A stretch of 36,833 bases of DNA, taken from a virus. The notes beneath the pieces are model-generated. The model did not search any database. It had not been told where the DNA came from and worked only from the letters and a program-made list of their open reading frames with translations. Location of the stretch: positions 1 to 36,833 of the IMG/VR virus record IMGVR_UViG_3300033148_002120; one strand, given 5' to 3'. The first letter of the stretch is position 1; every line of letters starts with the position of its first letter. Made by a program: the position numbers and the translations under genes. Of the stretch, positions 1 through 36,833 are shown piece after piece.

Positions 1-114
1 GGATGTCGGCGTACCCTCCGATGTCGGCGCTCCCTCGGATGTCGGCGTACCCTCGGATGTCGGCGTTCTCTCCGATGTAGGCGCTCCCTCGGATGTAGGC
101 GTATCCTCCGATGT
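1..114. repeat. Terminal direct repeat, left copy (contig closure)
   Basis: Bases 1-114 are identical to bases 36720-36833. This is what a circular assembly graph gives, and removing one copy leaves a circle of about 36,719 bp. The repeat lies wholly inside the 18-bp tandem array, so it could also be an overlap between array copies rather than a true closure. It is not evidence of a packaged terminal repeat by itself. Confidence 0.85.
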
Positions 115-209
115 CGGCGCTCCCTCGGATGTCGGCGTACCCTCCGATGTAGGCGTACCCTCGGATGTCGGCGTATCCTCCGATGTCGGCGTTCCCTCCG
201 ATGTAGGCG
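1..209 (-). repeat. 18-bp tandem repeat array (left part)
   Basis: About twelve imperfect 18-bp units with the core GGATGTCGGCGTACCCTC. On the minus strand they encode the six-residue pattern [YSN]-A-[DY]-I-[RG]-G. Substitutions are mostly at the first residue of each hexad, at the Asp/Tyr position and at the Arg/Gly position, all of which a hexapeptide beta-helix tolerates. There are no unique spacers, so it is not a CRISPR array. The array continues at 36568-36833. Confidence 0.9.
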
Positions 210-301
210 TCGCACAGTATCCGCACGTCATCAGAGATACAAAAATTGCCATAAGCGTCGCAGGCTTTGTCGATTTCACTCTGCGTTTTGTAGGTTTTCA
301 A
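1..301 (-). CDS. Hexapeptide-repeat (left-handed beta-helix) protein, N-terminal part
   Basis: The gene starts at a TTG (301-299) with AGGAGG seven bases upstream. The start overlaps the stop of the ribbon-helix-helix gene. About 30 residues of non-repeat sequence (KTYKTQSEIDKACDAYGNF...) lead into hexads such as YADIRG and SADIGG. These match the hexapeptide motif [LIV]-[GAED]-X-X-[STAV]-X of left-handed beta-helix proteins. The reading frame runs off the contig at base 1 and continues in register at 36720. Such short phage hexapeptide proteins have no function I can name. The fold usually makes trimers or rigid rods. Its place at the head of the early operon, next to a putative DNA-binding regulator, is against a virion role. 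Confidence 0.7.
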   Translation of the reverse strand, partial: MKTYKTQSEIDKACDAYGNFCISDDVRILCDAYIGGNADIGGYADIRGYAYIGGYADIRGSADIGGYAYIRGSAYIGENADIRGYADIRGSADIGGYADI

Positions 302-477
302 TTTCCCCCCTCCTGCTTGTCGAGCCACTCATCGAGAGCGATAGCGGTAACGTCAGCGATTACCGGTCGCGGGCTTTGGCGTTCTATATAGTCGTGTAGC
401 CGGTCACGCGTGCTAATCCGCGTCGGTATGCTGGCCGTTTTCTCTCTGGTCTTTTTTCGTCTTTCTGGTGTCTGCAT
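298..477 (-). CDS. Small ribbon-helix-helix type DNA-binding protein
   Basis: A 59-residue ORF from ATG 477 to TGA 298. The segment ASIPTRISTRDRLHDYIERQ followed by VIADVTAIALDEWL has the strand-helix-helix pattern of Arc/MetJ/CopG-type repressors: alternating residues in the strand, then two amphipathic helices. The N-terminus is very basic. The gene is the first behind a near-consensus promoter that leaves almost no 5' leader. Its position, diverging from the integrase, makes it a candidate regulator of the early operon. The final codons encode WLDKQEGGN, and their DNA supplies the ribosome site of the next gene. No recognisable CI-type repressor is present elsewhere. Function is inferred from fold resemblance only. 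Confidence 0.65.
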   Translation of the reverse strand: MQTPERRKKTREKTASIPTRISTRDRLHDYIERQSPRPVIADVTAIALDEWLDKQEGGN

Positions 478-628
478 ACCATATAATAATCTCTGTTCGT
501 TTTTGTGTCAAGTAAAATGGTGTTTTTTTTGCTATTTTTACCGTTATTGTTTTGTGCGGGTGCGATCTTTGGGATCAAATATGGAAGGAACCGGAACCAG
601 ACCCGTCCACTACATTTGAGGTTATTTG
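478..628. other. Divergent control region
   Basis: About 150 bases between the leftward early operon and the rightward integrase gene. It is AT-rich with runs of T at 523-530. It contains the leftward promoter described separately. For the integrase I see a GAGG ribosome site at 618-621 but no convincing rightward promoter. No tRNA or clear att core is visible. Confidence 0.5.
483..511 (-). promoter_or_regulatory. Near-consensus sigma70 promoter for the early operon
   Basis: Read on the minus strand: TTGACA (511-506), a 17-base spacer, then TATTAT (488-483). The ATG of the ribbon-helix-helix gene begins at 477, so transcription would start at or within a base or two of the start codon. No ribosome site precedes that ATG. 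The first gene may therefore be translated from a leaderless message. Confidence 0.75.
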
Positions 629-1342
629 ATGCCACGCGCGAAATCTGAATACCAACTCTACCCCAGGACTCACCCGTCAGGTAAAAAAATCTGGTACGTC
701 TACACATATGACAAGCAAGGTAAGCGTGTTGGGAGGTCTACCGGGCACACGACAAAGACCGCCGCCGAACGGTGGGTCAAGCTCAAGATGCAGAGAGGGG
801 AGATAGCGCCCGGATCCGCCGATCGGTTCGGCGTCTGGGCCGCGGACTGGTGGATATGGGGCAAGTGCAAGTACATCCAATCACGGCGCGGGCAAGTCGG
901 GCACTCCCACGCGGATACACAGCGGGCGTACTTGGTCACTCACATCACACCGTACTTTAAGAATATGCGGATTGACGCGATCGGCCCGCAGGATGTGGAA
1001 ACATGGGTCTCTGATATGCTGGCAAACGGCAAAAGCGCCTCGATGGTCAACCACTGTCTGCGGACGTTAAATGTCATGTTCAACGAAGCCGAACGGCTTG
1101 AGCTCATAACGCGCAATCCGGCCCGGACGGTTCGCCGGCTTCCGGAACCAAAGAAACGCCGGGTACTGCTTACCGTGGCCGAGGTCGCGGACCTGTTCGA
1201 CGATAAGAATTACCGCGCCTATTGGCACGAAAACAACCTACACTATACAATCAACCTGGTTGCTGCTTCGACGGGATTGAGACTCGGCGAGATACAAGCG
1301 GGATTCCAGCTTGAGCATTTCGAGGACGTAGCCAAGGTATAA
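629..1342 (+). pseudogene. int: Tyrosine recombinase (integrase), truncated
   Basis: The start is taken at ATG 629 (GAGG seven bases upstream) rather than the in-frame TTG at 626. The protein has an N-terminal Arm-type domain, a SAM-like core-binding domain (...HADTQRAYLVTHITPYFKNM...) and the start of the catalytic domain. That start includes the first catalytic arginine in the motif TGLRLGEIQA. It then ends after 17 unrelated residues. Phage integrases are usually 350-400 residues, and this one has 237. The Lys, HxxR, His/Trp and Tyr catalytic residues are absent, and I find no remainder elsewhere in the window. The divergence begins exactly in a 21-bp sequence repeated, inverted, in the holin-like gene. 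It should be inactive unless the break is an assembly or inversion artefact. Confidence 0.8.
1290..1310 (+). repeat. 21-bp inverted repeat, left copy
   Basis: This 21-base sequence (begins AGATACAAGCG, ends GGATTCCAGC) occurs again as its exact reverse complement at 2467-2487. It lies where the integrase reading departs from its family, encoding IQAGFQ in both host genes. A chance 21-bp match in 37 kb is very unlikely. Confidence 0.9.
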
Positions 1343-1361
1343 AACGAAATATTTTAGGTAA

Positions 1362-1393
1362 TTGAGCGAAATTTCTGCACTTTTTTCGCTCAA
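1362..1393. promoter_or_regulatory. 10-bp perfect inverted repeat upstream of small-gene promoter
   Basis: TTGAGCGAAA (1362-1371) and TTTCGCTCAA (1384-1393) are perfect reverse complements separated by 12 bases. No U-run follows on the plus strand, so a terminator is unlikely. It ends five bases before the -35 of the next promoter, a typical place for a regulator binding site. It could alternatively form an RNA hairpin at the end of the integrase transcript. Confidence 0.55.
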
Positions 1394-1397
1394 CCTA

Positions 1398-1426
1398 TTG
1401 ACATTTGTCCCCACGGGGACTATATT
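1398..1426 (+). promoter_or_regulatory. Sigma70 promoter with operator-like palindrome in the spacer
   Basis: TTGACA (1398-1403), a 17-base spacer and TATATT (1421-1426). The spacer holds GTCCCC-AC-GGGGAC (1407-1420), a 6+6 palindrome filling the space between -35 and -10, where a bound repressor would exclude RNA polymerase. The promoter faces the four small plus-strand genes. Confidence 0.75.
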
Positions 1427-1459
1427 ATTAATATGAATATTAGAGATAAGGAGAACAAA

Positions 1460-1864
1460 ATGAAAAACGAATTGGCAATGAACATTGTAGGATATGACGG
1501 ATGCCTGAAAAAATACGAAATCACCGGCGATGCTGTCGAGATGCTAATGGACAAAATGCCCAGAGGATATGTCGTCGAACTGGTTGACGGCGTGATCTCT
1601 GGCAAGGGCTCCAAGAGTGATATTTTCGCCATCGAGAGAGCCATCAAAACTATCAACGCTGCCACTGCCGAATCGGTCGACGGCGCGAACGGGCGAAGAT
1701 CCACCGAGGGAAAATCGGGCAGATACATCGAATTATTATCGGTTGCCGAGGAGCAGGGACTCTCGCACGGAAAATCATGGACATGCACCGAATACAATAT
1801 AGACACAAAACAACTCCACCCCTCATGGGGCGGATTGGAAATCTGCTACGTATACAAAAACTAA
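1460..1864 (+). CDS. Unknown 134-residue protein, first gene of repressible cassette
   Basis: The start at ATG 1460 is preferred over the upstream in-frame ATG 1433, because AAGGAG sits six bases before it. I do not recognise the protein. It begins MKNELAMNIVGYDGCLKKYE, is mixed alpha/beta in appearance, and has no membrane segment, signal peptide or known catalytic motif. A low-complexity hinge (TAESVDGANGRRSTEGKSG) separates an N-terminal part from a tyrosine/tryptophan-rich tail (SWTCTEYN, SWGGLEICYVYKN). It is transcribed rightward, against the rest of the genome, from the operator-bearing promoter at 1398-1426. That context suggests an accessory or lysogeny-associated gene. Confidence 0.6.
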   Translation: MKNELAMNIVGYDGCLKKYEITGDAVEMLMDKMPRGYVVELVDGVISGKGSKSDIFAIERAIKTINAATAESVDGANGRRSTEGKSGRYIELLSVAEEQGLSHGKSWTCTEYNIDTKQLHPSWGGLEICYVYKN

Positions 1865-1876
1865 CAGGAGAGAGAA

Positions 1877-2089
1877 ATGAAATCATTAGAGGATCTACTG
1901 AGAGCAATCGAGAGCAACGACCCCAGAACACAGGATCAACACGGTCAGTTGAGTACGGATCTGCCGACATTCGGCGGCGAGGAGCCCGAGAGTACCCTAC
2001 AGGTCTGGTCGTGGGATGCGCGGCGTCTGTTGGTGACCAATGAGATTGGCGAATTGGAGATTGTCGAGCGCAAGAATTGGAGGGGCTAA
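1877..2089 (+). CDS. Unknown 70-residue acidic protein
   Basis: ATG 1877 follows AGGAGAGAG with good spacing, 12 bases after the previous stop. The protein is acidic (MKSLEDLLRAIESNDPRTQ... with a run of E/D) and has a C-terminal beta-like segment (TLQVWSWDARRLLVTNEIGE). I do not recognise it. Tight spacing makes it the second gene of the small rightward operon. Confidence 0.55.
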   Translation: MKSLEDLLRAIESNDPRTQDQHGQLSTDLPTFGGEEPESTLQVWSWDARRLLVTNEIGELEIVERKNWRG

Positions 2090-2091
2090 TC

Positions 2092-2274
2092 GTGAAACTA
2101 ACCCAAAAAATCAGAGACGACGCAGGGCAAACGTACACTATGAGCGATGCCGACGATATCGCATCGTTGACCAGTAACATGCTTTACCTGATAGCTCGGG
2201 CCATGCTGAAAGAACATGGCTGGTATTCATGCACAATCGGCGGTAAAAAAACCCTGTTTGTGGTTGAAAAATGA
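2092..2274 (+). CDS. Unknown 60-residue protein
   Basis: The start is taken at GTG 2092 with GGAGGGG upstream, two bases after the previous stop. An earlier ATG (2077) would overlap the previous gene and has no ribosome site. The sequence (VKLTQKIRDDAGQTYTMSDA...) ends in a small beta-rich tail (YSCTIGGKKTLFVVEK). No family is recognised. Its stop overlaps the start of the HTH gene at 2271. Confidence 0.5.
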   Translation: MKLTQKIRDDAGQTYTMSDADDIASLTSNMLYLIARAMLKEHGWYSCTIGGKKTLFVVEK

Positions 2275-2444
2275 AAACCTCCAAACAAGTATCCGCCGAA
2301 CTTGGTGTCACTCGGCGGTCAATATCCCGATGGTGCGCCCGGCTTAGCATTGAGAAGGTCGGGCGCGATTATCTACTGACTAACGAGGATATTGAGAAAA
2401 TTAAAGAAGTGTACAGGACTGAGCGGGGAAGGCCGAAAGGCTAA
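2271..2444 (+). CDS. MerR/excisionase-like helix-turn-helix protein
   Basis: A 57-residue ORF from ATG 2271 (ATGA-type overlap with the previous gene) to TAA 2444. MKTSKQVSAELGVTRRSISR is a typical helix-turn-helix. It is followed by a wing-like YLLTNEDIEKIKEVY segment, as in MerR-N/excisionase domains. A GRPKG tail ends it. It may regulate its own cassette or act as a recombination directionality factor, given the nearby integrase remnant. Its stop codon overlaps the stop of the convergent holin-like gene (2441-2443). Confidence 0.65.
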   Translation: MKTSKQVSAELGVTRRSISRWCARLSIEKVGRDYLLTNEDIEKIKEVYRTERGRPKG

Positions 2445-2938
2445 CCCTGCTGACCGTCACCCGCCTGCTGGAATCCCGCTTGTATCTTCGCCGTGTCCCG
2501 TTCGCCTTGAGAGCCACCGAATAGAAAATCGATGATCGTGTTGACCTTTGCCGACATCGCACCGAATACCGTTGATATAAGCGAGACCGCCCAGGCTGGA
2601 ACGTCTGCCGACGCGCCGCCTATCCATTGAACCACAAGTACCACCATGAGTACAGAAATCCCTAGGTACCCTACGAGAAACACGATAGCGAATACTTTTT
2701 GTAAAGTGCTATCATGCATGTACATCTCGCGTGCGCTTTGCCTGTCTTTCAAAAGCCGGTTGTCGGCTTCCATTGATAGCTGTTTGAATTTTAACTCAAT
2801 TTCCTTGAGAGCAAGCGCCGCCTGTGCTTTCTCTTCGCCTGTATTGACAAACCGGTCTACCGTCGCGCCTACTGACTCGACTATTTCCGCGCCCGAATTG
2901 CCTATCATTTTCCCGAGCCATGTACTAAAATTACCCAC
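2441..2938 (-). CDS. Holin-like membrane protein
   Basis: The start is taken at GTG 2938 because GAGGAG lies eight bases upstream. The longer frame to 3007 has no ribosome site. The 165-residue protein has an N-terminal GNSGAEIVESVGATVDRF segment and a charged coiled region with AREMYMHDSTLQKVFAI. Two hydrophobic segments follow (FAIVFLVGYLGISVLMVVLV and WAVSLISTVFGAMSAKVNTI), ending in a polar tail. This matches the general plan of the three-helix phage holin family that sits at the end of late operons. It would make membrane holes to release the lytic enzyme. Its last residues are encoded by one copy of the 21-bp inverted repeat, so its native C-terminus is uncertain. Confidence 0.65.
   Translation of the reverse strand: MGNFSTWLGKMIGNSGAEIVESVGATVDRFVNTGEEKAQAALALKEIELKFKQLSMEADNRLLKDRQSAREMYMHDSTLQKVFAIVFLVGYLGISVLMVVLVVQWIGGASADVPAWAVSLISTVFGAMSAKVNTIIDFLFGGSQGERDTAKIQAGFQQAGDGQQG
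2467..2487 (-). repeat. 21-bp inverted repeat, right copy
   Basis: Exact reverse complement of 1290-1310, inside the 3' end of the holin-like gene. The pair encloses about 1.2 kb carrying the promoter, operator and four small plus-strand genes. Inversion between them would exchange the C-terminal tails of the integrase remnant and the holin-like protein. Confidence 0.9.
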
Positions 2939-2950
2939 TATAACCGCTCC

Positions 2951-3021
2951 TCTAATCGCTTGACAATATCTACAACACTTAGCACTAAGTGTGGTAGAAA
3001 AACACACATCTAATCGCTTGA
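2951..3021. promoter_or_regulatory. Direct repeat and palindrome upstream of holin-like gene
   Basis: A 13-base sequence (starts TCTAATCGC) occurs at 2951-2963 and again at 3009-3021. Between them is the palindrome ACACTTAG-CA-CTAAGTGT (2975-2992). The segment separates the secreted-protein gene from the holin-like gene on the minus strand. It could be an mRNA hairpin tuning holin translation, or the scar of a small duplication. Confidence 0.45.
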
Positions 3022-3351
3022 TATTACCGACCAGGTTCTACAACGAAAGATCGACACGGGACCGGTCGGGTATTCCCATTTGCCCATATATAAGGCGTAA
3101 ACAACTATCACCGCACCTACCTCGACCCCTGGCCTATCAACAAACCAAACCAGCACCAACCAATCATCGGGCAGGCGCAAAACTGCCCAGGCACCGTAAA
3201 TCGGATCGTAGTCCAGCCTCTCAACCGTTCCAGTTATCCTGTACCCACTTCCGGGTTCGGGAGGGAAAGCAACGAGCTCTAGCCCCTGAGTTGCCGGCCA
3301 TACCATTGCCGCGACGAGGATAAAGAGAAAGATTGACGCTATCCGTTTCAT
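3010..3351 (-). CDS. Secreted or membrane-anchored small protein in lysis region
   Basis: A 113-residue ORF with a GGAAGCGG-like site just before ATG 3351. Its N-terminus MKRIASIFLFILVAAMVWP is a clear signal peptide or anchor (basic residues, then a long hydrophobic run). The remainder is beta-rich with paired W/Y residues (YGAWAVLRLPDDWLVLVWFV). It sits between the phosphoesterase and the holin-like gene. A spanin-like role is possible by position only: I see no lipobox cysteine and no coiled coil. Otherwise unknown. Confidence 0.5.
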   Translation of the reverse strand: MKRIASIFLFILVAAMVWPATQGLELVAFPPEPGSGYRITGTVERLDYDPIYGAWAVLRLPDDWLVLVWFVDRPGVEVGAVIVVYALYMGKWEYPTGPVSIFRCRTWSVISSD

Positions 3352-3375
3352 CCGCTTCCAATCCTCGCAATTTCT

Positions 3376-4242
3376 CTATGCCCGATCCTCTGGTTCATAA
3401 AACGCGATAAACTCGGCCTTTAGCCTGCTTGTAAGGTCGGCACGGTCTCCCAGTACTACCTCAATTAACCAGCCACCTACATGCGCCGGCGTTCCTTTCC
3501 CGGCCATGAAAGGCGTTTGACTCTGGAATGTCCCGGCCTGTAGTATGTGCATGTTGCGATACGTCGGCATATGGTCTGCCTTGTGAAAGTGCCCTATTGC
3601 TAACAGGTCCGGCTTTTTGCCGCCCGGTAATGACTCGGCCAGTTTCTGGCTCTTGTAGCTAATCGCGTATGCCGTGCCCCCGGAGGAGGGGTGATACAGA
3701 CCCACATAGTACGGCTTGCCGCTTGCGGTTTGTAGTTCGACCGTGGCCGAATCCGTACCTACAAAAACCGAATTGTGCATCACCTTTTCGAGCTTTTCGC
3801 CAACTTGCATACCAGTAAGTTTTGTGTAAGAGTAGTCATGATTGCCGGTGATAAAGTAGGTTTTTACGCTTGTCTTCGGCCAGCGCTCGAGGAGAGCCTC
3901 CTCCTGCTTGTCGTACCCGTGGGCGTACAGTTCAAACTCCTGGCCCCGGTACATCTTGCAGCCGTCTATGATGTCGCCGGCTGCAAGACAAATATCGATG
4001 TCTTCGGCCAGTAATGTCTGGTAGAACGCCTGTAATGCGTCGGTCCGTTCATACATGCTGCCCACGTGCGTATCAGATATTAACCCAAACCGGAGGACGT
4101 TTCCTTTTTGTTTCGTAGGTATAACGTAATGCCGTTTTCCCTTAAGCTGTACGAGCGCCTTTTGTAGCGCGGTGATTTCGTTCTGAAAGTCTTTGGTATC
4201 GTTGCGCGGCAGGTCTTCGACTGTCAATTCCCCTTTAGCCAT
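3376..4242 (-). CDS. Calcineurin-like metallophosphoesterase
   Basis: The start at ATG 4242 (MAKGELTV) is chosen for its AGGGGGCG site. The longer frame to 4350 encodes an Arg-rich shadow. The 288-residue protein carries the metal-binding signature in order: DTHVG (D-x-H), GDIIDG (GDxxD), TGNHDY (GNHD), a YHPSSGG histidine, and IGHFHKAD (GHxH). This is a complete binuclear active site for phosphomonoester or phosphodiester hydrolysis. The substrate cannot be told. It lies in the late/lysis end rather than with replication genes, unlike the SbcD domain at 34675. The small gene upstream overlaps it by eight bases, so the two are probably co-translated. Confidence 0.85.
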   Translation of the reverse strand: MAKGELTVEDLPRNDTKDFQNEITALQKALVQLKGKRHYVIPTKQKGNVLRFGLISDTHVGSMYERTDALQAFYQTLLAEDIDICLAAGDIIDGCKMYRGQEFELYAHGYDKQEEALLERWPKTSVKTYFITGNHDYSYTKLTGMQVGEKLEKVMHNSVFVGTDSATVELQTASGKPYYVGLYHPSSGGTAYAISYKSQKLAESLPGGKKPDLLAIGHFHKADHMPTYRNMHILQAGTFQSQTPFMAGKGTPAHVGGWLIEVVLGDRADLTSRLKAEFIAFYEPEDRA

Positions 4243-4510
4243 GTCGCCCCCTGTACGCCTCGATCGTCGCCCGGTTGCCGAATACAGATTTTCGCGTACC
4301 GCCGAGCGTTGTAATCTCTTTGTAGTCCTCAAGCGCCGGGTGCGATGCATGCAGCATGAAAGACGAATACTTCATGTCGATTCGCGCCGCCAGCCCTTGT
4401 GTCGTGAGCAATTGCCCATCGTCCAAATCCTCAAGTACGGCCCTTGCCCGAGCTACCGCTGCCGGTAGGTCGAGCATGTCACATACTTGATCGTCGATTT
4501 TGAATTCCAT
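4235..4510 (-). CDS. Small protein with helix-turn-helix-like segment
   Basis: The start is ATG 4510 (MEFKIDDQVCDM), with a GGGGGG run just upstream. The 91-residue protein has an N-terminal helix (LPAAVARARAVLEDLDDGQL) followed by LLTTQGLAARIDMKYSSFML, which resembles a winged helix-turn-helix core. A basic tail (RKSVFGNRATIEAYRGRHG) ends it. It overlaps the downstream phosphoesterase gene by eight bases. I do not recognise a named family. DNA binding is an inference from the motif. Confidence 0.5.
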   Translation of the reverse strand: MEFKIDDQVCDMLDLPAAVARARAVLEDLDDGQLLTTQGLAARIDMKYSSFMLHASHPALEDYKEITTLGGTRKSVFGNRATIEAYRGRHG

Positions 4511-4518
4511 AGTCCCCC

Positions 4519-5019
4519 CTATGTTTCTATGGTTACTGGCCTCCCCTGTTCCATTTCTTCGCGCACAACATTTACGAGCCAAAGAAGGTCTTTTTTCTTT
4601 TTGATGCGTATACAGCCAACGGTTGTTTTGCTGGTGGAGTAATGCAATCCGTAGCCTATATCGAGCACCTTGCTACCGGTGGCCCGGTGGTATCCGTCAT
4701 TCTCCAGGCTCCAGATTTCAAGGTATTGCTCAGCGTCTGTAGGTATAAAAAAAGGCGCGAGATACGGATCTGTGCGCCTGCGTGGTTTATACACCGTCCA
4801 CGTACCCGGTGGGAATGTCCGGGGCATCACGGGCGGCTTGTTGTATGGGTCGTGCGTCATTGCCCGCACTACGTCCGGAGCCTTGTGTTTCTTGCGCCAG
4901 CCGTTGAGCTCGTTTCTGACAACGCAATCGGCGTCAATCTCTTTGGATATAATATCCTTGTGAGACTCGTCTAAAAAACATCTGAGTTTTTCGGCCTTGC
5001 GGTCAAACACGATTAGCAT
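4519..5019 (-). CDS. L,D-transpeptidase (YkuD)-like enzyme, candidate endolysin
   Basis: A 166-residue protein. It opens MLIVFDRKAEKLRCFLDESH, like the strand pair of a YkuD domain in which the enzyme fold begins with its own backbone hairpin. Near the C-terminus is GLHYSTSKTTVGCIRI, matching the YkuD catalytic pattern in which a histidine precedes an invariant S/V-x-G-C-x-R motif and the cysteine is the nucleophile. The middle contains PPGTWTVYKPRRRTDPYLAPFF, like the PxG-x-[WY] segment of these enzymes. Family members make or cleave 3-3 cross-links in peptidoglycan. The gene sits in the lysis module and no other muramidase, amidase or endopeptidase is visible, so it may be the lytic enzyme. 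There is no signal peptide. Confidence 0.65.
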   Translation of the reverse strand: MLIVFDRKAEKLRCFLDESHKDIISKEIDADCVVRNELNGWRKKHKAPDVVRAMTHDPYNKPPVMPRTFPPGTWTVYKPRRRTDPYLAPFFIPTDAEQYLEIWSLENDGYHRATGSKVLDIGYGLHYSTSKTTVGCIRIKKKKDLLWLVNVVREEMEQGRPVTIET

Positions 5020-5044
5020 TTAGTGTGCCCCCTTATAGAGTGGA

Positions 5045-5290
5045 TCAGATCCACCCCACAGCCTTGAATAACAGTGTCAGTCCGGCGAAAACAGATCCGG
5101 AGACCGTTGCGCCTGCCGCGACCATGCCAACAACCGTTTTTCTATCGGGACGCGGGCCGGGGTGGTTCCTCTCGTGCTCTTTTTCCCAGAGTTCTCGATC
5201 TTCCATCCGTTCAGCCAGCCCCTTGACGCCGTTGCCGAGAATCGCCTGCTTGAGTTCAATTAAGGTTTTGTCGCGTTCTGCTTGTGTCAT
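5045..5290 (-). CDS. Small one-helix membrane protein (lysis/holin accessory)
   Basis: The start is ATG 5290 (MTQAERDKTL), preceded by GGAGGTGG. The 81-residue protein has an N-terminal amphipathic or coiled segment (ERDKTLIELKQAILGNGVKG, then LAERMEDRELWEKEHERNH) and one C-terminal membrane helix (TVVGMVAAGATVSGSVFAGL...). This is the layout of XhlA-like or phage lysis-accessory proteins. It lies directly after the tail-tip gene and before the L,D-transpeptidase-like gene. Confidence 0.6.
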   Translation of the reverse strand: MTQAERDKTLIELKQAILGNGVKGLAERMEDRELWEKEHERNHPGPRPDRKTVVGMVAAGATVSGSVFAGLTLLFKAVGWI

Positions 5291-5291
5291 G

Positions 5292-8200
5292 CTATTTCCA
5301 CCTCCCCCATGCAAACCACTTGCCCGACCTTGTCGCGGATGTCTGAGACGAGATTGCAGTAAAAACCACGGTCATATATGTTATAGCCCGGCTTGATACA
5401 TAAGCGCCGAAAGCGGTTTCGTTGTCTACGTTAAAGATTCCCACGTAGTTTATTGACAAGAAGGCCTCGGAAAACGTAACGTTTTGCCCCGAGGATCGAT
5501 AGCCACCCATAAACGAGGTACCGATCGCCGCACTTACAGAAAACTCACCCCACTGAAACATCATCCCATTCGAGAATTTGATAAACGTTCCGTTTAAGGT
5601 TAGCCCGTTTTCAATCAGCCCCGCGCCAGCCTGTGCTATATCTGACAATAGGATAGAGCCGTTCGCACACCCTGACACAAATTTGCGGGAGGCTGAGGAG
5701 TATTTGATGTCGTACAAGTTATAACTGCCATCAAGGGGGAACGTTGCAATATCGCCCCACGTAACTCCAAAATCTGACGAGGTAGATACCTTGTTGTCTC
5801 CGGTAGCCAAAAGAAAAACGTGTCCACCAAAGCCGCTTCCGACTACGTCACTTGATCCGAACGGCAACGTAAGCAACGAGCCCCAGGTGGCCCCGCCATC
5901 GACGGACCGTGCGGCCTTACCACCGGCTGCGCCGGCGAGGAAAACACCATCGCCGTATTCGACAACATATATATTGCTTGTTCCGAATGGCGTTGTAAGC
6001 AAACTCCCCCACGATGCCCCGCCATCGGTCGATCTTGCTATTTTCCCGCCATCAGCCACGGCGACAAATACGCCGCCGCCATAGGCGATTTGACGTATGT
6101 GAGAGCTACCAAAAGGATTTGTAATCGTACTACCCCAGGTAGCACCGTTGTCGATAGAGCGTGCAATTTTCCCGTCACCAGTACCGGCAACAAATACACT
6201 ATTACCGTAGGCTATAGACTGAGTTGCGGACCCACCGAAGGGGGTTGTGAGTAAACTGCTCCATGTTGCGCCGTAGTCGGTGGACCTTGAAATGTTCGAC
6301 CCGCCAGCCGCCACGGCAACAAATACACTATTACCGTAGGCTATCCCGATAATGGAATTGCTCCCGAACGGGTGCGAGAGCGTAGAACCCCACGTCTCGC
6401 CGTCATCGGTTGACCGGGCCATTTCACCGGTCCCGCCGGTCCCGCCGCCCATGACAAAAACACTATTGCCGTACTCTGTCGCGTAAATGTTTGTTGATGA
6501 GTTGAACGGATTCGGTACGTCTCGCCATAAAACACCGGGTAGGCTGTAAACTGATTGATTTGCTTGGATTTCTCCCGATAGATATGCATTGATAAACTCA
6601 GCGTCTGCATCCTCAAAAAGAGAAAGGATATTGGTCCATGTGTCGGTTGTTACGTACCTATCAAAGTTAAGACCAGGAAGCGAAGGCTCAAAGTAGCCTC
6701 TAACATCTCCCACGGATGGCGTTTCGTTCGGCTGAGAACCAATCGCATGCTGAAGGAATATGTCGGCAGCAACAATTTTCGCCGCCGAGATTGTTCGAGC
6801 AACGATCCGGTCCGCGCCCAGCATATGCGGGATATTTCCCGCGGGGCTGAAGTAGAGAAAAAGAATTTCGTACAAAGAAAGTGCGCGACTATAAAAACGA
6901 GGTTCGTCTACTATGCCATCAAGATAATAATTGTCTGCCTGAGTATTTTTACCAATGTGGATACCAAGAGTTGCGCCGTCAATAGAGTAACTCCCGTCGG
7001 AGTTTGAATCCTGGAGCTCGCCATCGAGATACAGAAAAAGAGTTCCGCTTTGTCGCGTGAAAACAAGGAAATGGAAAGCGCCTGTAGAGGGAGCGCTTTC
7101 CGTTGCTACCGTTTTCCATGCAGAGGAAGTATCACCGAGATACCCGTACCATTTCCCATCGGTGTGACACAGAACAAACACCCCCGTATATGCAGCGCTT
7201 CCTCTAAGAGAAAAAGCGTATTCGACTCCCGATGGGGTGTCGTCGCTATTGATCCACAATGCGATTGTAAAATCGCCCGTTCCGAGGCGAAAATCTGCGT
7301 CATCTGCGATGTCAACAAAGGTCGCAGATCCATCACAATGGATACCGTTCCCCGCCGCCCCCGGCTCGAAGGCTCCTGAGCCTATCGTCAATGTTCCGTC
7401 GTGCCCATTCCCCGAATGGTCTGGAATCGTAAGCGCCTCATCGTCGGAATAGCCGTCTAAACTCCAATGCCCAACAAGGTCTGCCTCGCCGTTGTTGAGT
7501 TTCATAAAACTTGAGGGATCTATTTTTCTATGGTCAACCGCCTTTTCTGCAAGTCTTACGCCATGTATTACAGCACCGGAATCTATCGCCGGGTTTTGGT
7601 AAAGAGCAAGCATTTGAGCCGGATCAAGACAAACGTCACACATTCGGACCTCGTCGATTGATCCCTCAAAGTGATTAACAGAGCCTGCGACGGTTGCGCC
7701 GACTTTGAAATAGTTCCCTGAATCCCGCCATGATTCGCCCGAATAATCAGTTTGTGTGACAAGAAGGCCGTTAACATAGATACTGAGCCAAGTCCCGTTC
7801 CACGTGGCGGCAACCCAATAGTACTTGCCCGTCTCGATAACGTTCCCCGAACTAGCCCCCTTAAGAACGCCCGAGGAGTTATATCGACCGACCGCAATAA
7901 TATCGGAACTACTGACATACAAGAGAATGTCCCACAAAGACGCGGAAGCGTTGCTTTTCAAAACAATAAAACCCGCACCTCCAACAACGGACGGCAAAGT
8001 GTCGGCCTTTATCCATGCTGAAATCGTCCACGACCCCGAGTCAAGTTCAGCGCCAGCGGTTGCACTTTCGATTATGTCTTCGTTAAAATTGAAAGCACCT
8101 CCGACTTTCCCGTCGCCCCATCCGGCACCGGAATCCACAGTAATTGTCCCGTCATAATTCCCACAGATATCGTGAGCGATTGTGCCTTCGGTTTCGTCGA

Positions 8201-10265
8201 GTGGCCAGTAAAGGACGAGGCCCGAAGGTTCGGGAGGAGGAGCGGGTGCGAGTGGGGTTGCTTGGATTCCGGCGGGGTTGCGGTAGAGGTAGGATACCTC
8301 GGCTTGGTTTAAGGCTTTGGAGTAGATACGGACTTCGTCAATAGCGTTTTGATAAGCATTTCCTATGCGGCTAATATAGGTATTCTTGCCTGATGGTTGT
8401 GTCCATCCAGCAAGACTTTTTGTATCAACTAATATTCCATCAACATAAAGACTGATTATTGGATCATCATAACTTAGGATGACATGATGCCAGCCATCAG
8501 ATAAAACCTCAGAAATCATACCATACTGATTTGAACTAACTGATAATCCACCCTGAATGGCCTTTGACCCCGTCTGCCAAATAATCCACCCCGTAGGCGA
8601 ACCTACCCAATTACGATATAGAACACGCTCTGAGTTGGATGCCGATGATACATAAGCCCAGACACTAACAGAAAATGTATTATCAGTGAGAAAAATTCCA
8701 AGATCGATACTTCCATCAATTCCAGTGTAGTCTATCCCTTTACCTACCACACCAGATACATAAGCAGGAGTATCTCCATCAAACGTCCCATGATGCCCAT
8801 TGCCTGACGCATCGTCTGCGGTTTCGTTTAACGAGTAGTAGGCAACCAGGTCTTCGTCGGAGGGGGCGCTGGCGAGAGCTGCGGAAACAAGTGGCTGAAA
8901 CGTGCCGGCTTTGCCGGTGAGTTTATTATCCGTAGTCGTGGTATTTACTGCGTAGGCGTCTACGCCCTCGGCCACAACTTTTTGATCATCGAGTTCGTTT
9001 TCCTCAACTTCTCTTATTCTCACAGTCTGTGACAAAGAGAGAACAGCCGCCTCAGACAATGTATGAATAGCCCCGAGAGATACCCCGATATCGGTCTCGA
9101 ACTTGTAGAACATATTCGAGAACTTGTAGTAATCGGCCACGCCATTTGAAAGCCTGTCAGCCTCAGTCGTACCGGTGAGAAACCGTGTATTGATGTCTGC
9201 TAGCTTTTCGGTGTCGACTGTGTTCCTGCGAATAGATTTTCTTATATCAGTGAGTTTCCGAACGATCGCGTCGCCGACGATATCGAACTTCGTCAGTATC
9301 CCGCCACCGCTTGAGGTAAAAGAAATCTGAGCTCGTTTGCACCCGTAGCTCTCAGTTGCAACCGAAACGTTGGTGCCGATGTATTCCCATTGCAAGACCT
9401 CGTTTGATACCGACAGGATCTCGCAATCCTCAATCTCATAGACAGCGTAAATGATCTCGGTGTCAGAATCCGGGGGATAATACCCAGCATCAGCGATAAC
9501 GACTTCGCAGGAATGATCACCGTTTCTACCCGAGGAGTCAGAAAAAACCGTCTCACCCGTAAGAGTTTCATGAGGGTGCCATGTTACCCGACACCCTTCG
9601 TACTTCCATTCTTTTTTTTCGGGCTTGAAGCCGTGGAATATATCGTCGTCGTCAATAGTGGTTCCGCTTGGCGCGGCAGGGAACAAATCTATGAGGTTGA
9701 CAATACCGGCGTCGGTCACGTTCATGCAGTAGCCGTGCTCGAACAGCCAATCTGATATCTCGTCCCAATATGTGGTATTGTCTTCGGGCTCGACGGTATA
9801 TACGTCGATTGTTTTGTCGATCGTGGTCAGGCTAAGCGTTCCGTCAGAAAATCCGGCCTCGTAAAAAAGCTGGTGCAGTATGCTGCTCGGCTTGTCGGCA
9901 GTGTTACATACCTTGTCAGACGTGTACGAAAGCGCTTGCAGTATCTTTTTCTTTAGCAGGATAGTGCAGTCAACGACCTCAACAACGTGTTTGGCTAGCC
10001 CCGCGCTTACTTCGGTTTTTGTAGTCGCTCGTGCGTAGCCAGTGAACCAGGCCACTGCGTCCTTCGTAATAGTGCACGGTAAGAGTTCGTCGGCATCGGC
10101 TTCAATAAACGATTTCGCCTGTGTTTTGTCGTGGAGCTCAAAGGTGCAGTAATTTATTGTTGACCGGAGTTCTTTGTGGAGTACTTGCTTCTTTTTGATG
10201 TTCCGGACGTAATTGAGCGTTACATTACCGGCCCCGAAATCTACCTGTACAACCCATGTAGCCAT
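5292..10265 (-). CDS. Giant tail-tip / receptor-binding protein with LamG-like and Asp-box repeats
   Basis: A 1657-residue protein, the largest gene. Residues 1 to about 430 resemble a tail-tip or baseplate hub N-terminus of siphoviruses (MATWVVQVDFGAGNVTLNYV...). Three LamG-like jelly-roll domains follow, at roughly 461-670, 683-891 and 928-1135. Each has the pattern L-x-x-Y/W-x-L-x-E/D ... SGNGHHGT, a central W-I/A-W strand, and a final IDEVRIYSKAL-type motif. Residues about 1285-1500 hold six Asp-box repeats (STDDGETWGS, STDYGATWSS, SIDNGATWGS and similar), as in sialidase/sortilin-type beta-propellers. The C-terminus (about 1530-1657: FSNGMMFQWGEF ... GKWFAWGRWK) resembles the gp53-like tail-fibre tip. 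The domain set implies glycan recognition at the host surface. The first LamG-like domain has visibly lower GC than its neighbours. Confidence 0.85.
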   Translation of the reverse strand: MATWVVQVDFGAGNVTLNYVRNIKKKQVLHKELRSTINYCTFELHDKTQAKSFIEADADELLPCTITKDAVAWFTGYARATTKTEVSAGLAKHVVEVVDCTILLKKKILQALSYTSDKVCNTADKPSSILHQLFYEAGFSDGTLSLTTIDKTIDVYTVEPEDNTTYWDEISDWLFEHGYCMNVTDAGIVNLIDLFPAAPSGTTIDDDDIFHGFKPEKKEWKYEGCRVTWHPHETLTGETVFSDSSGRNGDHSCEVVIADAGYYPPDSDTEIIYAVYEIEDCEILSVSNEVLQWEYIGTNVSVATESYGCKRAQISFTSSGGGILTKFDIVGDAIVRKLTDIRKSIRRNTVDTEKLADINTRFLTGTTEADRLSNGVADYYKFSNMFYKFETDIGVSLGAIHTLSEAAVLSLSQTVRIREVEENELDDQKVVAEGVDAYAVNTTTTDNKLTGKAGTFQPLVSAALASAPSDEDLVAYYSLNETADDASGNGHHGTFDGDTPAYVSGVVGKGIDYTGIDGSIDLGIFLTDNTFSVSVWAYVSSASNSERVLYRNWVGSPTGWIIWQTGSKAIQGGLSVSSNQYGMISEVLSDGWHHVILSYDDPIISLYVDGILVDTKSLAGWTQPSGKNTYISRIGNAYQNAIDEVRIYSKALNQAEVSYLYRNPAGIQATPLAPAPPPEPSGLVLYWPLDETEGTIAHDICGNYDGTITVDSGAGWGDGKVGGAFNFNEDIIESATAGAELDSGSWTISAWIKADTLPSVVGGAGFIVLKSNASASLWDILLYVSSSDIIAVGRYNSSGVLKGASSGNVIETGKYYWVAATWNGTWLSIYVNGLLVTQTDYSGESWRDSGNYFKVGATVAGSVNHFEGSIDEVRMCDVCLDPAQMLALYQNPAIDSGAVIHGVRLAEKAVDHRKIDPSSFMKLNNGEADLVGHWSLDGYSDDEALTIPDHSGNGHDGTLTIGSGAFEPGAAGNGIHCDGSATFVDIADDADFRLGTGDFTIALWINSDDTPSGVEYAFSLRGSAAYTGVFVLCHTDGKWYGYLGDTSSAWKTVATESAPSTGAFHFLVFTRQSGTLFLYLDGELQDSNSDGSYSIDGATLGIHIGKNTQADNYYLDGIVDEPRFYSRALSLYEILFLYFSPAGNIPHMLGADRIVARTISAAKIVAADIFLQHAIGSQPNETPSVGDVRGYFEPSLPGLNFDRYVTTDTWTNILSLFEDADAEFINAYLSGEIQANQSVYSLPGVLWRDVPNPFNSSTNIYATEYGNSVFVMGGGTGGTGEMARSTDDGETWGSTLSHPFGSNSIIGIAYGNSVFVAVAAGGSNISRSTDYGATWSSLLTTPFGGSATQSIAYGNSVFVAGTGDGKIARSIDNGATWGSTITNPFGSSHIRQIAYGGGVFVAVADGGKIARSTDGGASWGSLLTTPFGTSNIYVVEYGDGVFLAGAAGGKAARSVDGGATWGSLLTLPFGSSDVVGSGFGGHVFLLATGDNKVSTSSDFGVTWGDIATFPLDGSYNLYDIKYSSASRKFVSGCANGSILLSDIAQAGAGLIENGLTLNGTFIKFSNGMMFQWGEFSVSAAIGTSFMGGYRSSGQNVTFSEAFLSINYVGIFNVDNETAFGAYVSSRAITYMTVVFTAISSQTSATRSGKWFAWGRWK

Positions 10266-13253
10266 TTATAGCCCCAATACTCCCAGAGATTCGAACTCGT
10301 CGCGAATTATAATTGCGAGCTCTCTTGCACCCTCGCCATAGATAGAGTTGTCGTGTACGTCGATATCAACCGTAATCGGGCGTTGCTGCTCGAAGGTGGG
10401 TCCATCCATGCCACCGTATTGTGGATAGTTCAATTGTTCTTTTTCAAATGCGGTCGCGCCGTAGTCGGCGTTCCAGATGTCCGCGATACGATCTGCGAGT
10501 CCGGAAAAGGCATCAGAGGAAAATGCACCTGGTCCGCTGACGTCTTTGGCTTTCTTGAATTTGCCCTGTAGTATGAGCGATAATTGTTCCCCGAACGCTT
10601 TTATTCCCTTTCCAAGCCACTCAAAGATATCGCCGATGTATTTAACCGGCGCCATAAGTACTTCTAACGCAACGGCTACCGCTTTTAGAATTGGCTCGAG
10701 CAATTCCAAGAGCCCCGAAAATACACTGAGCGGCACACTCAAAAACTGAAACTGCGGTATCAGTAGAGAACTGAGAACACCAGAGATAATATCGAAGACG
10801 GGCCAGAGTTCCTGCAATACTGGGACAATGAGTCCCCCGACTAATTGACCGAAAAACTGGATATGGCGGACCAATGGTTCAAGAGCCACATTTAATCCCG
10901 GCCCTATAATCTGCACAGTTGCTTCAAGCATGGTGTTGATCGGATTCATTACTGCGGCGAAGTTTTGAATCGACATGGCTGCCGCCGTGAACGCAGAAAT
11001 GGCGATACCGATTCCAGAACCGCCACCGGCAAGCGCAGAGCCCATTTGCCCGAGTCCTGCGAAACCCGAGAGATCCGCCGGCGAGCTCGTCGGTGCTATT
11101 GGAGCGCCGCGTGCGCCCGCTTTGCCCGCTGGCCCTTGGGTAAACCATTCACCGGCGGCCGATCCGGACTTCTGCGGCATCGGCATAAGGTTGCGCAAGT
11201 CCTCGAAGGTTTCGATTGTGGCATCGCCCTGGACTCTAAGTACTTCGAGCAACTCCAGCAAACCCCTTATGCTCTTGTCTTGTGCGCTGTAGACCTCATC
11301 AACCTCATCCTCGGTGAGATTCATAAGTGTTTTTATTGCGTCCTGTACGACTTCGATCTTTTCAGCCCTTACGTCATATGTGTTACCGACCAATCGTTCG
11401 AGGGCTGCGGTCTTGTCTATCACTGCGAATTGTGTTTTTAGGGATTGTAGAGTCTCGGTGTTCCACTGTTTCCACGTCTTTTTCGCGTTGTCGACTGACG
11501 TGCTCTGCTCGTCGGTCGCCTTGGTTGTGCGCTTCACACCCGCGATAGTCTCGTCAATGAGATCGAGAGAGGATTCCGTTGTATCGATTTGTTTGTCTAA
11601 AACTTCCAGCTCTTGTTTGAATGCGTCGAGCTGGTCTTGCGACGGTCGAATCCATTTGCCCAAGTTTGTATCGAAGTATCCGCGCCCTTGAAGTGCCTGC
11701 TCTGTCTGCTCACGAACAGTTAGTAAATAAATGAGTTCGGCTTCCTGAGTAGCTTGGAGTATTTCTAATCGGCGCAGTTGTTCATCGGCGAGCTCGCCCT
11801 CGGCGGTCGTTATTTCGTTGATTCGGATTTTCGTCGAACGCATGATCTCGTTATTGGCGTTCAGGACCCGAGTAAGTTCATTTTGTCGCTTTTTCCAAAG
11901 GACATATTGGCCAATCAATAAACCAAGCGCTGCGACAACCGCCGCAATTCCGAATACCGGATTTAGAACCAGAAATTTGAGAGCGAGAGCGAGTCCGCGG
12001 ACCAGCTTTATTATTTGCCCAAACGCCAACATAAGCGGGCCAAGCGAGATCGCAGCCATCCCAGCTACGACAAAAAAATGTTGCATACCTGATGACATCT
12101 GAGAAAAGTTTTTACCTATCCGCTCTATCGAGGCCGACAATCTGTCCATCATCGGAATAATCACGGGCTTGAGAACGTCGCCAATTCGAATAAACGCGGT
12201 TTGTATTCTAGCGATCGCTTTGGCAAACTTTTGATTGATTGTATCGGTCATTTCCGAAAACGCTTTGTCGGTATCTCCGGTGACATCAGCCATCTCGGCC
12301 ATGATCTCTGTGGCTTCCTCAGCGTTTTCTCCTAATAGACCGAGAGCGCCACGGAGAGCACGAACGTTCGGAATAACCTGGGCAAGTTTCGCCTCGTCAC
12401 GCCCGAGGGCGTTGTACATAGAGTTGAGTGTGGTGAGAAGCCCATTTTCGCGTATCGCCGCGCGTAGTCCGCTTGCCGAGAGTCCGGCGGCTCGTAATGC
12501 GTCCTCTGCTTCTTTGGTGGGTTTGAGGAGTCCCGATAAAACTGCCTGTAGAGATGTCACGGATTCGTCGGCAGAGAATCCGATACGGGTGAGGGCCGCT
12601 ATTACTCCGCCGACCTGATTGAACGAAACCCCCATCTGAGAGGCCAGGGGTATCACTCGACCGATAGATCCAGCGATTGCGTCTGCCGCCGCCTTACCTT
12701 CGCGAACCGTAGCGACCAACACGTCAACGGCTTCGCTCGCTGAGATATTCTCCGAACCATAGGCGTTGAGCGCTGAGGTCGCGGCATCAGCGACGGTCTC
12801 TATCTCTCCAAGTCCAGCCACGCTCGCCTTTGTCGAAGCCCGTAGCGTGTCCATTGCGACGGCGCCGCGAAGTCCAGCGGACGTGATAAAGAACATTGCA
12901 TCAGCGAGCTTTTTAGGTCCTCGACCGAGAGCAGTGGACATTGACAGGAGATCATCGCGCCAGGCCCCGACCTGGTCGCGGGATACACCGACGAGCCCGG
13001 TAATTTTGGCGAGAGCCGCTTCGAAATCGCCCGACATTTTGGTTGCGGCAGTGGCAAACCCGATAAGTGGTAACGTAAGACCATGGGTGAGTTTTTTGCC
13101 TACACGAGTAAGACTGTCGGCGACTTTGTTAAAATTTAGCTGTAAACCCGCCGCCGCCGTTTTTGCTTTGCCGATTCCAGCGATAAGCCCGGAATTGTCA
13201 GTGCCTAGTTTGAGTACGGCGGCACCGAGAGTCTGTTCCTGTCCTATTACCAC
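10266..13253 (-). CDS. Tail tape measure protein
   Basis: A 995-residue protein. The N-terminal third is a tape-measure core region of the TP901 type (KMSGDFEAALAKITGLVGVS, SALNAYGSENISASEAVDVL, GVSFNQVGGVIAALTRIGFS). It has a predicted pair of membrane-like hydrophobic stretches near residues 395-460 and a Gly/Ala-rich hydrophobic region further on. A coiled, charged middle (ELADEQLRRLEILQATQEAE) follows. It sets tail length and is expelled on DNA delivery. The GTG start at 13253 overlaps the end of the frameshifted chaperone by seven bases. Gene order, chaperones then tape measure then tail tip, is the standard siphovirus order. Confidence 0.93.
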   Translation of the reverse strand: MVIGQEQTLGAAVLKLGTDNSGLIAGIGKAKTAAAGLQLNFNKVADSLTRVGKKLTHGLTLPLIGFATAATKMSGDFEAALAKITGLVGVSRDQVGAWRDDLLSMSTALGRGPKKLADAMFFITSAGLRGAVAMDTLRASTKASVAGLGEIETVADAATSALNAYGSENISASEAVDVLVATVREGKAAADAIAGSIGRVIPLASQMGVSFNQVGGVIAALTRIGFSADESVTSLQAVLSGLLKPTKEAEDALRAAGLSASGLRAAIRENGLLTTLNSMYNALGRDEAKLAQVIPNVRALRGALGLLGENAEEATEIMAEMADVTGDTDKAFSEMTDTINQKFAKAIARIQTAFIRIGDVLKPVIIPMMDRLSASIERIGKNFSQMSSGMQHFFVVAGMAAISLGPLMLAFGQIIKLVRGLALALKFLVLNPVFGIAAVVAALGLLIGQYVLWKKRQNELTRVLNANNEIMRSTKIRINEITTAEGELADEQLRRLEILQATQEAELIYLLTVREQTEQALQGRGYFDTNLGKWIRPSQDQLDAFKQELEVLDKQIDTTESSLDLIDETIAGVKRTTKATDEQSTSVDNAKKTWKQWNTETLQSLKTQFAVIDKTAALERLVGNTYDVRAEKIEVVQDAIKTLMNLTEDEVDEVYSAQDKSIRGLLELLEVLRVQGDATIETFEDLRNLMPMPQKSGSAAGEWFTQGPAGKAGARGAPIAPTSSPADLSGFAGLGQMGSALAGGGSGIGIAISAFTAAAMSIQNFAAVMNPINTMLEATVQIIGPGLNVALEPLVRHIQFFGQLVGGLIVPVLQELWPVFDIISGVLSSLLIPQFQFLSVPLSVFSGLLELLEPILKAVAVALEVLMAPVKYIGDIFEWLGKGIKAFGEQLSLILQGKFKKAKDVSGPGAFSSDAFSGLADRIADIWNADYGATAFEKEQLNYPQYGGMDGPTFEQQRPITVDIDVHDNSIYGEGARELAIIIRDEFESLGVLGL

Positions 13254-13578
13254 GTTACTTGGATCCCCATGCGTTCCATCGTCCTCGGGTCTTTGACGTT
13301 TGCCTGGACGCGCGGTCTCTTACCGCCTGGTGCGTTTTCATTTGCCAGGCGTCGCCACTCTCTCAAAACCCGCTGTTGCGGCTCTTTTTCCATGAGCCCG
13401 TTTCCGATTGCAATTTCTTCGACTTGGTATAATGCCTCGCGGGCCATGATCGCTGGTATCTGTGCGAGGTAGGCTTTAATTACTCGGATTCTGGTACAGA
13501 GCCAGTCGTTAGCAGTTCCTCCGTAGAAGCGCTGTAGCCGGGGGAGGATTTCTCCGAATCCTGCCGTAGACCTCCCCC
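13247..13578 (-). CDS. Tail assembly chaperone, frameshift extension (GT-like part)
   Basis: In the -1 frame relative to the upstream chaperone, an open frame with no ribosome site runs to TAA at 13247. It reads EILPRLQRFYGGTANDWLCT, then RIRVIKAYLAQIPAIMAREA, and so on. This is the usual GT arrangement: the short chaperone is made in frame, and a fraction of ribosomes shift back one base to make a longer protein. Two candidate slip sites are visible within the overlap: a run of five G in the coding strand (13578-13574, around ATAGGGGGAGG) and a run of five C (13544-13540, around TCCTCCCCCGG). I cannot say which is used. The start coordinate given is the earlier candidate. Confidence 0.75.
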
Positions 13579-13905
13579 TATCACGTCGGCCTCTACGGCG
13601 TCCGAGAAAAGCTGCACAATCTTAAACTGCTTCGCCGCTGGGATATTGCTAACTATCTCTTGCGGTACGTCGACGATGATTTTAGACACCGCTGCCTCGA
13701 GAAGCGATTTCAGCTTCTCTGCGCCGGCCTCGGAATAGTCGGCGTTAAACAGTGCGCTGATTTTCCGTGCCGCATCAGCAATCCACATAAACTCACCTGG
13801 CGTAAAATCGTCGGCGACGGCGAGCTCGTAGACTACGCCGCCGATCCGAAGTTTTTGCCTTTCCGGCGCCTCAAGACTAATATCGAGAATGTATTCCTGT
13901 TCCAT
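13480..13905 (-). CDS. Tail assembly chaperone (G-like)
   Basis: A 141-residue protein directly upstream of the tape measure. It is acidic and mostly helical (MEQEYILDISLEAPERQKLR ... EFMWIADAARKISALFNADY). By position and by the frameshifted extension it corresponds to the gpG-type chaperone, which coats the tape measure while the tail tube polymerises. The zero-frame product ends in a Ser/Thr/Glu-rich tail (STEELLTTGSVPESE), which is disordered in appearance and typical of the unshifted form. A good ribosome site (GGAGGGG) precedes ATG 13905. Confidence 0.8.
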   Translation of the reverse strand: MEQEYILDISLEAPERQKLRIGGVVYELAVADDFTPGEFMWIADAARKISALFNADYSEAGAEKLKSLLEAAVSKIIVDVPQEIVSNIPAAKQFKIVQLFSDAVEADVIGGGLRQDSEKSSPGYSASTEELLTTGSVPESE

Positions 13906-13927
13906 ATTCCCCTCCTGCTATTTGGGA

Positions 13928-14536
13928 TTAACCCGTAGGCGCTGCGTCCTGCATCTTGAAGGAACCAAACCTTTCCTTGTCGTCCCCTGCGTCGGTGTTC
14001 TCGATTGCGGTAAATTCGAATGCGAGATCAGCCGATTCCCCTTTCGAAAACTTCGGCGACGGACTCGCACTCTGCACCGCTATCGGCACGTAGTACTGGC
14101 TATTGTAGCTCTCGCCGTAGGCGCTGAACGAACCGCGAATGAGCACCGCAAAAGTGTCGACTGCCGGACCCTGGCGAAGCGTTATCGTTCGATATCCGCC
14201 AGTATCTGCGTCAGGCGCGGTGTCGGAAGCAGTTACATCGTTTAATAACTTCGCGTACTCCTCGGCGGTGAGGTCCACGAGAACGCCAGAGATTTTCAGG
14301 TCTTCCTCAGTCCTCACGACCTTTACCGGACCAGTGGACCCGAGAGTCCGCTTGAACATTAGAGTCTGCTCGTGTGCGACTGTGATTCCCTCTTCTCCGA
14401 GGTTGTCGGCGCCGCTCGTGCCAAGCGTCGCCCAGTTGCCCGCCGGTGTTGCCTGGATTTCGGGCTCGGTCTCTTCGGCGGGCGCCAGGTAGATAGTGGC
14501 TCCGCTGATTACAATTTCGTCATGTTCCATTGACAT
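13928..14536 (-). CDS. Major tail (tube) protein
   Basis: A 202-residue beta-rich protein preceded by GGGAGGGG seven bases before ATG 14536. It begins MSMEHDEIVISGATIYLAPA and contains repeated short strands with Gly/Thr turns. The later VSFxA-like strand segments (FAVLIRGSFSAYGESYNSQY) are typical of tail tube subunits. It sits between the tail terminator and the chaperones, the standard place of the tube gene. Confidence 0.8.
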   Translation of the reverse strand: MSMEHDEIVISGATIYLAPAEETEPEIQATPAGNWATLGTSGADNLGEEGITVAHEQTLMFKRTLGSTGPVKVVRTEEDLKISGVLVDLTAEEYAKLLNDVTASDTAPDADTGGYRTITLRQGPAVDTFAVLIRGSFSAYGESYNSQYYVPIAVQSASPSPKFSKGESADLAFEFTAIENTDAGDDKERFGSFKMQDAAPTG

Positions 14537-14562
14537 AATAGTTCCCCTCCCTATGGGATTAT

Positions 14563-14903
14563 TTAGGCTGTTGACCGCTCATCAGCGGTCACCGTGCCGA
14601 GTCTCAAGAGAGCCGGCCATCCGGTGATGGTGTCGCGCACCATTCTCGGCGCGCCATCTACCAGCGCGTTATGTAGATACACGTTGCTGCTGGTTTCGCG
14701 GGATAGGCTCTCGAGCGCATCGTAGACGGCTCGATCGACCTCCCCGGCTTCGTACCGTTTAGCCGTATGATCACGGCTTTACGTGGCATGTCGTCTATTT
14801 CATCGCGTGGCAACTCCCCGCCGAAAACACGTGTCCCCACTTCTGTAGCGACATCAGTGTCAGCTTGTAGATAGGTAATCAGCGCTGCGAGTACGTCTGT
14901 CAC
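14563..14903 (-). pseudogene. Tail terminator, reading frame broken
   Basis: The frame from ATG 14903 begins like a gp17/tail-terminator protein (MTDVLAALITYLQADTDVAT ... RKAVIIRLNG). It then turns into an Arg/Ser/Pro-rich shadow and stops at 14658. A different frame opens at about 14754 and reads YEAGEVDRAVYDALESLSRE ... DTITGWPALLRLGTV to TAA at 14563. That is the expected C-terminal half. The junction lies around 14754-14766. The central strands usually present between the two halves in this family also seem to be missing, so the lesion may be a deletion rather than a single-base indel. If real, tail completion would need another protein. If not, it is a consensus error. Confidence 0.65.
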
Positions 14904-15307
14904 AGGTTCATCCTTATGTTGTTGACGAGAAACGGATAATTCTTCTCCGCTACTTTCTGTAAAATCTTTTGCGGCTTCGTTCCCGGATGCTGAACCTTTG
15001 TAACGGCGTGACTGGCACCGGGCCAGTACAGCGCTTTTTTATTGCGAGGTCGTATCACGTGCGGCTTGCTTCCTTCCTCGAGGATGATCGCGTAATTGAC
15101 GGCGAACGATCCCCACAACCCAAACACGGCGCCAGCGGTAATCACTGCCGGCCGTAGCTGTATAGATCCTTGGTAAGTCGCAGTTTTTACCGGCGCATCG
15201 GCTTTCGCGTCAGCAACACAGTGGGCCATTGTCAAGTCAATGCCGCGCCTGGTCGCTTCGAGCGTGTGTCGTAGTACGTCGTCGCCGTTCCAACTAAGCG
15301 TATTCAC
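14900..15307 (-). CDS. HK97 gp10-like head-tail/tail component
   Basis: A 135-residue protein with the gp10-like pattern: an N-terminal helix (RRGIDLTMAHCVADAKADAP), then VKTATYQGSIQLRP and a W-G-x-x-V-x-YA-I-I-LEEGSKPH segment with HVIRPRNKKAL. It forms the neck-to-tail joint between the connector and tail terminator. It overlaps the next gene by four bases (ATGA) and the upstream gene by 14. Confidence 0.8.
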   Translation of the reverse strand: MNTLSWNGDDVLRHTLEATRRGIDLTMAHCVADAKADAPVKTATYQGSIQLRPAVITAGAVFGLWGSFAVNYAIILEEGSKPHVIRPRNKKALYWPGASHAVTKVQHPGTKPQKILQKVAEKNYPFLVNNIRMNL

Positions 15308-15638
15308 GGAGCCGCACCTCCAAATGATCGGACCTTTTCAAAACCGCATCGATATACATTGTTCCGAAAAGCGTTGTGCCTCGACGGTCTTTGATCACGT
15401 TTACCCGGTCGTCCTCGGTGATATCCGTACCCGAAGGCACGATCATCCCGGGCGAGTCGGTGACAACAGTCATTTCGTCGCCATGGCTCGTTCTTCGCGC
15501 CCTACCTGTTCCAGCCCACGCATAACACGCAACTGTCGCGAACGTTGACCAGCTCACGGCCTTGTGACCGTAGGCGTCGGCGCTGCCGGCGTTGCGATCC
15601 AAAGTAGCTCTCATTGTCATGCGTGAACGTGCGCTCAT
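15294..15638 (-). CDS. Head closure / stopper protein
   Basis: A 114-residue beta-rich protein located between the connector (head-tail adaptor) and the gp10-like gene, the usual place of the SPP1 gp16/HK97 gp7-type stopper. The sequence (RMTMRATLDRNAGSADAYGH ... DRVNVIKDRRGTTLFGTMYI) has the expected small beta-barrel look with a GTxxFGT strand. Assignment rests mainly on position and length. Confidence 0.65.
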   Translation of the reverse strand: MSARSRMTMRATLDRNAGSADAYGHKAVSWSTFATVACYAWAGTGRARRTSHGDEMTVVTDSPGMIVPSGTDITEDDRVNVIKDRRGTTLFGTMYIDAVLKRSDHLEVRLREYA

Positions 15639-16169
15639 TTATGCAAGCCCCAGGCGCGACAGACTCTGTAATGCGGCGTTGCGATTTTTGATGTAATTCT
15701 GTTGCTGCCTGCTGTAGTCGCCTATCCTATCAGCGTCGAGGCCGTTAAACTGCACGTCGAGTTTAACGAGCCGGATCAATACGCCTTCGCGTTTGTCGGT
15801 CTCGTCCGATGGCGTGAATTGAATTGTGACCTCATCGCCCCAGGTCGTACGCGGGTTTGTGCCATCCGATAGCCGATGGATCCTCCATCCGTCAGAGCTC
15901 AATCGGTAATCGTCGGACGAAAGCACTGTCTCAGTTCTCACGCCATCAACAATCAAGGTCTCGGTCACGGTCGTTATCGACGATGCGGGACGGGTCAAGA
16001 ACAGGTGAGTCGATAACCGGTTTTCCGTGGTCTCATCGGTCTGAGTCGTGTGTGCGCCGAAATGATCAACGATTTCCTGTTCTGCTGCATCTATAACGCG
16101 CTGAAGTTCGGTATCGCTGAGATCGGTCTCGATGTGTTCGCGCATTTGCGCAAGGGTTACGAGTGACAT
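15639..16169 (-). CDS. Head-tail connector (adaptor) protein
   Basis: A 176-residue protein. It begins MSLVTLAQMREHIETDLSDT followed by LQRVIDAAEQEIVDHFG. These are the helical hallmarks of gp6/gp15-like adaptors that dock below the portal. It ends one base before the next gene. Position after the capsid cluster and before the stopper agrees. Confidence 0.8.
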   Translation of the reverse strand: MSLVTLAQMREHIETDLSDTELQRVIDAAEQEIVDHFGAHTTQTDETTENRLSTHLFLTRPASSITTVTETLIVDGVRTETVLSSDDYRLSSDGWRIHRLSDGTNPRTTWGDEVTIQFTPSDETDKREGVLIRLVKLDVQFNGLDADRIGDYSRQQQNYIKNRNAALQSLSRLGLA

Positions 16170-16170
16170 A

Positions 16171-16512
16171 TCACACCTCCAAAGCCGCGATCGTGAGCCC
16201 CGTTATTTCCGATAGCGTGATATTCACGTCACCAGAGCTGTCGTTGTATAAGTTACGCGGAAACGGGCCAATCATCACATCGCCGGTTGTTGCCGGTACA
16301 TTGACCGTCTGATCGGCGATAGCGAGTCCGCCTACCGAGCCCGGTGTTTCAATTGTTACGGTGCAAGCTCCGGCCCCGGATTTCTTGAAATGCACAAAGC
16401 GACGTCCGTTGTTTCGCAGCTTGTAGGTGTTGCCCGTGCTCAAGCTGCCAGTATAAGACGGAGTTACGCCGGCGTGTATCATTTTCTGAACCGTGAGGTC
16501 TACGTTTGCCAT
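16171..16512 (-). CDS. Small beta-rich head decoration-like protein
   Basis: A 113-residue protein with regularly spaced beta segments (TYKLRNNGRRFVHFKKSGAG, TVTIETPGSVGGLAIADQTV, ATTGDVMIGPFPRNLYND). I recognise this pattern from conserved phage structural genes next to capsid genes, usually annotated as hypothetical. A role as capsid decoration or head protein is inferred from position between the capsid and connector genes. Confidence 0.55.
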   Translation of the reverse strand: MANVDLTVQKMIHAGVTPSYTGSLSTGNTYKLRNNGRRFVHFKKSGAGACTVTIETPGSVGGLAIADQTVNVPATTGDVMIGPFPRNLYNDSSGDVNITLSEITGLTIAALEV

Positions 16513-16515
16513 GGT

Positions 16516-16848
16516 TTAATCCTCCTCGATGTCCTCGATTTTCGTGATAGTCAACCCGCTGCCCGAGGGGTTGATGTTTGGTTCGGGCGGATCTTTCAAG
16601 CCCTTGTTAGGGGGTTTTCCCCGCTTTTTGTCGGGTGGCTTTGGCGCTTTCTTTTCCTCAGGTTCTTTCGGCTCTTCGTCATCCCCGGGAATATCCCCAT
16701 CAACCAGGCCGTATTTCTTGCCCAAAGCGTCGGGAATCTCCTGGCCCAGTATCGCAAATAGATACCGGGCTTCGGGAGCTTCATACGGGACAACCTGCTC
16801 TCTGTCTTCGGTGAGAGCTAGGCGTCGTTTAATTATCATCCTATCCAT
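16516..16848 (-). CDS. Unknown 110-residue protein with Pro/Lys linker
   Basis: Begins MDRMIIKRRLALTEDREQVV. Its middle is a low-complexity, Glu/Lys/Pro-rich stretch (DDEEPKEPEEKKAPKPPDKK), and the acidic end is TITKIEDIEED. Ribosome site GGAGGGG precedes ATG 16848. It lies in the head gene cluster. The disordered linker suggests an adaptor or scaffold-associated peptide. No family recognised. Confidence 0.5.
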   Translation of the reverse strand: MDRMIIKRRLALTEDREQVVPYEAPEARYLFAILGQEIPDALGKKYGLVDGDIPGDDEEPKEPEEKKAPKPPDKKRGKPPNKGLKDPPEPNINPSGSGLTITKIEDIEED

Positions 16849-16864
16849 GGTCCCCTCCTGCTAT

Positions 16865-18133
16865 TTAGTACGCCGATCCGAGTGTGATCCTACGCCAGTT
16901 GTCATCAGCGATGGTATTGGCTGCTATCGCTATATAGAGATAGCTGGCGTCGACCTTCATATCCCACTGTGACCCGACTGTTCCGTCGACGCCCGCGGTT
17001 GTGGTCCCAAGCGTCGCAGCGTCGAATGCGCCGTTTGCCATGGTCTCCGTGGTGGCGATAGAGTTGCCAGCCGTGCCTTTCGTGTCGGCAGTCAAGACAA
17101 CGGTGTCTCCTGCTCCGTCAGCGGCTCCGACTCCTGATGTGTCATTGGCTGTGACCGAAGCCACGAGAGCTGTTACGGCGTTCGCTGCGGTACAATCTAC
17201 CCCGGCAGTTGTGGTGCCGAGCGTTGCGGCGTCGAACACGTTGGTGCCAGCCGTAAAAGTTTCCGTCGATGCAATGCTGTCGCCGGCTGTTCCTCCGACC
17301 AAAGCTGTGATCACCGACGCGTTGGTCGCAAAGGCCGCCGCGCTTACCTGCGTATGTGCGGTGTTAACGCCATCGATGCCGTTGATGGCTGCTACGATGT
17401 TTGCCTGTGCTGTGGCGAGGTCGGTACCGATACTAACTTCTCCGTCGGCGTTTTCGGTCCCATCCGGTACGAATGTGAATGTCTTCGAACCGAGCGTCAT
17501 CGTGTCGCCAGAGGTCGGCTGTGTATCTACAGTCAACGTGCCCTGTGATTTCGTGGTGTTGGACTCGATATCTGCTGCGAAGTCAGACCCCGCCGTGAGG
17601 CTTTGCGCTGCATCGGCGCAAAACTCGTAGACATCATCACCGATGGTGACGGTTTCGCCATCGATAACCACCCCGCTTATCGTCAGTGTTCCCTGAGAAG
17701 CAACCGCGTTTACCGGCGTCGCTTCTACTAAAGCGATTTCACCCGGCTGCAATGCGCTATCGGCAAGCGCAAGACTCGCTTGCACGGCTGCAGTCATATC
17801 CGTTGACGGGATGCCGCTGCCGGGTTTTGTGTATTTTGCGTCTGCGGTCGTCTGTGCGGTGTCGGCGTGACCGTCGACCTCGTTGATAGCCGCGACTGCG
17901 CTCGCCTGGTCGTCGGTTGTCAGAGATCCCAATGAACCAAGTCCAGTAGTCCCGGACAACAGCGTCCAGGTAGGCGAGGCTTGTGTGTTTGTGTTTTGAT
18001 AGACGTTGCCGTTGGTGGAGTCGAGCAAGAGATCGCCCTTTTGGGCAATACCCGCAAAGGTCCCGCTCGTACCATCAACAGGCGCTCCCGCGTTTACCCA
18101 CGGTGCGCGTTTTTCGCCTTCGATAAATGGCAT
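16865..18133 (-). CDS. Head fibre / decoration-like protein with internal repeats
   Basis: A 422-residue protein, Thr/Ala/Gly-rich with very few aromatic or charged residues. It holds an internal duplication: FDAATLGTTTAGVD occurs twice, each preceded by a TAG(D/N)SIA(S/T)TET segment. A related strand motif (GDTMTLGSKTFTFVPDGTEN) is also present. The N-terminus (EGEKRAPWVNAGAPVDGTSG) and the C-terminal strand (SYLYIAIAANTIADDNWRRI) look like the attachment and tip parts of phage surface fibres. It directly follows the major capsid gene. A capsid-surface or fibre role is inferred from location and composition. Confidence 0.55.
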   Translation of the reverse strand: MPFIEGEKRAPWVNAGAPVDGTSGTFAGIAQKGDLLLDSTNGNVYQNTNTQASPTWTLLSGTTGLGSLGSLTTDDQASAVAAINEVDGHADTAQTTADAKYTKPGSGIPSTDMTAAVQASLALADSALQPGEIALVEATPVNAVASQGTLTISGVVIDGETVTIGDDVYEFCADAAQSLTAGSDFAADIESNTTKSQGTLTVDTQPTSGDTMTLGSKTFTFVPDGTENADGEVSIGTDLATAQANIVAAINGIDGVNTAHTQVSAAAFATNASVITALVGGTAGDSIASTETFTAGTNVFDAATLGTTTAGVDCTAANAVTALVASVTANDTSGVGAADGAGDTVVLTADTKGTAGNSIATTETMANGAFDAATLGTTTAGVDGTVGSQWDMKVDASYLYIAIAANTIADDNWRRITLGSAY

Positions 18134-18187
18134 AAATTACCTCCATCGGCGGGCAGTTAGCCCGCCGGAAAGATTCGAAACGAGTAA

Positions 18188-19420
18188 TTAAATACTAGTA
18201 ACGGTGCAAAAAGCTTGTGGACGAAAAACTACCAATACGCACCTGAGATCGGCGCGGATGGCCTGCTTCCCCTTGATGAAATAATCGCTGTGGGCGTTGG
18301 TCGCCTGCACGTCTACGCCCCTTTTGACCATGAACAGGCTATGTCCACGGAAGTCACCAACGAGGCCGGTATTCTCAGTCTCGAACGTGGTTAGCGCCAC
18401 AGGAAGTCCCCATATCCTTTCAGGCCCCGAGTCCATCGGAGAACCCCAGATATATATACCGTCAGAGGTCCTCAACAGCCGGATATCCTGCCAATCGTTC
18501 GGGTGCAGGACTACACCATCAGCAAAGGCTTTGCCGGTTACCCGAACTTTGGTAATCGCCTTGTAGATCGCATCTGGTACCGGGTCGGTGCCCTTGGCCT
18601 GCGTCTGTATGCTGCCCTTGTTGAGGATACCAAGCAGGTTCGGAGTCGAACCGTCACCGGTAAGGAGTTGGCTGTCAAGCCGCTGCTTGAGCATCATAAT
18701 CAGCCGTGAGTTGACGTATGCCTCGATGCCTGCAACGTCCTCCATCTGCTCGTCGGTTACGGGCAGCCATACACCGACCTTTTCAACTACCTGCGAGCGT
18801 TCGGTCAGCGCGAGGGCCGCTTCGCCATAGGTCCCACCTTCGGCAACTTCGGCTGCGTTGTTGGTGAGGGTCGTCTCCTCCATGTATTTATACGTGTCCT
18901 GGGATATCGTTCCACCAGGAATCAAGTCGATCACCCGCAAAGGCTCAAGTGCGTATTCGAGCAGGCGACCGCTGCGGGTACTTTCTGGAGCCCATCCTGC
19001 CGATGTCTGGAACAGGGTCTTGAGCTCCGGGTATCCGATATCCAGCGTAGCCGTAGGCCCCTGTCCGCCCTTGTACTCTTTGACGGCGCGGGATTCGGCG
19101 AACATTTTTCCAAACGATTTTCTTTCGTTGCCTCCCTTCGGGTGTACGATCTGCGGTTCCTCAAGCATGGGTTCGCTACCCATTGCCTTGATCGACCGCG
19201 CGACCTCTTCAAGTGAGACCAATTCGTCGACCTCTTTGCCGAGGTCGGTGAGCTCATCGTTCATTTTTCGGATAGCTTCGACTTTGGATTTGGCGTCGCC
19301 TTCGATTGCTTTGACTTTGGACATATCCATGTCGTCGCCGGCCTGCTTGAATATCTCGGCCATTTTTTTTCGCTTGGCGTCGAGCTCGTTTCTTTTTTCT
19401 ACTAATTTTGTGCTAGGCAT
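18188..19420 (-). CDS. Major capsid protein (HK97 fold)
   Basis: A 410-residue protein. It has an N-terminal helical scaffolding-like region (about 1-110; VEKRNELDAKRKKMAEIFKQ ...) that the upstream protease would remove. The HK97 core follows (LLEYALEPLRVIDLIPGGTI, WLPVTDEQMEDVAGIEAYVN, LDSQLLTGDGSTPNLLGILN, HPNDWQDIRLLRTSDGIYIW, FMVKRGVDVQATNAHSDYFI). The order protease, capsid, connector is canonical. The start ATG 19420 has GGGAGGGG upstream. Confidence 0.95.
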   Translation of the reverse strand: MPSTKLVEKRNELDAKRKKMAEIFKQAGDDMDMSKVKAIEGDAKSKVEAIRKMNDELTDLGKEVDELVSLEEVARSIKAMGSEPMLEEPQIVHPKGGNERKSFGKMFAESRAVKEYKGGQGPTATLDIGYPELKTLFQTSAGWAPESTRSGRLLEYALEPLRVIDLIPGGTISQDTYKYMEETTLTNNAAEVAEGGTYGEAALALTERSQVVEKVGVWLPVTDEQMEDVAGIEAYVNSRLIMMLKQRLDSQLLTGDGSTPNLLGILNKGSIQTQAKGTDPVPDAIYKAITKVRVTGKAFADGVVLHPNDWQDIRLLRTSDGIYIWGSPMDSGPERIWGLPVALTTFETENTGLVGDFRGHSLFMVKRGVDVQATNAHSDYFIKGKQAIRADLRCVLVVFRPQAFCTVTSI

Positions 19421-19435
19421 GATTTGTTCCCCTCC

Positions 19436-20176
19436 CTAGTGGGTCTGTGTAAATTGCAGAAACTTGAGATATTCTGCTTGAGCCGCTGTATCCTCGCCAT
19501 GACTTGAATCCAGCACCCCGGCCAGTTCATCGCTTGCGGATTTACACGCGGCAGCAAGACCGCGCAACCTCTCGACGGTGTCCTCGCCAATGGCTTTGCC
19601 CTTCGATTTTCTCAATTTCTTTATGTCTGTAGCTCGTTCGATCACAGTTTGGATGTCAGCAAGAACATCCTCTACCTGATCGGCGAACGGTTTACCCGAT
19701 TTGATACTCAGCATCCGAGTGTTCACTCCCGCGCCCATAAGGACTGGCGAGACTTCCGGCACACTAATCCGCTTGAGCGCTCGTACGCGCCGACCATCGA
19801 CCTCACGAAATTCGTAGTCAACATCCGGCAGCGCATAGGACCATTCTTGGGTGTGCCCCTTCTCGTGCAGGTACTTCAGCTTTTTGTATGTCTTCACCGC
19901 GTCGGCGTCTTCCATGTCGAATTCTCCGGCCACGATTGCGTTGTCACCTTGCTCAAAAATTTTTCCGACACCGATCGGAAGCGCCTCGGCGCCGTCGCCC
20001 CACGACCCGTGATTGTATTGCGATATTTTGACCGACTGTTCTCCGAAGGCGCCGGGCATGGTGATATCTCCGTCATTGTCAACTACGTTCAGCGTGGCAA
20101 AAACCGCAGTGAACGTTCCCTCGCCCTCTGTATCGAACTTCAGATCCGATAGTGTTATTGCTTTTCGATATAGCAT
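19436..20176 (-). CDS. Prohead protease (HK97 family, S78-like)
   Basis: A 246-residue protein. The catalytic pair is visible: the histidine in KISQYNHGSWGDG and the serine in QEWSYALPDVDY. An acidic residue needed for the triad is probably in the FREVDGRRVRALKRISVPEV region. It cleaves the capsid N-terminal delta region and itself during head maturation. The C-terminal 70 residues are helical and charged, typical of the auto-cleaved tail. Confidence 0.93.
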   Translation of the reverse strand: MLYRKAITLSDLKFDTEGEGTFTAVFATLNVVDNDGDITMPGAFGEQSVKISQYNHGSWGDGAEALPIGVGKIFEQGDNAIVAGEFDMEDADAVKTYKKLKYLHEKGHTQEWSYALPDVDYEFREVDGRRVRALKRISVPEVSPVLMGAGVNTRMLSIKSGKPFADQVEDVLADIQTVIERATDIKKLRKSKGKAIGEDTVERLRGLAAACKSASDELAGVLDSSHGEDTAAQAEYLKFLQFTQTH

Positions 20177-20179
20177 GGC

Positions 20180-22288
20180 TTATCCCTCCCGTGCCTCGAA
20201 TGTTTCTTGTGATTCAACGCGTACGGTTTCGGGCGTACCAAATACCGGTGTAAACGACCGCGTCCCGTTCGGGTGCTCTTCGGCGGCCAGTATTTCGGCA
20301 TCGGCAAAAGACACAATCGAGCCGTCAATCGATATGCAGTACTCGCACGAGTTCTCAAGCTGTCCGTCTGCGATCTGCACACCCCCTATGGTGTCGCTCT
20401 GTTTGTACGCCTGAAGCGTTGAGACGTTTTGCGCATATTTGGTTTCTGTTCGCGCTATTACATGCGCCCGGGTGCGTGAATCTCTCCACGGTCCTGCGGC
20501 GACTTGGTTCTCTATTCGTGCCGCTACTGCCGGCGGTCCCTCGCCCAACTCCCGCGCCTCTGCGATGGCGTTAAACATCGCTTCTTTGGTTTGGGCACTG
20601 AGGTCAATCAACCCCATACGCTTACCACTGCGCTCGAGGACCGTTACTTCCATCGGCGCGGTGAGATCAACGCCTAATCCGATAACCGCGTTGATCGTGG
20701 TTACAGTCTGCGCTGCGGTTTTGAGGTAGTGTGCGCCGTATCCGAGTAAGACCTCGACCTCGGTTTCCTGCTTCAGCTTCAGCTCAACCGCAGCGATGAG
20801 CACTTTGTCCGCGAGATCGATCTTGGTTTCCGTTTCCGCGCCTTTTTGACTTTCAAGAAATAACTCCGCCGCTCGTTTGCCGTATGCATCAAATCGCGGC
20901 CTAAGTTCTTTTTCGAATGCCTCTGCGAGGTAACCCTCGTCCTTCATAAACTGTGTCACGAGCCGCTGTTGCCACCCTTCGTTCTTTGTCGGGACAACGG
21001 ACTTCATGCTCTTCTTGTCGTCCTCGGGTTCCGCTTCAGGCTCAGGCTCAGGCTCAGGCTCAGGCGTCGGTATCGTCGACTCGTTTTCGGAAACGAGTAC
21101 GACATTAAACGGATATCGGTAGACCTGGTCGGATGGCGTGCTCTCTATACCGAGTAACCGCTTGCCATGCTCCCTGGTAATCAACCCCTTTTCAAAGAGT
21201 GTCGCCGTTCGTTCAGCTTTTTGGGTCTCATCTTCTTGCAGCACCCGAACCCTCGAGTAATCCCAGGCGACCTTTAGTTTTTTAGGATCGGCCTCGAAAT
21301 CCGGTAATAGCTGACTCGCGATATCGTCGCCCATGAATCGCTGCATCGGGATGATGCCATTCTCATAGGCTTGCTCTCGGAGTTCGCGCATTGTCGCGCC
21401 GACTTTCGTGTTCTCCAATCCCGACCCGAAACCGATAACCGCCGCGGGAATGCCGGTACACGCTGATACCCGCTCCTCGGGAATCCTCCGAAGTTTGCTT
21501 AAATCGAGCTGCTGAGGCGAAAAACCGAACTGCTCGACTTTGGTTCTGGCTTTAAGCGCCAATGGCTCTCCACGTTTATCACCTGCAAACTGGCTCTTGA
21601 TATACTCCTTGACCGCCGTGAGCTGCTGATCACCCACAACTGAATCCGAATCCGGACTAATCACGACACCCGGGATACCGGAGTTCCGCAGCAGCGAGGC
21701 CGTGAAGTTCGCGCCCTCGTCGTCGGTGAAGATCTCGCGCATGAGGGTTTTAAACGGTGACAACCCCTTGCGCACGTTGTGCGGATCCAGCCCAAAGCGG
21801 AAATGGATCACATCCTCGGGCAGCAGCTCTATGGTTTTCCCGTTGACCTGATATTTGTAGTAGTCGATAAAATTATCACTACCCGTGCGCTGCATCGGGT
21901 CGATCATCCAGTGCGGCACATACCAAAGCTCTTTAACTTCAAGCTGCCTCCCTCTGACTTTTATCCCGTAGGCGTTTCCATCCAGCGTGAAAGAAGCGGC
22001 CATAGCCGACTCAAGCACGAGCCCGGAGTAATACGGATTCGGGCGCCGCCACAGGTCGAGCATCGCGTGATCGTAGACGGGTTCGTCCTCGGTATCTAAA
22101 AGCATCAGCGGCGCTTCGGGGAAATTCCGCATGATCCACATAACCGCAGCCATCGCCACGGAGCTACCCGTTATTTTTCCGATCTGTGCGCTGTAATCAA
22201 ACTGCGTTCGAGGCAGAAACCAAGTCACGTTGCTCGAGGCGTGCACCATGCGGCTGAATGCTTTCATCAAAATCCTAAATGGATTCAT
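20180..22288 (-). CDS. Portal protein fused to a minor head (Mu F-like) domain
   Basis: The start is taken at ATG 22288, overlapping the terminase stop. About 702 residues. The first 400 are an HK97-type portal (DLWRRPNPYYSGLVLESAMA, LLPEDVIHFRFGLDPHNVRK, GLSPFKTLMREIFTDDEGAN, LDLSKLRRIPEERVSACTGI). Next is a Pro-Glu linker (TPEPEPEPEPEAEPEDD), then a second module ending in ARTETKYAQNVSTLQAYKQS and a Cys pair in SCEYCISIDG. This second module is the SPP1 gp7/Mu gpF-like head morphogenesis protein usually encoded by a separate gene. The portal forms the DNA entry ring. Fusion would fix a 1:1 ratio of the two. Confidence 0.9.
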   Translation of the reverse strand: MNPFRILMKAFSRMVHASSNVTWFLPRTQFDYSAQIGKITGSSVAMAAVMWIMRNFPEAPLMLLDTEDEPVYDHAMLDLWRRPNPYYSGLVLESAMAASFTLDGNAYGIKVRGRQLEVKELWYVPHWMIDPMQRTGSDNFIDYYKYQVNGKTIELLPEDVIHFRFGLDPHNVRKGLSPFKTLMREIFTDDEGANFTASLLRNSGIPGVVISPDSDSVVGDQQLTAVKEYIKSQFAGDKRGEPLALKARTKVEQFGFSPQQLDLSKLRRIPEERVSACTGIPAAVIGFGSGLENTKVGATMRELREQAYENGIIPMQRFMGDDIASQLLPDFEADPKKLKVAWDYSRVRVLQEDETQKAERTATLFEKGLITREHGKRLLGIESTPSDQVYRYPFNVVLVSENESTIPTPEPEPEPEPEAEPEDDKKSMKSVVPTKNEGWQQRLVTQFMKDEGYLAEAFEKELRPRFDAYGKRAAELFLESQKGAETETKIDLADKVLIAAVELKLKQETEVEVLLGYGAHYLKTAAQTVTTINAVIGLGVDLTAPMEVTVLERSGKRMGLIDLSAQTKEAMFNAIAEARELGEGPPAVAARIENQVAAGPWRDSRTRAHVIARTETKYAQNVSTLQAYKQSDTIGGVQIADGQLENSCEYCISIDGSIVSFADAEILAAEEHPNGTRSFTPVFGTPETVRVESQETFEAREG

Positions 22289-23649
22289 ACTGGCACCCAC
22301 TGAAGAGCCATTGTCAAATAATTAAATGCTCCGCTTGCTGCGTCTGCTTGGTCATCGTGCGCGTATTCGCTATCGTCTTCGGACAGGTTCTCAAGTTCGT
22401 TGATAAAGGGTTCGTTCCAATCCCCCTCAACGAGCTTGACATTTCCCGCTTGGGCCTGTGCGGCAAGGGGCCGCCAGCGCAAATACTTTTTACCCGTTTC
22501 CCTCGTAGTCTCGATCGAATACCCTGCAAGTAATACCAAATAATCGTGTATCTCGACCTTTCCTGCTTGGGCCGGGTCCTGAAAAAGAACGACTACGCAT
22601 TCGCTACCGTCTCGACTGGCGGTGTTTTTGATCGACTTCTTAACCGCATTCGGTTTTCGGCGAAGGCGTGATACGTCAGTGATAAAAAACGTATCGCCTG
22701 TGCGCTGCATCTTCACGCCGGCGGTCCAGTCGGGGTCTGTGTTTTCGGGATTCGGCTCAGTCGCCGCGCGGTCCCAGCACCGGCACTCTCGGTCGGCAAC
22801 CGGTGCGGCGTCTACAATCTCAAAATCGTCGCGGGAAAATATCGTCCCTGCCGTCGCCCTTACTTTCCAGTTGCCTTTGAGCAATCGCAGCCGTTCAACC
22901 CGTGGCAATGCCATCAAGTTAGCGAGATACCCGGGGTCGGCTTCGAGCCCGATTTTATTGTCATAGATACTCGAGGGAATGAACGTTACCGACTTCGGCT
23001 GTAGCTCAGGTTTGCCTATTCCCCCAGCGTAGTCTATAGCCTCCGCCCTAGTATCAAACCACTCGATATCGTCGCTGGATCTAATCATCCACCGCAAAAC
23101 ACCGGCTTTCGCGGGGTCTGCATATTCGCCATCTTCATCGAGCCACCAGCGAATAAACTTTTTTACCCATGTATCCGGATCGGGGTTTGTCGTGGCTCGT
23201 ATATACGGAGCTATGCCGCACATCGAGCGGTTACGAGACAACAGGTAAAAGAACTGCTTCTCGGTGAAGTGCGTGAGCTCGTCGTATCCGATCAAAGGGA
23301 TTTGTGAGCCCTGCCAATCGTGGATGTTCTTGTCGTACTGCAAATGATGAAACTCAATTTTTGATGTTGTGCCAAACCGCCACCGGTATATCGGGTGCGA
23401 AGTCGGTGTCCCGCCAGCGTGGGGATACAGCGTGCTCGAGGTATCCCATAACCCGCCCTCATTCGTAATCTGCGGGCTCGTGCGCCTGAAAATGGTCCCG
23501 CCGAATCCCTGCACGCCAATATGCCGTAGTGGCTCCATCAACAATGCGTAGGTTTTCCCGCCGTATGCAGCTCCGCCATATATGCCGATATCCGCCGGCG
23601 TTGCAAGAAAAGCCTCTTGCGGCCCAGGCTGTGGCTTAATCTCCGTCAT
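22285..23649 (-). CDS. terL: Terminase large subunit
   Basis: The start at ATG 23649 (MTEIKPQPGPQEAFLATPAD) lies just inside the small subunit gene, whose TAA is at 23636. 454 residues. The ATPase half has a Walker A-like GGAAYGGKTY and the Walker B acidic pair in IPLIGYDELTHF. The nuclease half shows the acidic metal-binding residues expected of an RNase H fold, in CWDRAATEPNPE, FQDPAQAGKVEI and AHDDQADAASGAF. It pumps and cuts DNA at the portal. The same frame stays open upstream to 24174, but only as a shadow of the small subunit gene. Confidence 0.93.
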   Translation of the reverse strand: MTEIKPQPGPQEAFLATPADIGIYGGAAYGGKTYALLMEPLRHIGVQGFGGTIFRRTSPQITNEGGLWDTSSTLYPHAGGTPTSHPIYRWRFGTTSKIEFHHLQYDKNIHDWQGSQIPLIGYDELTHFTEKQFFYLLSRNRSMCGIAPYIRATTNPDPDTWVKKFIRWWLDEDGEYADPAKAGVLRWMIRSSDDIEWFDTRAEAIDYAGGIGKPELQPKSVTFIPSSIYDNKIGLEADPGYLANLMALPRVERLRLLKGNWKVRATAGTIFSRDDFEIVDAAPVADRECRCWDRAATEPNPENTDPDWTAGVKMQRTGDTFFITDVSRLRRKPNAVKKSIKNTASRDGSECVVVLFQDPAQAGKVEIHDYLVLLAGYSIETTRETGKKYLRWRPLAAQAQAGNVKLVEGDWNEPFINELENLSEDDSEYAHDDQADAASGAFNYLTMALQWVPV

Positions 23650-24099
23650 CGACTTGGTCCCTGCCGTTGTCGGGAATGTAAATGCACACAGCAACGCCAA
23701 CGTCGCCAGAATGGTTGACATCGATCGCTTGCGTGCGGAGCTTGTGGATGTCTGTGAGGAGCTCCGTCGCTCGCATGCGCGTCGTGTTGTCCTCGAAGTC
23801 ACCAAGACATTCGGCCTGGAAGAACTTCGTGACCATCGATTTGAGGCGGAGATCCAGCTCGTAATACACGCGATCGATGCCCAGATTGAACGCCTCGAGG
23901 AGCTGCTCGTTGCCGACTTTTTTTTTATGTTTGCGAGCATGCGGCTGCCGTTTACCCTAGCAGTGCTGTCTTTTACGTCTGGCTTTATATGATGATATGC
24001 CTCGGTGGCGTTCAAGCACTCGATATATTTGAACCAGAACCTTCGCTCCCGCGGCTTCAGCGACTTGAGAATATCAGCAGTTGTTAGCGTTTCGTCCAA
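23636..24099 (-). CDS. terS: Terminase small subunit, frame interrupted at a run of nine A
   Basis: The gene starts at TTG 24099 (GGAG seven bases upstream): LDETLTTADILKSLKPRERR, then FWFKYIECLNATEAYHHI and RVNGSRMLANIKKK, a helix-turn-helix N-terminal domain. At 23925-23917 the coding strand has nine consecutive A followed by G. In the zero frame the sequence then becomes Ser/Arg-rich nonsense. One base back it reads VGNEQLLEAFNLGIDRVYYE, then LDLRLKSMVTKFFQAECLGD, and continues to the stop at 23636. Either one A is a consensus error or ribosomes slip -1 on A-AAA-AAG. The zero frame runs on, without a stop, into the terminase large frame. Confidence 0.8.
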
Positions 24100-24118
24100 A
24101 GCTCTACTCCAATGGCAT

Positions 24119-24142
24119 AAAAAAGGCGGCCCGTAGGCCGCC
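24119..24142 (-). terminator. Rho-independent terminator before the late genes
   Basis: On the minus strand, GGCGGCC-TACG-GGCCGCC is a perfect 7-bp GC stem with a 4-base loop, immediately followed by six T. It lies between the sigma-like gene and the terminase small subunit, so it can separate early/middle from late transcription. Confidence 0.85.
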
Positions 24143-24154
24143 GCAGGAGGATGA

Positions 24155-24187
24155 GCGCGGGGAGAATTAGCCACCCCGGGCTTTTTT
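24155..24187 (+). terminator. Plus-strand hairpin with T-run
   Basis: GCGCGGGG (24155-24162) pairs with CCCCGGGC (24174-24181) with one mismatch, followed by six T (24182-24187) on the plus strand. It faces opposite to the terminator beside it. No plus-strand gene precedes it, so any transcript stopped here would be antisense to the terminase region. Confidence 0.4.
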
Positions 24188-24261
24188 ATTATTTTTCCGT
24201 CCCTCTATTAATACTGTTGCACCTCTCCAATATCTCCAGTGGTAAAACTCCAATTACTCCA

Positions 24262-24579
24262 CTAAAACAAGCTTCCGTAGCCATGGGCGAGAGCGTTTGA
24301 TAGACGGTAAATTTTTGCTTCATGTAACGCTTGAAGCTCCTGCGGCGTGTACCGACCTTTCTTTCCTTGGCGGTATTCTGACCACATGGCGCGATAAGCG
24401 AGGGTTTTATATCCCTCGATTTCTAGATCAGGGGAAGCAGTGCTGATCCACAGCCACGCTTCTTGGATCAACTCTTCCTGTATTTCCGGTTTTTTCGAGA
24501 AACGCCGTGCTTGTCGTGTGATATATTCTCTTAGGCAAGTTTCGTCGTTGAATAGATCAACAAAATCCTCAGTTTTCGT
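24262..24579 (-). CDS. Sigma-factor region 2-like protein, no standard start codon
   Basis: The frame reads KTEDFVDLFNDETCLREYIT, RQARRFSKKPEIQEELIQEA, WLWISTASPDLEIEGYKTLA, YRAMWSEYRQGKKG. This resembles region 2 of sigma70-family factors, with the helix pair seen as IQEELIQEAWLW...YRAMWSEYR. There is no ATG, GTG or TTG before residue 43 or so. An ACG at 24579-24577 lies four bases after GGAGGGG, and TAG/TAA lie in frame just upstream. Either ACG is used, or an ATG has been lost or miscalled. Total about 105 residues. It is the last gene before the terminator that precedes the late operon, so it is a candidate late-gene activator. Terminase-associated small proteins are the alternative. Confidence 0.55.
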   Translation of the reverse strand, partial: TKTEDFVDLFNDETCLREYITRQARRFSKKPEIQEELIQEAWLWISTASPDLEIEGYKTLAYRAMWSEYRQGKKGRYTPQELQALHEAKIYRLSNALAHGYGSLF

Positions 24580-24605
24580 AGTTCCCCTCCCAGGTTACTA
24601 AACCA

Positions 24606-24633
24606 CCGGGGGCCTATGAGAGAACACCCCCGG
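24606..24633 (-). terminator. GC-rich hairpin upstream of the sigma-like gene
   Basis: CCGGGGG and CCCCCGG form a perfect 7-bp stem with a 14-base loop in the leader of the sigma-like gene. Only three T follow on the minus strand, so it is a weak terminator or attenuator at best. A second small hairpin (GGCC-GAAA-GGCC, 24688-24699) lies just upstream. In the 24580-24763 stretch I see an AGGAGG with no standard start after it, and no convincing gene. Confidence 0.4.
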
Positions 24634-24763
24634 CTCATTTCTATGTGCCTGAAAAAATCTTTATACAGTAGCCTCCTATGTTTGTTCGGCCTTTCGGCCT
24701 TGGTTTGCCGCTCCATACGGAGACGGTGTATAGCAAGTCCACAAAACATGGACATACTGTGCT

Positions 24764-24895
24764 TTATTTATCCTCGCTAAACTCATCCGGAACAACTTCG
24801 AGATGCCCGTTGATTTCGTAACCGCATAGATGCAGAAAATCACTCAGGTTGCTTGGAATACTATATGCTTGCCATTCCACGGGACATCTGAGCAC
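24764..24895 (-). CDS. Small protein overlapping the heptapeptide-repeat gene
   Basis: From GTG 24895 to TAA 24764: 43 residues, VLRCPVEWQAYSIPSNLSDF, then LHLCGYEINGHLEVVPDEFS. The later part looks coding (LSDFLHLCGYEINGHLEVVP) and lies mostly beyond the end of the upstream gene (24844). Overlap is 52 bases. No strong ribosome site is visible, so translation is probably coupled. An alternative GTG start is five codons later. No family recognised. Confidence 0.45.
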   Translation of the reverse strand: MLRCPVEWQAYSIPSNLSDFLHLCGYEINGHLEVVPDEFSEDK

Positions 24896-25272
24896 TCTTT
24901 GATACGAAGAGCTTCAATATCCTCGTAGCAGGCTTTCCGCGCTTCGATGTAGGCTCTCCCCGCTTTGATGTAGGCTCTCCCCGCTTCGTACGCGGCTTTC
25001 CACATTTCGTAGGCTTTCCCCGCTTCGTAGGCGGCTTTCCGCGCTTCGACGCAGGCTTTCCGCGCTTCGATGTAGATTTCCGGCAGCTTTCCCTTAACCG
25101 GACGCATCGCCCTCAGCCGAAGTTCCAATTCCTCTGCCGGCTTATGGGCGCATACGTAATTCCACCGCTCATCGATGTCATCTGTCCACTCTACTGTGGT
25201 ATCGTGGTGCAGAAACCAATAAAATCCACTCTTGGGCCAATCTGCTGGACGTTCGCGTTTTCGTATGTTCAT
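24844..25272 (-). CDS. Alpha-helical protein with seven-residue tandem repeats
   Basis: A 142-residue protein. An N-terminal region rich in W and H (KSGFYWFLHHDTTVEWTDDI) is followed by a tandem array of roughly seven-residue units between residues 67 and 115: YIEARKA, CVEARKA, AYEAGKA, AYEAGRA, YIKAGRA, YIEARKA. The underlying DNA is a degenerate 21-bp repeat. The array would form one long amphipathic helix or coiled coil. The tail (ECSDVPWNGKHIVF) has a Cys/Trp motif. I have seen similar repeat proteins as hypotheticals in phages but know no function. It overlaps the upstream gene by four bases. Confidence 0.65.
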   Translation of the reverse strand: MNIRKRERPADWPKSGFYWFLHHDTTVEWTDDIDERWNYVCAHKPAEELELRLRAMRPVKGKLPEIYIEARKACVEARKAAYEAGKAYEMWKAAYEAGRAYIKAGRAYIEARKACYEDIEALRIKECSDVPWNGKHIVFQAT

Positions 25273-25961
25273 TCTTCCCGCTCCCTTGGTGATAGGGCGG
25301 CAACTAGCTTATCTCTCGCCGTGTCGTTAAGCCTATTGTGTGCCCATGTGATCCCCATATCTATCCGTTCCTTGAGCTTGTCGCGTTCGGCGGCAAGATG
25401 AACTATTTCTGATTGCAACCACTTAACAATCGGTAATTCGCGGATTGCTTCGGCAGGGATCCAGTGAGTTTTATGCCAGTCATAGCACTCTCTTTCTTTT
25501 GGCTCTCCTGCCATAAATCTGCGACAATCGGCACACCACCGCATATCCTCGATGTCGTCTATCTGTTCGGGGGGATGTGGTTCGGCTCGGCGGTTCCAAG
25601 CGGCGATTACTTCGAGTTCAGTATCATATTGACGCGACATCGACCCACAGCCGTATTCGGGGTCTTCATCGTTACCACATTCGACATACCAGTACAGGCC
25701 GTCTTTCTGATGATATATTTCTGGTATATCTCCACAAAACGGACACGGCTTTAGCTCATCACCATGCACACTAACATCGTCGCTGTTATCGTGCAGCTCG
25801 GTGTTATAGTCCTTCGCCGCATTGGTCAGCATTCGGTCGCGGTAGCGTTCGAGTTTTGCCAGCCGTTTATCCTGCTCGTTCACTGCGTCGATGAGTTGGT
25901 CGACAGCTTTCTCTGTTTTGGTCCAAAAACCTGTTGTGTTCCAATCTGGTTTTTCAATCAT
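25269..25961 (-). CDS. Lar-like zinc-finger protein (possible restriction alleviation)
   Basis: The start is ATG 25961 (MIEKPDWNTTGFWTKTEKAV), with GGGGGG before it. The longer frame to 26012 lacks a ribosome site. 230 residues. The core LKPCPFCGDIPEIYHQKDGL ... YWYVECGNDEDPEYGCGSMS ... EVIAAWNRRA has the CPFCG...C...AWNxR signature of Lar-family zinc ribbons. Some of these relieve type I restriction in enteric prophages. Extra Cys-rich (MRWCADCRRFMAGEPKEREC) and helical parts flank it. Two methyltransferases nearby fit an anti-restriction theme, but the activity is not proven by the sequence. Confidence 0.6.
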   Translation of the reverse strand: MIEKPDWNTTGFWTKTEKAVDQLIDAVNEQDKRLAKLERYRDRMLTNAAKDYNTELHDNSDDVSVHGDELKPCPFCGDIPEIYHQKDGLYWYVECGNDEDPEYGCGSMSRQYDTELEVIAAWNRRAEPHPPEQIDDIEDMRWCADCRRFMAGEPKERECYDWHKTHWIPAEAIRELPIVKWLQSEIVHLAAERDKLKERIDMGITWAHNRLNDTARDKLVAALSPREREE

Positions 25962-27192
25962 CTTTCCCCCCGCGGTATACTCTTTGCTCAAATCTCGTCT
26001 GCTCTTGCACAAGAAATAAATTAACTACTCCAGTCGGCCCGTTTCGATGCTTGGCTATATTCAACGTTGTATCTCCCTCCTCCCGATCTCGATGCATTAA
26101 AATAATCATATCGGCATTCTCTTCTACTTCCCCTGATTGCCTCAACTCAGCAAGCGCTGGTTTTTGCCCTTCGGCCTGTCGATTGAGCTGCGACAGCACA
26201 AACACTGGAGCCTCAATCTCGCGGGCCAAACTTTTGAGCTCGCGCGATAACTCACCTACTCGCTCCCATCGTGGTGTCCGGTGGTCGCCGTGGCGTATCA
26301 GTGTCAGATAGTCGATAAAAACTATCTCAACGCCACGGTTACGCAACAGCCGCGCTTTATTACGCAAGTCGAAAAATTTGATATTGGGTGTTGTGTCTAT
26401 CCAGAGATTCATTTCGTAGATTTTTTCTGCCGCTGACTGAATGCCGGCGAATATGCTTGGCTTGTAGTTGCCTTGACGCAATTCGGCATGTTTGATTCTA
26501 CCGGCGCTCGATATAAGCCTGTCCATCACCTCGTCCTCTGACATTTCCGCAGAGAAAAAGGCCACCGCTCGTCCGTCTGCTGCCATGCGTTCGGCTATGT
26601 TTAGGGCGAGAGTTGTCTTGCCTATAGATGTTCGAGCCGCAAGGATTATCAACTCCCCTGGTCGGAATCCACCGGTGAGCTGATCGAAATCGCTATAGCC
26701 GGTGGATATGCCGAGGTCTTCGCCGCCGTTGTTGTGTATACGCTCTATGCGCTCCATCGATCGCATCAGCATATCACCTGCCTTTTGTAGGGCCACATCT
26801 CGATGTTCTGATATTTTGAGCAATTCAGCATTTACGGAATCTATCACTTCCAGCACGTCGCGCTCCTCTTGCACTCGTCTCAATCCCTCCTTGAAAAGCA
26901 GTATCGCTTCGCGCCGCCTTGTTTTTGACTTGAGCTCGTTTGCGAAAAATTCGGCGTTTGCCGATGTGACGGGGTCAAGAGACGCCAATCGACTAGCCGA
27001 TAGGTTTGGGTTGTGAGCCTGTAGGGATAACAGATCAACATTCAGACCCTTGGAAAGCATTTCGGACATTGATGCATACACGGTTCGGTAAAATGGGTCT
27101 GAGAAGTCCCTTGGCTCAAGACCCATCAAGAAATATGAGCCGTTGTCTTTGAGTACCGATTCGACTGCTCTTTGCTCGTATTCAGAACTCAA
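25954..27192 (-). CDS. Replicative DNA helicase, DnaB family
   Basis: The start is taken at TTG 27192 (GGAGGAGG seven bases upstream). An in-frame ATG at 27252 lies inside the upstream gene and lacks a site. 412 residues. An N-terminal helical domain (YEQRAVESVLKDNGSYFLMG) precedes the RecA-like motor: Walker A AARTSIGKTTLALN, then FFSAEMSEDEVMDRLI, Walker B IVFIDYLTLI, motif LSRELKSLAREIEAPVFVLS, and the arginine-finger region HRDREEGDTTLNIAKHRNGP. It unwinds the fork. Its gene follows the initiator gene, the usual initiator-then-helicase order. The longer ATG start cannot be excluded. Confidence 0.93.
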   Translation of the reverse strand: MSSEYEQRAVESVLKDNGSYFLMGLEPRDFSDPFYRTVYASMSEMLSKGLNVDLLSLQAHNPNLSASRLASLDPVTSANAEFFANELKSKTRRREAILLFKEGLRRVQEERDVLEVIDSVNAELLKISEHRDVALQKAGDMLMRSMERIERIHNNGGEDLGISTGYSDFDQLTGGFRPGELIILAARTSIGKTTLALNIAERMAADGRAVAFFSAEMSEDEVMDRLISSAGRIKHAELRQGNYKPSIFAGIQSAAEKIYEMNLWIDTTPNIKFFDLRNKARLLRNRGVEIVFIDYLTLIRHGDHRTPRWERVGELSRELKSLAREIEAPVFVLSQLNRQAEGQKPALAELRQSGEVEENADMIILMHRDREEGDTTLNIAKHRNGPTGVVNLFLVQEQTRFEQRVYRGGKDD

Positions 27193-27787
27193 TGTTGTCC
27201 TCCTCCTTGCACTCCGGACAGAAGTCTCCGAAGTATCGATGTCCGTTATCACAGATTTTGGAGGAATCTTTTATGTCGACATTTACTGCGTTTTTGTATG
27301 CATTAATTCCGTTAGAATTTCTTTTCTTTTCTTTTGTGTACTTTTTGCCTGCATTAATCCCATTAATGTTATCAATAACGCGTTTTGTGTCGTCATTAAT
27401 CCAGTAATTGTCAACAACATGTATACATTTACGCCGTCCAACTGCACCAAGGAATCTTTGCTGTATTTCCGAGCTGGTCAAAACATGGTATTTTTCATAC
27501 TTTTCTTTGTTGAATAACCCCCTATTAATGCACGCATTAATGACGTTATTGACTGCATTAATTTCAATGTTAAGCTCATCGCAAAACATCTTTTTTTGGT
27601 CTTCATCCCAGAGAATATAGTACCCTTTGCCGCCGTATATCCTCACAAGCACAAGCACGAAAATACCGAAACCAGAGAGACGGTCGTCCTTCGCCAAGTC
27701 CGACCGAAATAGACGGATTTTGCGGTTGCTCTCGATGTCTGTGTCTAACGGGAAATAACTAAGGCCCTCTTTTATCGGTCGTCCCAC
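27182..27787 (-). CDS. Replication initiator-like protein (Lin1244/DUF4373 type)
   Basis: A 201-residue protein. Its N-terminus MGRPIKEGLSYFPLDTDIES and following DRLSGFGIFVLVLVRIYGGK match the Lin1244/Lin1753-type domain found in phage and Bacteroidetes/Firmicutes replication initiators. The middle holds repeated Ile-Asn steps (INAVNNVINACINRG, NINGINAGKK, NGINAYKNAVNV), which come from ATTAAT sites in the DNA. The C-terminus has a Cys4-like finger (CDNGHRYFGDFCPECKEED). It would bind the origin and load the adjacent DnaB-type helicase. The upstream HNH gene ends three bases away. Confidence 0.75.
   Translation of the reverse strand: MGRPIKEGLSYFPLDTDIESNRKIRLFRSDLAKDDRLSGFGIFVLVLVRIYGGKGYYILWDEDQKKMFCDELNIEINAVNNVINACINRGLFNKEKYEKYHVLTSSEIQQRFLGAVGRRKCIHVVDNYWINDDTKRVIDNINGINAGKKYTKEKKRNSNGINAYKNAVNVDIKDSSKICDNGHRYFGDFCPECKEEDNIEF
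27302..27562. repeat. Iteron-like cluster of ATTAAT sites (candidate replication origin)
   Basis: Seven ATTAAT palindromes lie within 261 bases, at 27302, 27353, 27362, 27395, 27524, 27536 and 27557. Most are part of GCATTAAT or CATTAATC/G. They are inside the initiator gene, as in lambda O, and they explain its Ile-Asn repeats. In a genome of about 50% GC this density is far above chance. Origin function is inferred. Confidence 0.5.
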
Positions 27788-27789
27788 TA

Positions 27790-28113
27790 TTACCTCCTTG
27801 CGTAAATCTCTGCTTTCGGCCCGCGTAACATCCGGCCATCATTCATCATTACAACTGGCCAAAAATCGGTGTTAGCTTCCTCCTCGGTCGCTACGCTGTC
27901 GGGCGGTTCTGTTAGGTGATGCCGCTTGTGGCAATCAGTGCACAACACAACCAAATCAATGTCCGGCTCGTTCCAAAGATTCGCGTAGCAGTTGTGATGT
28001 ACGTTTAGGCGCCTGTGGCGGCGGCACAGAATACATCGACCACCAGCCTTTTTTATTGCGCTCTTGCGTCTACGTTTCCAGTGTGTTGACTGCAAATACT
28101 CTGCGTAAGTCAA
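27790..28113 (-). CDS. HNH endonuclease
   Basis: A 107-residue protein from TTG 28113 with GGGGTG upstream. The first CxxC (CILC) and the HNH core LNVHHNCYANLWNEPDID ... VLCTDCHKRHH give the second CxxC and the metal/catalytic histidines. N-terminal basic region (HWKRRRKSAIKKAGGRC) is expected to grip DNA. HNH proteins of this size near terminase or replication genes are common in phages and may assist packaging or nick DNA. Confidence 0.85.
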   Translation of the reverse strand: MTYAEYLQSTHWKRRRKSAIKKAGGRCILCRRHRRLNVHHNCYANLWNEPDIDLVVLCTDCHKRHHLTEPPDSVATEEEANTDFWPVVMMNDGRMLRGPKAEIYARR

Positions 28114-29129
28114 TCGTTCACCCCGTATAATTTTTTATACATGTTAAAGTGTGAATTCCCCCCCCCTATATCAACGTTTTTATCTGCCGAAAAAGTACGT
28201 TTCGGTTGCGTTTTTGACAATCGTCCCTCATATAATAGGTGATGTTTGCGCCAATGTTTGACCAGTTCGGCGGGTAGCCCATCAGCCACTCCACGAATTG
28301 TGGGTTCAACTGCCCACCATTGCCCGCTGACATTGAGCGGCGTTTGTCTTCGGTTATCTCGCCCGTCATCCTTCATTTTCTGTAGGTGGTTGAAATCTCT
28401 CGTTCCGCCGTTGAGTTTGCCGGATGCTACTGGTGTCGGGAAAGCCGCTATCGCATCCGGTAGATCGTTGCTGCGTGCCGAATTGAAATACAGTTTTGCT
28501 TGCGCCCCTCGCTGGTCTCCGTCGCGCGCTTGCGGCGTTGGCCATTTCTTCACATGGTCGTTGAGTTGATGCGATCTCGTTTTGTCGATTTGATTCATAC
28601 TGCCCGATTTCCAATCCCGGGCTGATGGGGTCGGGAACCAACTCCCCTTGTCTCGGCTTCGCATACTCGGCGCATTCTGATTTACTTTGTTCGTTGGGGT
28701 ATGCAACAATCCAGATCCTTTCTCTCCTGTGCGGAGCACCCACGTCCTCTGCTCGTATATCCTGCCATTCCGCGTCATACCCGATCTCGGCAAGCGAACC
28801 AAGCACAACGTCAAGTCCTCGAAAAGTGATCGCTCCAACGTTTTCCATGATTGCGAATCGTGGTCGTAAGTCCCTAATAATTCGCCACATTTCAAACCAA
28901 AGACCAGACCGACTCCCGGTGATTCCTTCTCCCCTTCCGGCGATCGAAATGTCCTGGCAGGGGAAACCTCCGGTGATAATCCAATCACTATCCCTGGTTT
29001 CTGTCTCTCCGCCTCTACGGCCTGACTCAAGTAAAAACTGTGCCGGTTCCCCGTTAAAAGGTTTCTTACCTTCTTGTTGTCTCTTCCGGCTCCAGGCATG
29101 TTTGCGCCTGGCGTAGGCCAATGTTTCAA
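28110..29129 (-). CDS. Out-of-frame ORF overlapping the C5-methyltransferase gene
   Basis: From TTG 29129 (AAGGAG six bases upstream, 29141-29136) to the stop at 28110: 339 residues, lying almost entirely inside the methyltransferase gene in another frame. It is not a random shadow. It contains LGTYDHDSQSWKTLERSLFE, LPRSGMTRNGRIYEQRTWVL and GSGLLHTPTN, then WFPTPSARDWKSG, KKWPTPQARDGDQ and AAFPTPVASG. As I remember it, this is the pattern of a phage protein family often found with Dcm-like methyltransferases: SxxWRT...RSGMTRNG...PTPTARDW...QLNPxWVEWLMGxP. The last motif occurs here in a third frame (28372-28166). A one-base change near 28366-28372 would join them. Function unknown. Confidence 0.5.
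   Translation of the reverse strand: MKHWPTPGANMPGAGRDNKKVRNLLTGNRHSFYLSQAVEAERQKPGIVIGLSPEVSPARTFRSPEGEKESPGVGLVFGLKCGELLGTYDHDSQSWKTLERSLFEDLTLCLVRLPRSGMTRNGRIYEQRTWVLRTGEKGSGLLHTPTNKVNQNAPSMRSRDKGSWFPTPSARDWKSGSMNQIDKTRSHQLNDHVKKWPTPQARDGDQRGAQAKLYFNSARSNDLPDAIAAFPTPVASGKLNGGTRDFNHLQKMKDDGRDNRRQTPLNVSGQWWAVEPTIRGVADGLPAELVKHWRKHHLLYEGRLSKTQPKRTFSADKNVDIGGGNSHFNMYKKLYGVND
28166..28372 (-). pseudogene. Displaced C-terminal piece of the overlapping ORF
   Basis: A short open frame reading MTGEITEDKRRSMSAG, then GGQLNPQFVEWLMGYPPNWS. The motif QLNPxFVEWLMGxPxxW is what I would expect at the end of the protein encoded at 29129-28110, but it lies in a different frame. In the frame of that ORF the same bases read QWWAVEPTIRGVADGLP, which resembles the C-terminal motif of C5 methyltransferases. 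Both pieces are one base out of step with their expected N-terminal partners. Confidence 0.55.
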
Positions 29130-29301
29130 TTGTGACTCCTTTTATATCGCCAAGCGGTATCGCGTCGGGAAATCGCTTTCGGTAAAGCTCCACACAGTAC
29201 GGGTCGATCTCGCTGAAATAGTGGTTTTCAAACTTCATCCCTGCCCAGTAAGCACCTAGGGCAAAACCACCTATTCCGCTAAATAAGTCGATATAGTTCA
29301 T
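28366..29301 (-). CDS. C5-cytosine DNA methyltransferase (Dcm-like), C-terminus displaced
   Basis: 311 residues from ATG 29301. Motif I DLFSGIGGF (5-13), the catalytic PCQ loop GGFPCQDIS with Cys115, motif VI ENV (153-155), and motif VIII DVGAPHRRERIW are all present. It transfers a methyl group from SAM to cytosine C5. After the target-recognition region it stops at 28366 before motifs IX-X. A typical continuation, QWWAVEPTIRGVADGLP, is found one frame over just downstream. Without it the enzyme lacks the closing motifs and may be inactive. It overlaps the upstream methyltransferase by four bases. Confidence 0.85.
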   Translation of the reverse strand: MNYIDLFSGIGGFALGAYWAGMKFENHYFSEIDPYCVELYRKRFPDAIPLGDIKGVTIETLAYARRKHAWSRKRQQEGKKPFNGEPAQFLLESGRRGGETETRDSDWIITGGFPCQDISIAGRGEGITGSRSGLWFEMWRIIRDLRPRFAIMENVGAITFRGLDVVLGSLAEIGYDAEWQDIRAEDVGAPHRRERIWIVAYPNEQSKSECAEYAKPRQGELVPDPISPGLEIGQYESNRQNEIASTQRPCEEMANAASARRRPARGASKTVFQFGTQQRSTGCDSGFPDTSSIRQTQRRNERFQPPTENEG

Positions 29302-29999
29302 ATCAACGTAGTCTGCCGCGTAAAGTGATAGATTCGGTCTTGCATCGCGGCGTAATAGTCGGGGTCTATTTCAAAACCAATATACTTTCGGTTCAAGTCA
29401 ATCGCCGCGACTGCTGTTGTCCCATGTCCCATAAACGGGTCAAGAACAACCATCCCGGGTTCTGTGTGTAGTTCGATAAAGTGTTTCATCAGCTCGATAG
29501 GCTTAGCCGTCGGGTGTTCGCCTTTTTGCGGTATGACATTCCCGATACGCACAATATTTGATATGGTCTTGCGGTTAGTAAACCAGTTATAGTCTGTCTT
29601 TGTTTTGCTCCCGACTATAATGGTTTCGTAAGATGGTCGATACTTCCACCCCAAACCGATTGTTTTTTTATCCCATATGACCGTCTGTATCAGGTTGAGC
29701 CTCTTGACAAATTCCATCGTAAAAATTGCTGTGACCGGAGTTTTGCCACCACCACAACAACAACAACAACAACAACCGGAAAGTGTTAGCACGCGTGCAA
29801 ATTCGTCAATCCATAAAGGCAGATTTTTTTTCCACGTCTCAAAATCGTCATTTGCTATTTTCTTGTGATTTTCTGTCCGGTTGGACAGAAAATCAATTCC
29901 GTATGGCGGATCTGTTAAAATCAAATCTATACTTTCATCCGGTATCTGCCGCATCCCTTCCATGCAATCCATTAGATACACTTCATTCAGTTCAAGCAT
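29298..29999 (-). CDS. DNA methyltransferase, N6-adenine/N4-cytosine type, with poly-Cys motif
   Basis: The start is ATG 29999 (MLELNEVYLMDCMEGM) with GGAGAAGGA directly upstream. The longer frame to 30026 has none. 233 residues. The catalytic motif DPPY (LTDPPYGIDF, residues 30-33) comes before the SAM-binding motif DPFMGHGTTAVAA near the C-terminus, the beta-class order. DPPY favours N6-adenine methylation. Between them is seven consecutive Cys followed by GGGKTP. I recall the Cys-rich GGCCCCCCGGG block as typical of this phage methylase family, so it is probably not an error. It would protect the phage genome from host restriction. Confidence 0.85.
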   Translation of the reverse strand: MLELNEVYLMDCMEGMRQIPDESIDLILTDPPYGIDFLSNRTENHKKIANDDFETWKKNLPLWIDEFARVLTLSGCCCCCCCGGGKTPVTAIFTMEFVKRLNLIQTVIWDKKTIGLGWKYRPSYETIIVGSKTKTDYNWFTNRKTISNIVRIGNVIPQKGEHPTAKPIELMKHFIELHTEPGMVVLDPFMGHGTTAVAAIDLNRKYIGFEIDPDYYAAMQDRIYHFTRQTTLI

Positions 30000-30007
30000 T
30001 CCTTCTC

Positions 30008-30466
30008 CTACGCCGTTCTCGTCCAATACCGCATGGTTCCCAACCTCGCCAACTTAAACTGTTCAACGTCGGTAAGGTCCCGCGCCAACGCGTTCTTTTT
30101 GGCTTTCCGCGCAATCTCTAACTCATCTTTTAGGTTCGTCGCTTTTGGATCATAGAGTATTATCCCAGCTCTTGACGGGACTAACTCAAGAAATGGCTCG
30201 CGCATTTCTACCGGTCCCGCAAACCACAGATATTTTATTCTTTGGCTATCGTGTCGATGACGTTTCAAACGGTCACGCTTTAGGTCCGATTTCGAGACCT
30301 TGATTTCTATTTCATGGGCTACGCCTGTTTTGCTTACTGCCAAAAGATCCAGTTCATAGAGAAAGCCGAGTCCCCAGGTTACATTCCTTACGACCAACAT
30401 CTTAGTGAAATGCCAGCGGTGTATTTTGTTCGTTGCTATGGCATGTGCTATGTCAGTTTCCGTCAT
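30008..30466 (-). CDS. PD-(D/E)XK nuclease-like protein
   Basis: 152 residues from ATG 30466 with a GGGGGGG run before it. The pattern ELDLLAVSKTGVAHEIEIKV has an acidic residue (D) followed by E-x-K on the next strand, as in the PD-(D/E)XK fold. A basic helix follows (SKSDLKRDRLKRHRHD). I recall MmcB-type repair proteins and restriction-like nucleases with this arrangement. It ends nine bases before the methyltransferase start. A partner or repair role is plausible. The substrate cannot be told. Confidence 0.5.
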   Translation of the reverse strand: MTETDIAHAIATNKIHRWHFTKMLVVRNVTWGLGFLYELDLLAVSKTGVAHEIEIKVSKSDLKRDRLKRHRHDSQRIKYLWFAGPVEMREPFLELVPSRAGIILYDPKATNLKDELEIARKAKKNALARDLTDVEQFKLARLGTMRYWTRTA

Positions 30467-30487
30467 ATCCCCCCCAGCTTAAATAAA

Positions 30488-30574
30488 CCGGCCATCCGGA
30501 ATCGAACCGGATTCCCCGAGCAACTTTGCTGCGAAGTGGCAAGCGGTAGGAGTGGACCGCGTTCCCGCCACCGG
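30488..30574 (-). ncRNA. tRNA-like structure (T-arm clear, rest atypical)
   Basis: On the minus strand, ATCCGG-TTCGATT-CCGGAT (30512-30494) is a perfect T-arm with the conserved GGTTCGATTCC loop, followed by GGCCGG. A matching CCGG closes the element at 30574-30571. Inside are two more hairpins. One is GTGGC/GCCAC enclosing GCGGT/ACCGC (30571-30536). The other is a short AGCA/TGCT hairpin. I cannot place a normal 7-base anticodon loop with U33. It may be a degenerate tRNA, a long-variable-arm tRNA I fail to fold, or a tRNA mimic. It lies about 85 bases downstream of tRNA-Met. Confidence 0.45.
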
Positions 30575-30658
30575 CGAATGTGCTCGTCTTTCCGAGCCGT
30601 CATCGGTTCTCTGTCTTTTGGCTGAGGAACTCAAGATCACCGAAAACCGCTGGCCCTC

Positions 30659-30730
30659 TAGCGGGAGGTGGAGTCGAACCACCGACAACCGGCTTATGAG
30701 ACCGGTGTTCTACCGCTGAACTATCCCGCG
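30659..30730 (-). tRNA. tRNA-Met (anticodon CAT)
   Basis: Minus strand. Acceptor GCGGGA pairs with TCCCGC, with U8 A9 next. The D-arm is GTTC-AGCGGTA-GAAC, and the anticodon stem CCGGT/GCCGG carries the loop CTCATAA. The T-arm is GGTGG-TTCGACT-CCACC. Anticodon CAT could serve Met or, if lysidine-modified, Ile AUA. The 3' CCA is not encoded and position 1 (C) is unpaired with position 72 (T). The initiator G-C triple is not complete, so elongator Met is the better guess. Confidence 0.88.
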
Positions 30731-30865
30731 ATAATTGCCACCTGATTCCCCGGTGGCCCGGTAGGTAGGTTTGCCGTTTAGCTGGTAAATACCCGTCCCC
30801 GCGTGTGGTGTCTCTATTCTTTCCACGCCGTCACCGGTTAACCAAATCACCAGAAGTTCCTGCAT
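30710..30865 (-). CDS. Small ORF ending inside tRNA-Met
   Basis: ATG 30865, preceded by AGAGAGG, to TAG 30710: 51 residues, MQELLVIWLTGDGVERIETP, then HAGTGIYQLNGKPTYRATGE. The composition looks like a real small beta protein. The final seven codons are the first bases of the tRNA gene, so the stop lies in the tRNA D-arm. It fills most of the gap between the HTH gene (30915) and the tRNA. No family recognised. Confidence 0.4.
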   Translation of the reverse strand: MQELLVIWLTGDGVERIETPHAGTGIYQLNGKPTYRATGESGGNYRGIVQR

Positions 30866-30914
30866 AAGCCTCTCTACCGCTTCTACCGCTTCTCTATATA
30901 AATGGGGTTAACAA

Positions 30915-31247
30915 CTAATCAACCGCCGCATGATATCTATCGTATGCAGCGCTTCCGGTTATCCCGAGTTTTTCGCCTATCTTGACAAATGACATGCCGG
31001 CGTTGCGTAGCTGCACAATTCTCTCGGTTATAAACAAGCTCTGTTCTTTGCGATAAAATCCTCGGCGGGTTAAGTCCGCCATTTGCTTTACTTCCCGCTT
31101 ACCGAATTCCGCCCAACGTCGTGTGTCGATGTTCTGCCACACCGGGCGCGGGTCGCCGAAATTGATGTCGAAATCAATCTCGGTCGGCCCGTAGTGCACG
31201 ATAGGGGCCTGGTCTATTAGCTCAAGCGTGCGGTCTAGTTTGGTCAC
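30915..31247 (-). CDS. HTH protein with sigma region 4-like C-terminus
   Basis: 110 residues from GTG 31247, overlapping the stop of the SbcCD gene (GTGA). The C-terminal part ERIVQLRNAGMSFVKIGEKL, then GITGSAAYDRYHAAV, is a helix-turn-helix like sigma region 4 or a LuxR-type tail. The N-terminal part (IVHYGPTEIDFDINFGDPRP) is not recognised. It is a plausible transcription regulator of middle or late genes. Confidence 0.55.
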   Translation of the reverse strand: MTKLDRTLELIDQAPIVHYGPTEIDFDINFGDPRPVWQNIDTRRWAEFGKREVKQMADLTRRGFYRKEQSLFITERIVQLRNAGMSFVKIGEKLGITGSAAYDRYHAAVD

Positions 31248-34200
31248 GCTACCGCCTCCCGCTTGACCTCACTCAACTCATTCATAACAATTCGCTGCCC
31301 TATCATCTCTTGTATGTCCTCCGAGTGCGTAATCAATATGGTGTGGTGTCTGCCGGCTTCCTGGTGAGCGGCTTCTATCATGCGGAAGTAATGGGCTTTT
31401 GCTTCCGGGTCGAGTGCTCCGTCTGATTCATCGAGGAACACTGTCAAGAACTGCGTACCGGTGTTACGTGCGCGGATGATTCCGAATGAGTCGTATATTG
31501 CCTTTTTTACCCATACCGCCTCGCCACCCGAAAGCGTATCAAGCGCCTGCTCGCTGCCGTCCTCGCTATCGTGTATGATGATTTCAAAGTCCTCCACCTG
31601 CTTTGTTTTCGAGCCTGTGCCTGCTATGCGTGTGGTGCGAAACTCGATCGAGAACCGGGAATTGTAAGCGGTTGAGAGTAGCCTGTTCGCTACCTCTGCT
31701 ATTGACGGAGCCAAAGCGTCAAGCTCAAGCGCCTGTATGCCGTTCGGCCCGCAAGCGCGTTCAAGGTAGCGCCACTCGCCGGCGTCTTTGATTTTCGCCT
31801 CGGTTGCGTCCTGTAGTTCGTGTAATTCCGCTATCTCGGTTTCAAGTTCGGCGATTCGCTGTTCTACGCCTTTCAACTCTGCCTGCTTGGCTGCACGTTC
31901 GCGGCCTATCAATCCGTACTCGGTGCGTAGCTCCTCGAGCCGGTCTACTATCTGTTGATACTCGGCGTCTGCGCTCTCGTCGAATATCTCGTCAAGGTCA
32001 GCCAGCCTCGCGTCAATCTCCGCGTTTTGTTTCAGTAACGACGACTTCTCAGCCTCAAGGGTTTGTATCCTCGCGCTGGCCGCTTTGGCCTTTTCGATGA
32101 TTTCCCGCAAGTGCTCCGGATTGTATTCGGTCGCTTGCGCTTGTAGTGACACAAGCATGGTATCGTTGTACGGCTCGTCTTTGGGAGCTTCGGGCCACGG
32201 CAAACGCTTGCGCTGTATAATCAGCTCATTCAAGGCTTTGTCGAGGTCGTTGATGTCCTGGTCAATCTCGAGTACAGCTTCCTGCAACGCCTTGAGTGTC
32301 AGCTCGGTCTTCTCTCGTTCGCTTTTTAATCTGCGCGCCGTTTCTGGCGGTAATTCCTGCTTGCAGGTCGGGCACGTGGTATCAAGCGGTTGCGTCAAAA
32401 GGTCGTCTAAATAGTCGATTTTCGCGACTTTCTGTGCCTTTTCCTCGCGTTTCTGCGCAATCGACGCCCGTACCTTTTCGCAGTTCTGCGCCAGTTCTTT
32501 GTCCTGGGCCTCCACAACCTCGCGGGCAGCGGCATAGTTTTCAAGCTCCGCATTTCTGCGTTCGGTAAAATTGTTTCTATCACTTTCTAACCCCCGGATT
32601 TTTTCTTGTAGCTGCTCGTATTCGTTGAGCTTGTATTCAGCTGCGCCTTGACGCGTAACCGCGACGGTGTACTCCTCGCGTTCGGTGTTGATTGCTTCTA
32701 TGCGTTGCGTGTTATTGCTCGTAGTGCTACGTAACTGCTTCCGTTCTGCGTCTATATGGCGGTTACGGTCTACCCGCTCTTTGAGTTCGGCGGCCTTGTT
32801 TTTCAACTCGGCGTCCTGTGCTTCAAGGTTATTGAGTTCCCGAGTCTTTGCCGCTACCGCGTGCAAGAGTTCGGTGTCGGTGTCACGTAATGCCTTGAGC
32901 TTTGCGATAGTCGGGTCCAGGGCTTCAAGCTGTCCCTTGGCGCGTTCGGTCTCGGATTCTAACGCCTTGGCACGTTCCTTGGCCGTGTCAGCGTATAATT
33001 GCAGATATTCTAATCCGGCGAGCTCTCGAAATAGCGTCTTCTTTTCGCCCTGTGTAGCTGCCGCCAAATCCGGATTTTGCTTGTTGGCTTTTTGGGCAAC
33101 GAATGCAGACCGCAAGTACAGCGCAAGAGAGCCAAATAGCTCGGTGATTTTCTCCTCATAGTCTGTCTTCCTCCCGTTTACAATCGGCTGGCCGTCGCGG
33201 TATAAATGGTAGGAGCAGGATCCGGATGCGTTCTGACCGTCGATTTCGATGTATGCGCGGTATGTGCTGCCTGTCCTGCAATCCGTAAAATGTAAATCGC
33301 GCCACGAGTCACGCAATCTAAAATGGTCCTGGAGCTTGCCCGATCGAGTAAGCATGGTAGGGAATGGTTGCATGTTCTCAATGAGCGTCGTTTTGCTCGA
33401 ACCATTCGGTCCACACAAAGCAATAAGTCCAGGAGAATAGCTGTTAAAATCCAGATATATTTCATCTTTGTTTAGCCCCTTCCACGGTCCGATCGCACCG
33501 CGGAGCGATAGCGAGTCAATGCGTATGTGTGCGCCCTCGCTTATACGCCCCTCTTCTCTGGCTTCGGCTTCGAGTGTTTCGGCCTTTTCAATAATTGACT
33601 TTGTGAGTTTGTCGCCGGAGTTTTCGGCGTAGATAGCGAACTTGTCGGGTAGGCTTTTTGCCTCTTGAATCTCGCCAGCTCTGACGGTCTCGGTGGGTAT
33701 AACCTCAACGGTTACACGGGAACCTGGCAGAGCTCCCCACTGATACATTTTTTCAAGGATGGCGTCGGGGTCTATTTCGTGCTGTCTCTCCCGGGCTACA
33801 CGGTAGACTTGCCATACCTGGCATCCGTCCGGGTCCTCGTTTTCGGCTTCCTCAGCACCGGTCCAATCTGTGACTATCTTTTTTCTCGGTGGGTGCGGGT
33901 AGTTGATGAACTCGACATCCGCAAGCTCGCCACCCTCAAAGGACGCAATGATACAGCCTTTTTGGTCAGTCTCACTCCATGTGACAGGGAAAGCCGACCC
34001 GCCGTAATATGCCGGCAAGTCACCGATTTGCTGCCGTAAATGAATATGACCGAGGGCGATATAGTCAGCGCCAACCATAGAGAGGTCGTCTCGTCCGACC
34101 TTGATCTCCCGCTGCATGACCGTCTGCCCGTTGGACATAGACGCACCTGCTACGTTAAGATGTCCGATAAGTACTGCGGGGATGTCGGGAAATTCCTTTC

Positions 34201-34675
34201 TCTTGGCCGCAAACCCGAGGAGGATTTCTCGCATTCCCGTTTCTATTTTCTCCCGAGCCTCATCGGCTCCCATCGCTTCATTACCGGCGAGGAACCATTC
34301 CTTCCCCGGCTCGGGAATACCGAAAAAAAGGATGCCGTTGACGACTACTGGGGTTCTCGGATCGATATTGTAGAAGTCGTTAGCCGCTTCGATGTCCTGA
34401 AATATGTAATAACAGCCCGCTATGTCGTGGGTTTTTGTACCTTCGACCGATATGATGGGTGCTACATCAAGCATTTCTTTGAGAACCGAAATAAGGTCAG
34501 GCAAGCCGGATGATGCGGTATTCTGGACCGCTCGGTCAAACAGGTCCCCGGCAAACACCCACGCATCGACATTGATGTCCTGGCCGACCTCGATGGCTTT
34601 CTTGAGACTGTCGATTGCTTTCTGTTGGTTTTCTCTGGAGAAGTGGACGTCCGATATATGGATTATACGCTTCAT
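31244..34675 (-). CDS. SbcD-SbcC (Mre11-Rad50) single-chain fusion nuclease
   Basis: 1143 residues from ATG 34675 (four-base overlap with the gene before). The first 290 residues are a metallophosphoesterase: DVH (9-11), GDLFD (43-47), GTKTHD (79-84, where GNHD is usual), GHLN (181-184) and GHIH (209-212). From about 385 a Rad50-type ATPase begins: Walker A GPNGSSKTT (422-430), long coiled coil, zinc-hook CPTC (768-771), signature LSGGE (1048-1052), Walker B FLDESD (1080-1085) and THS (1116-1118). These proteins process double-strand breaks and hairpins. In bacteria and in phages T4 and T5 the two halves are separate genes, here they share one chain. The loss of Asn in the GNHD position is notable. 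Confidence 0.93.
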   Translation of the reverse strand: MKRIIHISDVHFSRENQQKAIDSLKKAIEVGQDINVDAWVFAGDLFDRAVQNTASSGLPDLISVLKEMLDVAPIISVEGTKTHDIAGCYYIFQDIEAANDFYNIDPRTPVVVNGILFFGIPEPGKEWFLAGNEAMGADEAREKIETGMREILLGFAAKRKEFPDIPAVLIGHLNVAGASMSNGQTVMQREIKVGRDDLSMVGADYIALGHIHLRQQIGDLPAYYGGSAFPVTWSETDQKGCIIASFEGGELADVEFINYPHPPRKKIVTDWTGAEEAENEDPDGCQVWQVYRVARERQHEIDPDAILEKMYQWGALPGSRVTVEVIPTETVRAGEIQEAKSLPDKFAIYAENSGDKLTKSIIEKAETLEAEAREEGRISEGAHIRIDSLSLRGAIGPWKGLNKDEIYLDFNSYSPGLIALCGPNGSSKTTLIENMQPFPTMLTRSGKLQDHFRLRDSWRDLHFTDCRTGSTYRAYIEIDGQNASGSCSYHLYRDGQPIVNGRKTDYEEKITELFGSLALYLRSAFVAQKANKQNPDLAAATQGEKKTLFRELAGLEYLQLYADTAKERAKALESETERAKGQLEALDPTIAKLKALRDTDTELLHAVAAKTRELNNLEAQDAELKNKAAELKERVDRNRHIDAERKQLRSTTSNNTQRIEAINTEREEYTVAVTRQGAAEYKLNEYEQLQEKIRGLESDRNNFTERRNAELENYAAAREVVEAQDKELAQNCEKVRASIAQKREEKAQKVAKIDYLDDLLTQPLDTTCPTCKQELPPETARRLKSEREKTELTLKALQEAVLEIDQDINDLDKALNELIIQRKRLPWPEAPKDEPYNDTMLVSLQAQATEYNPEHLREIIEKAKAASARIQTLEAEKSSLLKQNAEIDARLADLDEIFDESADAEYQQIVDRLEELRTEYGLIGRERAAKQAELKGVEQRIAELETEIAELHELQDATEAKIKDAGEWRYLERACGPNGIQALELDALAPSIAEVANRLLSTAYNSRFSIEFRTTRIAGTGSKTKQVEDFEIIIHDSEDGSEQALDTLSGGEAVWVKKAIYDSFGIIRARNTGTQFLTVFLDESDGALDPEAKAHYFRMIEAAHQEAGRHHTILITHSEDIQEMIGQRIVMNELSEVKREAVA

Positions 34676-35550
34676 GCCGCGCCCCCTTTGTGCTTCGCGA
34701 CGTAGGCGGTACAGCGGTCAATCATGGCCTGTATATCCTCGGCTGTAGCGTCAGCGTTCCCGAGAACGTCACGTATCATCTTGTCAGCGTCTTTCGACCT
34801 GGCGATTGTCGGGTCAAGTAGCCACTCTTCGAGCTGGATTCTCAGCGCCCGTGTGTTGTCGATATTGTCTTCGGGTTCTGCGTCGAATGTTGCGAAGTCG
34901 TCAACGTCCTGAACAGTTTCGGTGACAACTTCGGCGTCTACTTCCGGAGCTTCTATCTGTGGGGTGACATCCTTTTCGGGTCCGAACACCGTGTCGACCG
35001 CGCCAGTAGCCATAGAGAGAGCGGCTTGCCTTGTCTCCGGTGCCTTGAGCATTTCGCCGGTATCAACAACAATTCGACAGACCACAACGGCCCGCTGGAA
35101 GTTCTCCCTGTTAAATGCAACAGGTAGGCCGAGAATCTTTCTGATTGCTCGAAGGTGTGCACCGGTTTCTGCTCTTTGAAGCGCGAATTTCTTTGGACCA
35201 TCTTTCGCACGTTCTACCCAGTCGTAGTCGTAGCTTGCGGTGACTGAGGTTGTAAGCCCATCGGGGCCACGCCTTGAAGCGCGGGCGGTCACGGTCCACG
35301 AGGTATCGTTTTTGACCGTGTTGATAGTCTCGAGTGATACGCCGGCAGCGTCCGCGATTTTCTGGACGTGATGTGCTTTGGGCAACATCTCGCCGTTAAT
35401 GGGCTTATCGTGGAAATCCGTAGGTACTACTGGTATTTTGGTCACAACCGCTTTGAACATGGTTTGCGGTTGTAGGTCGCCTTCGTTCATAAATACGAGT
35501 GCGCCGTCTTTTTCGTGCCGTTCAATAACGGCCAATGCTTTGTTCTCCAT
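34672..35550 (-). CDS. Putative DNA-binding / strand-annealing protein
   Basis: The start is ATG 35550 (MENKALAVIERH), with GAGAGG upstream. The longer frame lies in the structured leader. 292 residues. A central basic segment (VTARASRRGPDGLTTSVTAS) and RAETGAHLRAIRKILGLPVA suggest the KAETxAxxRAIR-type signature of phage single-strand annealing or RecT/Erf/Rad52-like proteins. A Glu/Asp-rich linker and a small C-terminal helical domain (IQAMIDRCTAYVAKHK) follow. The SbcCD gene directly downstream, overlapping by four bases, fits a recombination pair of nuclease and annealing protein. Family membership is inferred. Confidence 0.5.
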   Translation of the reverse strand: MENKALAVIERHEKDGALVFMNEGDLQPQTMFKAVVTKIPVVPTDFHDKPINGEMLPKAHHVQKIADAAGVSLETINTVKNDTSWTVTARASRRGPDGLTTSVTASYDYDWVERAKDGPKKFALQRAETGAHLRAIRKILGLPVAFNRENFQRAVVVCRIVVDTGEMLKAPETRQAALSMATGAVDTVFGPEKDVTPQIEAPEVDAEVVTETVQDVDDFATFDAEPEDNIDNTRALRIQLEEWLLDPTIARSKDADKMIRDVLGNADATAEDIQAMIDRCTAYVAKHKGGAA

Positions 35551-35577
35551 CGTTTCCTCTCTTTGATGGTAAAAGGC

Positions 35578-35669
35578 GCCGGAGTGCGCGGGCGTTGCAC
35601 CCGTAAGGTTCACACCCCGGCTGTCGTTTCTGAGAGGAAACGCCGGAAGTACCTTCAACTCTCGGCGTT
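35578..35669 (-). ncRNA. Structured 5' leader of the annealing-protein gene
   Basis: Two stable hairpins are predicted in the 134-base gap. AACGCCG/CGGCGTT (35669-35663 with 35645-35639) encloses GAAG-GTA-CTTC. A long wobble-containing stem (35621-35611 with 35588-35578) encloses GGGTG-CAA-CGCCC. They lie about 28 bases before the start codon. No ORF fits the segment. It may be a cis-acting regulator, an RNA processing site or an attenuator. Confidence 0.4.
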
Positions 35670-35684
35670 CCCTCTGCCTACTTG

Positions 35685-35867
35685 CTACGCCTTGTGTACG
35701 GGCACAAGACCCTTCGCCGCGATAGTGTCGAGCATTTCGTCAATAGCGGTGCTCAACAGAGCTTTTGCGGTGGCGACGTCGGGCGCTTCAGCGGTAAGGT
35801 CGAGTTGGATCGTACCTTTTGCCGTTTGCTTTGCTCCCATCCGTACACGTGTCTCTTGTGTCTCCAT
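35685..35867 (-). CDS. Small conserved-looking protein
   Basis: 60 residues from ATG 35867 (AGGAGG seven bases upstream). The run GTIQLDLTAEAPDVATAKAL, then LSTAIDEMLDTIAAKGL, suggests one beta strand and an amphipathic helix. No motif I recognise. It sits ten bases after the HTH gene and before the structured leader. Confidence 0.5.
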   Translation of the reverse strand: METQETRVRMGAKQTAKGTIQLDLTAEAPDVATAKALLSTAIDEMLDTIAAKGLVPVHKA

Positions 35868-35876
35868 AATTTCCTC

Positions 35877-36062
35877 CTATTCCTGGACTGCTTCCTTGAT
35901 ATTCGAATTGATAAAATCGTTAAGAATTTCCTCGGTGAAGAAGACCCGTGCGCCTAACCTCACCGAGGCGAGTCGACCTTGACACACCCAATGCTGGAGT
36001 GTGTACACACTGAGACCCAGATATTCTGCAGCTTGCTGATAGCTCATCAATCTAGGTCGCAT
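35877..36062 (-). CDS. AlpA/excisionase-type helix-turn-helix protein
   Basis: 61 residues from ATG 36062 (GGAGGGG nine bases upstream). The motif SYQQAAEYLGLSVYTLQHWV, then CQGRLASVRLGARVFFTEE, is the winged MerR-like helix-turn-helix of AlpA/Xis DNA-binding proteins. A small helical tail follows. Candidate regulator of early genes or directionality factor for the (now truncated) integrase. Confidence 0.8.
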   Translation of the reverse strand: MRPRLMSYQQAAEYLGLSVYTLQHWVCQGRLASVRLGARVFFTEEILNDFINSNIKEAVQE

Positions 36063-36222
36063 CTATTAGTTCCCCTCCGAGCGATAATGCTTTCTCAAGT
36101 TTTTCGTCTGGTATCTCGTAGTAGTAGACCTCGCCGAACGTCCCTTGACCTGTGCGTGGATGGTCTTCTCGGTACTGATACCACTTAAATCCGTATAGTT
36201 TTGTTTCTGACTTAACGCGCAC
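36052..36222 (-). CDS. Small 56-residue protein, unrecognised
   Basis: The frame from GTG 36222 to TAG 36052 reads MRVKSETKLYGFKWYQYRED, HPRTGQGTFGEVYYYEIPDE, KLEKALSLGGELIDAT. GAGG lies seven bases before the GTG. The residue composition and overlaps (11 bases with the gene before, 11 with the HTH gene) fit a real coding frame. The competing frame at 36305-36066 is Arg/Ser/Thr-rich and looks like its shadow. No known motif. Confidence 0.55.
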   Translation of the reverse strand: MRVKSETKLYGFKWYQYREDHPRTGQGTFGEVYYYEIPDEKLEKALSLGGELIDAT

Positions 36223-36289
36223 GGTATCGCCTCGCTGCGTCGATTAGGATGTAGGTTGATAGGGCGATAATGAGGAGGGACAGGATCAT
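36212..36289 (-). CDS. 25-residue membrane microprotein
   Basis: ATG 36289 to TAA 36212: MILSLLIIALSTYILIDAAR, then RYRAR. This is a single hydrophobic helix with a basic cytosolic end. An AAGG lies eight bases upstream. It overlaps the next gene by 11 bases. Short ORFs like this are often chance. The tight overlap and ribosome site make it possible. Confidence 0.35.
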   Translation of the reverse strand: MILSLLIIALSTYILIDAARRYRAR

Positions 36290-36305
36290 ACAAACACCTT
36301 CTCAC

Positions 36306-36719
36306 TCACGCCTTCCCCTCCTGCTTGTCGAGCCAGTGCTTCGCCTTCTCTAAAATCCAGCGTTCTGTAGGCGTCCACTTATCGAGGCCAAGCAACTCCG
36401 GCAATCGCGGCTTTAGATTTTGGAGTATCTTGTCGTAACAACCTATCAATTCAATGCCCAAACGCTCCGACCAGTACTTGCGCTGCCATGCTTGAGGCAA
36501 AACCCTATGAATTTTGTCTTCGCCGTCTATTTGAGGAAGCGATGCATGGGACCAGTAGAGTGTTGCTATGTCGGCGTCCCCTCGGATGTGGGCGTATCCT
36601 CCGATGTCGGCGTACCCTCGGATGTCGGCGTATGTAGGCGTACCCTCGGATGTGGGCGTTCCCTCGGATGTCGGCGTCCCCTCGGATGTGGGCGTATCCT
36701 CCGATGTCGGCGCTCCCTC
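36306..36719 (-). pseudogene. Hexapeptide-repeat protein, C-terminal part, frame broken at 36631
   Basis: Continues the gene that starts at 301. Hexads (YAHIRG, DADIRG, NAHIRG, YAYI) run in frame to about 36633. There one 18-bp unit is only 10 bp long, which throws the reading out of frame and leads to a stop at 36505. In the restored frame the repeats resume (YADIRG, YADIGG, YAHIRG) and lead into an 85-residue tail ending KWTPTERWILEKAKHWLDKQ-EGKA, stop at 36306. That tail holds several Trp residues and is probably a folded C-terminal domain. The lesion may be a real contraction of the array or an assembly error. Confidence 0.7.
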
Positions 36720-36833
36720 GGATGTCGGCGTACCCTCCGATGTCGGCGCTCCCTCGGATGTCGGCGTACCCTCGGATGTCGGCGTTCTCTCCGATGTAGG
36801 CGCTCCCTCGGATGTAGGCGTATCCTCCGATGT
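36568..36833 (-). repeat. 18-bp tandem repeat array (right part)
   Basis: Same repeat as at 1-209, here with additional CAC (His) variants at the Asp position. One copy at about 36624-36633 is short by eight bases. Units after 36720 are the duplicate of 1-114. Confidence 0.9.
36720..36833. repeat. Terminal direct repeat, right copy
   Basis: Identical to bases 1-114. See the left copy. Confidence 0.85.

Follow-up and report, generated by a model that had tools for sequence, protein, structure and literature searches.

The locus lies on the minus strand of a 36,833-nt stretch of virus DNA (IMG/VR record IMGVR_UViG_3300033148_002120, hereafter the window), where two reading frames overlap. The first, frame A (28366..29301), carries motifs I-VIII and encodes the catalytic subunit of a C5 cytosine methyltransferase, with matches to PF00145 (8.5e-41) and TIGR00675 (4.9e-36). 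Motifs I, IV (PCQ), VI (ENV) and VIII all lie in this single frame, as expected of a C5 methyltransferase, and the 3' end is truncated by a frame change. The second, frame B (28110..29129), is the +1 frame of A and starts at a TTG codon (29129), six bases after a Shine-Dalgarno-like AAGGAG site (29130..29144) that lies within A. Frame B is matched by phrog_1008 over residues 43-245 (3.1e-19), and a search of B against Pfam and NCBIfam matched no model, methyltransferase profiles included. A sequence-only reading of this DNA had described both frames as family-like and B as having its own start, and on these points it was correct.

The overlap can be divided into a dual-coded region R1 (approximately 28696..28905, minus strand), in which A runs from SGLW to RERIWIVA (motifs V-VIII) and B encodes its N-terminal beta-strand region, and a variable region R2 (approximately 28373..28695, minus strand), with PTPxARD repeats in the frame of B and A only open. 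Ahead of PCQ, A in the window contains an additional stretch (29040-29129, TIETLAYARRKHAWSRKRQQEGKK...) that is absent from relatives; in frame B it reads WPTPGANM, resembling the PTPxARD units of the variable region. Upstream lies an N4/N6 DNA methyltransferase gene (29298..30026, minus strand; PF01555, 3.4e-36), the stop codon of which overlaps the start of A and which contains a 21-base triplet repeat (29754-29774) encoding seven consecutive cysteines (LSGCCCCCCCGGGK). An HNH-endonuclease-like gene (27790..28113, minus strand; phrog_8048, phrog_119) lies directly downstream.

Both frames lack their C-terminus. The expected end of A, QWWAVEPTIRGVADGLP, is found in frame B, which as sequenced continues into the frame expected for the C-terminus of A. 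The displaced C-terminus of B (motif IX, GGQLNPQFVEWLMGYPP) is found in a third frame, C (28166..28369, minus strand), together with a remnant A tail, VLFRQIKTLI; thus, both proteins shift one frame in the same direction. The GGQLNPQFVEWLMGYPP stretch aligns with columns 259-281 of the 329 columns of phrog_1008, the C-terminal columns that are missing from B (3.9e-8), and the N-terminal part and C-terminal motif of this family are therefore both present in the window, split over two frames by an indel. Stop codons in frame C (the last at 28375-28373) and frame A (28368-28366) confine a single indel breaking both frames to 28366..28372, in agreement with the interval proposed from the sequence alone. 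A run of nine G (28158-28166, minus strand) directly follows the remnant C-terminus, in the gap ahead of the HNH gene.

It had also been proposed that one base change at this site would repair both proteins. This holds for B, which would regain motif IX, but not for A: reversing the indel would not restore A, as none of the six frames of the window contains motif X (xLGNxxVP), which a catalytic polypeptide is expected to have. At its site we find a scrambled remnant with an insertion of ~14 bases relative to locus L017, in which LLFRQIKDLI matches the remnant tail in frame C. The window copy is broken and, judged from its sequence, predicted to be inactive, since the indel parts both proteins from their ends (motif IX in the case of B) and motif X has been lost as well.

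For the window only, it is possible, at somewhat less than even odds, that the break common to both frames is an indel introduced by sequencing or assembly and that the pair is intact in the phage itself. On the same contig a second frame is broken at the A9 run 23918-23926, that of the small terminase, and R1 on the window branch evolves no faster than in relatives, so that the damage is either recent or partly a contig error. Against an artefact, motif X is scrambled as well and a ~14-base insertion is not typical of read errors, the 28372-28366 interval is not within a long homopolymer, and other genes in the window are intact over as many as 1657 codons.

The small-terminase frame (minus strand, around 24174-23600) has its continuation, VGNEQLLEAFNLGIDRVYYELDLRLKS..., one frame over, and the listed 629-aa ORF at 22285-24174 consequently joins the start of the small terminase to the large terminase; this looks like a contig or mutation indel. 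Elsewhere on the contig, an integrase-like ORF (626-1342) of 238 aa terminates after STGLRLGEIQ, at the point where a tyrosine recombinase would be expected to go on into its catalytic half, and no continuation was seen in the other two frames.

A profile of B only retrieved at least 80 viral loci and at least 80 loci from prokaryote genomes, which together with the earlier loci gave 186 sequences matching B. Among the matches listed, all 186 overlap a C5 methyltransferase, with B always in the +1 frame of A, and neither a standalone B nor an in-frame A-B fusion is found. One locus, L037, has an additional, better-scoring methyltransferase in another frame close by. Conversely, all 99 loci selected with A only carry B at +1. 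By record title, the genome loci among the matches listed derive from Pseudomonadota, Bacillota, Actinomycetota, Planctomycetota, Spirochaetota, Bacteroidota, Verrucomicrobiota, Synergistota and others, and E. coli prophages and an Enterobacter plasmid contain a more distant branch with the same two frames open. Acinetobacter phage ABMM1, Synechococcus phage S-H1 and Mycobacterium phage ShroomBoi have both frames open across most of the methyltransferase gene. In Samy and Euratis, two Streptomyces phages, and in Arthrobacter phage ArV1, A ends after motif VIII and B continues.

Public annotation overlooks this arrangement. In phiBT1 (NC_004664.2, L299) gp9.1 is annotated as 'may be inactive' and the B gene is not called, and in E. 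coli NZ_CP041110.1 (L302) the gene is annotated as two incomplete pseudogene pieces, yet frame A is open throughout. Several loci also contain HNH genes. In L010 an HNH endonuclease gene (2791-3174) follows B, between the end of motif IX and motif X, and frame A stays open across it to motif X, which gives another overlapping reading; an out-of-frame HNH gene within a methylase has been described for phage Applejack (PMC12613952). HNH-domain ORFs are inserted in frame between methyltransferase motifs I-III and PCQ in L017 (~2600-3110) and L025 (~2700-3210), the former preceded by a promoter-like TTGACA..TATAAT, and a short TAA-bearing insert at the PCQ codons accompanies these insertions.

The openness of B was compared with 1000 synonymous codon shuffles of A, in which protein and codon usage are kept. 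None of the 1000 shuffles of the window sequence leaves B open across the 204 codons that match the profile (4.4 stops expected), and across the family B is stop-free in 186/186 loci listed, where shuffles lead one to expect 4.6 stops on average. The A+2 frame, unlike B, contains 11 stops on average in the family loci. A start codon of B preceded by a Shine-Dalgarno-like site is present inside A in 72% of 183 loci, versus 39% in synonymous shuffles (maximum 48%).

As B is the +1 frame of A, position 3 of an A codon is position 2 in B, and position 1 in A is position 3, the wobble position, in B. Substitutions were compared over three regions: R0, from motif I to PCQ, which precedes the conserved stretch of B; R1, the overlapped part between SGLW and motif VIII; and R2, from the variable region to the end of B. 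At fourfold sites of A with an unchanged residue, divergence is 0.504 in R0 and 0.280 in R1 (disjoint pairs, A-selected loci), about half as much in the overlap. Divergence in R1 is below that in R0 in 27 of 31 pairs (p = 3e-5), a result with which the mixed set agrees, and the ratio of changes at position 3 to position 1 drops from 2.75 (R0) to 1.65 (R1) in the A-selected loci. In a single-frame control, Dcm, fourfold divergence shows a small drop (0.66 to 0.57, five disjoint pairs only) and the position 3 to position 1 ratio climbs instead of dropping (2.9 to 3.9, from the same five pairs only); the Dcm relatives that were examined have no open +1 frame. Synonymous change is thus reduced in the overlap compared to the same gene outside it, as expected for selection on two frames.

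In R2 the periodicity flips to B. Differences per site at A positions 1, 2 and 3 are 0.358, 0.279 and 0.282 (4426 codons), and in close pairs the counts at positions 1:2:3 are 33:7:6, 26:4:6, 27:6:3 and 15:3:1, so that the fastest codon position is position 1 of A, the wobble position of B. Together, these patterns indicate constraint on A in R0, on both frames in R1 and on B in R2; in this last region A appears, from its substitutions, to be just kept open. The constraint on B in R1 is weaker than the family average in the nearest relatives of the window (position 3 to position 1 ratio ~2-4.5). A further test, for A-synonymous changes being conservative in B, showed no consistent separation of the overlap from the control region; since the A-selected set gave a signal in the control region too, this test does not count as proof.

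Frame B is under selection and both frames are maintained. That selection acts on A only, with B conserved through the conservation of A and codon bias, is contradicted by these data and scarcely credible. It could draw on the fact that B always accompanies A, on DNA words that tie both frames together (ADADGAR in one is PTPTARD in the other, and WWxxEP is GGxLNP), and on the lack of a Pfam or NCBIfam model for B. Yet it does not account for a frame that is open against 4.6 expected stops, for an overlap that halves a fourfold divergence that falls little in Dcm, or for a flip in periodicity in the variable region that selection on A alone leaves unexplained. The pattern that would have pointed to a mere shadow of the gene, selection in the methyltransferase frame only, is not what is found, since homologues of B always overlap a methyltransferase and both frames are under selection. 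The arrangement is maintained by selection in hundreds of phages and prophages, and databases mostly annotate one protein only.

The division of motifs over the two frames is consistent. A motif IX-like end in B combined with motif X in A occurs in 201 of 233 distinct loci, and no locus in this set has a canonical motif IX in A; for 24/233, the pattern used detected no motif IX in B. Five of the 233 have both IX and X in B and an A that ends early, the division known from M.AquI, which the window does not share. The family thus has a motif IX-like end in the smaller and no canonical motif IX in the larger polypeptide, a division like that of M.EcoHK31I, and in the window this stretch lies in frame C through the indel. 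In most loci B ends in LNPxWVEWLMGFP, which resembles LTPRECARLMGF of Dcm; in a comparison of B with a Dcm profile the best position is motif IX, at negligible significance (probability 0.2%, E 0.32).

Structure predictions are in line with this division for A. The AF2 model of A aligns with M.HhaI over 198 residues (Z 23.9, rmsd 2.1), last helix included, and residues 170-278, in the shadow of the variable region of B, are predicted to be disordered (pLDDT ~30). The AF2 model of B is weak overall (pLDDT 63, pTM 0.30), with confident strands in the dual-coded part (block means 91, 77, 79 and 84) and a block mean of 83 for the motif IX helix. Comparison of B with solved structures by sequence gave chance matches to apolipoprotein E only, and a VIA-align fold search returned nothing at Z 2 or more; as the B model used is of low confidence, the latter is uninformative on the fold of B.

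The smaller polypeptide of M.EcoHK31I comes from an alternative reading frame inside the gene of the larger one. Both M.EcoHK31I and M.AquI consist of two polypeptides split in a manner such as that found here (PMC3404938). In M.EcoHK31I (YGGCCR) the larger subunit has motifs I-VIII and X and motif IX is in the smaller polypeptide, as in most loci of the family; its recognition domain, however, was predicted in the larger subunit (PMC3404938), whereas the periodicity in R2 follows B here, which would place the variable region in that subunit. The window copy further differs from M.EcoHK31I, as its larger polypeptide lacks motif X and B is separated from motif IX. M.AquI (CYCGRG) is split after motif VIII with IX and X in the second subunit, the arrangement of Samy, ArV1 and Euratis; most loci here, in contrast, keep motif X in A, with A open through the whole of B. 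Relative to the single-polypeptide, single-frame enzymes M.HhaI, M.HaeIII and Dcm, A is homologous over motifs I-VIII and aligned at the final helix, and the end of B resembles motif IX. The sequence family of B is phrog_1008, which PHROGs names 'DNA methyltransferase'; this name suggests a methyltransferase in its own right, in contrast to the lack of any match of B to a Pfam or NCBIfam methyltransferase profile. A literature search on overprinting with cytosine methyltransferases found no papers.

The same arrangement was noticed in 2015 in the methylase segments gp6 and gp7 of Corndog and other Cluster O mycobacteriophages (PMC4351075), where coding potential and an internal ribosome-binding site were reported for the overlap, and mass spectrometry detected neither product (PMC4351075). 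The authors left undecided whether it reflects two products, a frameshift, a hop or an intron (PMC4351075). A programmed frameshift (or hop or intron) from A to B would yield a single-chain methyltransferase, with B not translated on its own, and would suit Samy, ArV1 and Euratis, in which A ends just after motif VIII and B runs to motif X. We nevertheless consider it unlikely, because the ~70 codons of B upstream of motif VIII are open and constrained although a fusion product would not need them, B starts with ribosome-binding sites that are enriched inside A, and fusion in most loci would lose motif X, which is located in A. In addition, RT-PCR in Cluster O did not find splicing (PMC4351075). 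The present comparison favours two products.

With a probability of roughly 0.8, we consider the locus to be the damaged phage version of a C5 methyltransferase made of two polypeptides, the genes of which overlap on one strand, A for the catalytic and B for the target-recognition subunit. The overlap itself, selection on both frames, the distribution of motifs and the enrichment of start sites are results of the computation. In the proposed enzyme, A would provide motifs I-VIII, to which intact relatives add the motif X helix packing on the same domain, and B, probably translated from its own ribosome-binding site inside A, would combine the beta-stranded N-terminal part, a variable, putatively target-recognizing region and motif IX. 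The two subunits may then assemble into a single enzyme for the methylation of phage DNA, which would probably protect it from host restriction. Intact relatives keep A open through the variable region of B apparently just to reach motif X, and in the few relatives in which A stops ahead of motif IX, B carries motif X too. The division between A and B fits a two-polypeptide enzyme, as it matches the way in which C5 methyltransferases divide structurally: good complementation is obtained when the split falls between motif VIII and the recognition domain, and joining the C-terminal helix to the large domain leaves two pieces approximating the two domains (PMC5944983).

Alternatively, B could be a separate accessory protein, for example anti-restriction or regulatory, overprinted on a methyltransferase. 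The confident beta strands predicted for its N-terminal part and the lack of a solved relative by sequence or fold would be compatible with such a protein. This appears improbable, as no locus has a canonical motif IX in A and most have a B that ends in the motif IX-like sequence, motif X is also in B when A ends early, and natural enzymes split likewise are known (PMC3404938). A second enzyme subunit is the simplest interpretation of B, which carries the motif IX that A lacks, plus the variable region. The suggestion that the second protein arose by overprinting stands in part: only B upstream of motif VIII looks overprinted from the substitution patterns, downstream of it B looks constrained and A merely open, and B taken whole most likely belongs to the enzyme as its second subunit instead of being an unrelated newcomer.

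The arrangement is already known from M.EcoHK31I, M.AquI and the Cluster O phages; new are its constancy across a family, the evidence for selection on both frames and the assignment of the variable region to the frame that mostly goes unannotated. Two-polypeptide C5 methyltransferases have been regarded as rare exceptions, and here every relative examined has the arrangement, be it in E. coli genomes or in phages and prophages across many bacterial phyla. The same-strand overlap is long, and selection is clearly divided along it. Two products would also offer an answer to the question left by the Cluster O authors in 2015. The second gene is often unannotated and the first sometimes labelled inactive or a pseudogene. 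It is likely that a large class of phage and prophage C5 methyltransferases has been overlooked, being heterodimers with the subunits in two frames of the same ~200 codons and the recognition domain in the usually unannotated frame, and that many single-chain, truncated or pseudogene methylases really miss a mis-called partner gene. If both subunits are needed, the annotated gene alone could neither predict nor express the methylation specificity of these enzymes.
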